A DNA stretch of 64,000 nt from Pseudobdellovibrionaceae bacterium (lineage in GTDB: Bacteria > Bdellovibrionota > Bdellovibrionia > Bdellovibrionales > Bdellovibrionaceae): contig JAOASS010000001.1 in assembly GCA_030158485.1 (NCBI GenBank), positions 22,408 through 86,407 of the forward strand, read 5' to 3'. Under the pieces are notes generated by a model. The model had not been told where the DNA came from. It saw only the letters and a list, made by a program, of their open reading frames with translations, and made no database searches. Positions 1-64,000 of the stretch are shown one piece after another (positions within the stretch are counted from its first letter, which is position 1; the number at the start of each line of letters is the position of its first letter). The position numbers and the translations under genes are program-made.

Positions 1-612
1 GTCTATACAGCACTAAATCCTGGAGGGAAACTCGATTCAACAGTTAATATGTTGGCTTTTGTTGGAATCTCGATGCCTTCTTTCTTATTGGCTTTGTTAC
101 TCATCATTCTTTTTGCTGTGCAATTTGGATGGTTGCCTGCCGGCGGCACTGAAACAATTGGACTGGGAGAATCCGGATTTGCGTACTTTTTAGATCGTGG
201 AAAATATTTGATACTCCCTATTTTTTCTCTGAGTCTTCAGCAAATAGGAACTTTCGTCAGATACTCACGGGGATCTATGATGGATGTGATGCGACTCGAT
301 TTTATTCGAACGGCTCGCGCCAAGGGGCTTGGGCATCACGTGGTTATATGGAAACACGCTTTCCGTAATGCATTAATTCCGATGATCACAGTTGTTGCTC
401 TGAGTTTATCCACTGTCTTTTCTGGAGCTCTTTTAACAGAAACAGTATTTGCTTATCAAGGTGTTGGGAAACTTGTCTACGATTCAATTATGGGTAACGA
501 CTTTAATGTGGCGATGGTTTCTTTTATTATTTCAGTCAGCATGGTGCTGATTATGAATTTGGTTGCAGATATTCTTTACGGATTTGCAGACCCACGAATT
601 AGCTATGAATAG
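1..612 (+). CDS. oppB: OppB/DppB-type peptide ABC transporter permease, partial (5' end outside window)
   Basis: Inner-membrane permease subunit of an oligopeptide/dipeptide ABC importer; it forms the translocation channel with OppC. The frame is open from base 1 (VYTALNPGG...), so the ATG at 49 is internal and the N-terminal part lies upstream. Visible are hydrophobic segments and the cytoplasmic EAA loop (RTARAKGLGHHVVIWKHAFR), the contact site for the ATPase, followed by the conserved LIPMITVVAL and ending PRISYE. Ten bases separate it from the OppC gene, so the two are co-transcribed. Family assignment is firm; the substrate (peptide, or nickel in some relatives) cannot be told. Confidence 0.93.
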   Translation, partial: VYTALNPGGKLDSTVNMLAFVGISMPSFLLALLLIILFAVQFGWLPAGGTETIGLGESGFAYFLDRGKYLILPIFSLSLQQIGTFVRYSRGSMMDVMRLDFIRTARAKGLGHHVVIWKHAFRNALIPMITVVALSLSTVFSGALLTETVFAYQGVGKLVYDSIMGNDFNVAMVSFIISVSMVLIMNLVADILYGFADPRISYE

Positions 613-621
613 GACTTTAAA

Positions 622-1818
622 ATGGAAATAGCAGCAGCTGAAATAACAGCTCTTCAGGCTGATGAAATCAAAAAAATGGAACAGCCACAATCACTGTGGA
701 AGATTATTTTTACACAGTTTTTAGAACACAAAATGGCTGTAGTCGGAACATTCTTTATTGCATTTTTTATTTTAATTGCTCTTTTTGCAGATTTAATTGC
801 TTACGGTATTGGAATTTATCCTAACACTCAAAACGTAAGTGCTCGCTTCTTGCATCCATTTACTTATGCCGAACAAAGCTCTTCAGATAAAGAAAGTGCT
901 GTCGAAAAATGGATTTCTTTAAATCCACAAGCCGCTCAAACTTTGCAAAATGAAATAGTTTCCCGAAATCTGATCAGTGCCGCTGAAGCAGATGTCCTTT
1001 ACGAACTTGTTCAATTGAGTTCAGAAGAATCAAAAGCTATTTTAAAACAACTCACAGATGTACCCTCTACATTTCAAAGTCTCTTTAAAAACTTTAGAAC
1101 TTTTCATATTTTTGGTACAGACGAAGTGGGTCGGGATGTTTTTATAAGACTTATTTATGGGGCCCGAGTTTCGATTGGCGTTGGCGTTTTGTCGACAATT
1201 GTGGCCGCCCTAATAGGACTTCTTGTTGGAAGCTTGGCGGGCTTTTATGGCGGCCTGGTTGATGCGGTTCTGATGCGGCTCACCGATGCTTTGTTGTCAT
1301 TACCACTTATCCCCGTGATGATTGTTATTGCTGCTGTTGATTTACAAAAAGTTCCTTTTATGAATCAATTTGTAGGATCTGGCTACGAAAGCATTCTTAA
1401 AATGGTCGTGATTCTTTGTTTATTTTCTTGGATGACTGTCGCTCGTCTTGTTCGCGGAAGTATTTTATCCCTTAAAGAAAGGGAATTTATTTTAGCAGCA
1501 CGCACAGTTGGTTGTACTGATGCGACTATTATCGTTCGCCATTTATTCCCTAATGTGATTGGGCCCATGCTTGTATCGCTCACTTTAGGGGTTGGCAGCG
1601 CCATTATTTTTGAAGCGGCACTATCGTTTTTAGGTCTAGGAATTATGCCACCCACTTCAAGCTGGGGAAACATGCTTAATAATGCATTAGAACTGATGTA
1701 TAAAAATGTCTGGCTGATTATTTTACCCGGCCTGATGATATTAACAACTGTTGTCAGCTTTAATTTTATTGGTGATGGTCTTCAAAACGCTGTGGACCCT
1801 AAGTCAATTAAACGCTAA
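622..1818 (+). CDS. oppC: OppC/DppC-type peptide ABC transporter permease with long periplasmic insertion
   Basis: Second permease subunit of the peptide ABC importer, in the inner membrane. The N-terminus has the OppC_N transmembrane helix (VVGTFFIAFFILIALFADLI), and the core starts at the typical GTDEVGRDVF motif near residue 168. The EAA loop is REFILAARTVGCTDATIIVR, followed by hydrophobic segments to the C-terminus. At 398 residues it is about 100 longer than usual OppC proteins. The extra sequence (about residues 70-165, charged and helical-looking) lies between TM1 and the core, so it should be periplasmic. It follows oppB closely; no ATPase or binding protein is in the window, so those genes would lie upstream or elsewhere. 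Confidence 0.93.
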   Translation: MEIAAAEITALQADEIKKMEQPQSLWKIIFTQFLEHKMAVVGTFFIAFFILIALFADLIAYGIGIYPNTQNVSARFLHPFTYAEQSSSDKESAVEKWISLNPQAAQTLQNEIVSRNLISAAEADVLYELVQLSSEESKAILKQLTDVPSTFQSLFKNFRTFHIFGTDEVGRDVFIRLIYGARVSIGVGVLSTIVAALIGLLVGSLAGFYGGLVDAVLMRLTDALLSLPLIPVMIVIAAVDLQKVPFMNQFVGSGYESILKMVVILCLFSWMTVARLVRGSILSLKEREFILAARTVGCTDATIIVRHLFPNVIGPMLVSLTLGVGSAIIFEAALSFLGLGIMPPTSSWGNMLNNALELMYKNVWLIILPGLMILTTVVSFNFIGDGLQNAVDPKSIKR

Positions 1819-1949
1819 ATTCATAAAGAAAAGTGTTCACACTGCAGATCTTTTAGACAGTTTTTTCATGATTACATTTCAATGACATGAACCAGAAGTT
1901 TCAGGAAATTTTTGATATATTAAGCTCTCGTCAAAGACCTGGAGGTTTT

Positions 1950-2636
1950 ATGAAATATTCACTGTTTACCACTTCGTTATTAGCACTTTTGACTTCATCT
2001 GCAAGCTGGTCTCAGGAAATGTCGACAACCACAGCTATTAACAATCAATGTCGGGCACAAGCAAAAGCAATCGCACTTCAAACATATCAAACATGTCTTT
2101 CTGATGACAGAGCCGCTAAAATTGAACAAATTAATCAAATCAAGCAAGAGTACCAAGACAAGATTGCTGATCTTAAGAAGCAGTATGAATCTCAAATTTC
2201 AGATTTAAAATCAGGAACTGATCTCTCTGAAAAAAAACAACCTCTTGAACAAGTTGATTCTGTGGAACCCACTGAGCCCAATTCAGAAAATGACATCATT
2301 CCGATGCAAATTGAATCTGTTCAAAGTTCAGATCAGGTCAAAACCCAAGATCTCACTTTACCAGAACCCACAGTGATATTAAAACCTCGCACTTCGACAG
2401 TAAAATCGATATTCAAAAGTTCCAAAGTCAAAAAAGAAGCACCCGTTATTGTCGCTAAAAAAAGAACACCGGGACAAAAAGGCGTTAAAGGCGTTGCAAA
2501 AACATTACCCCTTAAACAAAAGAACTCTGCTGATGCTCTGAAAAAGAAGATTTTAATTGATTCTACGGAAGACTCGAAGCTGATTGAACAAGAATTATCG
2601 TCAGCTGAAATCCCAGAAGAAACTTCAGCGCAATAA
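1950..2636 (+). CDS. secreted/periplasmic protein with coiled coil, function unknown
   Basis: A 228-residue protein not recognised as a named family. I place the start at 1950 because GGAGG lies just upstream and the protein then opens with a normal signal peptide (MKYSLFTTSLLALL, cleavage near SWSQE); the longer frame from 1887 adds 21 unlikely residues. After a short segment with two cysteines (NNQCRAQ, QTCLSDD) comes a heptad-like coiled coil (about residues 55-85), then a Ser/Thr/Pro- and Lys-rich low-complexity tail rich in KK and TPGQKG stretches. It may be an envelope spacer or cell-wall-interacting protein; that is a guess. Its 3' end overlaps the convergent AsmA-like gene by 12 bases. 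Confidence 0.7.
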   Translation: MKYSLFTTSLLALLTSSASWSQEMSTTTAINNQCRAQAKAIALQTYQTCLSDDRAAKIEQINQIKQEYQDKIADLKKQYESQISDLKSGTDLSEKKQPLEQVDSVEPTEPNSENDIIPMQIESVQSSDQVKTQDLTLPEPTVILKPRTSTVKSIFKSSKVKKEAPVIVAKKRTPGQKGVKGVAKTLPLKQKNSADALKKKILIDSTEDSKLIEQELSSAEIPEETSAQ

Positions 2637-4547
2637 TATCATCTGCGGGCTTTTTCGAGAGCCCGCAAGTTTAAAAATCTTATCTTGGAACACTTTAGAA
2701 TTTAAACGTGCACTTGCCGGGGCCCCCAAAGTTAGAGTCCCTTTTATCAATCCCTGTGGGTTGATAAAACCTGATGACTTGATTGTTGTCGAATTCAAAC
2801 TCCATTTCAGATTCTTTTCTAAGTCCCATTGAAATTGGGCGTTCATATTTTTTGATTCAAAAGGTAAATCGAGATTTGTTTCAATTGAAGGATCGGGCAC
2901 ACCAAAAGAAAGATCCGTGATTTTAAATTGATTGGCTAGAACTTTCAATTCCCAGGCTGTCGTTGTTTTTTTGATCAAAAGCTGCGGTTTTTTTAAATCA
3001 AAAGAACGACTTTCAATCAGATCTGTAGTAAATTGTCCCGCTAAATCGAGTATCTCGTATTTTTTCCAACGAGCACTGAGCTTGCCTTCCAAAGAAACTT
3101 GCGGACTTAAAACTTCTATAAATTTTAACGTGCTTTGATCTAATTGCAACTCATCTAAGTTAAATTGCATTTGTCCGCTAGAGATATCCTGATTGCTTTC
3201 TAGATGAAAGTTACCCAGAGCTTTACCCTTATCAAGTTGCCACTTCTGAGAACTCATTTTCCACTGGCCAGCTTTCAATTCAGCTTGCAGATCAAAAGAC
3301 TTTAGCTCTTGAACCATTCTTTGTTCTTTGTGAAAAAGTGGAATTTGAACTTTTTCAATTTTACCTGTGAAGAGAAGATCTTTTTCACTACTCCACTGCC
3401 CCTGACCCGATAATTTCCCCAAACTACTTAAAAATTTTATTTTTTTAAGCTCTTGGTCAAAAATTGTATTCAGATCAGCTTGGCTTACGGTGAAGGCAAA
3501 AGGCTCAACTTTGAAGGGATTCCAAGACTTTATTTCAAGATCAGGTATAACAAGTTCTCCTAAGTCGCCTTCGACTTCTAGATTTCTGACAAAGTGTTGG
3601 CTTGTTTTCCAATCCAGAAAAGGTTGGGCCGTTTGAGTTGAAAAAGAAAACCACATCGGCTTATCCGGCCAATTCCACGGTGTTTTTGTTCGATGAGCAA
3701 TTGTTTTTAAAAACTGAAAAGGTATATGATTAAACTTGGACTCGTAAGTCCAAGTTTTCTTGGAGCCTTCATAGATTCCTGTGACTTGAAATGCGCCTTC
3801 GCGCCAATGACCGTTTACTTTTGTTTCTAGAATTTGTGCTGGAAATTCTTTATAAGTTGCAACAAGCTCCGCACCCGTATCGATTCCCTCCAGGTAGGGT
3901 AAATTAATTTTTGCTTTAACTTCTGCATACCAAGGGCGATTTTCTTTCACACTCAATTCAAAAGTTGAAAAATTCCAATCAGGAAATGTCCATTCCGAAT
4001 GACGTAGCTTTAAGTTTTCAAAAATAAAATCTGTCAAAACTAACGGTGGCACATCAACAAGATCCGCCTGCGGCTTAAGCCGAATTGTTTGCGTGTTAAA
4101 ACTCTGTTTTGAGATTTCGGTTGTTTCTTTTTTCTTTTCACAAACGAAATTCGACTTCAGTTCTAAAAAAGCATCCCTGACATAAAGGGTCTTAAATGGT
4201 TGTCCATTTTCAAAAAATGAAAATATTGAGATCGGAAGCTCTAGTTCTCTGGCGTAGAGCAGTGGTTGCCCCCAACAACTTTCAAATGAAACAATTTTGA
4301 CATCTTGGACCAGAACTGAAAATCGCGGCCACCATCCGTTTTTAAGAGAAATCAGAGCCCCACCCCAAGTCACTTGAGTCGAAGAATGAATTCGTGAAAC
4401 TGCCGATTTTAGTTCAGCTTGTAAAAATTCAGGTTGAGTCAACCCACGAATAAAAAAGCCCAAAATAAGAGAAGCTACAATTCCAGAAAATAGGATCTTA
4501 CGACCTGGCTGTTCAGTGACCAAGGAGTCTTTATTTTTTTTCTTCAT
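2625..4547 (-). CDS. AsmA-like / inner-membrane-anchored periplasmic protein
   Basis: A 640-residue protein with a cytoplasmic N-terminus (KKKNKD), one transmembrane helix at about residues 18-37 (ILFSGIVASLILGFFI) and a long beta-rich periplasmic region with many short repeats of hydrophobic/charged strands. This architecture, with the early segment on induced lipid-like strands (LKNGWWPRFSVLVQDVKI), resembles the AsmA/DUF748 proteins. Members bridge the periplasm and take part in phospholipid transport to, or assembly of, the outer membrane. The assignment rests on overall pattern, not on a sharp motif. It follows greA by 16 bases on the same strand and is probably in its operon. Confidence 0.6.
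   Translation of the reverse strand: MKKKNKDSLVTEQPGRKILFSGIVASLILGFFIRGLTQPEFLQAELKSAVSRIHSSTQVTWGGALISLKNGWWPRFSVLVQDVKIVSFESCWGQPLLYARELELPISIFSFFENGQPFKTLYVRDAFLELKSNFVCEKKKETTEISKQSFNTQTIRLKPQADLVDVPPLVLTDFIFENLKLRHSEWTFPDWNFSTFELSVKENRPWYAEVKAKINLPYLEGIDTGAELVATYKEFPAQILETKVNGHWREGAFQVTGIYEGSKKTWTYESKFNHIPFQFLKTIAHRTKTPWNWPDKPMWFSFSTQTAQPFLDWKTSQHFVRNLEVEGDLGELVIPDLEIKSWNPFKVEPFAFTVSQADLNTIFDQELKKIKFLSSLGKLSGQGQWSSEKDLLFTGKIEKVQIPLFHKEQRMVQELKSFDLQAELKAGQWKMSSQKWQLDKGKALGNFHLESNQDISSGQMQFNLDELQLDQSTLKFIEVLSPQVSLEGKLSARWKKYEILDLAGQFTTDLIESRSFDLKKPQLLIKKTTTAWELKVLANQFKITDLSFGVPDPSIETNLDLPFESKNMNAQFQWDLEKNLKWSLNSTTIKSSGFINPQGLIKGTLTLGAPASARLNSKVFQDKIFKLAGSRKSPQMILLR
2644..2667 (+). terminator. 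hairpin at 3' end of the secreted coiled-coil gene
   Basis: Perfect 8-bp stem TGCGGGCT / AGCCCGCA with an 8-base loop, starting 8 bases after the plus-strand stop codon. The trailing U-tract is weak (AAGTTTAAAA), so termination may be partial. The hairpin lies inside the 3' coding end of the opposing gene. Confidence 0.5.
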
Positions 4548-4563
4548 GAGCTGAGTTTACAGA

Positions 4564-5043
4564 TTATTTGAAATCAAATGAAAGGATTTCGTATTCGCGG
4601 TCACCTTTTGGACTTTGTACGACAACGTTGTCACCTTTTCGTTTTCCAATCAAAGCCCTTGCCATTGGCGAAAGGATTGAAATTAAACCCTTTTTAACAT
4701 CTGCTTCATCAAGACCCACAATTTGATAAGTCGCTTTGTCTTGATTGTCGATGTCGATCAAATTCACTGTGGCACCAAAAACAACGGTTTCTGATTTAAT
4801 TTGCGTTGGATCTATCACTTCAGCCATAGAAAGTTTGAATTGGATTTCGCCAATACGTCCTTCGATCATAGATTGACGTTCCTTAGCTGAATCATATTCA
4901 GCATTTTCGCTGATATCTCCGTGAGATCGAGCTTCTTCAATTGCCTTAATAACAGCAGGACGTTCTTCGTGAATAAGCCTTTTGAGCTCTGCATCCAAAA
5001 GAGCTTTGCCACGTACTGTCATTGGAAGTCTGTCTGTCGCCAT
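4564..5043 (-). CDS. greA: transcription elongation factor GreA
   Basis: GreA binds the secondary channel of RNA polymerase and stimulates cleavage of backtracked RNA. At 159 residues it has normal family length. The N-terminal coiled-coil domain carries the conserved tip with acidic residues (HGDISENAEYDSAKERQ, about residues 41-57), with Asp and Glu at the positions needed for Mg coordination. The C-terminal FKBP-like domain ends in GDREYEILSFDF. The likely downstream co-transcribed gene is the AsmA-like gene. A short 7-bp-arm palindrome (TTTTGGT/ACCAAAA, 5068-5082) lies 24 bases upstream of the start. Confidence 0.97.
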   Translation of the reverse strand: MATDRLPMTVRGKALLDAELKRLIHEERPAVIKAIEEARSHGDISENAEYDSAKERQSMIEGRIGEIQFKLSMAEVIDPTQIKSETVVFGATVNLIDIDNQDKATYQIVGLDEADVKKGLISILSPMARALIGKRKGDNVVVQSPKGDREYEILSFDFK

Positions 5044-5067
5044 TTTAAACCTCAGTTCGAAGAGTCC

Positions 5068-5082
5068 TTTTGGTTACCAAAA
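5068..5082. repeat. short palindrome in the greA 5' region
   Basis: Perfect palindrome with arms TTTTGGT and ACCAAAA around one base, 24 bp upstream of greA. It could be a small operator or a leader hairpin in the greA transcript; the sequence does not decide. Confidence 0.35.
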
Positions 5083-5199
5083 AATGAGCCCTCGCGCAAT
5101 AACACTTTGAGTTACAAGCTTGCCCCTGACTTGGACTTACATTCGTAGCAAAAAACTTAAATAAGCACTGCTTTAGGCTTGCTCAAATGCGGAGTCCGC

Positions 5200-5228
5200 T
5201 TGGACGAAGAAACGTGCTTAGGTACAAT
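5200..5228 (+). promoter_or_regulatory. sigma70-type promoter for the DHH phosphoesterase gene
   Basis: TTGGAC at 5200-5205 and TACAAT at 5223-5228 with exactly 17 bp between them, a good match to the housekeeping consensus. Transcription would begin near 5235, some 33 bases before the TTG start. Confidence 0.6.
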
Positions 5229-5270
5229 AATGCTTGTTCGACTCTTTTTTAGAGTACTGGAGCATTATTG
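5225..5270. repeat. 10-bp inverted repeat spanning -10 box and start codon
   Basis: CAATAATGCT (5225-5234) is perfectly inverted as AGCATTATTG (5261-5270), with 26 bp between. The left arm overlaps the -10 box and the right arm covers the TTG start codon and part of the Shine-Dalgarno CTGGAG (5257-5262). Possible operator, or chance. Confidence 0.4.
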
Positions 5271-6257
5271 GATCGCTTATTAGAACTCTTACGCCGAAGT
5301 CAGTTGATCTCGGTGACCACACACCGAGATTGCGACGGCGATGGCGTTGGCGCGATGTTAGCTTTTTATCACGCACTTTTATCGATGGGGTTTAAAACAC
5401 GCCTTCTCAGTGTCGATGAAATTCCGGCTAAATATTCTTTTCTGCCAGGATACAAAAATATCGAAGTCTTTAACCCGTCGAAAGCTCCGGTTGCTGGCGA
5501 TCTTTTGATTGCATTTGATACAAATGATAGTCGAAGAATTGAACCACTTGCGAGCTGGGCTCTTAAAAACACAACAAATGTTTCCCCCAAGGGACAACTT
5601 GTTTTTATTGACCATCATCCCGTATTAGAAAAAGGACCACATCCCGGGCATAGCTCATTTATCAACACACAAGCAGCGAGCACCGGAGAAATGACTTTTG
5701 ATTTGATCAAATCGATGAAAATTCCACTCAATGATCACGTGGCCCAATGTCTGTACACCAGTATCGTTTTTGATACTCAACTTTTTAGATTTATTCGAAA
5801 ATCACCCAGGTCTCATCAAATTGCAGCCGAACTGATGCAATTTGATTTTGACCCGACTGATATTCATCGACGTCTTTTTGGGAATCAAACTCCTCAAAAA
5901 TTAAAATTTCTAGCGCAAGCTTTATCAAGAATTGAATACTATCATTCAGGAAAAGTCGCTTACCTTGAGCTTCGCAAAGAAGACTTCTTAAATCATCAAG
6001 TTGATCCGGAAGCTTCTCGAGATGTTGTTGATCTGATGATGAATGTTCAAGATATTGAAATCTCTTTTATGATCCGAGAAGAACGTGGAAAAACTAAAAT
6101 AAGTCTCAGATCAAAAGGCCATCATGAAGTTTTAACTTTAGCCGAACAATGGGGCGGCGGTGGTCATCTTTATGCGGCAGGTGCAACTTTAGATCAAGCT
6201 GACAATCAGATATTGAAAAAACAAATTCTTGAATGGCTTAAAAAAACAGGAATTTAA
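5268..6257 (+). CDS. DHH/DHHA1 family phosphoesterase (NrnA-like)
   Basis: Cytoplasmic 329-residue phosphoesterase of the NrnA/bifunctional oligoribonuclease-pAp phosphatase type, which degrades nanoRNA, pAp or cyclic-dinucleotide products with Mn. Motif I is THRDCDGDGVGA, motif II IAFDTND, and the DHH motif is FIDHHPV. The DHHA1 substrate-binding domain ends with the glycine-rich GGGGHLYAAGATL. Start is TTG at 5268, chosen because CTGGAG lies 5 bases upstream and because the protein then begins at the family's usual DRLLELL helix. Its stop overlaps the convergent BFD gene by four bases. The exact substrate cannot be read from sequence. Confidence 0.88.
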   Translation: MDRLLELLRRSQLISVTTHRDCDGDGVGAMLAFYHALLSMGFKTRLLSVDEIPAKYSFLPGYKNIEVFNPSKAPVAGDLLIAFDTNDSRRIEPLASWALKNTTNVSPKGQLVFIDHHPVLEKGPHPGHSSFINTQAASTGEMTFDLIKSMKIPLNDHVAQCLYTSIVFDTQLFRFIRKSPRSHQIAAELMQFDFDPTDIHRRLFGNQTPQKLKFLAQALSRIEYYHSGKVAYLELRKEDFLNHQVDPEASRDVVDLMMNVQDIEISFMIREERGKTKISLRSKGHHEVLTLAEQWGGGGHLYAAGATLDQADNQILKKQILEWLKKTGI

Positions 6258-6670
6258 ATTTCATTTTGAAAGCGAAATTTTAAAATTTTTTCCACATCAA
6301 TCCGGCAAGTTCCACACGCCGTACTGGCCATAGTCCATTTCGAAACCATTTCCGGAGTCTGGGCTCCATTCATAATCGCTTGCTCGACTGTTTCAAGACT
6401 CACTGTTCGACAATGACAAACTTCTTCGTGAGGATAAGGATGATTCCATTTGTTTTGTAATTTTAAAATAAGCTCGTTAATCAAAAGACTCACGTGATTT
6501 TGATCCGTTTGTAAAGTCCACTTCGAAACGTCAGACCCTTGCGATTGCTTCATTAAATTTAATTTCTGATGTAAACTTTCACAACCGATGACTTGCATTT
6601 TAAAAGGATCAAGACTTGTCACTTCAAGGCGGTCACGACCCTGAAGCTCAACGACTAAAGGTAATTCCAT
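6254..6670 (-). CDS. BFD-like [2Fe-2S]-binding domain protein
   Basis: A 138-residue protein whose C-terminal half is a bacterioferritin-associated-ferredoxin-type domain: CHC at about residue 85 and CGTC about residue 118 with the intervening helix-turn-helix-like TVSLETVEQAIMNGAQTPEM. These four cysteines bind a [2Fe-2S] cluster. The N-terminal half (about 80 residues) is not recognised. It ends 9 bases after the TIGR01777 epimerase start on the same strand, so the epimerase gene precedes this one only if transcription runs from 8053; gene order is epimerase, spacing, then a gap of 9 bases. Partner unknown; BFD domains usually dock on another redox or iron protein. Confidence 0.8.
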   Translation of the reverse strand: MELPLVVELQGRDRLEVTSLDPFKMQVIGCESLHQKLNLMKQSQGSDVSKWTLQTDQNHVSLLINELILKLQNKWNHPYPHEEVCHCRTVSLETVEQAIMNGAQTPEMVSKWTMASTACGTCRIDVEKILKFRFQNEI

Positions 6671-6679
6671 TCAAATATG

Positions 6680-8053
6680 TTAACGGTGATCCATAGATTC
6701 GGCTACCGTCTTACGACGAAAGTCGAAGATTTTATGAATATCACTCGTCACTTTATGATACGCAGCCAACCACCCTAATCGCCCAAGGGGTAACACATAT
6801 CGCACTTCATCTATCATCAAAGTACCTTCACCCAATTTTTCAAAACGATGAGTATGATACCAAAACTGATATGGTCCCTTTAAAGCTTGATCAACAAACA
6901 AATAAGGTGGATTCCATTGTTCAATCAAAGTTCTCCAACGAACCGGCACACCTTGGATTTTTAACTTATAATCAATCAAAGTTCCTTTTTGAATCTGAGG
7001 TGTCGACATTCCAACGATATTAAATTTCAAGTCAGGCGGAGTGATTGTTTCTAGGTTTTTTGCTTCCGAAAAAAAATCAAACACTTGGTTAATATCTAAA
7101 GGCAAGTACTGCTTCGCTTCAAAAACTTCTTCCCCTTGATTTTGAAACTTAAGTAAATCCGCTAATGCAGACTGAAGATTTGGATATAGAAATTCATACT
7201 TCATATCCAACAATCTTTGAGGTTTTACTTTTTGAGATGCGAGAATCACTTGCGACATTTCACCAAACATCGTTTTTAAAATAAAAGCTGGAATTGGCGG
7301 GCCCATTCGGCGCTTGATGACATCACAAATAACTTTCGAAAATTCAGAATTTGTCACGGCTTCTGGGGCCGTTAAGTTATAAACACCTTCAAACTTTTCC
7401 TCTTCAACAGCAGCCGAAAACGCTTTCACCACATCTTGAATGTGAATCCAGCTCATCCACTGTTGCCCGGTGCCCAAACGTCCACCCACGCCAGCTTGAA
7501 AAGCAGGTCGCATTTTCTTTAAAGCGCCTCCCTGTCGAGCTAAAACTGGAGGTAACCTGAATTTGACAATCCTTGATTTTCCTTTTTCGGAAAGGCTATC
7601 AATTTCTTTTTCCCAGCTGACACAAACATCTGCTAAAAAACTTTCGGCAGGATCGGAAAACTCATTTAACTCCTGATCACCAGCGTCTCCATAAATTCCA
7701 ATGGCCGATGCTGACACAAAAACTGGAGGCGGATTTTGCGTAAAAGAATTAACAAGATTTCTTGTGCCTAATACTCTTGAATCAAAAATTTTACTTTTCT
7801 GAAGTTTTGACCACCGTTTTTCAGCAACTCCTTCACCCATCAGGTGAACAACAGCGTCGATAGAATCCAGGCTTGAATGAATCAAACGTTTTTCACTTAA
7901 GTCGCCTTCGATGACTTCACACGGAAAAGGTAATTGAAGTAAAGCTTTTTTTCGATTACGAGATACAACAAATATATGATGTCCTCGTTTAAAAAGCTCA
8001 AGACCGAGTTCTTGTCCGATGAGGCCCGTAGCCCCTGTTATTAAAATATTCAT
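6680..8053 (-). CDS. TIGR01777 family epimerase fused to SRPBCC domain
   Basis: A 457-residue two-domain protein. Residues 1-300 are an NAD(P)-dependent epimerase of the TIGR01777 group (YfcH-like), with the Rossmann motif TGATGLIGQEL, the family signature VHLMGEGVAEKRW and the DUF1731 tail near PAFILKTMFGEMSQVILASQ. Residues about 310-457 form a START/SRPBCC-like domain (YLPLDINQVFDFFSEAKNLE...). E. coli-type members have only the first domain; fusions with an SRPBCC domain are common in several phyla. It is probably cytoplasmic and its substrate is unknown. It is followed by the BFD gene and divergent from heme A synthase. Confidence 0.87.
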   Translation of the reverse strand: MNILITGATGLIGQELGLELFKRGHHIFVVSRNRKKALLQLPFPCEVIEGDLSEKRLIHSSLDSIDAVVHLMGEGVAEKRWSKLQKSKIFDSRVLGTRNLVNSFTQNPPPVFVSASAIGIYGDAGDQELNEFSDPAESFLADVCVSWEKEIDSLSEKGKSRIVKFRLPPVLARQGGALKKMRPAFQAGVGGRLGTGQQWMSWIHIQDVVKAFSAAVEEEKFEGVYNLTAPEAVTNSEFSKVICDVIKRRMGPPIPAFILKTMFGEMSQVILASQKVKPQRLLDMKYEFLYPNLQSALADLLKFQNQGEEVFEAKQYLPLDINQVFDFFSEAKNLETITPPDLKFNIVGMSTPQIQKGTLIDYKLKIQGVPVRWRTLIEQWNPPYLFVDQALKGPYQFWYHTHRFEKLGEGTLMIDEVRYVLPLGRLGWLAAYHKVTSDIHKIFDFRRKTVAESMDHR

Positions 8054-8117
8054 GGCTGTTATATTGTTTAAAAAACTTGATCATGTCATCTGGAATATGA
8101 GACACAGATCATCTATT

Positions 8118-9044
8118 ATGCCAAAAGAATCCTCAATTAAAATTTTTCATAAACTTTGCTGGTTTCTTGTTGTTTACACAGTCCTGGTGATTATTTGGGG
8201 TGCCTGGGTCAGGATTTCCCATTCCGGTGATGGCTGTGGAAATCACTGGCCCCTTTGCGAAGGGGCCTACATCCCGGATGCAACTGACAAAAAAACTTGG
8301 ATCGAATATTTTCACCGCCTCTCTTCTGGTCTTTACGGACTACTCGTTATCGCAATGACGATGATCAGCTTTCGAATTTTTCCTCGCTCCTCTGCCGCTC
8401 GACAAGTTGCTGTCGTAACATTTTTTCTGATGATAATCGAAGCCTTGTTAGGAGCTGCATTAGTTTTAAAAGGGCTTGTTGGTGAAAATGCCACTTTTTT
8501 CAGACTCTCCGTGATGACACTCCATCAAATGAACAGTCTTCTGCTCACTGGCAGTACTGTTATTCTATCCCTCGTCACTGCGCCTGTGAACAACCCGACC
8601 CACCTTCAAATTTCTTGGAATCAGATTTTCAAATCTGGCTGGAACTGGATAGTTTTTATGATCATTCCCGCAACGGGAGCCTGGGCCGCTCTTGCTAATA
8701 CTCTTTTTCCCTCGGCAAGTCTTCAAGAAGGTTTTGAAAAAGATTTTTCTCCTGAAACTCCTTGGATTTTGAGACTTCGAGTTGTGCATCCTTTCATAGC
8801 AGTTGCTTTAAGCTCTTATTTGATTATTAAATTTTATAAAAAATCAGAATTCACAAAAGGAGAACTTTCAAAAGCTTCATTTTTTGTCGTTTTGACTTTG
8901 AGCGTGGCACTGATCTTTGGGATTTTAACTCTTTTATTTTTAAGTCCCGTTTGGATGAAGCTTGTTCATCTGACAATAGCACAATTAGTTTGGATCAGCT
9001 TAGTCCACTACGTGATGATTTCATTGCTTTCGACTAAACGATAA
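8118..9044 (+). CDS. ctaA: heme A synthase, COX15/CtaA family
   Basis: Inner-membrane enzyme that oxidises the C8 methyl of heme O to a formyl group for cytochrome aa3 oxidase. About 308 residues with eight hydrophobic segments. The heme-ligand histidines sit in characteristic contexts: EYFHRLSSGLYGLLV, TLHQMNSLLLTGS, RVVHPFIAVALSSYL and LVHLTIAQLVW, and the loop after TM1 has the cysteine pair GCGNHWPLCEG. Start is uncertain: ATG codons at 8052, 8097 and 8118 are all in frame. I prefer 8118 because it removes a non-conserved leader and avoids overlap with the divergent gene. Its 3' end overlaps the LON-domain gene by 37 bases. Confidence 0.9.
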   Translation: MPKESSIKIFHKLCWFLVVYTVLVIIWGAWVRISHSGDGCGNHWPLCEGAYIPDATDKKTWIEYFHRLSSGLYGLLVIAMTMISFRIFPRSSAARQVAVVTFFLMIIEALLGAALVLKGLVGENATFFRLSVMTLHQMNSLLLTGSTVILSLVTAPVNNPTHLQISWNQIFKSGWNWIVFMIIPATGAWAALANTLFPSASLQEGFEKDFSPETPWILRLRVVHPFIAVALSSYLIIKFYKKSEFTKGELSKASFFVVLTLSVALIFGILTLLFLSPVWMKLVHLTIAQLVWISLVHYVMISLLSTKR

Positions 9045-9625
9045 AGCACTTGTATTTTATCGTTAATATCGTTCATTTCTAAAATCATTTGCTGCAAGTC
9101 ATAATCTCTGACTAGATAAGATGCGAACGCTCCCACTATCTCAAGAGGCCCCGTTAGACTTTCAAGAAAAAACTTTCGCTGTTCTGGATCAGGTATATGA
9201 TTATGAATCCAACGAGCCAAAATCTGGTTCAGAAGACCCACATACTGATTATTTGAACCTCGAAGCTCTTTCACTTCTTTTATTTCTTCTGCTTCAACCA
9301 TTAGATAAGGAGTCTCTGTCGCAATTAAAGGACCAAGCTTCACTTTGCCTTCGGCATGAATAAAGACCAAAAGCGTTCCATTGAGTCTTTCTTGAATAAT
9401 TTGGGGCCGGCCAAAGCCTGCGATGGGCCTCACGTATGAAAGAACTTCTCCGACTTTGTGAGGCTTTACGTTTTCAATATTTTCAATAAACCCCAGAGCT
9501 ACTGGTCGACTAAGGGCCACCGCTTCACGCATCATTTGCAAATAACGGGGCTCGAAAATATTCAAGGGCTTTGTTGTACCTGGAAATAAACAAACATTAA
9601 CTAAAGGGAAAATCGCCACATTCAT
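9008..9625 (-). CDS. LON N-terminal-domain protein
   Basis: A 205-residue stand-alone LON substrate-binding domain. It opens with the typical IFPLVNVCLFPGTTKPLNIF and EPRYLQMM motifs of the Lon N-terminal beta-domain, followed by a helical region, and lacks the AAA+ and peptidase domains of Lon. Such short proteins occur widely; a role in protein quality control is assumed from the domain only. Its 3' end overlaps the convergent heme A synthase gene by 37 bases. Confidence 0.85.
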   Translation of the reverse strand: MNVAIFPLVNVCLFPGTTKPLNIFEPRYLQMMREAVALSRPVALGFIENIENVKPHKVGEVLSYVRPIAGFGRPQIIQERLNGTLLVFIHAEGKVKLGPLIATETPYLMVEAEEIKEVKELRGSNNQYVGLLNQILARWIHNHIPDPEQRKFFLESLTGPLEIVGAFASYLVRDYDLQQMILEMNDINDKIQVLYRLVESNEIIT

Positions 9626-9768
9626 GCTGCTTCAGTATGGCAAGTTCGCAAGCGTTGGTCTACAGAGTAAAAGCCTGCCTCACAATAAAGCCTCACTTTT
9701 TTGATGTAGGACTTTAATCTAGACCTCAAGCAAAACTTAAGACCCTTGCGCGAATGCGCTGAATAGAC

Positions 9769-10200
9769 TCATCTTTTGGAATTAAAAAAGTTTTCGACTG
9801 CAGGTAAAAATAATATATTACCCTGTAAGAACGAGTATTTTACTAAATCTTTCCAGGAAACCCATCTTGCATCATCATGATCATTAAGCACAAAATCACG
9901 ACTCCCGACCTGGGCCGCAAAAAGACTTAAATGAATCTGTTTTTGATTCGGAGTCGTAACTTCGTGAGAGCCCAAAAGCTTCAAGACTCGAATTGAAATT
10001 TCAAGTTCTTCTTGAATTTCACGCTCGAGAGCTTGCTCATGAGTTTCTCCGGTTTCAACTTTTCCACCAGGAAACTCCCAAAAACCTGCTCCCGAATCAG
10101 AAGATTTTCTTTGGGCAATCAAAACCTGGTCACCATTAACCAAAAGCGCAGCTACAACTTCAATTTTTTTAAGCCCCGAATGGCGGTCTGGACTGTACAA
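9769..10200 (-). CDS. mutT: MutT-type Nudix hydrolase
   Basis: A 143-residue Nudix hydrolase, probably 8-oxo-dGTP diphosphatase that cleans the nucleotide pool. The Nudix box is complete: GGKVETGETHEQALEREIQE followed by EL, with the metal-binding REIQEE. The N-terminal strand VVAALLVNGDQVLIAQR and the FWEFPGG motif match MutT. Start at 10200 leaves only 28 bases to the divergent DUF1275 gene; the first ten residues are not conserved, so a slightly later start is possible. Confidence 0.87.
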   Translation of the reverse strand: MYSPDRHSGLKKIEVVAALLVNGDQVLIAQRKSSDSGAGFWEFPGGKVETGETHEQALEREIQEELEISIRVLKLLGSHEVTTPNQKQIHLSLFAAQVGSRDFVLNDHDDARWVSWKDLVKYSFLQGNILFLPAVENFFNSKR

Positions 10201-10228
10201 GAAAAGCTCCTTATCGGATCATAAAAGT

Positions 10229-10978
10229 GTGGCTCTACACCTATACAATACTTGTCCGACAACACGCCCACTCAAGTCTAGTATTTTCTTATGGAATATC
10301 TTGGCTTTTCAGGCAGGTAGCCTTAACACCGGAGGCTTTCTTGCTTGCCAAAGGTTCGTAACCCACGTGACAGGCTTCGCCACTCTTTTTGGTTCTGAAT
10401 TAGCGCAAAAAAGAGACGCTCAAGCTTTTGGATACCTCTCCGTTCCGCTCTTTTTTCTGTTCGGCGCCATGATTTCGGCACTTTTTATTGATCTTAAAAT
10501 TCAATCAAAAAATGAACCTCAGTATTATATCAGCTTCGGGATTCTTGTCTTGATCACAGGAACAGTTCTTGGCCTAGGAGTAACAAATCACTATGGAGAA
10601 TTCGGAGCCCCTTTAGAGTTTGGTCGTGACTATTCACTTTTAGCTCTTCTTTGTTTGGCAAGTGGAATTCAAAATGCAACTGTAACTTCCGCCTACGGAT
10701 CTGTTGTGAGAACCAGCCATTTAACAGGCTTAACAACAGATCTAGGGATTGGTCTTGTTCGAATTTTTTCTCAAGCACTTGGCGCCCAAGCGCATGCTCC
10801 CGAACTTCGCGCTACTTTTATGAGAATCGGCATTATTATCGCTTTTACAGCTGGGTCCGTTTTTTCAGGATTTATTTTCACAAAACTTGCCTACTGGGGA
10901 TTTGCGATTCCATTTACGATAAGCTTAGGCCTTTGGCTCTACAGCCTTGGTCTTTTAAAACAGAAAAGGTCGATTTAA
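10229..10978 (+). CDS. DUF1275 (YoaK-type) membrane protein
   Basis: Membrane protein of 249 residues with about six hydrophobic segments. The N-terminal signature LAFQAGSLNTGGFLACQRF followed by THVTGFATLFG and the later SGIQNATVTSAYGSVVRTSHL followed by TGL are typical of DUF1275 (YoaK). No function is established for the family. Start is GTG at 10229 (weak CGGAT upstream); no in-frame ATG lies nearby. The Na/Pi transporter gene follows 6 bases later, so the two form an operon. Confidence 0.85.
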   Translation: MALHLYNTCPTTRPLKSSIFLWNILAFQAGSLNTGGFLACQRFVTHVTGFATLFGSELAQKRDAQAFGYLSVPLFFLFGAMISALFIDLKIQSKNEPQYYISFGILVLITGTVLGLGVTNHYGEFGAPLEFGRDYSLLALLCLASGIQNATVTSAYGSVVRTSHLTGLTTDLGIGLVRIFSQALGAQAHAPELRATFMRIGIIIAFTAGSVFSGFIFTKLAYWGFAIPFTISLGLWLYSLGLLKQKRSI

Positions 10979-10984
10979 CAAGTT

Positions 10985-12583
10985 ATGATTGATGTTGGAA
11001 GTTCTTATTTTATATTGTTACTCGGAGGCATTGCTTTTTTCCACTACGGAATGACTTTAGCCGGCCAATCACTTGAAAAACTTTTGGCATCCCGAATTTC
11101 TGGCCTGATGAACAAAGTTTCAGACAATAATTTTTTATCGATGGTTGTCGGAGTTTCGCTCACAACTTTACTGCAAAGCTCAGGGGCCGTTACTTCAATG
11201 CTAGTCGGATTAGGCTCAGCACGCGTTATTAACTTAAGACAAGTCATGGGCGTTATTATCGGAACAGCTGTGGGCTCGACATTAACGGTTCAACTGATCT
11301 CTTTTAATCTAGTGAGTATTTCACTACCCGTTTTTATCATTGCTTTTGCTTTTTATTACCAAAGCAAAAAAGTCAGTATTAAAAATCTGGCGCTCGCATT
11401 GATGGGCTTTGCTCTGCTTTTTATTGGGATGAAAATGATGGGTGATAGCTCAAAGCACTTTGTTGAAAACCCTGTGTTTGCCGATTTTTTTAAAGCTCTC
11501 CGCGATAACCCAGGATACTCGCTTCTTGTATCGATTGTTTTTTGCGCTTTTGTTCACTCATCTGCCGTCACAATCGGACTCGCGATGGCACTCGCTGCCG
11601 CAAAAGCTATCAGTATCGAAGATGCGATGCTTTGGGTTTACGGCGCTAATATCGGAACAACTTCCACAGCACTGTTAGCCGCAGCGGGATCAAATTACAT
11701 TGGAAAACAAGTGGCTTGGGCTCATTTTTTTTACAAAACAATCAGTGTGCTCATTTTCTATCCCTTTACTTCGATGTTTTTGAATGTTTTAGAAAATCTT
11801 GATACTTCATCAGCTCGAATCGTTGCCAACGGGCACTTGGTTTTTAATCTGATCTCGGCCGCCCTCTTTTTTCCGTTTATTAACAAAGGGGCTCTCTTAA
11901 TTCAAAAAATGTTTCCCAAAGGTCCCCAAGATGAGTTCGGCGCCGATTACTTAAGGATGAATAATTATCAAAGCACTTCACTTGCAACTTCTTATGCTCA
12001 AAGAGAAATCATGAGAACGGCTGATATTGTGATGTCTATGATTGGAGACTCTCTCAAACTTTTTGAAAGCCCAGATCCATTATTAATTGAATCCATTAAA
12101 GATCGCGATAACAAAGTCGACTTTCTATACCGTGAAACTAAAATGTTCTTACTGGACCAAGCCAACAAGTCACACACCGCTGTTCAGCAAAATATTTTAA
12201 ACATGATTATGTTTATATCAGATCTCGAAAGGGCTGCAGATGCAATTGATATCAATATCATCACATTAGCCATCAAAAAGAATGCTTTAAAGCTCGAGTT
12301 TTCAGAAGAAGGTTGGGATGAAATTAAAACTATGCACGCACAAATGATGAAAGTTGCCAATATGGGAATTAATGCTTATCAAACAAAAGAACTTTGCGCT
12401 GAAACCATTACCCTCAAAAGGGAACTCGCAAAACTTGAAATTAATTTAAGAGAAAACCATATCGGACGACTGAACCGCGGCATGCGTGACTCAATCAATA
12501 CAAGCTCAATCCATTTAGATCTTTTAAGTGAATTCAGACGAATTGCTTCACTTCTTTGCAATCACGCTTATAATTCGAAGTAG
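10985..12583 (+). CDS. Na/Pi cotransporter family protein with C-terminal PhoU-like domain
   Basis: Membrane protein of 532 residues. The N-terminal about 310 residues contain the two inverted repeats of the NptA/SLC34 type, each with the QSS-like motif (TTLLQSSGAVTSMLVG and FVHSSAVTIGLAM) and the conserved GANIGTTSTAL. The C-terminal about 200 residues form a helical PhoU-like domain (LNMIMFISDLERAADAIDIN). The family exports or imports phosphate with sodium. It follows the DUF1275 gene by 6 bases. 58 bases separate its stop from the convergent DUF366 gene, where I see no clear terminator. Confidence 0.92.
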   Translation: MIDVGSSYFILLLGGIAFFHYGMTLAGQSLEKLLASRISGLMNKVSDNNFLSMVVGVSLTTLLQSSGAVTSMLVGLGSARVINLRQVMGVIIGTAVGSTLTVQLISFNLVSISLPVFIIAFAFYYQSKKVSIKNLALALMGFALLFIGMKMMGDSSKHFVENPVFADFFKALRDNPGYSLLVSIVFCAFVHSSAVTIGLAMALAAAKAISIEDAMLWVYGANIGTTSTALLAAAGSNYIGKQVAWAHFFYKTISVLIFYPFTSMFLNVLENLDTSSARIVANGHLVFNLISAALFFPFINKGALLIQKMFPKGPQDEFGADYLRMNNYQSTSLATSYAQREIMRTADIVMSMIGDSLKLFESPDPLLIESIKDRDNKVDFLYRETKMFLLDQANKSHTAVQQNILNMIMFISDLERAADAIDINIITLAIKKNALKLEFSEEGWDEIKTMHAQMMKVANMGINAYQTKELCAETITLKRELAKLEINLRENHIGRLNRGMRDSINTSSIHLDLLSEFRRIASLLCNHAYNSK

Positions 12584-12641
12584 ATTTTTTTATGCAAGTT
12601 CTTTCAACTCTTGGACAGCTTTTCTTATCAAATATTTTTTT

Positions 12642-13196
12642 CTAAAAAACGGGTTTTACTTTCAAACGAGCACTTAAAATTGAATCGTACTCTTTCGTAA
12701 TCTGAGTTAATAAATTTTCAGCAAAAAGGCGAGGACTTATCTTAAGATCCTCTAAAGAAAGCGTTGGTACGGGCGTCCCTGCATTTGAAATGTTCATCGC
12801 AAAATGAACTAAGACTGAAATCGATGAACGAGTAGCCACACTAATAGATAATTTTTTACTTTCAAAGTACAAATCGTCCCCAACCCGGTCAAGCTTAACT
12901 CGAGTTAACTTATAAATTTCATCTGATACAAGACTTGCAAAAAGACGCTGTAAAAAAATACCTGTTACTAACTCACGATCAAATACTTCAAATATAAAAT
13001 GAAGCATCTGACTGCCCTGGATTAATGACTTTTCAAGTAAATCTTCCCCGTCGACCATATGATCAAGTGAAACATCGCAAGACCCAATGAAGCTCACACA
13101 GGAATCCCCTTGAATCCCGTGCTCTAAATACCCAAATAAAGATTTTAATTGTGACCCGTCATAATGAAGTTCATTTTTTAATAAAATTGTTTTCAT
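12642..13196 (-). CDS. DUF366 family protein
   Basis: 184 residues, start placed at 13196 because the ATG overlaps the queC stop as ATGA and GGAG lies 8 bases before it; a longer frame would lie inside queC. It resembles the DUF366 family (SFIGSCDVSLDHMVDGEDLL; MLHFIFEVFDRELVTGIFLQ followed by RLF), which has no assigned function as far as I know. The tight coupling to queC suggests a link to 7-deazapurine metabolism; that is an inference from context. It is the last gene of the long queA-to-DUF366 operon. Confidence 0.75.
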   Translation of the reverse strand: MKTILLKNELHYDGSQLKSLFGYLEHGIQGDSCVSFIGSCDVSLDHMVDGEDLLEKSLIQGSQMLHFIFEVFDRELVTGIFLQRLFASLVSDEIYKLTRVKLDRVGDDLYFESKKLSISVATRSSISVLVHFAMNISNAGTPVPTLSLEDLKISPRLFAENLLTQITKEYDSILSARLKVKPVF

Positions 13197-13861
13197 AAAG
13201 GAAACTCCAAACCATTTTCTTGAAATGCCCGTTGGGCGCGTTGACATGATTCGCACTGACCACACCAAAAATCAAAAGCCTGATAACAAGGCCAAATATC
13301 ACGAAAGTTGACTTGAAGTTCTAAGCCGCGTTTCACAATATCCGTCTTATTCATACGAGTGGTAAAACAGTGTGCTTTGACATGATTAGAAGTTGAGAAT
13401 AAAAAACTTTCTGTCAGGACATCTAAAAAACCTTGGGTATTATCTGGAAAAGTAGCCGCTTCTTCCAAGTTAAATCCTGGGATCACAAACTGTGCCCCTA
13501 AAGCTTCAGCAAATCCCGCTGCAATATTTAAAAAAATTCCATTTCGATTCGGCACCCAAACAGATTTGGCTGTCTTTTCAGAAATTTTTAAATCATTAAT
13601 TTTGATTTGTTCATTCAATGGCAGCTGCAAGCTCATATCAACAAGTGAAGAAGTACCGAAATCTTTAAAAAAATGAAGAGCAATCGACTGATGGGGAATT
13701 CCTAGGCTTTGTGCAATTTTTTGACTTTGGTTGATTTCTTGCCTCACGGCCCTTTGTCCATAATCAAAAGTCAAAGCTAGAGTCACTTCACCCGCTTTGT
13801 GGGCTTCGTAAAGATTCACTGTTGAGTCAAGGCCTGCTGAAAGTAAAACAACTGACTTCAT
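13193..13861 (-). CDS. queC: 7-cyano-7-deazaguanine synthase QueC
   Basis: QueC makes preQ0 from CDG with ATP and ammonia in queuosine synthesis. 222 residues: the PP-loop is LLSAGLDSTV (Ala for the usual second Gly), the family motif RNGIFLNIAAGFAEALGA is present, and the zinc site is CYQAFDFWCGQCESC. Start at 13861 gives the ATGA overlap with recJ; the longer frame adds 18 residues inside recJ. ATGA overlaps on both sides indicate translational coupling. queD and queE are not in the window. Confidence 0.95.
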   Translation of the reverse strand: MKSVVLLSAGLDSTVNLYEAHKAGEVTLALTFDYGQRAVRQEINQSQKIAQSLGIPHQSIALHFFKDFGTSSLVDMSLQLPLNEQIKINDLKISEKTAKSVWVPNRNGIFLNIAAGFAEALGAQFVIPGFNLEEAATFPDNTQGFLDVLTESFLFSTSNHVKAHCFTTRMNKTDIVKRGLELQVNFRDIWPCYQAFDFWCGQCESCQRAQRAFQENGLEFPL

Positions 13862-15594
13862 CTTGAAACACGAATGTCTTCGAGCAATAATTGCAGTGAC
13901 TTTCGACCTCTCCACTCGTGAAGCTGAATCTCTGCCATGACGTCAACAAATTCATTTTCATTTATTTTTTTTAGAAGACTTTTTTGAACTTCAGTGGGGC
14001 TAAATAAAACCGCTTGATTTTCAATTCCTTCTTGCACCAGCGTTGCTTTGAGATGTCCACCTTTTAAGTCTTGAAGTTTTCTAACTTGCAATCGAGAAAT
14101 CAAAAAGAGGGGTCTCTCAAAGCCCACACCGAAAGGCTCCAACTTTTCAAGCCAACTCATCAAATCAAAATCGAATTCAGAAAAATTTAAAGTTGCGTCG
14201 TAATAGGTTTTTTTCTTTTCTTGAACATCTGTTAAAAAATATTTTTCAAGGCACATCATGAAATTATCGACGTTATCTTTTGCGAGCTCAAATCCCGCAG
14301 CTCTTGCATGCCCGCCAAATCTTAAAAGGAAATCTTCTGCGGAGCCCAAAGCTTCGACTAAAGAAATATCCGCAGAATCAGGAAGGCGACAACTTCCCAC
14401 CATTTTACCCTCTTCAGCATCATAACTTGCAACAAATGACGGCTTTCCCACTTGTTGGGCTAAACTTGTCGCAATAAGCCCGATCACCCCACGGTGAAAA
14501 CTTTCAGAGTAAACAAAAACAAACGGCTGGGCCGTTTGAGCTTGAGCTTTTTCAATTGCTTCTTTTAAAGCTTCGGCTTGCAAAGAAACCCGCTCTTGAT
14601 TTTGAATCAGAGCTTGTTCAACTAACTTGTGAGCTTTTATCTGGTCTTCTTCTAAATATAGGTCAATTGGTAAAACTTCACCTTCTAATCGAGAAAGTGC
14701 ATTTAGTTTTGGCGCAAATCGAATGGCCACATCACTGCTGGTGAGCGTTTTTCCCGATAAATTCAAAGCTTGCAGAAGGGCAGCCAAACCCGGCCTTGTT
14801 GTTTGAGCCAGTGCTTTAAGACCCATCTGAACAAGGACTCGGTTGTCTCCAACTAGAGGAACCATGTCTGTTAACGTCGCAATCGTAAAACAATCAAGTA
14901 AATCTTTTAAATTAAGTCGATCTGGAGTCCCTTGTTTTTTATCTGTTAAGTATCGCTTAAGACCCCTCATCATAGTAAAAGCAACGCCGGCACCACTTAA
15001 GTAACCCAAACCCGAAGTATCCGCTTTTTGATTAGGATTCACGACAACTAAAGCCTTTGGCAATTCTCCGGCAGGTAAATGATGGTCCGTGATAATCACA
15101 TCAATCCCCAAAGCTTGCGCTTTGTCACAAGCTTTAAAGGCTGTGATACCCACATCACAAGTAACGATCAAATCAACATTTTGGTTTTTTAAATCTTCAA
15201 CAACATGAGCATGAAATCCATAGCCGTCTTTAAGACGCTTGGGCTGATAAGCTATCACATTTAAAAAGCCTAGCTGATCCAGAGCTTTTTTCAAAAGAGC
15301 GCAGCCGCTTGTCCCGTCCAAATCAAAATCAGCATAAATACAAATTTTATCTTTATTTTCAAGAGCCTGGGTCAGCCTTTCACAAGCTTGAACCATACCC
15401 GATAAAAGAAACGGATCTTTTAAACTTTGCACACTCGGAGAAAAAAAATTTTTAACTTGAGCATCTGATGTAAAACCGCGATTCAAAAGAAGTTCTTTTA
15501 GGGGCTGAGGCCAGCTCAAATGCAATTCCGGCAGTTCGTTTTGAACTGCCGCATCTTTCAAAGAAATCTTTTTAGAAAGACCCCAGTCGCCCAT
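13858..15594 (-). CDS. recJ: single-stranded-DNA-specific exonuclease RecJ
   Basis: 5'-3' ssDNA exonuclease acting in recombination and mismatch repair. 578 residues with the DHH domain (ADFDLDGTSGCALL, where the usual ADYDVDG is altered; VTCDVGI; ITDHHLPAGELP), the DHHA1 domain (GGHARAAGFEL) and a C-terminal OB-fold. I start at 15594 (MGDWGLSKK) because the family begins shortly before the WQxP helix; the longer frame from 15672 overlaps secF. Next to secDF and queC on the same strand. Confidence 0.93.
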   Translation of the reverse strand: MGDWGLSKKISLKDAAVQNELPELHLSWPQPLKELLLNRGFTSDAQVKNFFSPSVQSLKDPFLLSGMVQACERLTQALENKDKICIYADFDLDGTSGCALLKKALDQLGFLNVIAYQPKRLKDGYGFHAHVVEDLKNQNVDLIVTCDVGITAFKACDKAQALGIDVIITDHHLPAGELPKALVVVNPNQKADTSGLGYLSGAGVAFTMMRGLKRYLTDKKQGTPDRLNLKDLLDCFTIATLTDMVPLVGDNRVLVQMGLKALAQTTRPGLAALLQALNLSGKTLTSSDVAIRFAPKLNALSRLEGEVLPIDLYLEEDQIKAHKLVEQALIQNQERVSLQAEALKEAIEKAQAQTAQPFVFVYSESFHRGVIGLIATSLAQQVGKPSFVASYDAEEGKMVGSCRLPDSADISLVEALGSAEDFLLRFGGHARAAGFELAKDNVDNFMMCLEKYFLTDVQEKKKTYYDATLNFSEFDFDLMSWLEKLEPFGVGFERPLFLISRLQVRKLQDLKGGHLKATLVQEGIENQAVLFSPTEVQKSLLKKINENEFVDVMAEIQLHEWRGRKSLQLLLEDIRVSR

Positions 15595-15622
15595 TGAATT
15601 CCTTAATCTCTGTGAACTTGAA

Positions 15623-16576
15623 TTAAGTCGCTGAAAGCTGAGCCATTTTAGAACCGCGCAGTTTATCAACAAGATAAATCATGGGAGCTGCAACATAAAC
15701 TGACGAGTAGGTTCCAAAGAAAATACCCACGGTTAAAACAAAAGCGATATCTTTAACTGTTCCTTCTGCAAAAATAAGCAGACAAAGTGCAGAAGTAAAA
15801 ACTGTTCCCGAAGTAATCAAGGTTCGACCTAACATATCATTAATTGATTTATTGATAATAAATCCCCAACCGCGGTCCCGATATTGAGGAAAAGTTTCCC
15901 GAATACGGTCAAAAACAACGATCGTATCATTAAGTGAAAAACCAATCAGTGTCATGATGGCAGCTAAAACTGGAACGTTTACTTCTTTACCCATAAAGTT
16001 ATAAATGGCCAAAGTGATCACAGCATCATGGAACAAACAAACTACAGCACCCGGAGCATACTGATAGTCAAAGCGAAATCCGACATAAAATAGAATCACA
16101 AGCAAACAATAGAATACAGCTAAAAAACTATTTCGTTTTAATTCAGCACCGACTTGTGGACCAACGCTATCAACTCGGCGAATTTCAGGGCCCTTTGCTT
16201 GAAAGCCTGTTTCTAATTCAGCACGGACTGCATCTAATGACTTTTTGATTTGTGCATTTTGTTCTTTTTCGCTGCCTTTAGCAGACGTTTGAAAACGAAT
16301 CACAAACTCAGAAGAATCACCGAAGGACTGAATGCTCACTTCTCCTAAATTTTCAGATTGTGATACTTTTTCCATGCTTGTTCGAACTTCATTGATCGAT
16401 GTATCTTGAGCAAATTTCACTTGAACTTCAGTCCCACCGCGAAAATCAATTCCGTAATTAATCCCGGCTGCTGCTAAGTAAAGAACAGAAGCAATTGTCA
16501 GAACAAGTGAAATTCCACCAAACAAATTAACTCGTCCAACGAAATCAAATTTTCCAAAACCTTGTTGCGCTTTCAT
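15623..16576 (-). CDS. secF: protein translocase subunit SecF
   Basis: SecF works with SecD to pull exported proteins across the inner membrane using the proton motive force. 317 residues, six transmembrane segments: TM1 at about 15-35 (RVNLFGGISLVLTIAS), the characteristic GIDFRGGTEVQV motif, a periplasmic P1-like segment of about 90 residues, then five helices with DTIVVFDRIRE in TM4-5. Twelve bases downstream of secD on the same strand. Confidence 0.96.
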   Translation of the reverse strand: MKAQQGFGKFDFVGRVNLFGGISLVLTIASVLYLAAAGINYGIDFRGGTEVQVKFAQDTSINEVRTSMEKVSQSENLGEVSIQSFGDSSEFVIRFQTSAKGSEKEQNAQIKKSLDAVRAELETGFQAKGPEIRRVDSVGPQVGAELKRNSFLAVFYCLLVILFYVGFRFDYQYAPGAVVCLFHDAVITLAIYNFMGKEVNVPVLAAIMTLIGFSLNDTIVVFDRIRETFPQYRDRGWGFIINKSINDMLGRTLITSGTVFTSALCLLIFAEGTVKDIAFVLTVGIFFGTYSSVYVAAPMIYLVDKLRGSKMAQLSAT

Positions 16577-16588
16577 TTTTTTATTCCC

Positions 16589-18271
16589 TTAAATTGAAAG
16601 TTTTTTGATACCGAATTTGTAAACAAGTGTGTCCGCAATGACTTTACTAAAAAAGACGTTTCCGAATAAAGTCGTCAGGATTCCCAACAATAAAGTCACC
16701 GCAAAACCACGAACCGGTCCTGTACCAAAATAGAAAAGAATCAGAGCTGTTGCGCCGACTGTGATATTAGAATCAAAAATAGCTGACATCGCGACACTGT
16801 AGCCCTCTTTCATCGCGGCCATCCAACTGGCGCCCTTCGCGAGCTCTTCTTTGATACGCTCTTGAATCAAAACATTTGCATCCACTGCAAATCCTATTGT
16901 TAAAGCAATCCCTGCAATACCTGGCAAAGTCAGAGTAGCTCCGAATGCTGATAACAAAGCAATCAGTGTTAAAATATTCACTACAATTGATGACACTGCG
17001 ACAGCTCCCATGGCTTTATAATGTATCAATAAAAAGATAAAAATTAACAAGGCTCCAACCGCTGCGCCCAATTCTGCTTTTTTAATTGAATCAGCTCCTA
17101 AAGTAGGACCAACACGTCTTTCTTCTAATTGTTCAAGGCGAGCTGGCAAAGCACCTGCTCTAAGTGAAGTCGCAATCATTTGAGCTTCACGAATGGCCTG
17201 ATCCCGACCAGTTCCTGCTGATCCCATTTGAATCACTGCCGATCCACCTGAAATTCGATCTTTTATATTGGGTGCTGATTTCACAACACGATCTAAAACA
17301 ATGGCCATTTGGCGACCCACGTTGGCTCCCGTCAATTCAGCAAATTTATTGGCACCTGCTGCATTGAACTTCAAAGCCACTTCTGGTTCACCGTATTGGC
17401 CATAAGTTACGAAAGCATTATCTAAATCGCCACCACCAAGACCTGTATCCGTCTTCAACAAAAGGGGCAAGCTTCCCAATTCCATCTTCTGAGCGTTATC
17501 TCGCTTTTCAAAATAAACAACAGAGTTCGCAGGAATTTGACCTGCTAAATCTTTGTTCAGACGATCAACGTACTCAGAATACTTCATGTTTCCCATTGTG
17601 TAGTTTCCAGCTTTTTCAGCTTCCGAGATAAGCTGAGCTAGTTTATCCGCTGGCACATCATAATTCAGCATCTGGAAATCAAGCTTAGCGGTTGTATTAA
17701 TTAATTCTTTTGCTCTTTCCGCGTCGGCCATTCCAGGCAATTGTACTAAAATACGATCTGTTCCCTGAGCTGCGATAGAAGGCTCTGAAACACCAAATTC
17801 ATCAATTCGATTTCGAATCGTTTCAATTGCCTGGCTGATAATTCGAGCTTTGTAATCTGTTAAGTAAGCATCTAAGTATTTATACGTGAGCTTTTCACCT
17901 TCAGTTGAAAACAACTGCAGTAAAGTGGACTGATTTTTTTCGATGTAAGTTTTTAATTTGTCGGCTTGACCTGCTGCGGGTGTGATTTCAATTTCGCCAT
18001 CTGAAGCTTTCGGGGTCGCGAATGTGGCTTGAATATTTTCCTTTGCAAATTCGGCTTCTAAACCCCGAGCTTGTCTGATCACAGTTTCGCTCACAACACC
18101 TTCGACATCAACTCCCATAACAAGATGAACGCCGCCTTGAATATCAAGTCCATAATTAAGTCGATTGTCCGTAATCCATTTCTTGACAGGAACAACGTTC
18201 GGCAGAACCCAAACGATAGCAAATAAAAGTCCCGAAAGAGCCAAAAAGAGCCTTGTTTTGTAATAATCCAT
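16589..18271 (-). CDS. secD: protein translocase subunit SecD
   Basis: Large inner-membrane subunit of SecDF. 560 residues: TM1, LNYGLDIQGGVHLVMGVDVE, a periplasmic P1 domain (IRNRIDEFGVSEPSI and ILVQLPGMADAERAKELI), and C-terminal five-helix region with GIAGIALTIGFAVDANVLIQ. Length is typical of the short SecD form. It lies between yajC (20 bases upstream) and secF (12 bases downstream), the usual order. Confidence 0.97.
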   Translation of the reverse strand: MDYYKTRLFLALSGLLFAIVWVLPNVVPVKKWITDNRLNYGLDIQGGVHLVMGVDVEGVVSETVIRQARGLEAEFAKENIQATFATPKASDGEIEITPAAGQADKLKTYIEKNQSTLLQLFSTEGEKLTYKYLDAYLTDYKARIISQAIETIRNRIDEFGVSEPSIAAQGTDRILVQLPGMADAERAKELINTTAKLDFQMLNYDVPADKLAQLISEAEKAGNYTMGNMKYSEYVDRLNKDLAGQIPANSVVYFEKRDNAQKMELGSLPLLLKTDTGLGGGDLDNAFVTYGQYGEPEVALKFNAAGANKFAELTGANVGRQMAIVLDRVVKSAPNIKDRISGGSAVIQMGSAGTGRDQAIREAQMIATSLRAGALPARLEQLEERRVGPTLGADSIKKAELGAAVGALLIFIFLLIHYKAMGAVAVSSIVVNILTLIALLSAFGATLTLPGIAGIALTIGFAVDANVLIQERIKEELAKGASWMAAMKEGYSVAMSAIFDSNITVGATALILFYFGTGPVRGFAVTLLLGILTTLFGNVFFSKVIADTLVYKFGIKKLSI

Positions 18272-18291
18272 GATGCTTCAAATCCTTTTTG

Positions 18292-18618
18292 TTATTTTTT
18301 AATGGGTTTTGTATCAATCACAGTCTTCGCATTGGCCGCTACCGACTTAGAGCTTGCCGCCACTTGGTTTCGCAACATCTTGATGCGAACTCCATCTGCA
18401 ATTTCTAATGTCACGTATTGATCTGTGAGACCTTCAATTTTACCCAAAATACCCGAAGCTGTGAGCACTTCATCGCCACGCTTAAGCGCCGTCAAAAAAG
18501 ACAGGTGCTCTTTCTGTTTTTTGCCCTGAGGTCTGATAATCAGAAAATAAAAAACAACGAAAATGAAAATAAACGGAACCATCATTTCGATAAAGCCAGG
18601 CTGTGCCGCTGGTTGCAT
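18292..18618 (-). CDS. yajC: preprotein translocase subunit YajC
   Basis: Small single-pass inner-membrane protein associated with SecDF. 108 residues; I start at 18618 because GGAGG lies 7 bases upstream; the longer frame from 18666 would start in the wrong context. One transmembrane helix (IEMMVPFIFIFVVFYFLII) is followed by the family motif RPQGKKQKEHLSFLTALKRG and the cytoplasmic DEVLTASGILGKI segment. Confidence 0.94.
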   Translation of the reverse strand: MQPAAQPGFIEMMVPFIFIFVVFYFLIIRPQGKKQKEHLSFLTALKRGDEVLTASGILGKIEGLTDQYVTLEIADGVRIKMLRNQVAASSKSVAANAKTVIDTKPIKK

Positions 18619-18701
18619 AAACGAACCTCCATTGAAAAAAATTAACAACGCTCCATAAGTCATCATGAAGACAGAATATTTTCAATGTTCGACTGAAGGC
18701 T

Positions 18702-20821
<2,120 letters not shown>

Positions 20822-20890
20822 ATTTTTTAAAAGTACCCCACTACTTACCGAGTCTTCAACTGAAGGGCAATACTTCATCATTTTGAGAAT

Positions 20891-20922
20891 AAAAAAAGCC
20901 GAGCTGGGATCGCCAGCCCGGC
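20891..20922 (-). terminator. rho-independent terminator of the non-coding RNA
   Basis: In the minus strand GCCGGGCTGG and CCAGCTCGGC form a ten-pair stem (one G-U) with a 5-base loop, followed by seven Ts (20897-20891). It ends the upstream RNA just before queA. Confidence 0.9.
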
Positions 20923-21134
20923 GGGGACCTCAAGCACAAGGGAACCACCAAACCTTGTGCTCGTGGCCAAATAACTTAAAACACATGAACTCTCGATCTC
21001 GCTACCATCTCAGCAGGGGGACCACTGAGCTTGTACATCTCCCTATTTGAGCGCCGAATCCGTGGCGCGAGGAACAAAAGTGAAAAGCCATCCTAGCTCA
21101 TTCATTTTGTTCCTTTGAGCCATCCGTGGCTCCC
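20891..21134 (-). ncRNA. structured non-coding RNA of unknown family, ~244 nt
   Basis: The only long stretch without an open protein gene. On the minus strand it contains five perfect stems: 21117-21132 (GAGCCA/TGGCTC, loop CGGA), 21070-21114 (10 bp AGGAACAAAA/TTTTGTTCCT enclosing a smaller hairpin), 21051-21068 (GCGCC/GGCGC, loop ACGGAUUC), 21009-21029 (CTCAG/CTGAG), and 20933-20961 (9 bp AGCACAAGG/CCTTGTGCT), and then a strong terminator. GGA motifs occur in the loops of the first three, as in CsrA/RsmA-sequestering RNAs. A possible -10 is TAATCT at 21137-21142. Some wording recalls 6S RNA (GGTCCCC and the 3' hairpin). Neither identity is proved; transcription and boundaries are inferred. 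Confidence 0.6.
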
Positions 21135-21223
21135 ATAGATTAAGACCAGTTACTTTCAGCCAGGGGTTAAATTTGATCTTAAATTTTTGATATGCCGCTT
21201 ATTAAGGCTATAACGAGAACTTA

Positions 21224-21250
21224 TTGACGCGCTCAAGTAGCTTATATAAA
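21224..21250 (+). promoter_or_regulatory. putative promoter of tRNA-Leu
   Basis: TTGACG (21224-21229) and TATAAA (21245-21250), spacing 15 bp (short), about 43 bases upstream of the mature tRNA 5' end. It is divergent from the presumed start of the minus-strand RNA. Confidence 0.5.
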
Positions 21251-21293
21251 AGAAGAGAGCCTCAGAGTTTTATAAGACCTATCTACCAGGATT

Positions 21294-21377
21294 GCGCGGG
21301 TGGTGTAATGGTAGCCACGTATGTTTGAGGTGCATATGCCGAAAGGTGTGGGGGTTCAAGTCCCCCCTCGCGCACCA
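21294..21377 (+). tRNA. tRNA-Leu (anticodon GAG)
   Basis: 84-nt type II tRNA. Acceptor GCGCGGG pairs with CTCGCGC (one G-U), anticodon loop is TTGAGGT (anticodon GAG, 3-5 of the loop) on the stem TATGT/GCATA, variable arm TGCCGAAAGGTGT, T-arm GGGGG/CCCCC with TTCAAGT loop, and CCA is encoded. The D-arm and anticodon arm align well with E. coli tRNA-Leu(GAG). Confidence 0.95.
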
Positions 21378-21449
21378 TTTAATTTTCCCTAATAAAATCA
21401 AGAATTTAAAAACCCTAGTGAACTCGAACACTAGCTGCAGCAAGCAAAA

Positions 21450-21542
21450 GAGACTTGAACCTGCACTCAGTTCGAAATTATCAGTAAAGCGCACTCAAAA
21501 TGTTCAAGTCCCCTAGGCTGCGACGAGCGAGAGGACTTGAAC
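21450..21542. repeat. tRNA T-arm-like sequences downstream of tRNA-Leu
   Basis: GAGACTTGAAC (21450-21460) and the 10-bp inverted repeat GTTCAAGTCC (21502-21511) / GGACTTGAAC (21533-21542) repeat the T-arm core of the tRNA-Leu about 130-190 bp downstream of it. The 12-base TTCAAGTCCCCT from 21503 is shared with the tRNA T-arm apart from C-tract length. These look like remnants of tRNA 3' ends, such as att-type sites left by an integrated element; they could also be a T-arm-like hairpin. Confidence 0.45.
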
Positions 21543-21832
21543 TACTTCGAAAAATTTTGGAGTGCTTCGAGTTCGCGAGCGAGTTCGGATTTTTTCTGAT
21601 CGATCAACTGCTCTGCTCGTAACTTCAAAATCGCAATGATGCGCTGGCGATCCATTCGACGATTTCGTTGTTTGATGTGCCAGCGGAAAAACTCGACGAT
21701 ACACTCCATGTCTTCATCACTTATTCCAAGTTTCCGCCGCGCGATCTCGGGATAAAAAATCGATTCATCGAAGACCGGCATTTCCTCACGTTCAGCAAGG
21801 AAATCTTCGTATGAGTATTTTAGTGGAATCAT
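21542..21832 (-). CDS. hypothetical protein, helical, 96 residues
   Basis: Not recognised. Small, charged, soluble-looking protein with an aromatic/acidic N-terminus (KYSYEDFLAEREEMPVF) and a C-terminal long helix rich in Arg, Lys and Glu (coiled-coil-like). No signal peptide or membrane segment. The stop codon lies in the right arm of the T-arm-like inverted repeat. Three bases separate its start from the end of the secreted-protein gene at 21836, so both are likely one operon. Gene confidence rests on length, tight spacing and lack of overlap. Confidence 0.55.
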   Translation of the reverse strand: MIPLKYSYEDFLAEREEMPVFDESIFYPEIARRKLGISDEDMECIVEFFRWHIKQRNRRMDRQRIIAILKLRAEQLIDQKKSELARELEALQNFSK

Positions 21833-21835
21833 CTT

Positions 21836-22339
21836 CTACGGCGCCGACTGAAACCAACCCTCTGACAAACTCATGCATTTTTCAGGGGTTAACTGGGCAA
21901 TCACGGTATTATCTCCAGCGGAAAATTCATAGTCTGAATTTTTGATTTTCAGATCAGCGGTTTCGAGTCGAATCAGACTACAAGTATCTGACCAAATAAT
22001 GACCGATAACTTCGTTAAGTAGTTCAAATTGACGCTCAATTCGCCATCTTTAGTTTTAAGCGCGGCTAGGTCTTTAAGTTGAGCCTCGCAGGCTCCTGGT
22101 AAAAGGTTGTGTTTATTAAAAGTGCCGAAATCATTTGCTGTCAAACCTGATGGGATCTTCCAATTTAAATCCAAGTCACTTTCACCCCAAAAATCATCCT
22201 GAACGCAGGTTACCTTAAAATCCGACGCGGGAATTTTTGTTTCAATCGTTCCTTGTTTCAAGATGATTTCTCTAGTGACGTAAGCGCTGGCTTGGTTCGA
22301 AAGAAGTATGGCAATCGCCATGTACAATATCGTTTTCAT
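21836..22339 (-). CDS. secreted protein of unknown family, four cysteines
   Basis: 167 residues, start chosen at 22339 because GGAGG lies 4 bases upstream. A signal peptide (MKTILYMAIAILLSNQASAY) precedes a mainly beta region with four cysteines (in FKVTCVQDD, GACEAQL, SDTCSLI, EKCMSLS), suggesting two disulfides and a periplasmic or secreted location. Not recognised as a known family. It is divergent from a LysR regulator over 98 bases, which would be the usual arrangement for regulation by that LysR protein. Confidence 0.65.
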   Translation of the reverse strand: MKTILYMAIAILLSNQASAYVTREIILKQGTIETKIPASDFKVTCVQDDFWGESDLDLNWKIPSGLTANDFGTFNKHNLLPGACEAQLKDLAALKTKDGELSVNLNYLTKLSVIIWSDTCSLIRLETADLKIKNSDYEFSAGDNTVIAQLTPEKCMSLSEGWFQSAP

Positions 22340-22381
22340 TGATCCTCCATTTAGATCTTGCTGGTCTCTTTTGTATGTCAT

Positions 22382-22430
22382 TGCTAAATAATAAAAAAAT
22401 ATATAATTCCGATACGTCCTATGCTAAATA
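22382..22430. promoter_or_regulatory. direct repeat TGCTAAATA between LysR gene and secreted-protein gene
   Basis: TGCTAAATA occurs exactly at 22382-22390 and again at 22422-22430 (40 bp offset, about four helical turns), inside the 98-bp divergent intergenic region. Such spacing fits a pair of binding sites for the LysR-type regulator encoded at 22438. The region is also very AT-rich. Confidence 0.4.
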
Positions 22431-22437
22431 GGCATGG

Positions 22438-23301
22438 ATGAATCTACTCCATCTTCAATATTTCTATACAGTTGCTAAAGAGCGGGGGTTTACCAACGCA
22501 TCGAAAGCGCTGCGTATTCAGCAACCCGCAATCAGTCGTATGGTCAAACTTCTGGAAGAAGACTTGGGCTTTAAACTTTTTGAGAAGATAGGACGCCATG
22601 TGCAGCTCACCAAAGAGGGAGCCGAAGTTTTTGAGTATTGCAAAAGTATATTTGGCCGCGTTGACGACCTCAAACAGTCCTTAGGTAAGATCAGTGGCGA
22701 GAACAAGGGTCCCGTTTTATTGGGCGCATCCGAACCAATTGCCAGCCATTTTTTACCATCCGTGGTGAAGGTCTATCTTTCGAATTTCCCCGAAGTGTAC
22801 CCGAATATTTATTCCGGGCCGGCCTCGCTGCTGTTTGAAACTCTCGTTAAAGGCGAAATAGAGTTTGGCTTGTTCTTTCATATTCCCGAACTTCCAGAAA
22901 AGCTGGAGATTTTCGAAACCAAAGAAGTCGGCTACCATCTCGTGATTCGTAAAGATCTGCGGCGTGATAAAAATGTGATCGGCACTTTCATTGGTTCTCG
23001 CGAGATTGACGACACTTCGACCAAGAGATTTCCAACACTGGAACGAATGCGAAAAGACCATCCTCAAGCGAAAATCAAAATTTCGAGTAACAACTTAACT
23101 GCACACAAGGAGATGGTTCTTCAAGGAATAGGGGTTTCAGTTCTTCCAGAATTCTTGGTTGCAGACGACCTAAAAAATGGACGACTCGCAGATCTCTATC
23201 CAAACGAATCCTTCAAGTTTAAGATGAAATTTATTAAGCGGAAGACCACGATTCTGACGAGGAATTCGCAAGAATTGATCCAGGCGTGCCTTAAGGGCTA
23301 A
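22438..23301 (+). CDS. LysR-family transcriptional regulator
   Basis: 287 residues, normal LTTR length. The N-terminal winged helix-turn-helix is clear (HLQYFYTVAKERGFTNASKA; LRIQQPAISRMVKLLEEDLG then FKLFEKIG), followed by the coiled linker and the effector-binding domain (GPVLLGASEPIASHFLPSVV; SNNLTAHKEMVLQGIGVSVL). Effector unknown. It is divergent from the secreted-protein operon. By eye this gene is richer in G+C than neighbours such as the SDR, which may indicate acquisition with the tRNA-Leu patch. Confidence 0.9.
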   Translation: MNLLHLQYFYTVAKERGFTNASKALRIQQPAISRMVKLLEEDLGFKLFEKIGRHVQLTKEGAEVFEYCKSIFGRVDDLKQSLGKISGENKGPVLLGASEPIASHFLPSVVKVYLSNFPEVYPNIYSGPASLLFETLVKGEIEFGLFFHIPELPEKLEIFETKEVGYHLVIRKDLRRDKNVIGTFIGSREIDDTSTKRFPTLERMRKDHPQAKIKISSNNLTAHKEMVLQGIGVSVLPEFLVADDLKNGRLADLYPNESFKFKMKFIKRKTTILTRNSQELIQACLKG

Positions 23302-23309
23302 TAAAATTT

Positions 23310-23376
23310 GGAGAACACTTAGCTATATGTTCTCCAGAGTGGAGAACATATACTTAAGAAAAGTAATTGTTCTCCA
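23310..23376. repeat. palindrome and repeats of TGTTCTCC / GGAGAACA
   Basis: Four copies of the 8-mer: GGAGAACA at 23310-23317, TGTTCTCC inside 23324-23336, its inverse inside 23340-23352, and TGTTCTCC at 23368-23375. The two middle copies form a perfect 13-bp-arm palindrome (TATATGTTCTCCA / TGGAGAACATATA, 3-base spacer). No T-tract follows the hairpin, so it is not a typical terminator. It lies between the LysR gene and the convergent SDR gene. Confidence 0.75.
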
Positions 23377-23435
23377 CGAATTCAAAAATCGTAAGCAAAT
23401 TCAGTCACTTAATTTTTCAGAACCCTCGGAAAGCG

Positions 23436-23517
23436 CGGTTCTAAGATCGTCCACTAGGGGGCACCAATTTTAAAAATTTCAGAAATTTTTCTTACATGGT
23501 TCGGTTCTACGGTTCTA
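23436..23517. repeat. CGGTTCTA repeats and AT-rich palindrome before the SDR gene end
   Basis: CGGTTCTA is seen at 23436-23443 and as an exact tandem at 23502-23509 and 23510-23517. Between them AAAAATTTC (23472-23480) and GAAATTTTT (23482-23490) form a palindrome around one base, followed by Ts. The latter could act as a weak terminator for both converging genes. Confidence 0.5.
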
Positions 23518-24249
23518 CAGCAAACCTAAGTTGTTGATATTAACGTTAGTGTAGTTTTCGAAAGGATTCTTAAGAATATAAGCGCCTAGGGCCGCTCCAA
23601 CTTCTTCCGCACTTTTCAGTTTATTTTGATTTTTGTAATTTTTAAAAATATCCACTTCAGGAAAATCATCGCTTGCGATTTCTCGCACATGTGCCTGCAT
23701 TTCAGTGTCGACTAGGCCCGGTCCAAAATTAATAATTTTAACTTTGTCATTCGATGCGTAATCTTTAGCAAGGGCCATCGTAAATGACTTAAGCCCAGCC
23801 TTTGCAGCGGAATAGCAAGCCCAACTTGCAATGGGATCAGATGCAACTCCAGAAGAAATGTTTGAGATGATTCGGATTCCTTTCATTTTTTCAGTGCCTT
23901 TCAAAAAGGCCGCCGTTAAGGCGATGGGTGCCGTCAGGTTTACGGCGAAGTTCCGCAAGATTGCAGGTTCATCCAATTTTTTAATTGGCATGACCGGATC
24001 AATTAAACCTGCGTTATTAGTTAACGTGATCATGTGGTAATCTTCAATCGGATATGCTCTCAATATTTTTTGAACTAAATCCTCTTTAGAATCCATCGAA
24101 GCTAAATCAAATGAAAAGTGCTTGATGCGATCGTGGAATCTGCTTTTATTTCGTGAGATATCAACAACATCGTCTCCGCTTTCAGCGAAAAAATGAGCTA
24201 ATGCTGCACCTAAACCTCTGGAAGCTCCGGTCACGATATGCAGATTCAT
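23515..24249 (-). CDS. short-chain dehydrogenase/reductase (SDR)
   Basis: 244-residue classical SDR. The cofactor motif is VTGASRGLGAALAHF (TGxxxGxG), NNAG is present at LTNNAGLIDPV, and the active-site Ser/Tyr/Lys are in ISNISSGVAS and ACYSAAKAGLK (YxxxK). GPGLVDTEMQ follows. The pattern resembles sepiapterin-reductase-like members and benzil reductases, and Arg after TGAS suggests NADP preference. Substrate cannot be told. It overlaps the downstream-coordinate partner gene by ATGA and is probably translated with it. Confidence 0.9.
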   Translation of the reverse strand: MNLHIVTGASRGLGAALAHFFAESGDDVVDISRNKSRFHDRIKHFSFDLASMDSKEDLVQKILRAYPIEDYHMITLTNNAGLIDPVMPIKKLDEPAILRNFAVNLTAPIALTAAFLKGTEKMKGIRIISNISSGVASDPIASWACYSAAKAGLKSFTMALAKDYASNDKVKIINFGPGLVDTEMQAHVREIASDDFPEVDIFKNYKNQNKLKSAEEVGAALGAYILKNPFENYTNVNINNLGLL

Positions 24250-24923
24250 AGTTTCATATCTTTCTGAATCAGATTAAAAAGAGTTTTGAATTCGGCACAT
24301 TTTATATCACGCTGACTGAGCCTTGCTGCCATTTTAAGATTTGCCATTGCTATTTTTGGAGCTCCAAGGATAACCCGAGACATTGCCAAACAATAAAATG
24401 GAAAATAATAAGGTTCGTTTTTTAAATTGTATTTTTCCCAGGTATAAATGGATTTATTGGCCCATTTTTTCGCTTGTACTTTGGAGCTTTTGAAATATTT
24501 TTCCTCTGCTAATAGACTTGCGCCTAAGGCTTGTGCATAAAGACCTTGTTTTCGATCAAAGACTTCAAAGCGCTTACCGTATTTGTACATGTTGCTGAAG
24601 GCGCGTGTTTGATAATAATAATTTAAGCAAACTCCAAATCGAACGGCTACACTCTGTCTAGAAAGTTTACGAGTTAACGGTTTTAAAATTTTTGCAGCAT
24701 CGGCTTTTAACTTTTTTTGGCGCTTCGCAGGTAAATCGTCAGCCCAATCACCTAGCAATTTTGCATATTGATAGGTAAAATAAAAATCTCCTGGATATTC
24801 TTTTAAAACTTTTTGAGCAAGGTCAGCACCTTTTTTATACTGGCCTTTCAAAACAAAACTTCGCAGCCGATGCGCAATTTGATCCGCTTCTGGAACATTC
24901 GATTTAATCAGCTTCATAGTCAT
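24246..24923 (-). CDS. helical repeat (TPR-like) protein, unknown function
   Basis: 225 residues, rich in Lys, Leu and Ala, arranged as helical pairs (RSFVLKGQYKKGADLAQKVL; GDFYFTYQYAKLLGDW; AKKWANKSIYTWEKY) typical of divergent TPR repeats. No signal peptide or membrane helix seen. The gene starts the SDR operon (ATGA overlap). TPR annotation is an impression from the pattern only. Confidence 0.6.
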   Translation of the reverse strand: MTMKLIKSNVPEADQIAHRLRSFVLKGQYKKGADLAQKVLKEYPGDFYFTYQYAKLLGDWADDLPAKRQKKLKADAAKILKPLTRKLSRQSVAVRFGVCLNYYYQTRAFSNMYKYGKRFEVFDRKQGLYAQALGASLLAEEKYFKSSKVQAKKWANKSIYTWEKYNLKNEPYYFPFYCLAMSRVILGAPKIAMANLKMAARLSQRDIKCAEFKTLFNLIQKDMKL

Positions 24924-25065
24924 TTATGCTAACTTTGAAATAAAGAGAATCAAGAGGCCTCCTATCGCATCATGACAAAATTCATTCAGATTGTGAAAAT
25001 CCATACCTTAGAGATGAAATTTATATACGATCCCAGACTCTAACCTCTAAGGAGAAGTCCATTAT

Positions 25066-25734
25066 ATGAAAAATCAACGACTTATTTTTATCATTTCCTG
25101 CTTTTTTATTGGGTCCGCTTATTCGAAAGAAAAGTTAATTGAAAAAATAGAACCTGCTGCCAAAGTTCAAAAACCTGTAACCCCAAAAGTCGAAAATACA
25201 GGCTTAGAAAAAGCTCTTTTTGCGGGTGGTTGCTTCTGGTGTATGGAACCCCCTTTCGAAAAACTAGAAAACAAAGGTGTGATCGAAGCTCGATCCGGGT
25301 TTAGCGGGGGTCGCACAGCCAATCCCACTTACGAAGAAGTCTCGAAAAGCAATACGGGCCACTTTGAAGTTGTTGAGATCACATTTGATCCTAAAAAAAT
25401 AACTTATGCTGAATTAGTCGAAGTTTTTTGGAAAAACATTGACCCGCTTGATGGCAATGGTCAATTTTGCGACAAAGGCGAATCCTACAAAAGTGCCATT
25501 TTCTATTTGAATGAAGAACAAAAAAAAGTGGCTGAAGTATCCCTTGGAAAATTGATCAAATCAAATATTTTGAAAGAAAAAATTGTAACCGAAATTTTAC
25601 CAGCTAAAACATTTTATGCGGCTGAAGATTACCACCAAGATTATTATAAAAAGAATCCGATTAGATACAAATATTACCGCAACAGCTGCGGTCGAGACAA
25701 AAGACTGAAAGAGCTTTGGGGACCTGCAAACTAA
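25066..25734 (+). CDS. msrA: peptide methionine sulfoxide reductase MsrA, exported
   Basis: Reduces methionine-S-sulfoxide. 222 residues: an N-terminal signal-like helix (LIFIISCFFIGSAYS) and a linker precede the MsrA domain starting at about residue 48 (LFAGGCFWCMEPPFEKLENK). The catalytic Cys is in GCFWC, and GHFEVVEITFDP and AEDYHQDYYKKNP are conserved. The C-terminal Cys (NSCGRDK) can be the resolving residue. The signal implies a periplasmic or outer-membrane location, unlike the cytoplasmic enzyme of E. coli. GGAG at 25051 precedes the start at somewhat long spacing. Confidence 0.92.
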   Translation: MKNQRLIFIISCFFIGSAYSKEKLIEKIEPAAKVQKPVTPKVENTGLEKALFAGGCFWCMEPPFEKLENKGVIEARSGFSGGRTANPTYEEVSKSNTGHFEVVEITFDPKKITYAELVEVFWKNIDPLDGNGQFCDKGESYKSAIFYLNEEQKKVAEVSLGKLIKSNILKEKIVTEILPAKTFYAAEDYHQDYYKKNPIRYKYYRNSCGRDKRLKELWGPAN

Positions 25735-25776
25735 ATCTCAGAGCCGCCCTTGTTTTTAGATATTAAAATGATTCAA

Positions 25777-25816
25777 AAACTAGAGTTGATCAAAATAAAT
25801 TGATCAACTCTAGTTT
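25777..25816. terminator. bidirectional terminator between msrA and the porin-like gene
   Basis: Perfect 17-bp inverted repeat AAACTAGAGTTGATCAA (25777-25793) / TTGATCAACTCTAGTTT (25800-25816) around a 6-base loop, between two converging genes. The A/T ends supply short U-tracts in both directions. Confidence 0.7.
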
Positions 25817-25826
25817 AAAGTTCACT

Positions 25827-26900
25827 TTAAAATTTGATACCAAAGTCCACTTGTACGCGATTTCGATCAAGCGCCGTTTCACCGTCGGCAATTAATGTTT
25901 CTCCCGTCATATGAGTCACCATTAAGTTAACTTGATCGTCTAGATTATAACCAACTAAAGTATTTAAGCTTCTTCCGTTCGTTCCACCGGCAAAAGAATC
26001 GCTATCCGTTAAAGCTCCTAAAGTCGAATCCTTTTCAAGCTCACGGCTGTCGACCATCAACATCCAATCACCTTTTTTCTTCAACTTATTAACTTTAATT
26101 CCGTAAATGACAGCTTTATTTTCTTGGCTAACGCTTCCGTTTGTTGCCATTTCCGCGAATAAGGTAACAGGTATTTCACTCTTGTACCCGTACTCGAGTC
26201 CGACCGAAGTCACGTTATAACCATATGTGTAAAACGTTCCGGTAGTCGAGTTCCCTGAAGCTGCCACGATAACAGAGTTATTTTTCACATGGTTAAATGA
26301 ATGAGCTGTCAAAGTCAGCAAAGCGGTCTGAACTTCACTGGCGTAACGAATAGCAAGCTGAGCGGAATTAAGTGTTGTATCATAAACCGTTGATGTGGAA
26401 GTTGTGGTTGAATTTTCAGATAAGATCGAATGAGCCAACACAAGTTGGTAAGTCATATGATTTGAATTCAAAATATAACTTAAAGAAGCACCGTCAAAGT
26501 TCAAATCCGAATCGAGTAGCATCGAGTTCTCGCCCACGCTCAAAAATGGCGATTCTGTTCGCCCACCACGCAATAATGCATTTTCAATAAACGAGTACTT
26601 AAAAAACGCTCGATCAACTTTCACATCATAGTTTTTAGTCCCACTGAATGTTTGATTCGTCGAAGTCCCGCCGCCCCCTGTTGCTAAACGCACTTCTGTG
26701 TTCAAAACGTCACTGACTTGAGATTTAACTCCCAATCGAGCGCGAACCCTTAAGTGATCGTAATGATCTTTACCTGTCACACCTTCGGACTCGATCGCCT
26801 CATGACGCAATCGAAAATCACCAAAAACTGATGTCTTAACTTCTGACTGAGACCAAGCAGAAAAACACGATATAAAAACTAACATTGCCCATTTTTTCAT
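25827..26900 (-). CDS. beta-barrel outer-membrane protein (porin-like)
   Basis: 357 residues, start at 26900 (GGGTGA upstream) giving a signal peptide MKKWAMLVFISCFSAWSQ. The rest alternates polar/hydrophobic residues in barrel-like strands, with repeated GG, TT and SN turns, and ends in VQVDFGIKF, i.e. C-terminal Phe as in many outer-membrane proteins recognised by BamA. No closer family recognised; possibly the putative-porin group of Bdellovibrio. The C-terminal strand pattern supports the assignment; substrate unknown. Confidence 0.75.
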   Translation of the reverse strand: MKKWAMLVFISCFSAWSQSEVKTSVFGDFRLRHEAIESEGVTGKDHYDHLRVRARLGVKSQVSDVLNTEVRLATGGGGTSTNQTFSGTKNYDVKVDRAFFKYSFIENALLRGGRTESPFLSVGENSMLLDSDLNFDGASLSYILNSNHMTYQLVLAHSILSENSTTTSTSTVYDTTLNSAQLAIRYASEVQTALLTLTAHSFNHVKNNSVIVAASGNSTTGTFYTYGYNVTSVGLEYGYKSEIPVTLFAEMATNGSVSQENKAVIYGIKVNKLKKKGDWMLMVDSRELEKDSTLGALTDSDSFAGGTNGRSLNTLVGYNLDDQVNLMVTHMTGETLIADGETALDRNRVQVDFGIKF

Positions 26901-27119
26901 TTGCAATTCACCCCTGTTAAATTTTGGACTCAAGCTTTTGCCCCCCATTCCGAAGGGAATTTATGGCTGTAAGTAAGCCATAGAAAGCAAAACCTTTTGA
27001 CGTTAGGGATCATCATTTATTCTTAATGAATGATATTCAATTTATAATGCAGTGAGCTCTGTGAATAAAATCAAACACAGTGCGATTGAGTATTAAAAAA
27101 ATTCAATAACTGTAGAAAA

Positions 27120-27548
27120 TCACATCACTTTAAAATCAAAATGACAGATCGTTTTCACTGAATTCAGAATAAAACCTGTTTCAGATGCTTTTTTGGCTAG
27201 AACCAAAGCCTTATCGTGACTTGATGGATTTGAAATTTCAACTTTGAGAAAAAACTCTTTCATCACAGGACGCTTTTTTTCATCAAGATCAACAATGAGC
27301 TGAGAATGGGCCGTCAATTTTTCAAAACTTAATTTAGAGTTTTCTGCAAACACTTTAAATGTCGCAACAAAACAATTGGTTAGCGCTTGATTAAAGAGAT
27401 CTTCAGGACTGAGTGCACCCCCTGGCCCCAGGAACTCAGGAGGAATACAAAGATTGCTTTCGTCATACTGAGATCTTGTTTTCCAAAGCGAACTCACTCC
27501 ATTTGAAGCGACAGTTTCAGATTTAAAAGACAGTGGATATTGAATCAT
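27120..27548 (-). CDS. OsmC-family peroxiredoxin-like protein
   Basis: 142 residues, OsmC/Ohr fold. Conserved pattern PEDLFNQALTNCFVATFKVF places the first active Cys, and VKTICHFDFKVM the second near the C-terminus. Family members reduce organic hydroperoxides. It overlaps the DCC oxidoreductase by ATGA and is likely translated after it. Its position with a photolyase homologue suggests a stress role. Confidence 0.85.
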   Translation of the reverse strand: MIQYPLSFKSETVASNGVSSLWKTRSQYDESNLCIPPEFLGPGGALSPEDLFNQALTNCFVATFKVFAENSKLSFEKLTAHSQLIVDLDEKKRPVMKEFFLKVEISNPSSHDKALVLAKKASETGFILNSVKTICHFDFKVM

Positions 27549-27955
27549 TGTTTTCTCCTGGAAGGACAGTAGGGACTGATTTCACAATCACGAGTTTTGC
27601 GAGGTAAGTAAGGTCTAATAGAAGCGAAAACTTGATAGCCGACATTTAAAAAAGGCCTGATAAAAGATTTTTGAGCCCATTTCGAAACCCAGTTGTATTG
27701 AGGTAGAAAATCCCAAATCGCAATAAAAGCATCGACCCCTGTCATAACCAGACCTTCTGACGTTTTCACATGCATCACTTGATGAACTTTATAAGGATCG
27801 AGACCTTCTTTTTTCGCATCAAAATGAGCTTCGGTGATATCAATAAATAAAAGCCGTTCACTGCCTTTTTGCTTCTTATAGTGATCCATTTCCTTTGAAC
27901 AAAGTGGACAAAGACCATCATAAAAGACTGAAATTGTCGCTGATGGTGATTCCAT
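27545..27955 (-). CDS. DCC-family thiol-disulfide oxidoreductase (DUF393)
   Basis: 136 residues; start at 27955 with GGAGG 7 bases upstream. The family motif FYDGLCPLCSKEMDHYKKQK contains the D-x-x-C-P-x-C site, and the body matches DUF393 (FIDITEAHFD; MTGVDAFIAIWD). The tail has a CEISPYC pair. Redox function is inferred from the CxxC site. It lies divergent to the GbsR-like regulator and its upstream region contains the perfect palindrome at 27971-27994. Confidence 0.85.
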   Translation of the reverse strand: MESPSATISVFYDGLCPLCSKEMDHYKKQKGSERLLFIDITEAHFDAKKEGLDPYKVHQVMHVKTSEGLVMTGVDAFIAIWDFLPQYNWVSKWAQKSFIRPFLNVGYQVFASIRPYLPRKTRDCEISPYCPSRRKQ

Positions 27956-27970
27956 TATTGACCTCCGATA

Positions 27971-27994
27971 ATGGTTCATACTACCATGAACCAT
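27971..27994. promoter_or_regulatory. perfect palindrome ATGGTTCAT-N6-ATGAACCAT, likely operator
   Basis: ATGGTTCAT (27971-27979) and ATGAACCAT (27986-27994) with a 6-base spacer, in the 61-bp gap between the DCC gene and the regulator gene. A site centred between divergent genes next to a dimeric winged-helix regulator is the usual layout for autoregulation and control of both units. Confidence 0.7.
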
Positions 27995-28016
27995 CTAAGA
28001 AATCAAGAGGTCCCTG

Positions 28017-28592
28017 ATGCCAAAAACACTGACTCTCAAAACTAAAAAAAATCCTCAAATTCCTGATCTTAAAGTGCAATCTCAGCATATTAAAAAACTC
28101 GCACAAGCAGTCGGGGACTTTATACGCTACTGGGGATTTCGAAAAATTCATGGTCAACTTTGGACACAAATCTATTTGTCCCAAGAACCCTTGAGCGGGT
28201 CCGAACTTGTTAAAAATTTAAGCGTTTCAAAAGCACTCGTCAGCCCAGCGCTTAAGGAACTTCTTGATTATGATCTCATTTCCGCAATAAGCACTGATGG
28301 GCGAACAAAAAAATATAAGGCAAACGAACAAGTTTTTGAAGTGATTCAGAATATTCTTAAAAATCGGGAACAGCGTTTAGTGGAAAATGCTCACAAACAA
28401 TGCTCCGCTTTACAAAAATATGAAGGCGAAAAATACAGTTCTAATTCAAAGATCAATCATGACCGATTAGATGCACTGAGCTCACTTATTTCATCAGCTC
28501 TTTTTGCGCTTAGCATGATCACTCTAAAATCAGATGATAATCCGCTTTCAAACTGGATCCCACCTGAAAAAAACGAAAGCTCAGAACTATGA
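28017..28592 (+). CDS. GbsR/MarR-like winged-helix transcriptional regulator
   Basis: 191 residues. A winged-helix domain in the N-terminal half (YWGFRKIHGQLWTQIYLS; LSGSELVKNLSVSKALVSPA and LKELLDYDLI) resembles GbsR-type MarR regulators, known in other bacteria as sensors for choline or redox cues. A helical C-terminal part follows. GAGG precedes the ATG. The stop overlaps the photolyase start by ATGA, so the regulator and photolyase homologue are co-translated and it likely controls both these and the divergent OsmC/DCC unit through the palindrome at 27971. Confidence 0.82.
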   Translation: MPKTLTLKTKKNPQIPDLKVQSQHIKKLAQAVGDFIRYWGFRKIHGQLWTQIYLSQEPLSGSELVKNLSVSKALVSPALKELLDYDLISAISTDGRTKKYKANEQVFEVIQNILKNREQRLVENAHKQCSALQKYEGEKYSSNSKINHDRLDALSSLISSALFALSMITLKSDDNPLSNWIPPEKNESSEL

Positions 28593-30082
28593 AAGCACTC
28601 CTGGTCCTAGGCAACCAGCTTTTTTCATCTGAAGTTTTAACAAAAAACAGTCTTGATAAGAAACTTTACACTATTTTTATGCGTGAAGATCTGAATCTTT
28701 GCACTTACTTTAAATTTCACAAGCATAAAATTATATTTTTTCTTTCTGCTATGCGCGCTTACGCTGAAGAACTCAAATCACAAGGTTACAGTGTTGAATA
28801 TCAAAAACTCGGTAACGACAAATTATCCTATGAAGAAAGTTTTTTACGATACTTAAAGTTAAATAAAATAACTGAAGTCACATGCTTTGAAGTAGAAGAT
28901 AAGTTTTTTGAAAAACGAATTTCCTCTTCGTTACAAGAAAATAATATCTCACTTTTGACTCTTCAATCTCCCCTTTTTATCACATCTCGAAATGATTTCA
29001 AAAAATACTTAAGTACTACCAAAAAGCCTTTCATGAAAACATTCTATGAACGTCAACGAAAAGCTTTCAAGATCCTTGTCGATGAAAAAATGAAGCCCTT
29101 GGGGGGAAAATGGAGTTTTGATGATGAAAATCGACTGGCTTTACCCGAATCATTAAAACCTCCAGAACTTCTTGTCCCTGAAGCTTCGCCTCTAGTTCAA
29201 AATGTCGCTAAACTTTGTGATCAACATTTTGAAAGCCACCCCGGAAATTCAAAACACTTTTGGCTACCCGTCACAAGAAAAGAAGCCCAAGAATGGCTTG
29301 ATTTATTTTTAGAAGAAAGACTTGAAAACTTTGGTCCTTACGAAGATGCCATCCCCGAGCACTCGGAATTTCTTTTTCACTCAGTCCTTACTCCTTTTTT
29401 AAATACAGGACTGCTCACGCCAGAAGAAATTATCCGAAAAACTTTAGCTTATGCTCGAAAGAAAAAACTCGCGATCCAATCCGTGGAAGGTTTTTTACGT
29501 CAAATCATCGGATGGCGAGAATTCGTTCGTGGCATCTATCAAAACTTTAGTGAGTTTCAAGATAAAACAAATTTCTGGAATCATCATCGAAGTCTTTCAA
29601 GCCATTGGTATAATGCAAACACAGGTATCCCGCCTCTTGATCTCACTCTTAAAAAAATCATCAAATACGGATATGCCCACCATATCGAAAGACTGATGGT
29701 CGTCGGTAGTCTGATGCTTCTCTTAGAGGTCAAACCCGAAGAAGCTCACCGCTGGTTTATGGAAATGTTTATTGATTCTTCAGACTGGGTTATGGGACCC
29801 AACGTATACGGGATGGCGCTGTTCAGCGACGGTGGAGTCTTTGCAACGAAGCCCTACATTTGTGGATCAAATTATTACCGTAAAATGGGAAAATTCAAAA
29901 AAGATAAGTGGTGTGATGCCGTCGATGGTCTTTACTGGCAATTCATTGACAAGCACAAAGCTTTCTTTTTTAAAAACCCCAGACTCTCTATGATGGCTCG
30001 CTCTATCGAAAAAATGGACCCAGAACGAAAAAAATTGATTTTTAAAGAAGCTGATTTACTTCGATCACGTTTAACGTGTTAA
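28589..30082 (+). CDS. cryptochrome/photolyase-related protein (DPRP type), FeS ligands mostly absent
   Basis: 497 residues. N-terminal Rossmann-like part (LVLGNQLFSSEV; FFLSAMRAYAEELKSQGYSV) and the C-terminal FAD domain (IGWREFVRGIYQNF; HHIERLMVVGSLMLL; WVMGPNVYGMALFSDGG) match the bacterial cryptochrome/(6-4) photolyase group (PhrB, CryB). That group normally has four cysteines binding [4Fe-4S]. Here the first position reads GIPPLDL (about residues 346-352), the central CxxC pair is replaced by GKFKKDK (434-440), and only C442 before DAVDGLYW remains. So the cluster probably does not form, as I believe occurs in one subgroup. Repair versus sensor function unresolved. Confidence 0.85.
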   Translation: MKALLVLGNQLFSSEVLTKNSLDKKLYTIFMREDLNLCTYFKFHKHKIIFFLSAMRAYAEELKSQGYSVEYQKLGNDKLSYEESFLRYLKLNKITEVTCFEVEDKFFEKRISSSLQENNISLLTLQSPLFITSRNDFKKYLSTTKKPFMKTFYERQRKAFKILVDEKMKPLGGKWSFDDENRLALPESLKPPELLVPEASPLVQNVAKLCDQHFESHPGNSKHFWLPVTRKEAQEWLDLFLEERLENFGPYEDAIPEHSEFLFHSVLTPFLNTGLLTPEEIIRKTLAYARKKKLAIQSVEGFLRQIIGWREFVRGIYQNFSEFQDKTNFWNHHRSLSSHWYNANTGIPPLDLTLKKIIKYGYAHHIERLMVVGSLMLLLEVKPEEAHRWFMEMFIDSSDWVMGPNVYGMALFSDGGVFATKPYICGSNYYRKMGKFKKDKWCDAVDGLYWQFIDKHKAFFFKNPRLSMMARSIEKMDPERKKLIFKEADLLRSRLTC

Positions 30083-30114
30083 AGACACATTGTTATGGTT
30101 TTCAAGTCTCATCT

Positions 30115-30552
30115 CTACTGATACAAAATGTCGTTCTCCACAGACTTTGAGGAAAGTGAATTTTGTGTTCTTTCGAGATAACCTTTTCTCCAGAGCTTAA
30201 AAGCGGCATAGCCCATCAGTCCTGCCGCCAACCACAAAACCGGTTGTGGCAAATTTCTTATTTTTGAAGTGACATTTTTAATTTGAACTATGGAAGGAAC
30301 AAACGGACTGACTGTTGCTTGAACTTCATCTTTGAAGTGGAAAAAGTTTCTCTTGGAATCACTCACAACTTCTCGAACATGATTAAGTTTTTGATTTGTG
30401 ACTTCCACTTTCTCGACTAAATTTTCCATAGCTGCTTCGAAACGATCCAGACTTTTTCGAATTCCTTGCTCTGCAATTTCAAGAGAACTTTTTTCTGTAT
30501 CTTGCACTTTTTTTTCATTTTTATTTGGAATTTCATTTTCAGTGCGATTCAT
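30115..30552 (-). CDS. ElaB/YqjD-like membrane-anchored coiled-coil protein
   Basis: 145 residues. A charged, helical N-terminal two-thirds (IAEQGIRKSLDRFEAAMENL; coiled coil about 25-75) is followed by a Pro-containing linker and a C-terminal transmembrane helix (PVLWLAAGLMGYAAFKLW). The arrangement resembles YqjD/ElaB-type proteins, seen beside YqjE. It overlaps the preceding YqjE-like gene by 14 bases. Function unknown. Confidence 0.55.
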   Translation of the reverse strand: MNRTENEIPNKNEKKVQDTEKSSLEIAEQGIRKSLDRFEAAMENLVEKVEVTNQKLNHVREVVSDSKRNFFHFKDEVQATVSPFVPSIVQIKNVTSKIRNLPQPVLWLAAGLMGYAAFKLWRKGYLERTQNSLSSKSVENDILYQ

Positions 30553-31009
30553 GATGCCCTCCTTGAAAGCTTGACTTAAGGTCCGAAAAGTTTTTTTGAA
30601 CAGCTAATAACTCAGCATTTAAGTACGCTTTCGAGCGAAGCATTTTTAAATCTCTCTCTTTGATTTTTCTTAAAGTACTGAAAGCCAAACCTCCGCTGAT
30701 CAAAGCAAATAAAATTGAAACAATTAAAGAGCTCAGCCAGTATCTTTCATTCAGCAAAAGACCTATGCTTAAAACCAGGAAGGCTAAGAAAGGAATAACA
30801 CTTAATATAAAAAGCGCACCCAATAACATGAGTTGAGTCAGATGCTTTCCGACTTTTTTAAGTTCACTTTTTAATTCAACGACAAGCAAATTAATTTCAC
30901 TTCGAATTAATTGTTTTGTACTACTACCGATTTCTCTTATGACAGAAGTGTAAGATCGATTGACGAAATCTTGGGTTCCATCTTCACTGCGAAAACTGTT
31001 ACTTGGCAT
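30539..31009 (-). CDS. YqjE-like phage-holin-family membrane protein
   Basis: 156 residues, start at 31009 because AGGAAGG lies 7 bases before that ATG. Two central transmembrane helices (LMLLGALFILSVIPFLAFLV; SSLIVSILFALISGGLAF) with amphipathic flanks resemble the YqjE/DUF1469 putative actinobacterial holin family. Starts a two-gene operon with the YqjD/ElaB-like protein, an order also seen in E. coli (yqjD-yqjE). No established function. Confidence 0.65.
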   Translation of the reverse strand: MPSNSFRSEDGTQDFVNRSYTSVIREIGSSTKQLIRSEINLLVVELKSELKKVGKHLTQLMLLGALFILSVIPFLAFLVLSIGLLLNERYWLSSLIVSILFALISGGLAFSTLRKIKERDLKMLRSKAYLNAELLAVQKNFSDLKSSFQGGHHESH

Positions 31010-31102
31010 AAACAAACCTTCCTGTTCTCTTATGACTTAATAAAAGCAAGAGAAGGACCACACTGTTATCCCAGTATAAAGCAAATGAGTTGCAACAAAT
31101 GT

Positions 31103-31123
31103 CAAAAAAACTCTTTTCAGAGT
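31103..31123 (-). terminator. rho-independent terminator downstream of the REC-HPt gene
   Basis: In the minus strand ACTCT-GAAA-AGAGT followed by seven Ts (31110-31104 region), 46 bases after the REC-HPt stop. It separates this gene from the YqjE operon. Confidence 0.75.
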
Positions 31124-31169
31124 GGAGTTCTGCCCCTTGATTCGCAAATTTTTTGATGTCTTCTTAGTA

Positions 31170-31907
31170 TTAATTTTCTAAAATTCTTTGCCTCAAAATT
31201 GGCTCACATTTTTCAAAAGATAATTTCAGATTTTTTAAATTTTGAACAGTTGATGATTCAATTTCCATTGTAATTTCTAACTTTTGACAAAAATACCCCA
31301 ACTCGGACAAACCCAGAATTAAACTTGAAGACTTCAGCGCGTGGGAATAATAGCGGACTTTCTTTAAGTCTTGGGATAACACGGCTTCCTCTAAACTTTT
31401 GATCAAGAGTGGTGCCGAAACAAAGTAGTCTTCTGCCAAGACCTGCAATAATGGCTGGCCATCAATGTGGTAGCCCACTAATTTTTGCAAACTATCTTCT
31501 CTTAAAACTGGCTCTAACCACTTATAAAAAATGCTTTCAAGTTCGTAAATATCAAGAGGTTGAATCAAATAGTCATCTACGCCCACTTCTTCACCTTTTT
31601 TGCGAGCTTGAGAAATGGCCTCGGTTGTTAAAACAACAATTGGAATCTTTGGATCACCATTTTTTTCAAAAGCTCGAATCAAACGAGTCGCTTCGTAACC
31701 ATTCATTGGCGGTAGCTTGTAATCGATCAAAATCATCGAATACTGATTTAAAGAAATACTCTTCAGTAGAGCATATGCGTTTGATACAATTTCACAGGAC
31801 AGACCGAATTTTTCCAAATACTTTTGAATCACAATCTTATTGATCTCTTCAGCTTCAGCTACAAGAATCGGATGGCTGCTGAAAAAGAGACTTCTCAAAG
31901 GGACCAT
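31170..31907 (-). CDS. REC-HPt two-domain phosphorelay protein
   Basis: 245 residues. Residues about 13-130 are a receiver domain: LVAEAEEINKIV, phospho-acceptor Asp in MILIDYKLPPMNGYEATRLI, Thr in VVLTTEAI and Lys equivalent at the QPLD site. Residues about 145-240 form an HPt domain with the phosphorylatable His in YYSHALKSSSLILGLSELGY. No kinase domain is present, so it should accept phosphate from a separate hybrid kinase. It starts 15 bases downstream of the subtilisin-like lipoprotein gene and may be in its operon. Confidence 0.88.
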   Translation of the reverse strand: MVPLRSLFFSSHPILVAEAEEINKIVIQKYLEKFGLSCEIVSNAYALLKSISLNQYSMILIDYKLPPMNGYEATRLIRAFEKNGDPKIPIVVLTTEAISQARKKGEEVGVDDYLIQPLDIYELESIFYKWLEPVLREDSLQKLVGYHIDGQPLLQVLAEDYFVSAPLLIKSLEEAVLSQDLKKVRYYSHALKSSSLILGLSELGYFCQKLEITMEIESSTVQNLKNLKLSFEKCEPILRQRILEN

Positions 31908-31922
31908 TGACGCATCATTTTT

Positions 31923-34900
31923 TTAGTTTTGCAGCGGGTACTGAGGTTTATAAATCTGTATCTGACCATCATGAAGTCCGCGGCTGTCCAAAGTATTGTG
32001 AGGGTAAATTAAAAGCATCGGAGTCGCAGAAGCCCCTCTTGTGACTTCTACTTTTTGAGCCTGCCCACTTTGCACAGTCCAGCTCTTCAGACCTTTCCAT
32101 GATTGATCTTGAGGATTGAATGAAAGGGGCCACCAACGTTTAGAGTTTTTTAAATAATCATCACTTTCAACGTTTTTACTCTCATTCGAAGTTGAAAGAA
32201 TTTGAATGAAAGGTTTGAGTCCTGCAATTGTCTTCAATGCTTCTAACGGAATTCTCATTGTGGCTGCACTTCTTAAGTCTCCTGCAACTGCTTCCCCTTG
32301 AGAAAGAACAGCAGAACTTAAATTAAGATCAACACCTTCTTCAGACTTAATCGCGTCTTCCTCCGCTCGTTTTCTTAATTCTTGAGCTTTTTTAAAATCT
32401 ATCAGTGTCGTAGAGATTTGGTCACCGGCCAATCCGGGTATTCTTGAGATAGGGGTTAAAGCAAGCTCTGCTTCTGGCTTACGATCACCATTTTGATCAA
32501 ACATAATACTCACTTCACACAGGGCCCAGCTTGTTACTCGACGATAAAACTTGACTCCGATTTCAAGAAAATCACCATTAATTCTGTAGCCAATAGCTTT
32601 CATATCGCACTCTGAACTTTGATTAGACTCGAGACCTTCAAGCTTTTGATCATCAATTCCGATTAGATTAAAAGCCCAGATATCTCCTGCGTAAGCCCCT
32701 TTATTCTTGAATTCAAAACTCACTTCACTATTTTCAGAATCCCGTTGGCTTGAAGAACCCAACTCAACATGAGTCATTTTAATATTTGAAATTTTTTGAA
32801 GTCTGACAAGAAATGGAATTTTTTGAACAGATTCTGCAGCTTTAAAGACAACCCACCCAGTGACTTCATCTTCAAGGCCGGCAAAAGCTTGAGCTTTCAA
32901 TACCCAATTCAATTTTATATCAGTTAACCCTCGAGGTTTTAAAGAAATACTCTGTTCAACTAAAGTGACTGCAGCAGAAGAAGTTTCAAGACTCACTTTA
33001 ATTTCAAGATCATCATCACCTAAAGACTTGAGTCTTAATGATGATGAAATCTTTTTTTCTTTTTCAATTTGTTGAAGACCTAAAGAAAAGGCCACAGGCT
33101 CTGTGAGAAAGCGAGCCTGAAGTGCACGGCTCACGAGGACTTGTCCCGCCCCTTGCCTTGCGACAGATTCGATTTTGCCTTTAATATTTTTAATTTGTTT
33201 TGTCGTCGACATGACAACAGACTTTAATTCTTGTGAAGTTAAATTTGGATACTTTTGTTTCATCAAAGCCATAACGCCAGCCATATGGGGGCCTGACATA
33301 GAAGTCCCTGACATTTGCACAACTTTTGAGCCTTCACCAAAGGAGGCTGAAATAATATTCTGCCCCGGAGCTGTGATTTCAGGTTTAATCAAAAGATCAT
33401 AAGATCTGGGCCCACGAGATGAAAAATCTGTTATAATCCCGACCAATTCAGGCTTTTCGATAATGTCTGGATTTTTAAAATTTGCGATCACAGTTATATT
33501 TCGATCTAATTCAGCTTTTATTTTCTGACCTATTTCCAAAGAAACCATCACAGCGGGAATCTGAACTTCACCTTCGCCTCCCATCGTGAAAGGAGCATCA
33601 GGTCTGTTTTGCGCAATAATGATGGCCAAAGCACCTGCTTTTTCACCTCGAACCATTTTTTCTTGGAATGTCACACTTCCACGATCGATTAAAAGAATTT
33701 TCCCTTTAATCAAACTTGCTTCTTGTTCTGAGTAGTCTCGGTCAGCCAAACCTCCAAAAACAATTTCTGCCTGAGCTTCTTCTAATTCGGAAATTGGTTT
33801 TGAGATCGAAGATTCCACAGCTTCCGCAATCGCAATTTTTTTCTGATCAATATAGAAACCGATGGTTTTAAATCTCCAGTTATGATCAGTGTGATCTATC
33901 TGAGCGGCCACACTCAACGCTTCATTCGAAGTAGATGGAGACCCTACAATAAAAGGAATATCAGACGAATTACCCGCTGATGCCACCATAAAAGTGCCCA
34001 TACGTGTTAAATTCGTAACTGCTTTATTGTAAAGTTCGTACGGGGTCCCGTTGGAACCTCCTAGCGAAAGGTTCACGACGTGCAACTGATCATCAAATTT
34101 TCCATCAAGATTTGGATCGACAGCATATTCAAGACCCGCAATCACGACTTCATCACTAGTGCTACCAGAACCAAAAACTTTAATTGCGTAAAGCGTCGCA
34201 TCTGGAGCCACGCCATCATAGGATTGAACGCCATCGCCCATTCCCGAAATCGAACCGGCAACATGGGAACCATGCCCACTTTCATCGATTGGATTTAAAT
34301 CTGGCTTGGGTATCAAGCGAGCTGGATCAAGCGATGCGGAATCAAAACGACTTCCTACAAGATCAATTCCGCCAACTACTTTTTTGTTAGGAAATAAAGA
34401 TGTCACTGAATTCGGATCTATCGCTTTAAAGTCGTCAACAAGGCCTGTTCCACCTAACATTGAATGGGTGTAGTCAATTCCAGTATCAAGGACTCCGACT
34501 CTGATATTTTGACCTCTAATACCTTGATCATATGCTGCTTGAGCTTCAATAAATGTTACGGAAGTTCTGATTACATCAACTTTTTGGTTTCCTGTTGATT
34601 TTATTTCAAAGTTTTTTTGAGGCTGACGGAAAATTCGATTCGCCTTAACTGTTTCAACAAACGGAAGATTTTTTATTTTTTGAACCATTTCGAAAGGGGC
34701 GACTACAGCCATTCCGTTTAACACATATTGATAACGGTAAAGGACTTTAATATCGGTAGAAAGCTCTTTTAGTTTTTTTTCTGCTTGAACTTGTTCTTGC
34801 TGAAGTAAAATTTTATGTTCTTGATTGATCTCAAGTATTCCTTGTGAATTTCTTTGCGAAGTCGTTGCCAAAGCCTGACTTTTTAATTCAATTAAGTAAG

Positions 34901-35072
34901 TGCGTGAACCGGTTTCAACAGCAGGACGATCTGACATTAAGCCATCACCAATCAAACCAGAGACTGCGACAATTGCAGAATCATTCTTTTTTTGACAAGA
35001 AATGACAGATACTATCAAGAATAAAAAAACGGCTGAAGTTTTAAGAGTCTGAACAATTTGAATTTGAGCCAC
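31923..35072 (-). CDS. subtilisin-family (S8) serine protease, lipoprotein, with PA domain
   Basis: 1049 residues. A signal with lipobox VISC (Cys26) predicts a lipid-anchored exported protein. A propeptide-like region (about 55-145) precedes the S8 domain: catalytic Asp196 in VGVLDTGIDYTHS, His267 in ESGHGSHVAGS, oxyanion Asn in ASAGNSSD, Ser591 in GTSMSGPHMAG. A protease-associated insert (about 420-520) lies between His and Ser. The C-terminal about 420 residues look like beta-rich domains. Extracellular or surface degradation of proteins (for example prey) is plausible. A perfect palindrome lies 22 bases upstream. Confidence 0.93.
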   Translation of the reverse strand: MAQIQIVQTLKTSAVFLFLIVSVISCQKKNDSAIVAVSGLIGDGLMSDRPAVETGSRTYLIELKSQALATTSQRNSQGILEINQEHKILLQQEQVQAEKKLKELSTDIKVLYRYQYVLNGMAVVAPFEMVQKIKNLPFVETVKANRIFRQPQKNFEIKSTGNQKVDVIRTSVTFIEAQAAYDQGIRGQNIRVGVLDTGIDYTHSMLGGTGLVDDFKAIDPNSVTSLFPNKKVVGGIDLVGSRFDSASLDPARLIPKPDLNPIDESGHGSHVAGSISGMGDGVQSYDGVAPDATLYAIKVFGSGSTSDEVVIAGLEYAVDPNLDGKFDDQLHVVNLSLGGSNGTPYELYNKAVTNLTRMGTFMVASAGNSSDIPFIVGSPSTSNEALSVAAQIDHTDHNWRFKTIGFYIDQKKIAIAEAVESSISKPISELEEAQAEIVFGGLADRDYSEQEASLIKGKILLIDRGSVTFQEKMVRGEKAGALAIIIAQNRPDAPFTMGGEGEVQIPAVMVSLEIGQKIKAELDRNITVIANFKNPDIIEKPELVGIITDFSSRGPRSYDLLIKPEITAPGQNIISASFGEGSKVVQMSGTSMSGPHMAGVMALMKQKYPNLTSQELKSVVMSTTKQIKNIKGKIESVARQGAGQVLVSRALQARFLTEPVAFSLGLQQIEKEKKISSSLRLKSLGDDDLEIKVSLETSSAAVTLVEQSISLKPRGLTDIKLNWVLKAQAFAGLEDEVTGWVVFKAAESVQKIPFLVRLQKISNIKMTHVELGSSSQRDSENSEVSFEFKNKGAYAGDIWAFNLIGIDDQKLEGLESNQSSECDMKAIGYRINGDFLEIGVKFYRRVTSWALCEVSIMFDQNGDRKPEAELALTPISRIPGLAGDQISTTLIDFKKAQELRKRAEEDAIKSEEGVDLNLSSAVLSQGEAVAGDLRSAATMRIPLEALKTIAGLKPFIQILSTSNESKNVESDDYLKNSKRWWPLSFNPQDQSWKGLKSWTVQSGQAQKVEVTRGASATPMLLIYPHNTLDSRGLHDGQIQIYKPQYPLQN

Positions 35073-35094
35073 GCGATTCCCCCTGATTTCTAAA

Positions 35095-35122
35095 GGTGAA
35101 CTTTTGATACCAAAAGTTCACC
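35095..35122. promoter_or_regulatory. perfect palindrome upstream of the subtilisin-like gene
   Basis: GGTGAACTTTTG (35095-35106) and CAAAAGTTCACC (35111-35122) around ATAC, 22 bp upstream of the protease start. Operator or a leader hairpin in the mRNA. Confidence 0.6.
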
Positions 35123-35253
35123 GAAGATACAAAGTATTCAAGATGGGGGCCACTTTTAAATAAGCTTTTAAGTGAATGATGAGTGGCAAAATGGCCCGAA
35201 AACTAGAAAACAGCTAGCCCAACAAACTCTTCAATTTGATTTTGTTATGGAAT

Positions 35254-35601
35254 CTATTCGATCCAAAGAGTCGCGCGTGAATAACGGTCAGAAAAAACAG
35301 TCAAAGTCGCAGGTTTACAAGAATTTGTAGAAAGATCAAAAGACAGAAATTGATAGAAAATTTGAACGCCCGTATCGTCCCACCCTGTATCAATTAAACG
35401 AGCCGCGATTTCAAACTGCCCAGATCCAGATACAGACTCACACCTGTCCCAGTTGAGAGAAAAATGATGATCTTTTAAACCACCTTCATAGCTCACAACC
35501 AGATTCAAAGCTTGTGCGGCTTGATCGTATTGAGCTGATTCAATTGTAGCCGCTTCAACAAAACTGATTGAAAAAATAACTGTTAGAATTAACTTTATCA
35601 T
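35254..35601 (-). CDS. small secreted protein, unknown family
   Basis: 115 residues with signal peptide (MIKLILTVIFSISFVEA), then a beta-rich domain with two cysteines (WDRCESV; NSCKPAT) that could form a disulfide. Not recognised. Possibly co-transcribed with nothing: 181 bases precede the protease gene and 70 follow the membrane-protein gene. AAGGAGACTTTTTT-like spacing upstream supports the start. Confidence 0.6.
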   Translation of the reverse strand: MIKLILTVIFSISFVEAATIESAQYDQAAQALNLVVSYEGGLKDHHFSLNWDRCESVSGSGQFEIAARLIDTGWDDTGVQIFYQFLSFDLSTNSCKPATLTVFSDRYSRATLWIE

Positions 35602-35671
35602 AAAAAAGTCTCCTTAGCTGAACCTGATTTTCGTAGTACCATAGAAAACCTTTATCAGGCTCGAACTCTTT

Positions 35672-36037
35672 TTAAAAAGGCTTCTTGATAGCAAAAATTA
35701 CTGCCAACAAAACTAAAATAAAAACGACCAGAGTCCACAAACCCGATTTTTGAGGCTGACGCTTAATCAAAGCGGGCATTGCACCCAACAGGACCCAGAT
35801 GAAAAGCTTAAAATAGATCCAACTAGGAAGTTGGCGAGCTAAACCCAAACGAGCTGCCAAGCCAAAGCCAGCGACAAGAAGCATTAAAAGTCCAATACCG
35901 TGGGATATACTCCAGATTTTCCGAAGACCTGCCTGAGGAGTCGCTTCGTTCCAAAGAACTGAAGAAAGACCAAATAAACCAAAAAGAGTGAGTGTCAAAC
36001 CTAGAATGTGAAGAATCTTGTAGAATTCGTATGTCAT
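35672..36037 (-). CDS. four-helix membrane protein, unknown
   Basis: 121 residues; the ATG at 36037 is preferred over an upstream GTG because AAGGTG precedes it. Four hydrophobic helices (ILHILGLTLTLFGLFGLSSV; SHGIGLLMLLVAGFGLAARL; WIYFKLFIWVLLGAMPALI; LWTLVVFILVLLAVIFAI) with short polar loops. Looks like a small integral membrane protein with a His (HILG) and His (SHGIG) that could bind heme or a quinone; no family assigned. Confidence 0.65.
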   Translation of the reverse strand: MTYEFYKILHILGLTLTLFGLFGLSSVLWNEATPQAGLRKIWSISHGIGLLMLLVAGFGLAARLGLARQLPSWIYFKLFIWVLLGAMPALIKRQPQKSGLWTLVVFILVLLAVIFAIKKPF

Positions 36038-36210
36038 AATAATTGGCACCTTAAAGTCATTTTATTTGTGATGTCAAATTTCTTTCTTCATCCATCAGCA
36101 ATTAACACAACTTTAAAATTTATAACGTTGTCCTTTTTAAGCCCTTTTAAATAAGGGTTTAATAGAACAAACAGATTGCGATCTCAGCAAAGATTAGAGA
36201 ATCTCAAATT

Positions 36211-37131
36211 ATGATCTTACCCGCTTCAATAAAAGCTCCTCTTGCAGCCCTTTTATTTGGTTTTAATACTTTTTTTGCTTGTCTGTTAATTTACCCTCTC
36301 GCTTTTGTGAAATTTCTTATTCCTTTGTCACGAGTACACCACTTTTGTACTCAAATGATGGTTCGGATTGGGGAGCTTTGGATTTCGGGGAACAATCTCA
36401 ATATGAATTTGACTCAAAATATAAGCTGGAAAATCGACGGTTTAGAAAACTTATCCCATGAAAAATCTTACCTTATCGTGTGCAATCATCAATCTTGGAT
36501 GGATATTGTTATTCTCCAGCGCGTGTTTAATCGAAAAATTCCATTTATTCGATTTTTTTTAAAATATGAGCTCATCTACGTCCCCCTGCTCGGTTGGGCT
36601 TGGTGGGCACTCGACTTTCCTTTTATGAAACGACACAGCCGAAAATATTTAGAACTCCATCCTGAAAAACGAAACGAAGATTATGAAAGTACGAAAAAAG
36701 CCTGTGCACTTTTTAAAGGACAAAGCGTCACTCTTCTCAACTTTTTAGAAGGCACTCGCTTCAAAAAAACTAAACAGCTCGCCACACAATCGCCATTTGA
36801 AAACTTGCTCACACCAAAAGTGGGTGGTTTAGCCTTTGTTCTCAACTCGATGGGCGAACAATTCGAATCCCTGATTGATGTCACACTTTATTACCCTCAA
36901 GGTGCAGTCGAACTCTGGGATGCTTTAAAAGGTCGACTTCCTGAAGTTGTTGTTCATATTCGTCAGCATAAAATTCCAAGCAACCTGATGAATGGAAATT
37001 ATTCTATCGACCGCAACTACCGAATCACACTTCAAAAGTGGGTCAATGAAATTTGGAAGCAAAAAGATGAAGAGCTCAAGAAATTGAGATTGGTGTCCCC
37101 ACCGGGAATTGAACCAGGATCTAACGTTTAG
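36211..37131 (+). CDS. acyltransferase of the LPLAT/PlsC (YihG-like) family
   Basis: 306 residues. Acyltransferase motif CNHQSWMDIVIL (HX4D) at about residue 92, the second motif FPFMKR and FLEGTRFKK (EGTR), and an N-terminal membrane helix (LLFGFNTFFACLLIYPLAF), suggesting phospholipid or lysophospholipid acyl transfer at the inner membrane. The last dozen residues (SPPGIEPGSNV) are read through the antisense tRNA-Arg gene, so the natural C-terminus might end near 37090 or the overlap is genuine. Starts with ATG 36211. Confidence 0.87.
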   Translation: MILPASIKAPLAALLFGFNTFFACLLIYPLAFVKFLIPLSRVHHFCTQMMVRIGELWISGNNLNMNLTQNISWKIDGLENLSHEKSYLIVCNHQSWMDIVILQRVFNRKIPFIRFFLKYELIYVPLLGWAWWALDFPFMKRHSRKYLELHPEKRNEDYESTKKACALFKGQSVTLLNFLEGTRFKKTKQLATQSPFENLLTPKVGGLAFVLNSMGEQFESLIDVTLYYPQGAVELWDALKGRLPEVVVHIRQHKIPSNLMNGNYSIDRNYRITLQKWVNEIWKQKDEELKKLRLVSPPGIEPGSNV

Positions 37132-37166
37132 GAAACGCTTGCTCTATCCATTTGAGCTATAGGGAC
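37091..37166 (-). tRNA. tRNA-Arg (anticodon CCU)
   Basis: 76 nt in the minus strand. Acceptor GTCCCTA/TGGGGAC, anticodon loop TTCCTAA giving CCU, T-arm with TTCAATT loop, encoded CCA. It overlaps the 3' end of the acyltransferase frame by 41 bases. Its promoter region (37171-37210) contains the left inverted repeat of the RAYT element, 21 bases from the tRNA 5' end. Confidence 0.93.
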
Positions 37167-37187
37167 GAATTTCCAACACTCTACCCC

Positions 37188-37909
37188 AAAAGGTACCCAC
37201 TCACTAACCAGTAAGCAGCGTGACATAGAATTTGCAAACAGTTCAATCATGGCACGCTACAAAACTCGTCAACTATCTAATTTTCCTTATCATATTACCT
37301 CTAGAACACCCAATCGCTGTCCGTTTCCCCTTACCCTGATCCGGGTTTGGGAGATCATGTCGGAGCAACTCTATTGGGTTCAAAAGAAATACGGCTTTGA
37401 TATTATCAGTTTTGTTCTGATGCCAAATCACTTCCATTTAATAGCGCGAACAGTATCGACCCCGCTAGGTAAAATTTTAAACGATCTACTTCGAGACACT
37501 TCAAAAAAAATTAACGAAGAGTCAGGCAGGATAAATCAAAACTGGGGTGGAGTTGCTTATAGAACTGAAGTTACAAATATGAGTTACTACTTTAATGTTT
37601 ACCGCTATGTTTATCAAAATCCATTGAGAGCACGACTTGTTAGCAAAGCGGAAGACTATCCCTACTCGACACTTCACGGAAAACTAGGAAGATCATATTT
37701 ACTGATCCCGGTCATCGAAGATTCAACACTTTTTGACGGAGATCTTTCGAATAATCTCAATTGGCTTAATCAAAATCAGTCAGCTCAAGATATCGATTGG
37801 CTAAGACACGGACTTCGATACAAAGAATTTAGATTAAAAAAAGACACAAACCAGCGCATTCTTTTGAGCCCTGACGCTCCGCCTACTGGTAAGTGAGTGG
37901 GTACCTTTT
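37188..37909. mobile_element. RAYT-type Y1 transposase element bounded by 26-bp inverted repeats
   Basis: The left end (37188-37213, AAAAGGTACCCACTCACTAA then CCAGTA) and right end (37884-37909) are inverted copies differing at one position (A/T), i.e. 25 of 26 bases. The single gene between them is a Y1 transposase, and the right repeat covers its stop codon. The left end lies 21 bp from the tRNA-Arg gene. 722 bp in total. REP-associated elements usually carry repeats of this kind; I saw no further copies in the window. Confidence 0.7.
37249..37896 (+). CDS. REP-associated tyrosine transposase (RAYT), Y1_Tnp
   Basis: 215 residues. HUH-type motif PNHFHLIAR (HxH) at about residue 63 and the candidate catalytic Tyr in YRYVYQNPLRARLVSKAEDY; the N-terminus RQLSNFPYHITSRTPNRCPF and the YPYST-like motif match the TnpA-REP family. 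Such proteins nick single-stranded REP DNA and move it. Starts at ATG 37249 and ends inside the right inverted repeat (37884-37909). Confidence 0.9.
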   Translation: MARYKTRQLSNFPYHITSRTPNRCPFPLTLIRVWEIMSEQLYWVQKKYGFDIISFVLMPNHFHLIARTVSTPLGKILNDLLRDTSKKINEESGRINQNWGGVAYRTEVTNMSYYFNVYRYVYQNPLRARLVSKAEDYPYSTLHGKLGRSYLLIPVIEDSTLFDGDLSNNLNWLNQNQSAQDIDWLRHGLRYKEFRLKKDTNQRILLSPDAPPTGK

Positions 37910-37911
37910 TT

Positions 37912-39312
37912 TTATTCTTCTTCGAGGTCGTCTGTTGTTCCTAGATTATATTTTTCGACTCGGTAGCGCATGGATCGAAACGTAATACTTAAAAGCTTGG
38001 CCGCTTTTTTCTTGATTCCCCCGGCCGTATGGATCGCTTTGATTAATAATTCCTTTTCGATTTGACCCATCACTTTATCCAAATCGACACCGTCATTTGT
38101 AACTTCAATTTCATGGCTTGATGCCATTTTTCTTCCACTCATTGTGTTGACCATCGGGGGTAAACTTTCAGGCAATATTGTTTGCCCACCTTCCAAAGCT
38201 ACAGTTCGTTCAATCATATTTTCAAGTTCTCGAACATTACCTGGATAATCGTATTTTTTAAGAATTTCGATGGCCTCGTCGCTAATACCACCAATATTTT
38301 TAGACATTTTATCATTATACTTTTTTAAAAAATGTTGCGCTAAAATAGGGATATCTTCTTTTCGATCCCTGAGCGGCGGAGTTTTAATATTAATGACGTT
38401 TAAACGATAAAACAAATCTTGTCTAAAAGTTCCTTTTTGAACCATTTCTTCAAGATTTCGATTAGTTGCTGCAATAATCCGAACATCCACTTTCATATCA
38501 TCAGTAGCGCCTACTCGTCTGATAATTCTTTCTTGAATAGCACGCAGTAGTTTCACTTGAATCGTAATTGGCAACTCGCCCACTTCATCCAAAAACAAAC
38601 TGCCACTATCCGCCACTTCAAAAAGTCCGACTTTATCCGTAACGGCTCCTGTAAAAGAACCTTTTTTATGTCCAAACATTTCAGATTCCATCAAATTCTC
38701 AGGAATGGCTCCACAGTTGATCGTTACAAATGGGCGGTCTTTGAGAGGACCATTATAGTGAATAGCTTTGGCAATAACTTCTTTACCAGTGCCCGATTCT
38801 CCTGTGACTAAAATATTTGTCGGAGCCTGAGACACCCGCTTGATCAGATCATAGATTTGATGCATGACCGGAGAGTTGCCAATGATATTTTGAAAGCTGT
38901 ATTCTTTAACGAGTTCTTTTTTAAGAGATCTATTTTCAACTTCTAAGTTTTGAGATTTTAAAGCATTGTTAATATTAAGACGAACTTCATCAATCTTAAA
39001 GGGCTTCGTAATATAATCATAAGCTCCCATCTTCATGGCCTCAACAGCAGTTTCCGTTGTTCCAAAGGCCGTAATCATCATAAAAACGATATCAGGAGCT
39101 GAGTCTTTGACGAATTTCAAAAGCTCAATGCCATTCATGTTCGGCATCTGTAAATCTGAAATTACCATGTCAAAACTCTTTTTTTGGATCATTTCTTTTG
39201 CACGTGCGCCATCTTCAGCTAAAGAAACTTCAAAGCCTTCTTTTTTCAACATGATTTCTAAAAATTCGCGAATCGACTCTTCGTCATCAACTACTAGGAT
39301 GCGTGACTTCAT
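37912..39312 (-). CDS. pilR: sigma54-dependent response regulator, PilR-like
   Basis: 466 residues in NtrC order: receiver (about 1-125, Asp in MVISDLQMPNMNGIELLK), AAA+ domain (Walker A VTGESGTGKEVIA, GAFTGA loop in HKKGSFTGAVTDK with Ser for the first Ala, Walker B SLFLDEVGELP), and C-terminal helix-turn-helix (KKAAKLLSITFRSMRYRVEK), which matches the PilR tail. Activates sigma54 promoters, classically the pilin gene. It is last in the pilB-pilC-pilS-pilR set. Confidence 0.9.
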   Translation of the reverse strand: MKSRILVVDDEESIREFLEIMLKKEGFEVSLAEDGARAKEMIQKKSFDMVISDLQMPNMNGIELLKFVKDSAPDIVFMMITAFGTTETAVEAMKMGAYDYITKPFKIDEVRLNINNALKSQNLEVENRSLKKELVKEYSFQNIIGNSPVMHQIYDLIKRVSQAPTNILVTGESGTGKEVIAKAIHYNGPLKDRPFVTINCGAIPENLMESEMFGHKKGSFTGAVTDKVGLFEVADSGSLFLDEVGELPITIQVKLLRAIQERIIRRVGATDDMKVDVRIIAATNRNLEEMVQKGTFRQDLFYRLNVINIKTPPLRDRKEDIPILAQHFLKKYNDKMSKNIGGISDEAIEILKKYDYPGNVRELENMIERTVALEGGQTILPESLPPMVNTMSGRKMASSHEIEVTNDGVDLDKVMGQIEKELLIKAIHTAGGIKKKAAKLLSITFRSMRYRVEKYNLGTTDDLEEE

Positions 39313-39351
39313 TTGTGCTCCCTCATACGTCTATTTTGAAATGGCTTGAAC

Positions 39352-40977
39352 TCAGGCGCAAGGAAAAATCAGTTTGATCTCAGTTCCCTGACCCTCTTCA
39401 CTTTCAACAAAAACCTGAGCCCGGTGGCAATCTAAAATTTTATGAGTGATAGCCAGACCTAGACCTGTTCCCTTTGGTTTAGTCGTATGAAAAGGCTCAA
39501 ACATTTTGCGTTTCGTTTCCACCGACATTCCCGAACCATTGTCACGGATAATTAACTCGATTCGGTTAAGACTCGATGAGTGCTTGATCTCTATCAAGAG
39601 CTCTGGTGCATGAACTTTAATCATGGCTTGAAATGAATTAATCATAATGTTTAAAAAAGCTTGTCTCAGTTTGTCAGGTTGTCCGTAAATCAACGGAACA
39701 GACTCAATATTTTTCGTTATGACTAAATTCAAAGGTTTTTGCTCAGAGGTCTCTAAAAACTTAACAACATCTTCGACTATCGTTGAAAGTTGCACTTTTT
39801 CTTGAGGTCTTACTTCTGGTTTAGAAAAATCTAAGAACTCTCCGACTAGTCGATTCAATCGATCAATTTCTCGCAATATTATTCTAAAAAGTTTTTTATC
39901 ATCTTCAGTGTTGGGATTGACCGCTAAAAGCTCAATACTACCGCTCATGCCAGCAAGTGGATTTCGAATTTCATGTGCTATACCAGCAGCCAGAGTGCCT
40001 ATGGCCGCCATTTTTTCTTTCTGTTTCAGATCCGATTCTAGTCGACGATCTTCAGTTACATCTTCCAACAACACAAGAGTATAGGTTTCAAAACCAGAAA
40101 GAATCGGGCGAATACGAAATAGAATTATTTTAGTATCAATAACCTCTGATGATGTTTGACTGGTTTTGCGGGGAATCTTAAAGCTTCTTTCGATTTGAAA
40201 AACTTGATTTGTTTGAACAGGCCCTTTCAAATCTAAAATCTGCTGTGTATTAATTAATTTTGAAAAGTTTTGATCATATAAAGTATTTGTTTCGATCAAA
40301 GTACCTTGTTTATTTATGACTAATAAGCCTAAGGGTAATTCTTCAATCAGGATTTTGTGTCTTGAATTTAAATCTGTAAACAGATCCTGAGACTGAGCAA
40401 AAGCCGCACGCGTTTTATTCAGTTGTTCAGAAAGTTGCCCAGCTAAAGCCGATACAACAAAAGATGAAATATTAAACAGGCCCACAGATAACAAATCCTG
40501 TAGCTGAGAAACACTTGGATTGATAATCAAGCTCAAAGAATAAAAAGCACTAGTTAGTAAAGCCAAGTGAGTTGTGGCTAAGACACCTAACTCTAAACCC
40601 GCAAGAAGAGTATTAACGAGCAAAAGCAAAAGAAATAATGACTGACTCGCTTGAAGTCCCCAGAAAAGACCACAAAGCAAAAATGCATTCAGAACATAAA
40701 GACAAAAAATTTCCCGCTGAGTGACTTCGGTTCTCAAAATTGAATAAATCTGCGTGCCTAATCCTAAAAAACTAATCCCGTAAAAAGCAAGGGCTGCCCG
40801 TTCAGATAAAAAATGAGAGTCAATGAGCTGTGAAATAATAGCCAATAGCAGAATGAAAAGAAACAAGCATGACTTGACGAAAGATGTGACGGCAAACATC
40901 ATTTCATTCGCATTCGCAAATGGGCCCCCGACAAATCGATTCCAGCTCAAGTCAATTTTATCCGCCACCAATTGCAT
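39352..40977 (-). CDS. pilS: sensor histidine kinase, PilS-like
   Basis: About 541 residues, partner of PilR. Six hydrophobic helices in the first 190 residues, a PAS-like region (about 220-320), the HisKA box AAGIAHEIRNPLAGMSGSIE with the phospho-His, and HATPase motifs (IMINSFQAMI; RDNGSGMS; PFHTTKPKGTGLGLAITHKI). The start is uncertain: ATG 40977 overlaps pilC by 20 bases, and a later Met-Met pair is also possible. The gene order supports PilS. Confidence 0.87.
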   Translation of the reverse strand: MQLVADKIDLSWNRFVGGPFANANEMMFAVTSFVKSCLFLFILLLAIISQLIDSHFLSERAALAFYGISFLGLGTQIYSILRTEVTQREIFCLYVLNAFLLCGLFWGLQASQSLFLLLLLVNTLLAGLELGVLATTHLALLTSAFYSLSLIINPSVSQLQDLLSVGLFNISSFVVSALAGQLSEQLNKTRAAFAQSQDLFTDLNSRHKILIEELPLGLLVINKQGTLIETNTLYDQNFSKLINTQQILDLKGPVQTNQVFQIERSFKIPRKTSQTSSEVIDTKIILFRIRPILSGFETYTLVLLEDVTEDRRLESDLKQKEKMAAIGTLAAGIAHEIRNPLAGMSGSIELLAVNPNTEDDKKLFRIILREIDRLNRLVGEFLDFSKPEVRPQEKVQLSTIVEDVVKFLETSEQKPLNLVITKNIESVPLIYGQPDKLRQAFLNIMINSFQAMIKVHAPELLIEIKHSSSLNRIELIIRDNGSGMSVETKRKMFEPFHTTKPKGTGLGLAITHKILDCHRAQVFVESEEGQGTEIKLIFPCA

Positions 40978-42193
40978 CACCCATTGAAAAGATTGGTAAA
41001 TACATTGCAATTACAAGTACAGCGATAATCACCCCTAAGAATATCATCAAGAGCGGCTCGATCATCGCAGTCAGCGCTTTAACTGCAGCTTCCACTTCTT
41101 CTTCATAAAAATCTGCAATTTTGCCAAGCATCTGATCAACAGAACCTGATTGTTCTCCGATCGCAACCATCTGTGTGACCATTTCAGGAATTAATTTTTC
41201 TTTGCTTAAAGGTGCCGCAAAAGGACGACCTTGCAAGACTTGCTCTTTAGTTCGAAGTAAAGCCTCTTCCATTGCATAATTACCCGAAGTTCGAGCGGCA
41301 ATATCAATTGCTTCAATTAAACCGACACCAGATGATAATAATGTCGATAAAGTTCGAGTCATTCGGGCAACTGATGAGCGCAAAACAAGATCACCAAAAA
41401 CAGGAGACTTAATCAGAAATCCATCAAAAGCTCTCTTGCCTTCTTCCGTTTTAATATACTGGATAGTAAAATAGGGAATAGCAAAAAGACCCGCTAAAAT
41501 TAAATACCATTTGTTTTTGATAGTCTCACTTAAATTAATCACCCACTGAGTCAGCGCGGGTAGTTCTTTACCTCCAGATTGAAAAACTTCTTGTAGCTTA
41601 GGAATAACGAATATCAAAATTCCAGTAATGACAAGAAAGGAGAAAAGAATAATCACGACAGGCAAAACCATTGCCCCTTTTACTTGAGCTGTAATCTTTT
41701 GATTTTTTTCTAAATAAGTTGAAAGTCGCACAAGAATTTTATCTAAGATCCCGGCTTCCTCACCCGCTTCGACTAAATTGCAATAGAGCCTATCAAAAAT
41801 TTTCGGATGTTGCGCAAGTGAGGATGAAAATTTTTTTCCGGTTTCGATCTCAGCTTTAATTGAAAGTAGAGCTTCTTTAAGACCACCACCACTTTTCGCT
41901 CCATCAATCAAAATCTTAAGCCCATCGACGACTGGAATACCGGCATTAATCAAAGTGGCTAGTTGACGAGTAAATACTTGCAACTCTTTTGGTGTCACTG
42001 AATTATTTGCAAGAAGACCACCAAAAGCAGAAGCTGCGTCAGACTTTTGTTTAGCAGAAGCTTGCACAAGCCGTACTGGCTCTAGCTTCATAGCACGCAA
42101 ACGAACTCGAGCGTCTTGCTCATTAAAGGCTTCTACAACACCGCTTTTTACCGCACCGGTTGAATGCCTGGCTTGATAAAAATATTTGCCCAT
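40958..42193 (-). CDS. pilC: type IV pilus inner-membrane platform protein PilC
   Basis: 411 residues. Two GspF domains (QVFTRQLATLINAGIPVVDG; RTLSTLLSSGVGLIEAIDIA), three transmembrane segments (AMVLPVVIILFSFLVITGI; NKWYLILAGLFAIPYF; MIFLGVIIAVLVIAMYLP). Platform for the assembly ATPase. Three bases after pilB, as expected in the operon; the usual pilT between pilB and pilC is missing. Confidence 0.95.
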   Translation of the reverse strand: MGKYFYQARHSTGAVKSGVVEAFNEQDARVRLRAMKLEPVRLVQASAKQKSDAASAFGGLLANNSVTPKELQVFTRQLATLINAGIPVVDGLKILIDGAKSGGGLKEALLSIKAEIETGKKFSSSLAQHPKIFDRLYCNLVEAGEEAGILDKILVRLSTYLEKNQKITAQVKGAMVLPVVIILFSFLVITGILIFVIPKLQEVFQSGGKELPALTQWVINLSETIKNKWYLILAGLFAIPYFTIQYIKTEEGKRAFDGFLIKSPVFGDLVLRSSVARMTRTLSTLLSSGVGLIEAIDIAARTSGNYAMEEALLRTKEQVLQGRPFAAPLSKEKLIPEMVTQMVAIGEQSGSVDQMLGKIADFYEEEVEAAVKALTAMIEPLLMIFLGVIIAVLVIAMYLPIFSMGDAIGGG

Positions 42194-42195
42194 TT

Positions 42196-43896
42196 TTATG
42201 TATCACGAACTGATGAATTTAAGACTTCTTCAATCGTCGTGACTCCTTTTTTTAATTTATTAAGTGCACTTCTTCGAAGTGTCTTCATTCCTTCTTGTCG
42301 TGCTAGAATTCTCAGCTGCTCAGCCGAGCCACCGCTTAAAATTAATTCTTTCACTTTTGTCGACATCGTCATCAATTCATAAATCGCAATTCGACCTTTA
42401 ATCCCGGTATTATTGCAATTTGAACAGCCTTGTCCTTTAAAAAGCTGGTATTCTCGTACGTCTTCTTTAGCAACACCTAGGTTTAACAAAGTTTGTTCCG
42501 GAACATCGATTGGAGTTTTACAACTCTCGCATATTTTGCCGACAAGTCGCTGTGCCACAATTAAATTAATAACGGAAGTAATGATATAACCCGCAACACC
42601 CATTTCTAAAAGTCTTGTAACTGTAGAAGGGGCATCGTTTGTATGAAGAGTGCTCACAACTAAGTGACCCGTGGAGGCTGCTTTAAATGAAATCTCTGCG
42701 GTCTCGAGATCTCGAATTTCTCCCACCATTATAATATCCGGATCTTGACGAAGAAAAGCCCTTAACGTCGAAGCAAAAGTTAAACCGATATCAGAATTCA
42801 TTTGTACTTGATTAATACCTTCTAAATTAAATTCAGCAGGATCTTCAGCTGTGCTAATATTGACATCTGCTTTGTTCAGCTCAGCAAGAGCCGAATAAAT
42901 TGTAGTTGTTTTTCCAGAACCGGTCGGACCTGTAATCAAAACCATCCCTTGTGGAAGGTTAATCGTATTTTTAAAAAGTGTGAGCTCTTCAACTTCAAAT
43001 CCTAGTTTTGTCATATCTAACTGCAAATTAGATTTATCCAACAAACGCAAAACAATTTTTTCGCCCCAAAGTGTCGGTAAAGAACTGACACGAAAATCCA
43101 TTTCTTTACCTTTAGCTGTTTTAACTTTTAAGCGACCATCCTGAGGCAGGCGTTTTTCTGCAATATCCATCTTGGACATAATTTTAATCCGCGCGGATAA
43201 AGCCGGGGCCATCGAAGAAGGGGGTGCTGATGCTTCAACAAGATTTCCATCAATACGAAATCTGACACGATATTTTTTTTCATAAGGTTCGAAATGAATA
43301 TCGGCCACTCTCTTCTTAATAGCTTCTGTGAGAACGGCATTAACGAATTTAACGACGCTATTACCCTCGCCTTCCTGATCAATGACTTCTGTCGCAGAAG
43401 CCATAAGGTTTAAATCACCACTTTCAGCAAGAGCATCATTTTCAATATTAGAAAGAGCTTCTTTATTCAGCTTACCGCCGTAATAACGCTCAATACTTCC
43501 TAAAATAGCAGACTCCGTCGCCAATACGGGCTGAATTTTAAGTCTTGTCAAAAAACGTAAATCTTCTTTCGTGACAGCATTTGTAGGATCAGCAAAAGCC
43601 ACAACAAGAGTTTGGCCGGCACGCTGTATAGGAATTAAAAGATTTTTTTCACAGAATTCTTTAGCAACTAAAGTCGTTACAATCGGATCAATTTCAAAAG
43701 TACTCAAGTCAACGCCTGGTAAACCGAATGCTTTTTCTAATGCTTGCAAAATTTGTTTATCTTTTATGGCGCCGGAATTAATCAAAACTTGCAGTATTCT
43801 AGTCCCATTTTTTTTATGCTCATCAAGTGCATTCGCCAACTGATCTTGATTAATGAGACCTTGTTTTATAAGAATATCTGCAAGCTTTAATGACAT
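42196..43896 (-). CDS. pilB: type IV pilus assembly ATPase PilB
   Basis: 566 residues. N-terminal MshEN/GspE-N domain (about 1-150), then the ATPase: Walker A ITGPTGSGKTTTIYSALAEL, Asp box, Walker B DIIMVGEIRDLETAE, His box STLHTNDAPSTVTRLLEMGV. Zinc-binding tetracysteine CESC...CSNC at about 450-490. Energises pilus extension. First gene of the pilBCSR cluster; no sure promoter identified upstream. Confidence 0.96.
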   Translation of the reverse strand: MSLKLADILIKQGLINQDQLANALDEHKKNGTRILQVLINSGAIKDKQILQALEKAFGLPGVDLSTFEIDPIVTTLVAKEFCEKNLLIPIQRAGQTLVVAFADPTNAVTKEDLRFLTRLKIQPVLATESAILGSIERYYGGKLNKEALSNIENDALAESGDLNLMASATEVIDQEGEGNSVVKFVNAVLTEAIKKRVADIHFEPYEKKYRVRFRIDGNLVEASAPPSSMAPALSARIKIMSKMDIAEKRLPQDGRLKVKTAKGKEMDFRVSSLPTLWGEKIVLRLLDKSNLQLDMTKLGFEVEELTLFKNTINLPQGMVLITGPTGSGKTTTIYSALAELNKADVNISTAEDPAEFNLEGINQVQMNSDIGLTFASTLRAFLRQDPDIIMVGEIRDLETAEISFKAASTGHLVVSTLHTNDAPSTVTRLLEMGVAGYIITSVINLIVAQRLVGKICESCKTPIDVPEQTLLNLGVAKEDVREYQLFKGQGCSNCNNTGIKGRIAIYELMTMSTKVKELILSGGSAEQLRILARQEGMKTLRRSALNKLKKGVTTIEEVLNSSVRDT

Positions 43897-43969
43897 ATTG
43901 GAATTTTAACCTTATAGGGTAAATTCTGTCATTGGGACGTCTCATCTTGCAGGTACAAAAGTCCAGGGA

Positions 43970-44776
43970 CTACAGCTTTTCAAACAAGTTTGCTTCCATT
44001 TCCTTTGTAAACTTTAAGGAAGGCTTCAGTTTTTGCGACATTTCCAGCCACCAGGCCAGCAAAATTTCATCTGCCTTAATACAAGTCAACTGAGCTTTCG
44101 TAGCCTCTTCTTGCAAGACTTGGTGGGAACCTTCACCATTCAAATCAACAACAACGCCACCCGAAACCATGAAGTTAAAATAAGCTAAATCTTGTAAGTA
44201 TTCTTTGTGATCATTGAGGTTTAATGCATTCAGCAATAAATTTGTATCTTGTGGCTGTAAAGTCAGTTCAGAAGTTAAAACAATATCAAACTGAATACCC
44301 ACTAAACGACGCGATAAAAAAATTCTTTCGGCCTCAAGCCAAGTTGGATTATTCGAAACAATACACACTCTTGAAAATCCAAGTTCGGTTGCAGCCATAA
44401 CAAGTGGTCGAATTTCAGAACCATCTCCTACAACGTAAGCCGCTTTGCTTAGGTCTAAAGTTTTAACTTTTCGACGAAGGGCTCTTTTAATCGCATGAGT
44501 TAAGAGTTGGTCTGGCCATAGTTTTCCTTGAATTTGAATCAAACAGTCCATGGCCTCTAAAAGTTGAACACGCTCGGGTACAGATGGAAAATGAACAAGA
44601 AGTTGAGGGCTTTGGGATATCTTAAACTTATGTACAGTTGATTTCTCAAGTTCATCTAGATTGAATGACCCTTCATTCACAGATTTTTCTACTTGCAGAG
44701 CCCAGTTGAATTCTGATTTGATTAAATTCAAAACTTTTTCAGACTCATCTTCTGCCCAGTTTTTAATTAAAATCAT
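43970..44776 (-). CDS. unknown protein with Rossmann-like segment
   Basis: 268 residues. A segment about residues 110-150 (AAYVVGDGSEIRPLVMAATE; RVCIVSNNPTWLEAERI) looks like the nucleotide-binding part of shikimate dehydrogenase (AroE-like), but the N-terminal catalytic domain is not seen. Tightly linked to ribF by an ATGA overlap (translational coupling), which suggests a shared flavin- or cofactor-related role; this is inference. No family name can be given. Confidence 0.55.
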   Translation of the reverse strand: MILIKNWAEDESEKVLNLIKSEFNWALQVEKSVNEGSFNLDELEKSTVHKFKISQSPQLLVHFPSVPERVQLLEAMDCLIQIQGKLWPDQLLTHAIKRALRRKVKTLDLSKAAYVVGDGSEIRPLVMAATELGFSRVCIVSNNPTWLEAERIFLSRRLVGIQFDIVLTSELTLQPQDTNLLLNALNLNDHKEYLQDLAYFNFMVSGGVVVDLNGEGSHQVLQEEATKAQLTCIKADEILLAWWLEMSQKLKPSLKFTKEMEANLFEKL

Positions 44777-45729
44777 AATTTAAAGTATTCTTTCGCTTGT
44801 TGAGCATCAGCTGCAATTTGAGTTTTAAGTTCATCCAAACTACCAAACTTCTTTTCTTCTCGAACGAATGAGACAAATTCAACTTGGATGTTTTCACCAT
44901 AAAGATTTTGATCAAGCCCTTTTAAAATATGAGACTCAATGACAATCGCAGACTCCGAATGAATTGTTGGACGGATGCCGACATTTGTAATGGCGGGCCA
45001 CTGGCTTCCCTGATAAACCACCCAACTCATATAAACTCCACGACGCAAAAGAGTTGCTTTTTCATCAATCACATTCAAAGTGGGGAAACCAAGCAATCGC
45101 CCTTTTTGTTCTCCTCTTTCAACAACCCCCGCGATTTGGAAACGTCTCCCTAAATATTTTTCCGCTGAATGCAAATCTCCATGGATCAAGCAGTCACGGA
45201 TGAGTGAAGTCGAAACCCTGACCCCTTCAATTTCAACAGGAGGAATCAAAAAAAGTTCGACAGAATTTTCTAAACACCAATTTTTAAGTCGTTCAAAATC
45301 TCCCCCACGCTTTTGACCAAATCTAAAATCCTCACCCACCACAAGTGTTTTTAGAGGCAAACTCTGTTTCCAAAAAAATTGTAAAAAATCAGAATCTGAA
45401 GTCTCGGCAAATTTTTTTGTAAAATTTTCCTCTATGAGATAATCGATCTTCCACTTCTCTTCGAGTTCCCGCTTCCAACTGACTCGATCTTGTAAATAAA
45501 CATGCTCAAACTGAGGGTTAAAATATCTTCTGGGATGAGGATTAAAAGTGTACACACAGGTTTTGCCACCATACTTTTTTTGATTTGCAATTGTTTGGCT
45601 TAAAAGACGCTGGTGTCCTAGATGCAAACCATCAAAGTTTCCGACCGTCATATGAATGAAAGATTTTTCATCTTCTAACAAATTCTGCTCAAATATAGGA
45701 AATTCGAGGGCACTCAAAAAAGACTTCAT
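44773..45729 (-). CDS. ribF: bifunctional riboflavin kinase/FAD synthetase
   Basis: 318 residues. FAD-synthetase part: TVGNFDGLHLGHQRLL, VVGEDFRFGQKRGGD, STSLIRDCLIHGDLHSAEKY. Riboflavin-kinase part: GRLLGFPTLNV, RRGVYMSWVVY, ITNVGIRPTI and ESHILKGLDQNLYGENIQVE. It makes FMN and FAD. The stop overlaps the unknown protein by ATGA. Divergent from the CHASE2 kinase over a short spacer. Confidence 0.96.
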   Translation of the reverse strand: MKSFLSALEFPIFEQNLLEDEKSFIHMTVGNFDGLHLGHQRLLSQTIANQKKYGGKTCVYTFNPHPRRYFNPQFEHVYLQDRVSWKRELEEKWKIDYLIEENFTKKFAETSDSDFLQFFWKQSLPLKTLVVGEDFRFGQKRGGDFERLKNWCLENSVELFLIPPVEIEGVRVSTSLIRDCLIHGDLHSAEKYLGRRFQIAGVVERGEQKGRLLGFPTLNVIDEKATLLRRGVYMSWVVYQGSQWPAITNVGIRPTIHSESAIVIESHILKGLDQNLYGENIQVEFVSFVREEKKFGSLDELKTQIAADAQQAKEYFKL

Positions 45730-45782
45730 GGCACGAGTATAACTGGATGCTCGATCTAGTTGTAATTTTTGAAGACTTTGCT

Positions 45783-47657
45783 ATGGTGCGTAAATCTATG
45801 TGGCAATCAATAAACTCGAGCTTAAGCCGAATTAGCATGAAGACTCTTTTTAGACTTCTTTTGCGCAAGCAGGGGCTAATTTATCGAGTTCTTGTTTGCT
45901 GGGCACTTGCTGCTTTTGCCATGTACACAGATGAAAGAACAAATTTTGACACTCGATTTAAAATTCGAGGAGCACAAACTGCTACTTCAGAAGTTATTCT
46001 CTTATGGCTCAGGCCTGCTGATATCAATCGCTACTATGACATTAAAACACAAGCCCTTATTAATCTTAACGAACTAAATGAGTTTTCTGATCGTTTTTTT
46101 TGGGACCAAAGACTATGGTATCAACTTTTAAAATCGATTCTTGAGCAAAAACCAAAGTCAGTCGGTGTTTCTGTTTATTTTGATGACTCAATTGGAAATG
46201 TTGAACTCAGTCAGAAAGAGTCTGAAGTTTTTTTAGACTCAAAAATATTTTGGGCTACGCAAGTGAATAGCTTTGATCAAATGATCACTCCAAAATTAGC
46301 AAAATCAGATCTTAGCAACGTCGGACAATATGAATTATACCGAGATGAAGATGGGCTTGTCAGAAAAGTTGTTTCTTCTTGGGCCGAAACTCCTCACTTG
46401 AGTGAAAAACTCACGGGTCAAAGAATTCCCAGAATTTCCACTTCTCAATTGATTAATTTTCGAGGTCCTGGAAAAATTTTTACATCTGTGACTGCAGAAG
46501 AAGTTTTAAATCGAGAAGTGCCACTTGATTTTTTTCAAAATAAAATAGTTTTGATTGGCATTGAATCAAATTCAAGCGTGCCTTTTTTAACACCGGTAGG
46601 ACTTTTAAATCGAACCGAAGTCATCGCAGAAATAGTCGACAACTTGATCGAAAATAGGTGGATTCAGAAACTTCACCCAGGTCTGTGTGCTCTCTATGCA
46701 CTTTTCTTGGTTTTACTGGCAACATTTATTGTCACCCAGTACCCACAAAGTGTCGCTTTTGCTTTTTTATTTTGGATTGGACTTTTTTGTATTGCTGTAT
46801 CGACATGGTTTTTTGATAGTCTAAATATTTGGATCCCAGGGGTCAGTCCCATTATTCTCATTCTCATAGTATGGGTTGTTTTTGTTGGTTACCAGGCTAC
46901 AAAAGTGGAACGAAAAAACTATATGCTGGAACAAGAGCAAAAGTATTTACAAGAACTAGAACAATTAAAATCTAATTTTGTGAGTTTAATCAGTCATGAT
47001 CTCAAAACCCCACTTGCTAAAATTCAAGGAGTCGTCGATCGCTTGAAAAAAAATGCGACTTCTGAAGACTCTTCAAAAAAAGATTTTTTAGCCCTTGAAG
47101 ACTATACGGAAGAGCTCAATCGCTATATTCAATCAATTTTAAAAGTTATGAGAGTTGAATCCCGAGATTTTGAAATTAATAAAACCTCGTGTGATATCAA
47201 TGAAATGATCGAAGAAGTTATTAAATCTTTACTCCCCCTCGCCGAAGCTAAAAAAATAAAATTTGAAATCAAATTAGAGCCGTTGTTTCTTATTGATCTT
47301 GATGCGATACTCATTCGGGAAGTGATTCATAATTTGATTGAAAACGCGATTAAGTATTCTCCTGAAAACAAAGTGGTCTCTATTTCCTCTTTCGAAACCA
47401 CCGAAAATGAAATTGGCTTCCAAGTACAAGATCAAGGCGAAGGAATTCCACCAGAAGAAGTCAATTCAGTATGGGGAAAATTTGTAAGAGGACTTAATCA
47501 ATCTCATAAAAGCAAAGGAACCGGTTTGGGTCTTTACTTAGTTAAATATTTTGTTGAACTCCATGCAGGGCGAGTCACCTTGCAAAGCGTGATCGGCCAA
47601 GGTACGACTGTGGGGTTCTTCTTACCGCTCCAAAACGAATCAGAGGTAACTTTATGA
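45783..47657 (+). CDS. CHASE2-domain sensor histidine kinase
   Basis: About 624 residues, taking ATG 45783; ATG 45747, 45798 and 45837 are alternatives and the start is not decided. A transmembrane helix, CHASE2 extracytoplasmic sensor (about 60-280; RGAQTATSEVILLWLRPADI; FFQNKIVLIGIESNSSVPFL), three membrane helices, coiled coil, HisKA (LISHDLKTPLAKIQGVVDRL) and HATPase (IENAIKYSPE; GTGLGLYLVKYF). The stop overlaps the response-regulator start by ATGA, giving a two-component pair. Ligand unknown. Confidence 0.9.
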   Translation: MVRKSMWQSINSSLSRISMKTLFRLLLRKQGLIYRVLVCWALAAFAMYTDERTNFDTRFKIRGAQTATSEVILLWLRPADINRYYDIKTQALINLNELNEFSDRFFWDQRLWYQLLKSILEQKPKSVGVSVYFDDSIGNVELSQKESEVFLDSKIFWATQVNSFDQMITPKLAKSDLSNVGQYELYRDEDGLVRKVVSSWAETPHLSEKLTGQRIPRISTSQLINFRGPGKIFTSVTAEEVLNREVPLDFFQNKIVLIGIESNSSVPFLTPVGLLNRTEVIAEIVDNLIENRWIQKLHPGLCALYALFLVLLATFIVTQYPQSVAFAFLFWIGLFCIAVSTWFFDSLNIWIPGVSPIILILIVWVVFVGYQATKVERKNYMLEQEQKYLQELEQLKSNFVSLISHDLKTPLAKIQGVVDRLKKNATSEDSSKKDFLALEDYTEELNRYIQSILKVMRVESRDFEINKTSCDINEMIEEVIKSLLPLAEAKKIKFEIKLEPLFLIDLDAILIREVIHNLIENAIKYSPENKVVSISSFETTENEIGFQVQDQGEGIPPEEVNSVWGKFVRGLNQSHKSKGTGLGLYLVKYFVELHAGRVTLQSVIGQGTTVGFFLPLQNESEVTL

Positions 47658-49069
47658 CAACAACTCAGCAAATGACACAACTTCGAGCACTGATCGTTGA
47701 TGACGAATCAGAACTTCGAAAAAGTGTAGCAAATGTATTACAGAATTTAATACCAGGAGTTCAATTTCAAATCAGTGAAGCGCAAACGGGACTTGAAGCG
47801 ATTAAAAAAGTTGAAGCTGACGACTTCGACCTGGTCCTGATGGATGTTCGAATGCCTGAATTGGATGGCCTACAAGCTCTTGCCAAAATCAAAGAACTAG
47901 ATCCTCGAACTTTTGTTGTCATCATGACAGCTCATTCGAATTTAAATGATGCCATCACAGCCATAAAAGACGGCGCTTATGACTATTTAGAAAAACCCGT
48001 TAAAGCTGAAAAGCTTGTGGATCTTGTTAAAAAATCTCTGGAAGCACGTGAAATGGTTTCCTCACTTGCACTTTCAAATCCAGTTTTTGATGATGACGTT
48101 GAAACTGAATTTGTCGGCAATACACAAAAAATGAAAGATGTTTTTCAACTGATCTACAAGCTTTGTAAAGTCGATACAACTGTTATGATTAGAGGCGACA
48201 ACGGAACTGGTAAAGAACTTGTCGCGCGAGCCATTCACTTCAATTCTCCAAGAAAAAATGGAGCTTTTATCGCTATCAATTGCGGCGCAATTCCAGAAAA
48301 TTTAATTGAAAGCGAACTCTTTGGCCACGAAAAAGGTGCTTTTACTGGTGCTATCGAAAGAAAAATTGGAAAATTTCAAGCTTCTAATACGGGTACACTC
48401 TTCTTAGATGAAATTGCAGAACTCAAACCTGAAATGCAAGTGAAGCTCTTACGAGTCCTCCAAACAAAAAAATTTACTCCTATTGGCAGCAATCGAGAAA
48501 TGAAAGTAGATACTCGAATTATTGCAGCAACCAATCAAAATCTAGAAAAAATGATGGTTGAAGGAACTTTTAGAGAAGATCTTTTTTACCGCTTGAATGT
48601 GATGCCTATTTTCTTGCCGCCATTACGTGAGCGCTTGGATGATATTGAACCATTAGCTCTTTATTTTATTAAAAAGTTTTGTAAATCTCATGGTCGAAAC
48701 ATCACAGGTCTTAGTGCAGAAGCAATCCAAGCTTTTAAAAAATATCATTGGCCAGGCAATATTCGAGAGCTTGAAAATATTATTGAAAGGGCCTTTATTT
48801 TAGAACCTCACCATATTATTAGCCTTGCCAGCTTGCCACCTGAAATCGTTAATCATAAACAAGAACACTCGACAAGCATGGAATACTCAGGCCCCATGGA
48901 TTATGATGCTTTCAAAGAAGAAATGGAAAAAGAATTTATTGTGAATGCTTTAAAAGCAAATCGAGGACGTATTAATCAGACAGTGGCTCAGGCCAATATT
49001 CCTAAAAACACTTTACTTCGAAAAATTCGCAAATACAGTATCAATGTCAAAGAGTTAGGTGAGGACTAA
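47654..49069 (+). CDS. sigma54-dependent response regulator of the CHASE2 kinase
   Basis: 471 residues: receiver (Asp in LVLMDVRMPELDGLQALAKI), AAA+ domain with altered Walker A (RGDNGTGKELVARAI), GAFTGA loop (EKGAFTGAIERKIG), Walker B TLFLDEIAEL, and a C-terminal helix-turn-helix (RINQTVAQANIPKNTLLRKI). Should activate sigma54 promoters on phosphorylation. Co-translated with the kinase. Ends 2 bases before the convergent GT9 gene. Confidence 0.93.
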   Translation: MTTTQQMTQLRALIVDDESELRKSVANVLQNLIPGVQFQISEAQTGLEAIKKVEADDFDLVLMDVRMPELDGLQALAKIKELDPRTFVVIMTAHSNLNDAITAIKDGAYDYLEKPVKAEKLVDLVKKSLEAREMVSSLALSNPVFDDDVETEFVGNTQKMKDVFQLIYKLCKVDTTVMIRGDNGTGKELVARAIHFNSPRKNGAFIAINCGAIPENLIESELFGHEKGAFTGAIERKIGKFQASNTGTLFLDEIAELKPEMQVKLLRVLQTKKFTPIGSNREMKVDTRIIAATNQNLEKMMVEGTFREDLFYRLNVMPIFLPPLRERLDDIEPLALYFIKKFCKSHGRNITGLSAEAIQAFKKYHWPGNIRELENIIERAFILEPHHIISLASLPPEIVNHKQEHSTSMEYSGPMDYDAFKEEMEKEFIVNALKANRGRINQTVAQANIPKNTLLRKIRKYSINVKELGED

Positions 49070-49071
49070 GG

Positions 49072-50181
49072 CTAGAGCATCATTTCAACAACCCGAAGCA
49101 CTTCCCGCGCTTCCAGTTGCTTCATGCAATTGTGGTGATTTAATGGACATTTTTTATGTCCATGAGGCCCACAAGGCCGACAAGATAAGTTTTCTAGTTC
49201 TACAACTGCAGAATTCTGACCCCACGGCCTATAACCAAATTTTAAAACTGTTGGTCCAAAGATAGCAACGACGGGCACTCCGACAAAAGCAGCCATGTGA
49301 CTCGATGAAGAATCATTTCCCACTACAAGCTGGGACTGAGATATCAAAGCTAAGCTTTCAAGAAGAGTCGTCTGACCACACAAGCTTAAGGCTTCTGGAA
49401 TTGCTTCAGCGACAGCTCCGCCTAATTCTTTTTCATCGGATCCACCCATGATTATGATTTGGTAGCCTTTTTTTTGCAGACTTTGGCCAAGCTCAATAAA
49501 TCCCTCTTTTTTCCACATTTTAGTCGCCCAAACGCTTCCCGGAAAAAGTGCAATCCATTTTCTTTCAACTAATTTATAACGAAGCGTCAATTCTTGTACT
49601 GTTTTATTTATACTACCCGAAGCAGGCCAACCTTGAACCGGATCGGCCCAATGCGGAGGCGACATCAGACGACCTGAATTCTGTTTTAATATATAATCTT
49701 CAGAACTATTTAATTTTGAAAAATACTCTTGTAGTTCAGACGATTCATTTTTAATTAAAGAAAGTAATCTGATACTTTCAGGATATGTTTTTATATTATC
49801 AACTCGGTGATTGAAAATAAAAAAATTCCAAGGCTTCGCAAAAGATATTTTTTTGACTGCTTTTATTCTTGCACATAGCAATGTCGTTCGTACAGAAGTG
49901 TGGGCTGAAATAAGAAAATGAATCTCAAAATTTTTTAATTCACTTTGAACTATTCGGTAACTTTCAGAATTTCCTTTTTGAATTTCCCAAAAATAATCGA
50001 TGATTCCGATACTTTTAAGAGTAGAACCAAGTCCTTTTCGACAAACTAAGCCCAAGGCCAATTGTGGATTTAATTTTTTAATCCAAATTAAGAGCGGTAT
50101 GGCTAAAAGAAGATCCCCTAAAAAGGCTGTCTGAATAACCAAGTTGATCGACGGATTTTTGGACGGCGTGAATGATTTCAT
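49072..50181 (-). CDS. glycosyltransferase family 9 (heptosyltransferase-like)
   Basis: 369 residues. GT9 fold: N-terminal VIQTAFLGDLLLAIPLLIWI, the C-terminal donor-binding motif SQLVVGNDSSSSHMAAFVGV (D-S/T-x-x-H type) and the FGPT motif, plus a cysteine-rich tail (CRPCGPHGHKKCPLNHHNC). Likely adds a sugar to lipid A/core oligosaccharide in the inner membrane cytoplasmic face. Its start lies inside the 3' end of the broken GT9 by 104 bases in another frame. Last gene of the lipid A operon. Confidence 0.88.
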   Translation of the reverse strand: MKSFTPSKNPSINLVIQTAFLGDLLLAIPLLIWIKKLNPQLALGLVCRKGLGSTLKSIGIIDYFWEIQKGNSESYRIVQSELKNFEIHFLISAHTSVRTTLLCARIKAVKKISFAKPWNFFIFNHRVDNIKTYPESIRLLSLIKNESSELQEYFSKLNSSEDYILKQNSGRLMSPPHWADPVQGWPASGSINKTVQELTLRYKLVERKWIALFPGSVWATKMWKKEGFIELGQSLQKKGYQIIIMGGSDEKELGGAVAEAIPEALSLCGQTTLLESLALISQSQLVVGNDSSSSHMAAFVGVPVVAIFGPTVLKFGYRPWGQNSAVVELENLSCRPCGPHGHKKCPLNHHNCMKQLEAREVLRVVEMML

Positions 50182-51247
50182 CTAAGTTAACTAAATCGTA
50201 GCACATTACAGGTTTGTGGCAAGCCCTCTTCCAACAGGGACCACAAGATGCTTCAGAAATAATTTTTTCTCCGCGACCGTAAAGTTCTATCTCGTGAGCA
50301 CAAGTTGGACCAAACCACGCAATAACAGGCTTTTTCTGGGAAATCGCCATATGCATTCCTAAGGAGTCTCCGGAAACTACAACATCACATGCCGCAATAC
50401 TCACAAGTCCATCGCGAAGGCCCAATGTAGTTGAACTCCGGATAACTTGAATAAAACCATAAGAAAATTCTAAAATTCATTCCGTGTCTTCAGGGCCGCC
50501 TAATAACACTATCTGATAGTTTGTATTTTTTTGTAGCTTACGAATCAGTTCTCGATGATTTTCTATTGACAGTTTTTTTGACTGAATTGTGGGAGCACAG
50601 CCTGTATTAATCCCAATAACGACTTTACTTTTTTCCAGGCTCCATTCAAAATTTCTTTGATACTGAAGATTTTTTTCATTTTCAAAAAGTGGTAAATGAT
50701 AATCGTCTTTTTTATAATCAAGCCCCAGGGCCTCCGTTATTAACTCAATTTCTGTTTTTTTATTGATATTAAATTTTAAATTGTTACTCAAGCCAATTTG
50801 CCAAAGCTCTTCGGCCTTCTGATTATGAGGTAAAATAACTCCATACTGATCTGCGATAAATCCAAAAATCTGATCTACTTTTGTTCTTTTTAAAATCCCT
50901 GTCGCTTCGATTGATTTATCAATAATAAAAGCCGTATCAAATACCAGGGCACTTAAAATTAATAAATCTTTTTCACTCAATGTCAAAATACGGTGAATAT
51001 CGGGATGATTTTTTAAAAGTAGTTGCGCTGGATTTTCAGTGACCCAAGTAATTTGACAATTGGGATATTTTTGATGAATTGCTTTAAGAAGTGCTGTGGA
51101 TCTGACGACAGCTCCTAAAGCCCCTAAATGTATGAGTAGAATCTGCTGCCCACGTTTGTTATAGTGAGGGCAATTTAAATCACAGGATTCATTTTTTCCA
51201 CAAGGCTTCGAACCCGTAAAGTTCAAACAATCTGTTCTTGAATACAT
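50078..51247 (-). pseudogene. glycosyltransferase family 9, interrupted by one in-frame TGA
   Basis: A second GT9 homologue of 389 codons, open but for one TGA at 50479-50477. The frame reads GGPEDTE-stop-ILEFSYGFIQVIRSSTTLG, and continues to the donor motif VSGDSLGMHMAIS, WFGPT and a cysteine-rich tail. A CGA-to-TGA change (R after DTE is usual in GGPEDTER-like GT9 sequences) would explain it. The first part (LLIHLGALGAVVRSTALLKA) has the normal N-terminal motif. Either pseudogene, sequencing error, or rare readthrough. The N-terminal product alone (256 aa) lacks the donor-binding half. Confidence 0.8.
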
Positions 51248-51273
51248 ATATTAAGCTTAGCAGAATTTTTAAA

Positions 51274-52323
51274 TTAAGGAGCCTGTCCTGGCTTATAGTC
51301 GGTAATTTCGGACACAATTGTGCCGATCTTGATTTTACTTTCTATTCGAAGAGGAATTTTTCTTTCATCATCGGAAAGCCATATAAAAATATCACCGACT
51401 GGCTTAAAGTTTCCACGTAAGATAATTTCAGGCTTGATCTTGATCGCCTTAATTGGACCTATGTCCGTATCTAAAACTTCACGGCTAATAACACGTCCTT
51501 TGAAGATCAAATTTTCATTTTCATCAGCAACACGAAATGAATAATCTTTTCCATCTTTCCACTGAAATAATCGCATGTAATATATAACGCTAAACACATT
51601 CTGCGAATAGGGAAGAATATCCCATTCAAGTTTTTTTTCTTCAGCACCTTTTTTCTTACTCACTTTCTTCTCTTCATAACGAGCTTTCAATTTTTGAAAA
51701 TCAAAAAACGATCGTCCTTCTCGAAGTTGAGATGATTCCTTAACGTGAAGAGTATAAAGTCTGGGTAGCCAAAGATCATAATCAACTAAAGTTACAACTC
51801 GGTCTTCAACGCTATAAATTGAATTGAATAACTTTGTTGTTTTCAGATTAATTTCAAATTTATAAGCTTTCCGTCCATTTACTTGAACAAAAGGCAGCGT
51901 ATCTAAAGTTAAGATCCCCGCTGTAAATCCAAAAATATTATAATAAGCGCTATGAGTAATTTTCTCACCTACGTAAAAAGGATCTTTAAGGGGTCTTCTT
52001 CCTAAAAAACCCTCTTTATCTTCAATCGAGATCTCTGTTGACTCAAGATTCATCTCTTTTTTTATTTTTTTCTGATTTATTATTTGAACTGACTTTTTCT
52101 TTGGTTCTGGCTTTAAAAGCGGTGGCGGCTTATGACTTATCCCTGGTGCGGATACGCTTTCGGCTGAGGCTTCTTCAATTACAACTTTATTATCCAAGTC
52201 TGATTTAAGCTGAATATCTTCTTCTTTTTCAAGCTTCATGATAGTCGACTGACAAGCTACCATAAAGCCAAAACTCAGAATTATAAAACATCTTAAAAAA
52301 TGAAAATTTTTAAACTTGATCAA
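51274..52323 (-). CDS. DUF3108 lipoprotein-like protein
   Basis: About 349 residues. A TTG at 52323 is preceded by AAGGGA and sits right after the lpxL stop, so I use it; the frame is also open to an upstream ATG at 52368 inside lpxL. A lipobox (FMVAC) marks a lipoprotein. Then a Pro/Lys-rich linker and the DUF3108 domain (KFEINLKTTKLFNSIYSVED; LPYSQNVFSVIYYMRL; IPLRIESKIKIGTI). DUF3108 proteins are beta-rich periplasmic proteins near envelope genes, with unknown function. Confidence 0.8.
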   Translation of the reverse strand: MIKFKNFHFLRCFIILSFGFMVACQSTIMKLEKEEDIQLKSDLDNKVVIEEASAESVSAPGISHKPPPLLKPEPKKKSVQIINQKKIKKEMNLESTEISIEDKEGFLGRRPLKDPFYVGEKITHSAYYNIFGFTAGILTLDTLPFVQVNGRKAYKFEINLKTTKLFNSIYSVEDRVVTLVDYDLWLPRLYTLHVKESSQLREGRSFFDFQKLKARYEEKKVSKKKGAEEKKLEWDILPYSQNVFSVIYYMRLFQWKDGKDYSFRVADENENLIFKGRVISREVLDTDIGPIKAIKIKPEIILRGNFKPVGDIFIWLSDDERKIPLRIESKIKIGTIVSEITDYKPGQAP

Positions 52324-52325
52324 TT

Positions 52326-53204
52326 TTAAGATCCCTTCCACTTCCAACGCCTGTGAATCCACATCCATTGCTCTGGGTATCGTCGCACGATTTGTTCAAT
52401 TTTGTCTGTAAAGGCTTGGGTTAGCTCGACGAGAGTCTGCTCACGATCTTGATTTTCAAATTCATTTCGGTACAGAAAAGGAGCTTCCGCTACAATATGA
52501 ATTTTTCCGTCATCAGCTAAATAATTATAGACAGGCACAATGGGTCTTTTTGTTTTAATATGAAATAGCGCCAGACCATAGGCTGTTCCTGCTGAACGAC
52601 CAAAAAACTGAGTTCTGACACCATAAGGTTTTCCCATATGCTGATCTAAAACAAAACCTACCATCGTATTTTCTTTCAATTGTTTTAATATCAGAAAAGG
52701 AGTTTTCTCTCCATGCGGAGGAATATGACGAACTCCTTGGGCTCCACGAACTCCAAACCAAACAGCATTTAACAACTTTGAATTAAAAAATTTTGTAATA
52801 ATTGAAACTTTGTAACCTTGTCTAGCTAAACAATTTGCCATGAGATCGCCTTGACCTAAATGCAGACTTAACAAGAAGGCTCCTTTGCCTTCAGATTTAG
52901 CTTGATCAAGATTTTCGAGACCTTCAAAAACAATATTTTTTTTAATCCAATCATCATCGATGGCCAGGATCAAAAAAAACTCAAAGAAATTTTCCATCAG
53001 ACTATAGACACTTTTTCGACCAACTGAGTTTATTTTTTCTTCAGACCACTCAGGAAAAGCTTTTGTTAAATTATCAATCACAACTTTTCTTCGAAACCTG
53101 ATTAAATCGTACCAAATAAAGCCAAAAGGAAGACCTAAACATCTTAAAAATGATCTGGGGATCGGTTTTAAAATAATTTTAAATAACTTTGCTATTCCAG
53201 TCAT
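52326..53204 (-). CDS. lpxL: lipid A acyltransferase, LpxL/HtrB family
   Basis: 292 residues. Catalytic HX4D (LHLGQGDLMA, His at about residue 115) and the GFVLDQHMGKP motif, an N-terminal membrane segment, and C-terminal PEQWMWIHRRWK (the typical W-x-H-x-R-W end). Transfers a secondary acyl chain to lipid A precursor or acts on a related lipid. Overlaps lpxK by four bases. Confidence 0.92.
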   Translation of the reverse strand: MTGIAKLFKIILKPIPRSFLRCLGLPFGFIWYDLIRFRRKVVIDNLTKAFPEWSEEKINSVGRKSVYSLMENFFEFFLILAIDDDWIKKNIVFEGLENLDQAKSEGKGAFLLSLHLGQGDLMANCLARQGYKVSIITKFFNSKLLNAVWFGVRGAQGVRHIPPHGEKTPFLILKQLKENTMVGFVLDQHMGKPYGVRTQFFGRSAGTAYGLALFHIKTKRPIVPVYNYLADDGKIHIVAEAPFLYRNEFENQDREQTLVELTQAFTDKIEQIVRRYPEQWMWIHRRWKWKGS

Positions 53205-54196
53205 TGAAAAAAGCCTTTAAGATAAATCAACCAATTTTCTTGATTTTCAAATTCCGATTTTATTTGCAAAACTGCGAACGGAAAAGATCGTAGAATTTCA
53301 TTATTTTTTATAATTTGCTTCAATTTTACTTCATCTTTTTCAGTCGTGACAATGAGGTCTAATTTATTATCAAATCTAAATTTTTCTATTTTTTTCAAAT
53401 CTTTTTCAGAGTAGTCGTGATGATCTTCAAATTCCAATTTAAAAATTTCAAAATCCGAGAAGTTGATTTTAAACAAATTATAAAATGAATCTGGATTAGC
53501 AAGACCTGAAACAAGTCCTGCGCGAGAACCTTTTAAATTTATTTCACAACCATTTAAATCTCGAACTTTTTCAACCACCGTCAAATTAAGAAACTGAGGT
53601 TTGTTAAAAAGAATCTTATTTTGAAATTCTTCTAAAACTTCAGGCGCCACCAGATTGGCTCTTGATAAAATAAGAAGGTCCGCAAACTGAAGTGATGAAA
53701 TCCATTCTCGGGCTCTTGTTTTTAAGCTTTTAATTCCTGCTGCAGCATCAATCAAGACAATATCAAGATCTCGATGGAGTCGATGGTGTTGAAATCCATC
53801 ATCTAAAATGAGAACATCTACTTGCTGATTCTGATCTGCTAAGATTGCAGATTTCCACTTTTGGGGACCTGAATAAATGGGCACGTCCAGTTGAGTTGCA
53901 TACCAACAAGCTTCATCTCCCCATATATTAGGATATAAAGATTTTTCTTGATCTAGCAAGGCTGATTTTTTTGTAAGCCCTTTGTAGCTTTTTACAACAA
54001 CAGCCGGTCTAAATCCTAAGGACTTTAAATCTGTAACAAGTTTTTTTACTAAAGGAGTCTTACCCGTACCGCCAAAAGTTAAGTTTCCAACTGAGATAAC
54101 AGTTTTTTGTAATTTGATTTTTTTAAATAGGCCTTTTACATACAAATACCTGTGCAAAAAGCCAAAGAAACAAAAGACTTGAGAAAGCAAAGTCAC
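53201..54196 (-). CDS. lpxK: tetraacyldisaccharide 4'-kinase LpxK
   Basis: 331 residues. N-terminal membrane-associated helix, then the P-loop VGNLTFGGTGKTPLVKKLV; the DDGFQHHRLHRDLDIVLIDA motif and the ARLREP-like SLKTRAREW are typical. Phosphorylates the 4' position of lipid A precursor. ATGA overlaps with lpxB and lpxL show translational coupling. Confidence 0.95.
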   Translation of the reverse strand: MTLLSQVFCFFGFLHRYLYVKGLFKKIKLQKTVISVGNLTFGGTGKTPLVKKLVTDLKSLGFRPAVVVKSYKGLTKKSALLDQEKSLYPNIWGDEACWYATQLDVPIYSGPQKWKSAILADQNQQVDVLILDDGFQHHRLHRDLDIVLIDAAAGIKSLKTRAREWISSLQFADLLILSRANLVAPEVLEEFQNKILFNKPQFLNLTVVEKVRDLNGCEINLKGSRAGLVSGLANPDSFYNLFKINFSDFEIFKLEFEDHHDYSEKDLKKIEKFRFDNKLDLIVTTEKDEVKLKQIIKNNEILRSFPFAVLQIKSEFENQENWLIYLKGFFQ

Positions 54197-55356
54197 TTAA
54201 CATACTCCAAAAGAATTTGTGAAACTCTTTCCGTAGCTCCTCGATTTCCTAATTTCGTGACAATATTTTTTAACTTGTTCACAACTGCATTTTTTTTGTC
54301 TGGAACTGTAATCCATTCAGTTAAAATACTTTCAAGCTCTTCATCTTTCAGATCCCACTGAAATCTTTCAGGTACAGCCATTTCCCCTAGGATTAAATTA
54401 ACTAACCCAAAATAGCCCCGAACGACAGCTTTTGCGATCAAAGCTGTTAGAAAACTCATGCGGTACATGATAATCATCGGTTTTCCAAGAAGACCCACCA
54501 TCAAAGTGGCCGTACCTGATGCGGCCAAAACAATATCTGTTAAATTAATCATTTCGTTAGGATCTGCTTTGATCAGCTGGAATGAAGATTTAAAATCATC
54601 CATGTAAGCAAGAATTTGTTCTTTTTCGATTGTTGGAGCACAAAGAATCAAAAGTTTGACATGATCATACTTTTTTAAAATCCGCGCGGCCACTCTCAGT
54701 TGTTGAGGAAGAAGATTCTGAAGTTCTCCTCTTCTACTTCCGGGCATCAAGCCCAAAACAATATCTTTTTCTTGAACACCGTAGCGACTTCTCTGAAGCC
54801 TTCGGTACTCTGGATCGAAGTACTTCTGATCCAATTCATCAAGTAAAGGATGACCTACAAATTCAAAATTGACTTCATGTTTTTCATAAAAAGGAATTTC
54901 AAATGGAAAAAGAAGTAGTACTTTATCACAGTATTTTTTGATAGTTTTCACTCGACCTTTTCTCCAGGCCCAGACTTGTGGAGAAATATAATAAACAACT
55001 TTGAGACCTAAAGCGTGCAATTTTTGTGATAACATTAAATTAAACTCAGGATAATCCATGACAACAACAACTTGTGGGCGCCTTTTTGTTGCTTGCTCAA
55101 TAAGTGCATCAAATACTTTACGCAACTGACCGTATTGGGCGATGATTTCACTTACGCCAACAACTGCCATTTCTTCAGATCGACCGATTATTTCAAAACC
55201 CTCTTTTTCCATATCGCGGCTTCCGACTCCGAAAGTATGGATATTCAAACCTTTTTTTTTCCAGAGCCTGATCAAATTCAAAGCATAGTGGCTACTGGAG
55301 GCTTCGGCAGCTACAAACATAATTTCAGGATGAGACGAAGAATTTACTGAATCCAC
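54193..55356 (-). CDS. lpxB: lipid-A-disaccharide synthase LpxB
   Basis: 387 residues. Glycosyltransferase B-type fold. N-terminal motif AAEASSSHYALNLIRLWKKK (family GEASGD altered to AEASSS), MAVVGVSEIIAQY, VVVMDYPEFNLMLSQKLHAL, the SPQVWAWRKGRVKTIKKYCD motif, VGHPLLDEL and GSRRGEL. Joins UDP-diacyl-GlcN to lipid X. Overlaps the oxidoreductase by 13 bases. Confidence 0.95.
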   Translation of the reverse strand: MDSVNSSSHPEIMFVAAEASSSHYALNLIRLWKKKGLNIHTFGVGSRDMEKEGFEIIGRSEEMAVVGVSEIIAQYGQLRKVFDALIEQATKRRPQVVVVMDYPEFNLMLSQKLHALGLKVVYYISPQVWAWRKGRVKTIKKYCDKVLLLFPFEIPFYEKHEVNFEFVGHPLLDELDQKYFDPEYRRLQRSRYGVQEKDIVLGLMPGSRRGELQNLLPQQLRVAARILKKYDHVKLLILCAPTIEKEQILAYMDDFKSSFQLIKADPNEMINLTDIVLAASGTATLMVGLLGKPMIIMYRMSFLTALIAKAVVRGYFGLVNLILGEMAVPERFQWDLKDEELESILTEWITVPDKKNAVVNKLKNIVTKLGNRGATERVSQILLEYVK

Positions 55357-56258
55357 TTTTCAATCATCGCTAAAGCTTTCAAGCCGTCTTCGCCTGTCAC
55401 AGCAGGCTCTTCATTTTTAATAATGGCTTGAATAAAAGAATCAGTTTCTTCTTGAAGAGCATCGGTTTTATCAACTATCCAAGCTCGAGTCTGGACAGGT
55501 TCAGGACCTGTTGGCGTTGCCACACAATGTTGAATTTCTAACTGACCCAAATGGGACCATAATGTTTCATTTTTTTTAACAAATTGGAGTGATCTTTGGG
55601 GAACCACACTGATCCGACTAGATGTCAAAGTTGCAGTCAAACCACTAGCGCATTTTACATGAACTTCCGCAAAATCCCAAGTTTGAGTAAAAACCTTTTT
55701 CTTTTCAATTTGAAAATCAGTAACTTCCGAATCACTCAACCAAGTCAGAAGATCCACATCGTGAATCATTAAATCGTGTAAAACACTAACGTCAGCTGCT
55801 CGAGTTTTAAAAGGTCCTTCTCGTCGCATGATCATGGATTCAGGTTTAAAATCCATTTTCTTCATCGCACGGATAGCAGGATTAAATCTTTCAATGTGCC
55901 CTACCGCTAATTTTAATTTTTTTTGACGTGCTATTTTAACAACTTCTTCAGCTTGACGAAGCTCTGCTGTAATCGGCTTTTCCACGTTAACATGAATTCC
56001 ACGATTCAAACACCAAAGTGCTAATTCATAATGAGCTTGAGTCACCGCTGCAATTGTAACAGCATCAACTTTTCCCTCTAGCTGCTGTAAACTTGTGAAA
56101 GCTTCAACACCCAAATCATTTGCAATTTTTTGAGCACGATCTGCAGAGGCATCAAAAACGCCAACCAAATGAGCATCCACGCAAGCTTTATGCTTTTGTG
56201 CATGAAACTGCCCCAAATAACCAACTCCTAAAACAGCAGTGCGAAGTTTTCTACTCAT
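55344..56258 (-). CDS. Gfo/Idh/MocA oxidoreductase in the lpx cluster, GnnA-like
   Basis: 304 residues. NAD-binding motif AVLGVGYLGQFHAQKHK, EKPIT, VGHIERFNPAIRAM and LHDLMIHDVDLLTWL. Its place between lpxA and lpxB is that of gnnA, which oxidises UDP-GlcNAc at C3 for making UDP-GlcNAc3N (in Leptospira and Acidithiobacillus types). Bdellovibrio lipid A is known from chemistry to contain the 2,3-diamino sugar, so this role fits. The amino-transferase gnnB is not in the window, so assignment is an inference. Confidence 0.7.
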   Translation of the reverse strand: MSRKLRTAVLGVGYLGQFHAQKHKACVDAHLVGVFDASADRAQKIANDLGVEAFTSLQQLEGKVDAVTIAAVTQAHYELALWCLNRGIHVNVEKPITAELRQAEEVVKIARQKKLKLAVGHIERFNPAIRAMKKMDFKPESMIMRREGPFKTRAADVSVLHDLMIHDVDLLTWLSDSEVTDFQIEKKKVFTQTWDFAEVHVKCASGLTATLTSSRISVVPQRSLQFVKKNETLWSHLGQLEIQHCVATPTGPEPVQTRAWIVDKTDALQEETDSFIQAIIKNEEPAVTGEDGLKALAMIEKWIQ

Positions 56259-56261
56259 TTT

Positions 56262-57092
56262 TTAATTCTCCGATGAATCAAGAGATTCAGCTTTAACCCC
56301 ACGGGCAATGGCGATTCCACGCTTTGAACTTTTGACGAAATGGATTAAGTAATCCAAATTCGGACTTGAAATACACTCACTTTGAATACGAGCCAAAGAT
56401 TCTTCAACTGTTCCTTTACTCATAATCAAAATTCGAATGGCTTTGTGAAGATTTTGAACCTCATCTTTGGAAAAACCTTTTCTTAAAAGTCCTACTTTAT
56501 TCGTTGCACGAACAACAGCCCAATTTCCATGAGCTCGGGAAAAAGGTAAAATATCTTTATTGACGACAGAGCTTCCAGCCACAAATGCGTTACGTCCAAC
56601 TTTTGTAAATTGATTAAAAGCGCAAACACCACCGATCACAACATTATCTTGAATTTCACAATGCCCACCCATGTGTGTGTCATTAGCTACAACAACATTG
56701 TTCCCGATCTTACAATCATGCCCAACGTGAGTGTAAGCCATGAAATAACAATTGTGACCGACTTCAGTGATCCCATCACCTTTAGATGTTGCGATATTTA
56801 CTGTGGAAAATTCACGAAAGACATTATTACTGCCGATAATAAGCTTAGTCGGCTCGCCTTTATAGGAAATATCTTGAGGAGGCCCACCGATTACAGCCCC
56901 TGGACTAATATGATTATTTTCTCCGATTTCAAGAATACCAGATCGACTGCCCACTGTTGCATGCCCTTCGATCAAAGTACCACGTCCAATTTTAACTCTA
57001 CCTTGAATCATGCAGTATGGCCCGATTTCAACATCAGGCCCTAATTCCACATCCGGAGACAAAATACTTGTTGGATGAACTTTTGCTGACAT
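56262..57092 (-). CDS. lpxA: UDP-N-acetylglucosamine acyltransferase LpxA
   Basis: 276 residues. Left-handed beta-helix hexapeptide repeats (PDVEIGPYCMIQGRVKIGRG), catalytic His in MAYTHVGHDCKIGNN, GGPPQDISYKGEP, and C-terminal helices (VGLLRKGFSKDEVQNLHKAI). First step of lipid A synthesis. lpxD and fabZ, which often precede lpxA, are absent here; ompH precedes directly. Confidence 0.95.
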   Translation of the reverse strand: MSAKVHPTSILSPDVELGPDVEIGPYCMIQGRVKIGRGTLIEGHATVGSRSGILEIGENNHISPGAVIGGPPQDISYKGEPTKLIIGSNNVFREFSTVNIATSKGDGITEVGHNCYFMAYTHVGHDCKIGNNVVVANDTHMGGHCEIQDNVVIGGVCAFNQFTKVGRNAFVAGSSVVNKDILPFSRAHGNWAVVRATNKVGLLRKGFSKDEVQNLHKAIRILIMSKGTVEESLARIQSECISSPNLDYLIHFVKSSKRGIAIARGVKAESLDSSEN

Positions 57093-57109
57093 TTTTTAAG
57101 CCTACTTTT

Positions 57110-57616
57110 CTATTTGGCTTTTTCGAAGGCTTTGATCACTTGTTCTGTTAAATCAACTGTCGGTTCTGCAAAAAGAACAACAGCTGAATTTTCAAGAACA
57201 ACAGTATAACCACCTGCTTTTGCAGTTTCCGAAATAACTTTTCTCATTTTTTCTAAAATGGGACGAGTTAAGTCTTGTTCTTTCTTCTGAATTTCAGATT
57301 GATTTTTATTTAAAGTTTCACGGTACTTCATCATCTCTTCTTGCATTTCAACTTGTTTACGTCCCAAAACTTCTTCGGATAAAACACTTTTCTTCTTTTC
57401 AAGATCTTCACCCATTTTTTTTAAATCGGTTTCTTTTTTCTGAAGCTCTTTTTTGCGCTTTTCAAATTCACCTTCAAGCTCCTTCTTCGCTTTTTTACCA
57501 GCTTCTGTAGATTGAATTGCTTTTTGCATATCAACTACGCCTACTTTTGAAGCCGTATTTTGTGCTATTGCAAAAGAGCCCGTTAAGATTGAACCAAGAA
57601 TAATATTTTTGAACAT
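57110..57616 (-). CDS. skp: OmpH/Skp family periplasmic chaperone
   Basis: 168 residues. Signal peptide (NIILGSILTGSFAIAQ), then the Skp pattern: VGVVDMQKAIQSTEAGKKAK, a long coiled coil rich in Lys and Glu (LQKKETDLKKMGEDLEKKKS), and a C-terminal strand (GGYTVVLENSAVVLFAEPTV with D near VDLTEQV). Holds unfolded outer-membrane proteins in the periplasm. Directly after bamA. Confidence 0.93.
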   Translation of the reverse strand: MFKNIILGSILTGSFAIAQNTASKVGVVDMQKAIQSTEAGKKAKKELEGEFEKRKKELQKKETDLKKMGEDLEKKKSVLSEEVLGRKQVEMQEEMMKYRETLNKNQSEIQKKEQDLTRPILEKMRKVISETAKAGGYTVVLENSAVVLFAEPTVDLTEQVIKAFEKAK

Positions 57617-57628
57617 TTTAAGATCTCC

Positions 57629-60061
57629 TTAAAAGGGTGTACCAATTGAAAATTCAAACACTGAAGCATCATGATAATCAGAATCACGCTTGATTGGGAA
57701 TCCCCATTCAAAACGCAATGGGCCAAGAGGCGAAAACCATCGGACTCCAAATCCCCAGTCCGAGTAAAGATTATCGCCGGAAAGCTCATCTTCTGCTTGA
57801 CCCACATCGTAGAAAAGAACACCAAACATATCAGCTTCTCGAATCATCGGATACATGAGTTCGGTCTGATACATGACCTGCTGCTGCCCACCAAATACCC
57901 GATTAGCCCGCTTACGAGCTTCTGCAACTGGAAGATTGTAAGGTGAACTCGTGTAGCGGTCTTCTAAGAACTGAGACTGTTTACGCCTTCCAACAGTGGA
58001 GTAGCGAAAACCTCTTAGAGAATAGGGTCCACCTAACACATAAAGTTCATTGAATGGAACAGTCTGACCTTTTTCTGTGGACTCAATTCGAGCGTAAGAA
58101 ACTGAATTTCTCCAAACCACATCCCAGAAGATATTTTTAAAAAATCTATAATCAGCACCTGCACGGTAGAATTTAAGATTTCCACCAAGTAAACCAGAAT
58201 TTGCGTAGGAAAGTTTTGAATAGATTCCTTTTGTCGGACGCCAACGATCGTTTCTCGTATCGTATTCAATATAAACACCAGCCAAACCGGAGTCACCATT
58301 TGCGGTGCTGAGTGGAAATAAAAAAGGATCTGTTAAAAGTTTTCCGTCCGTATCTTTGACTGTGCTGAGCTTAGTGTTCGTAAAGGTATAGCTTGCTCCA
58401 GCTCTTAAATACTCAGCTATCGGGTGGCTTGTGAAAATGGAAGCTCCACCCTTACGTTCATTATAATCAAGTCGACCTGAAGTTTCACTTTTAAAAACAC
58501 GGCCACCCAAAGACCACTCTGTGTCGTTATAATAAGGCTCTGTAAAGCTAACATCATATTGTTCATAGTCTTCAGAAAACTGAATTGAAACTCCTAAATT
58601 TTGCCCCAAACCCCTAAAGTTTGTCTGCTGGACAGAACCCTGAAGAGCAAAACCGCTCGAAGTACTATAACCAGCACCGATCTGAATTTGTCCGGTGTTT
58701 CTTTCTTTGACCACAACATCAACATCCATAATATCAGGCTGATTCAAAGGGGTTGAAGTTTTAAAATTCACTTCTTCAAAAAATCCCAAACGCTGGATAT
58801 TTTCTAAGGACTCTCGGCGGCGTGTTTCATGGTAAAGCTCACCTTCTTTGACTTTTAATTCTCGCCTGAGTACTTTGTCTCGGGTTTTGCTGTTACCAAT
58901 CACGTTAATCCGTCCAAAATGGACTTTATTGCCTTTATCAAATTCAAAAACTAAATCGACTTTTTTGGCTTCGTCATCAAATCGAGTTCGAGGAATAACG
59001 TTGGCGTAAGCGTATCCCAGATCTCCGTAAAGTGCTTGTAAATCACTCAGGTCTTTTTGTAGAACATCGTAAGCGAAGACACCATTATTTTGAATGCGTG
59101 AAGTTTCTTTTAACTTTTCAGTTGGAAATAATAAATCACCTGCATAATCAACATCACCCACTTGATATTGTTCACCTTCTTCGACTCGAATCGTAATATA
59201 AAGACCCAATTTATCCGGAGTCAAAGTGACTTGAGGTCGATCGACTTTCGCTTTAACGTAACCTTGGTTGTAGTAAATAAATCTCAAGATCTGAGTATCA
59301 CGCTCAAAAGCATCTTGCTTAAACTGCCCAGAGCTTGAAACGGCAGTAAAATAGCCTTCTTCTTGTGTGGCCATACGACCTTTTAAAAAATCATCTGATA
59401 ATTTCTGATTGCCAATAAAATGAATCTTCTTAACTTTAACTTTGTCATTTTCTTCGATTTTAATAAGCAAGGAAACTTGATCCGTTCCTTCATTCAAAGT
59501 GATAACAGGATTAATTCGAGTTAAATAAAAGCCTTTATCTTCATAAAGCTTTTGAATTTTTTCAAGCCCATCATTCAGTTTTGTTTGATTAAAAATTTCA
59601 AAAGCTTTAAGGCCAGAAGCTTCTTGAAGTTCTTCCGTTTTCAATTCACTTTGTCCCTCAAAAGTCAGATCAGAAAGCACTGGTTTTTCTTTAATTGTGT
59701 AAACCAATGTCAGCGCGGCCGGTGAACCTTGAGTTTCAACTTGGATTGTCTCAAAATAACCCAAAGAAAACAGCGCTTGAATGTCTTCGCGAATTTTTTC
59801 ACGATCAAGAGGTTGTCCAACTTCAGAGCGAATGCGGTTCGTGATGACGTCTTTTTCAAGACGCTTAGTTCCGCTTACTTTAATTTCTCGTATCACCCCT
59901 GAAGAGACCTGGTTTTGCGCTTTTCGCAACTTGACTTCTTGCGCAATTGAAGCTTGTGAAGCCATAAAAGTAAGCAGAAATGTGACAACTAAAACCGTGC
60001 TAACGCTCTTTATTGAACAACTACAAGCTGCTTTTATCACGATTTTTTTTAGTCCTTCCAA
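57629..60061 (-). CDS. bamA: outer-membrane protein assembly factor BamA
   Basis: 810 residues. Signal peptide (about 21-40), five POTRA domains (IREIKVSGTKRLEKDVITNR; VKKIHFIGNQKLSDDFLKGR; FGRINVIGNSKTRDKVLRRE) and a C-terminal 16-strand barrel with the VRGF-equivalent LRGFRYSTVGRR and GFGVRWFSPLGPLRFEWGFP, and terminal Phe (SIGTPF). Core of the BAM complex that inserts barrel proteins. Lies downstream of lolD. Confidence 0.97.
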   Translation of the reverse strand: MEGLKKIVIKAACSCSIKSVSTVLVVTFLLTFMASQASIAQEVKLRKAQNQVSSGVIREIKVSGTKRLEKDVITNRIRSEVGQPLDREKIREDIQALFSLGYFETIQVETQGSPAALTLVYTIKEKPVLSDLTFEGQSELKTEELQEASGLKAFEIFNQTKLNDGLEKIQKLYEDKGFYLTRINPVITLNEGTDQVSLLIKIEENDKVKVKKIHFIGNQKLSDDFLKGRMATQEEGYFTAVSSSGQFKQDAFERDTQILRFIYYNQGYVKAKVDRPQVTLTPDKLGLYITIRVEEGEQYQVGDVDYAGDLLFPTEKLKETSRIQNNGVFAYDVLQKDLSDLQALYGDLGYAYANVIPRTRFDDEAKKVDLVFEFDKGNKVHFGRINVIGNSKTRDKVLRRELKVKEGELYHETRRRESLENIQRLGFFEEVNFKTSTPLNQPDIMDVDVVVKERNTGQIQIGAGYSTSSGFALQGSVQQTNFRGLGQNLGVSIQFSEDYEQYDVSFTEPYYNDTEWSLGGRVFKSETSGRLDYNERKGGASIFTSHPIAEYLRAGASYTFTNTKLSTVKDTDGKLLTDPFLFPLSTANGDSGLAGVYIEYDTRNDRWRPTKGIYSKLSYANSGLLGGNLKFYRAGADYRFFKNIFWDVVWRNSVSYARIESTEKGQTVPFNELYVLGGPYSLRGFRYSTVGRRKQSQFLEDRYTSSPYNLPVAEARKRANRVFGGQQQVMYQTELMYPMIREADMFGVLFYDVGQAEDELSGDNLYSDWGFGVRWFSPLGPLRFEWGFPIKRDSDYHDASVFEFSIGTPF

Positions 60062-60109
60062 TAGCTTAAATCAAAACCCTGCAAATCGTATCGAACAATC
60101 AAGTGTTCG

Positions 60110-60781
60110 TCAACGCACCCATCGTCCATCTTGAAGCTTTAATTTTTTAGAAAATTTCTGACTTAAATTTTCATCATGAGTTACAACGACTAAAGCAGCA
60201 CCTGACTCCTTCTGTAAATCAAACATCAATTGCTGAATTATCAGGCCATTTTGTGAGTCTAAGTTACCAGTTGGCTCATCGGCAAAAAGGATTTTGGGTT
60301 TCTTCACCATAGCGCGAGCAAGCGCAACTCGCTGGCACTCCCCACCCGATAATTGAGTCGGATAGTGATGAAGTCGATCCATTAAGCCCACACGAGATAA
60401 TAAGGCTCGAGCTTCCGCTTCTTTCGATTCCTCTTTTAAAATCCAGAATGGCATTAAAACATTTTCCAAAACAGTGAATTCATTTAAAAGATGATGAAAC
60501 TGAAATACAAACCCCATTTTTTGAGCTCTGAATTGCGACAGCTGTTGGTCATTCAGATTCTTGATATTGACGCCTTCAATTTCAAGATCCCCTTCATCGG
60601 CTTGGTCAAGTGTTCCCATAATATGCATGATTGTACTTTTCCCTGCACCCGATGAGCCCATAATACATAAAGCCTCACCTGTCGCAATTTCAATTGAAAC
60701 TCCTTTGAGAATTTCAAGTGGCGCCCCTTCTCGGGTGTATGTTTTTTTAAGACCGATACCACGAAGTAAAACGTTATTCAT
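60110..60781 (-). CDS. lolD: lipoprotein-releasing ABC transporter ATPase LolD
   Basis: 223 residues; start 60781 (MNNVLLRGIGLKKTYTREGA) since the longer frame reads into lolC. Walker A GSSGAGKSTIMHIMG, Q-loop FVFQFHHLLNEFTVLENVLM, signature LSGGECQRVALARAM, Walker B ILFADEPTGNLD, His switch VVVTHDENLS. Powers extraction of lipoproteins from the inner membrane. Confidence 0.93.
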   Translation of the reverse strand: MNNVLLRGIGLKKTYTREGAPLEILKGVSIEIATGEALCIMGSSGAGKSTIMHIMGTLDQADEGDLEIEGVNIKNLNDQQLSQFRAQKMGFVFQFHHLLNEFTVLENVLMPFWILKEESKEAEARALLSRVGLMDRLHHYPTQLSGGECQRVALARAMVKKPKILFADEPTGNLDSQNGLIIQQLMFDLQKESGAALVVVTHDENLSQKFSKKLKLQDGRWVR

Positions 60782-62030
60782 AGCGCAACCCTTCCGCCGC
60801 TTGCCGTTGAGACGCTCTCCACGCGGGAATAAGACCCGCAAGCCAACAAATCAAAAGTGTTGAAAAAAGAATCCAAAATAAATCCATCCATCGAACACTT
60901 AAATCGATATGGTCAATTTTATAAACAGCTCCTGAAATCAATCCCCATTTTTTTTGGTAAAGATTCAATAAATTTGAAAAAATAAAACCTGACATAATTC
61001 CTAAACAAACACCCATCATTCCCAAAAACAGCCCTTGAATCAAAAAAATTCGGCGAACTTGGCGAGTTGTTAAGCCCATTGATTTCAAAACAGCCACATC
61101 CACAGCTTTCTGCAAAGTTTGAAGCAAGAGATTCGATGAAACTGCAAAAGCCGCCACAATCACAAGGATCAAAACTACGAAAAAAATAGCGCGTCTTTCG
61201 AGTTCAATCGCTTTAAAAATATTATCATGCTCCGTGCGCCAATCTTTTACCCAGTAAGGAGGCCCCAGCTTAGCTACAAAATCAGAAGCCATTTGATCCG
61301 CTTCTTGAGCATCCGCCACTTTCACTAAAATTCCACTGAATTGATTCGAAATTTCGGCCAGCTTTTGAACTTCGCGCAAGTCTGCAGCGATCATTCTTTC
61401 ATTCCACTCGAGCTTTCCTAAATCAAGAATACCTTCAATCACAAAGGTACCCATTGTTCTTCGAAAACCAGTCGTTTCAAGATCTGCAAAACGAGGAACA
61501 ACCACGTGTATGACATCACCAATTGTTTTTCCCAATCGAATCGCTAAGTCTTTACCCACAAGAGCTTTTGCGTGTTGATCATTTTCTTTCACAGATACAT
61601 CAAGAGAGCCTTGAATCAATCTTGATTCAAGGCTTAATACATTTCGAAAAGTTTCTGCATCAAGACCCTGGATCAGAACTCCTTGAACTTGTCCTGTTGC
61701 GGCGACAACTCCTTCAATTTTAACAAAAGGAGTACCGCTCAAAACTCGTGAATCAAGAGCTTTCAGTTTTTCCATCAATTCTAAAAAATGATCTTGATCT
61801 GAACTTCTTTTCACAACAGTTAAATGACCCGTGACATCAGTTAAAGATTTTTGCAAAGTGAGTTCAAATCCTGACATTACAGCAATCGCAACGTAAAGAA
61901 CTGCGACGCCTAAAGCGAGTCCTCCTAAAGCAAATAAACTGGAACGAGTCGATATTGCTTTTCGATTCCAAAAAAACCTTCGGGCTAACAGAAATTCTAA
62001 TTTTTTTTGCGGCATTTTAAACTGAATCAA
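60774..62030 (-). CDS. lolC: lipoprotein-releasing system permease LolC/E
   Basis: 418 residues. Four transmembrane helices: one near the N-terminus (FALGGLALGVAVLYVAIAVM), three C-terminal (FVVLILVIVAAFAVSSNLLL; IFLIQGLFLGMMGVCLGIMS; LFWILFSTLLICWLAGLIPA), large MacB-PCD periplasmic domain between, and the LolC/E FtsX motifs (KSMGLTTRQVRRIF; YRASQ-like WRASQRQAAEGLRYE). With one permease gene only, it may act as homodimer (LolF type). Overlaps prfB end by four bases. Confidence 0.93.
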   Translation of the reverse strand: MIQFKMPQKKLEFLLARRFFWNRKAISTRSSLFALGGLALGVAVLYVAIAVMSGFELTLQKSLTDVTGHLTVVKRSSDQDHFLELMEKLKALDSRVLSGTPFVKIEGVVAATGQVQGVLIQGLDAETFRNVLSLESRLIQGSLDVSVKENDQHAKALVGKDLAIRLGKTIGDVIHVVVPRFADLETTGFRRTMGTFVIEGILDLGKLEWNERMIAADLREVQKLAEISNQFSGILVKVADAQEADQMASDFVAKLGPPYWVKDWRTEHDNIFKAIELERRAIFFVVLILVIVAAFAVSSNLLLQTLQKAVDVAVLKSMGLTTRQVRRIFLIQGLFLGMMGVCLGIMSGFIFSNLLNLYQKKWGLISGAVYKIDHIDLSVRWMDLFWILFSTLLICWLAGLIPAWRASQRQAAEGLRYE

Positions 62031-63146
62031 TTCGCTGTTACCTGTGATTTTAAGTAAGACATGACAAAACCATTCAGATTACCATCCATTACATCTTGCA
62101 CTTGGTTTGTTTCAAAATCAGTTCGGTGATCTTTAATCATTTGATAAGGGTGCATGACGTAGGATCTGATCTGAGATCCCCACTCATTCGCCTTCTTGAC
62201 GGAATTGAGCGCGTCTTTGGCTGCATTTCTTTTTTCAACTTCTTTTTCATAGAGAGCCGCTTTGAGCATTTTTAATGCTTTTTCGCGGTTTTGAATCTGC
62301 GAACGTTCGATCTGACACTGGACCACAATTCCTGAAGGTAAGTGATACATTCGAACTGCAGAATCTGTTTTATTAACGTGCTGACCACCCGCACCGCTTG
62401 ATCTGTAAGTTTCAACTTTCAAATCATCAGGCTTAATTTCAATTTTAATATCATCATCCACTTCTGCCCATGCAAAAACAGAAGCAAAGGAAGTGTGTCT
62501 TCGGGCATTTGAATCAAATGGAGAAATTCGTACTAACCGGTGAACTCCACTTTCTGCTTTTAAATAACCGTAGGCATAGGGACCTTCGATTAGGAGTGTC
62601 GCTGATTTAATGCCTGCCCCTTCTCCGTCTGTTCTTTCAAGTTCTGAAACTTTGTAACCTTGCTTTTCAGCGTATCGCATATACATGCGATAAAGCATTT
62701 CGGCCCAATCACAAGCTTCTGTTCCACCCGCGCCAGAATTAATCGAAATATAGGATGAGTTGGAATCAAGTTCACCACTTAAAACACGCTTTAATTGCAG
62801 AGCTTTTCCGAGATCTTCACAAAGATCTAATTCTGATTTGACGTCTTTAAAAGAATTTTCGTCATCAGCTTCTAAAGACATTTCAAGTAAAACTTTTGAA
62901 TCTTGAAGCTTGGAATCAAATTCGTTCCATTCGTTCAAAGCTTTTTCAAGAAAAGCTTTTTCTTTGTTGAGCTTCTGCATTTCCGTCGGCTTTTCCCAGA
63001 GACTGGGATTTTCTGATTGAAGCGCTAACTCTTCTAAACGTTTTTTCTTTTTATCCAAGTCAAAGATACCCCCGTAGTTCAAGGGCCAATTGATCCAGAT
63101 CTGCGATTCTTCTTTTGACGAGATGGAGTTCTGCTGTGATTGACAT
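62027..63146 (-). CDS. prfB: peptide chain release factor 2, with programmed +1 frameshift
   Basis: Recognises UGA and UAA. The ATG at 63146 begins MSITAELHLVKRRIADLDQL and goes in frame to LRGYL then TGA (63062-63060). Its CTT-TGA-C preceded by GGGGGTAT is the classical prfB frameshift site. After +1 slippage (skipping the T at 63062) the reading resumes at GAC (63061): DLDKKKKRLEEL and onward, total about 372 residues. Includes SSGAGGQHVNKTDSAVRM (GGQ) and the tripeptide region; the first frame overlaps the ybeY end by 68 bases. Feature coordinates cover both frames. Confidence 0.95.
63059..63074 (-). promoter_or_regulatory. prfB programmed frameshift signal
   Basis: Minus-strand CGGGGGTATCTTTGAC: internal SD-like GGGGG, the slippery CTT codon, in-frame stop TGA and following C. 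It is the well-known autoregulation signal by which low RF2 activity favours +1 frameshifting and synthesis of more RF2. Confidence 0.95.
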
Positions 63147-63582
63147 ATCCTATTGAAATAGCGTCAAAAATTTCATCTTGCAACTTGAACATGATCTCAG
63201 CCTCTTCTTCGCTGTCTTCGTGATCAAATCCAAGTAAGTGTAAAACCCCGTGAAGCACCATGTAACCAAGCTCAAGGCTGTAGGAATGGCCATGACGCAG
63301 CGCTTGTTTCTTGAGTACTTGCGGACAAATCACAAGTTCACCCAAACTTTGAGGATCAATTGGATCAAAACTCAAAACATCTGTTGCGTAATTTCGACCT
63401 CGAAATTGAAAATTAAGTTTCTTTGCTTGCGTCGTATCTAAAAAAACCAAAATTAATTCTTTATTCTTTAGAACTCGTGGAAAGCCTTTTTCTTTAAGGC
63501 TTAGCGCCAAAGCTTCTATCCATTTTTTTAAGAAAGTTTGCGGCACTCGAATCTGAGATTGATTGATGATGTTGAGTTTCAC
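63079..63582 (-). CDS. ybeY: endoribonuclease YbeY
   Basis: 167 residues. Zn-binding motif GVLHLLGFDHED (H-x3-H-x5-H) at about residue 113, preceded by RGRNYATDVLSFDP. Role in 16S rRNA 3' processing and ribosome quality. Its 3' end overlaps the start of prfB. First gene of the minus-strand run that continues to lol, bam and lpx genes. Confidence 0.95.
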   Translation of the reverse strand: MKLNIINQSQIRVPQTFLKKWIEALALSLKEKGFPRVLKNKELILVFLDTTQAKKLNFQFRGRNYATDVLSFDPIDPQSLGELVICPQVLKKQALRHGHSYSLELGYMVLHGVLHLLGFDHEDSEEEAEIMFKLQDEIFDAISIGYVNHSRTPSRQKKNRRSGSIGP

Positions 63583-63606
63583 TTGTTTTACTATTACCCT
63601 AACTCA

Positions 63607-64000
63607 ATGACAAAAGCACCTGCTGATCTTAAAAATTTTGATTCTTTGTTGAAAATTGTGTCTGACCTTCGTGGCCCGGAAGGTTGTCCTTGGGACCAGG
63701 AACAAAATCATAAAACCTTAGCTCCTTATACCATAGAGGAAGCTTACGAACTTGTCGAAGCACTTGAACAAAATGATGATTTAAAAACAAAAGAAGAACT
63801 CGGCGACGTTCTGTTCCAAGTCGCACTCCATGCTCAACTTGCCAGCGAAAGAAAAGCTTTTACGATTCACGACATCTTGTCGACTTTGAATGAAAAAATG
63901 ATTCGAAGGCATCCCCATGTGTTTTCGGATACGAAAGTTCAAAATACTCAAGAGGTTTGGCAAAATTGGGAACAAATTAAACGCGATGAAAAAAAGAAAG
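63607..64000 (+). CDS. mazG: MazG nucleoside triphosphate pyrophosphohydrolase, partial (3' end outside window)
   Basis: Frame open from ATG 63607 to the window end (131 codons seen). Motifs: LRGPEGCPWDQEQNHKTLAP, IEEAYELVEALE, KEELGDVLFQVALHA and IRRHPHVFSD, all from the MazG domain (EExxE-12-EExxD-type metal site). Removes aberrant NTPs. Divergent from ybeY with 24 bases between. The reading frame runs off the end of the window, so no stop is visible. Confidence 0.95.
   Translation, partial: MTKAPADLKNFDSLLKIVSDLRGPEGCPWDQEQNHKTLAPYTIEEAYELVEALEQNDDLKTKEELGDVLFQVALHAQLASERKAFTIHDILSTLNEKMIRRHPHVFSDTKVQNTQEVWQNWEQIKRDEKKK

Follow-up and report, generated by a model that had tools for sequence, protein, structure and literature searches.

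A conserved small RNA with GGA hairpins beside queA in Bdellovibrionaceae and its possible role in binding and titrating CsrA

Organization of the Locus

In the window (the whole stretch of 64,000 nucleotides that was analyzed), a unit of 240–250 nt was found on the minus strand, flanked by queA and a divergent tRNA-Leu(gag) gene (Table 1). All stems that an earlier note on this DNA had described were found in place on that strand, but the unit begins further upstream than the note claimed, since a conserved promoter-like pair, TTAACC/GTCTTA, precedes it. Folding of the whole stretch of the unit gave -102.7 kcal/mol compared to -85.0 ± 5.4 kcal/mol for shuffled sequences (z = -3.3; 0/200 shuffles).

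Table 1. Features of the RNA locus and its neighbors (positions in the window).
Feature	Position	Strand	Remarks
tRNA-Leu(gag)	21294..21377	+	Divergent neighbor, likewise in many other genera
-35-like box	21165..21170	-	TTAACC; conserved spacing to GTC
-10-like box	21141..21146	-	GTCTTA; AAC...GTC layout, ECF-like rather than sigma-70
Predicted transcript	about 20888..21136	-	Start inferred, end at terminator; based on promoter boxes, terminator and conservation
H1	21117..21132	-	GAGCC-ACGGAT-GGCTC; CsrA-site-like, loop ACGGAT
H2	21070..21114	-	Long arm, CsrA-site-like end loop TAGGATG; inner hairpin GAGCTAGGATGGCTT at 21099-21085
H3	21051..21068	-	GCGCC-ACGGATTC-GGCGC; CsrA-site-like, loop ACGGATTC
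Usual place of ORF	20976..21038	-	20-codon frame without transmembrane stretch in the window; compared with same-genus G001
3′ hairpin	20932..20962	-	Family-wide loop TTTGGTGGTTCCC; covarying stem in alignment of 32 homologues; covariance model R1
Intrinsic terminator hairpin	20898..20922	-	T-run 20897-20888; stem covaries
queA	19814..20881	-	Downstream neighbor; PF02547, E = 1.7e-84

Among the 50 homologues with a parsable promoter, the spacing from TTAACC to GTC was 18 nt in 46 and 19 nt in 4, and the first ANGGA was mostly found 17 nt downstream of GTC. The box pair occurs only three times in the whole window genome, and a search for a sigma-70 promoter across the stretch gave none. The RNA probably has a promoter of its own, with boxes that suggest an alternative-sigma class. 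GacA/UvrY sites (TGTAAG-N6-CTTACA) showed 23 near matches in the window vs. 26 expected by chance, and the only one close to the RNA had three mismatches.

One of the three box pairs (L131, G000:C15:107574-107604) is located upstream of a DksA/TraR-like gene. In G139 (L165), TTAACC-N18/19-GTC was also found upstream of a DksA/TraR-like gene, with a leader containing GGA hairpins. An alternative sigma factor, possibly of the ECF type, perhaps controls the loci with TTAACC-N18/19-GTC as one regulon.

Distribution among Relatives

A plain nucleotide search reached one same-genus genome only, and the same kind of search of phage sequences gave no match. As the plain search fell short, synteny, then a motif and then covariance models were used. 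Synteny with queA and tRNA-Leu within the family revealed a matching architecture in seven other genomes, and the 3′-hairpin motif GGTTT-N0-2-GGTGGTTCCC was detected in 49/66 family genomes, about once per genome. Inspection showed the RNA unit to be present at nearly all motif sites; four sites (L041, L053, L058, and L082) had no surrounding RNA and were dropped.

R1, a covariance model built from the 3′ end, detected the RNA in 54/66 genomes of the window's family and in 0/303 other genomes of the phylum (E = 1e-4). When weak R1 matches were read individually, G010 was added, while those in G029 and G033 (E of about 1e-3) were rejected as coding sequence or chance terminators. R2, built independently from the 5′ end (promoter, H1, and H2), landed on the same places as R1 and further yielded G021, G140, and a second copy in G054. 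The G140 match (L162) belongs to another family and is a distant homologue adjoining queA (E = 7e-4). It contains GGA hairpins and an ORF of 47 aa that includes a hydrophobic stretch, and suggests that the locus is older than Bdellovibrionaceae.

Pseudobdellovibrio and Bdellovibrio MAGs are among the genomes carrying the RNA. We infer that G051 is B. bacteriovorus HD100; its c-di-GMP-I riboswitch falls within the published coordinates of merRNA (PMC3627812). The HD100 copy of the RNA is located at about 2,159,866-2,160,190 (+) and is absent from the eight attack-phase sRNAs of Table 2 in PMC3627812, a table that does not cover growth-phase sRNAs. The HD100 RNA, if expressed, would thus be either not strongly attack-phase specific or not called.

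GGA Hairpins

The five GGA motifs listed in the earlier note all exist, and the first three are indeed found in loops (H1–H3). The other two lie outside loops: the fourth, AAGGAACA (21115-21108), is part of the H2 stem, and the fifth, AGGGAGA (GGA at 21042-21040), is outside every conserved hairpin. A CTCAGTGG..CTGAG stem (21029-21009) was no better than shuffles and was not conserved.

Compensatory changes among homologues were found in the stems of H1, H2, the 3′ hairpin and the terminator. In loop-anchored alignments the H1 and H2 stems varied on both sides with pairing maintained, and covariation was 0.509 vs. 0.141 in shuffled alignments for H1 and 0.495 vs. 0.224 for H2 (0/500 shuffles reached the score in either case), compared to at most 0.206 for slid registers. 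Because the anchored windows were picked by ANGGA or AGGATG, GGA is necessarily invariant in them, but this choice does not account for stem covariation. Independently of this choice, GGA was counted 118 times in hairpin loops of 46 non-redundant RNAs vs. 46 times in dinucleotide shuffles (approximately 2.5-fold), and it ranked second of 64 trinucleotides in loops, behind the overlapping GAT. Many relatives have a third GGA hairpin equivalent to H3 with a different stem, and GGA is missing from H1 in a few lineages (G009, G020, and G008). Several loop GGA motifs backed by covariation, as in RNAs of the CsrB/RsmZ type, were thus found.

The main loop sequences across homologues were TAGGATG, CAAGGAAG, CATGGATG, CACGGAAG, and CACGGATG, and the loops follow (C)ANGGA(N)G, the CsrA/RsmE consensus. 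These main sequences agree with both the CANGGANG hexaloop and the SELEX consensus RUACARGGAUGU, by which CsrA sites have been described (PMC4894983, PMC7652899). In the window genome, a CsrA gene (PF02599, 91 bits) adjoins a FliW gene (PF02623, 125 bits), and the gene before this pair looks flagellar hook-associated by inspection. CsrA was found in 132/141 genomes of the order; being nearly universal, it failed as a discriminating profile, and its co-occurrence with the RNA is not specific. The suggestion of the earlier note that the RNA is of the CsrA type is well supported by the covarying stems around a conserved GGA, the loop consensus and csrA in the genome, but three and not five GGA lie in conserved loops. 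From their sequence and pairing, the hairpins very probably bind CsrA.

Membrane-Peptide ORF

An ORF of 28–60 aa was found in 42/57 homologues, with the motif FCxxYSGVVxxSLW inside one hydrophobic stretch. With pN/pS of 0.43 in frame vs. 0.96 and 1.54 in shifted frames, the ORF is under purifying selection, and in 16 of the ORF-bearing homologues the Shine-Dalgarno GGA lies in a potential hairpin loop. Pfam and NCBIfam gave no convincing family for the peptide. The HD100 peptide (G051, L124:3974-4096; MTDLQDVAMFCLFYSGVVMYALWITVARSPARVEARKRRY) is a conserved membrane peptide of 40 aa.

The ORF is absent in 15/57 sequences, including the window, where the 20-codon frame is probably an ORF remnant, and genera g4, g5, g8, g9, g12, and g15. 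All 15 ORF-less sequences contain the 3′ loop, and under a strict rule one or more GGA hairpins remain in 14/15. In G054, two loci 7.5 kb apart (L160 and L038) were found: the copy that adjoins tRNA-Leu(gag) bears the ORF but not the 3′ loop, and the other has the 3′ loop but no ORF. Because G054 splits the two jobs and ORF-less copies keep the features of the RNA, these sequences favor an RNA function that is independent of the peptide. The earlier note had called the RNA non-coding, which agrees with the lack of a peptide-family ORF in the window, but not with its presence in most homologues; the idea of an RNA that is non-coding and only sequesters CsrA can hold at best in the window genome and in the lineages that likewise lack the ORF.

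The frequency of the ORF, its constraint in frame, the Shine-Dalgarno GGA in hairpin loops and the G054 copy with an ORF next to tRNA-Leu would also fit an RNA that is primarily a CsrA-repressed mRNA leader acting only in cis on a small single-pass membrane peptide, with the window copy as a leader whose ORF has decayed. This explanation is rather unlikely, since at least seven genera with an ORF-less copy retain the promoter, GGA hairpins, 3′ loop and terminator, and covarying stems together with a near-invariant loop are not expected of a dead leader.

3′ Hairpin

The loop TTTGGTGGTTCCC (20954-20940 in the window) was near-invariant family-wide and is conserved more strongly than any other part of the RNA. 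Its motif also served as a search handle, so that the invariance is partly due to selection of the sequences, but R1 and R2 matches with the loop variants TTAGGTGGTTCCC and TTGGGTGGTTCCC showed that the loop drifts little. Neither a pairing partner nor a binding protein of TTTGGTGGTTCCC was evident.

Such conservation, which outlasts loss of the ORF and in G054 is found on a separate ORF-less copy, might point to an RNA that acts chiefly by base pairing with UUUGGUGGUUCCC in the 3′ loop as seed, the CsrA hairpins serving stability or chaperoning, as is the case for SR1 and CsrA in Bacillus. We consider this improbable, as an exact-pattern search for targets of the loop found none that was conserved (approximately one match per genome, mostly the RNA itself), and as base pairing would not account for why the GGA loops are constrained.

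Known RNA Families

No Rfam family matched the RNA locus at gathering score and none was convincing up to E = 10, including the CsrB, CsrC, RsmX, RsmY, and RsmZ models, which gave no match up to that value. That the RNA is 6S RNA, which the earlier note had kept as an alternative from the wording GGTCCCC, or another known housekeeping RNA is extremely improbable, as Rfam is blank here, RF00013 gave no score at the locus, and a genuine 6S RNA of 73.8 bits is located on another contig (G000:C23:36721-36895). In open PMC papers, neither this RNA nor any CsrA-antagonizing RNA was found to be described for Bdellovibrionota. The conserved small RNA of Bdellovibrionaceae is a new RNA family outside Rfam.

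Proposed Function and Comparison to Known Systems

The reading that we prefer, with a probability of roughly 0.6 as judged from sequence, is that of a CsrA-binding and CsrA-titrating RNA that in most relatives doubles as a CsrA-repressed mRNA. The RNA would be driven by a promoter of its own next to tRNA-Leu(gag), probably of the alternative-sigma kind, and its 5′ end would display two to three hairpin loops of the form (C)ANGGANG, two of which would be spanned by one CsrA dimer. In the window genome and in ORF-less lineages, the RNA itself would be the product, drawing CsrA off mRNAs. In most relatives, the same leader would govern the small membrane peptide, and in a good part of these the Shine-Dalgarno GGA would be a further hairpin-loop CsrA site, so that CsrA would be absorbed by the leader and would at the same time repress the peptide. 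Repression of the peptide by CsrA in ORF-bearing relatives, argued by analogy, seems reasonably probable, and titration of CsrA in trans as the main job of the RNA is somewhat favored, with the reservation that two to three sites per molecule are far below those of CsrB and that titration would need abundance. Further points against the preferred reading are the non-specific co-occurrence with CsrA, the lineages without GGA in H1, the absence of the HD100 copy from the attack-phase sRNA table, and the GGA hairpin leaders of ordinary genes in the order.

A wider proposal, in which a dual-function RNA family special to predatory Bdellovibrionaceae unites a CsrA sponge, a CsrA-gated membrane peptide and an antisense loop and acts with FliW to set free CsrA at the switch between the attack stage of swimming cells and the growth stage within prey, is speculative and doubtful.

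To our knowledge, CsrA-sequestering RNAs have been described for Gammaproteobacteria, which are without fliW. Like CsrB/CsrC and RsmX/Y/Z of that class, the RNA shows GGA in short hairpin loops, a cluster of hairpins, a strong terminator and csrA in the genome. It differs from them in having only two to three sites, no sequence homology and no GacA-type TGTAAG-N6-CTTACA above chance, in occurring together with FliW, in often bearing an ORF and in its own conserved 3′ loop. McaS of E. coli is a small RNA that interacts with CsrA. SR1 of B. subtilis, another CsrA-interacting small RNA, also encodes a small protein (PMC8501984). The RNA described here resembles McaS and SR1 in its few GGA sites and a possible second function, but is unrelated to them in sequence or lineage.

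The C. jejuni flaA mRNA leader is both repressed by CsrA and titrates CsrA (PMC4894983), which is why peptide repression and titration are proposed together here. This leader, from a FliW-bearing species, also has two ANGGA hexaloops with compensatory changes, one of them over the ribosome site. In contrast, its ORF encodes flagellin, whereas the present RNA contains an ORF for a small membrane peptide or none, and has its own terminator and 3′ loop.

The joint action of FliW and sRNAs on CsrA is still to be determined in any species (reviewed in PMC7652899). The present RNA is probably a sink for CsrA in bacteria for which FliW, a protein, had been the sole expected antagonist. Its presence in csrA-bearing genomes, including the tractable B. 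bacteriovorus HD100, opens the joint action of FliW and sRNAs to direct tests. A lineage whose life-cycle switch is little understood also gains an RNA family beyond Rfam and a conserved micropeptide.

GGA Hairpin Leaders Elsewhere in the Order

GGA hairpin leaders were also found upstream of ordinary genes in the order, which agrees with regulation in cis as well. In another family of the order, L163 (G033:C14, about 91735-92000) is a leader with serial GGA hairpins (CCCAAGGATGGG, GGTTTTCAAGGATTGAAAACC, and others) followed by a short ORF, and is another candidate for a CsrA-bound transcript.
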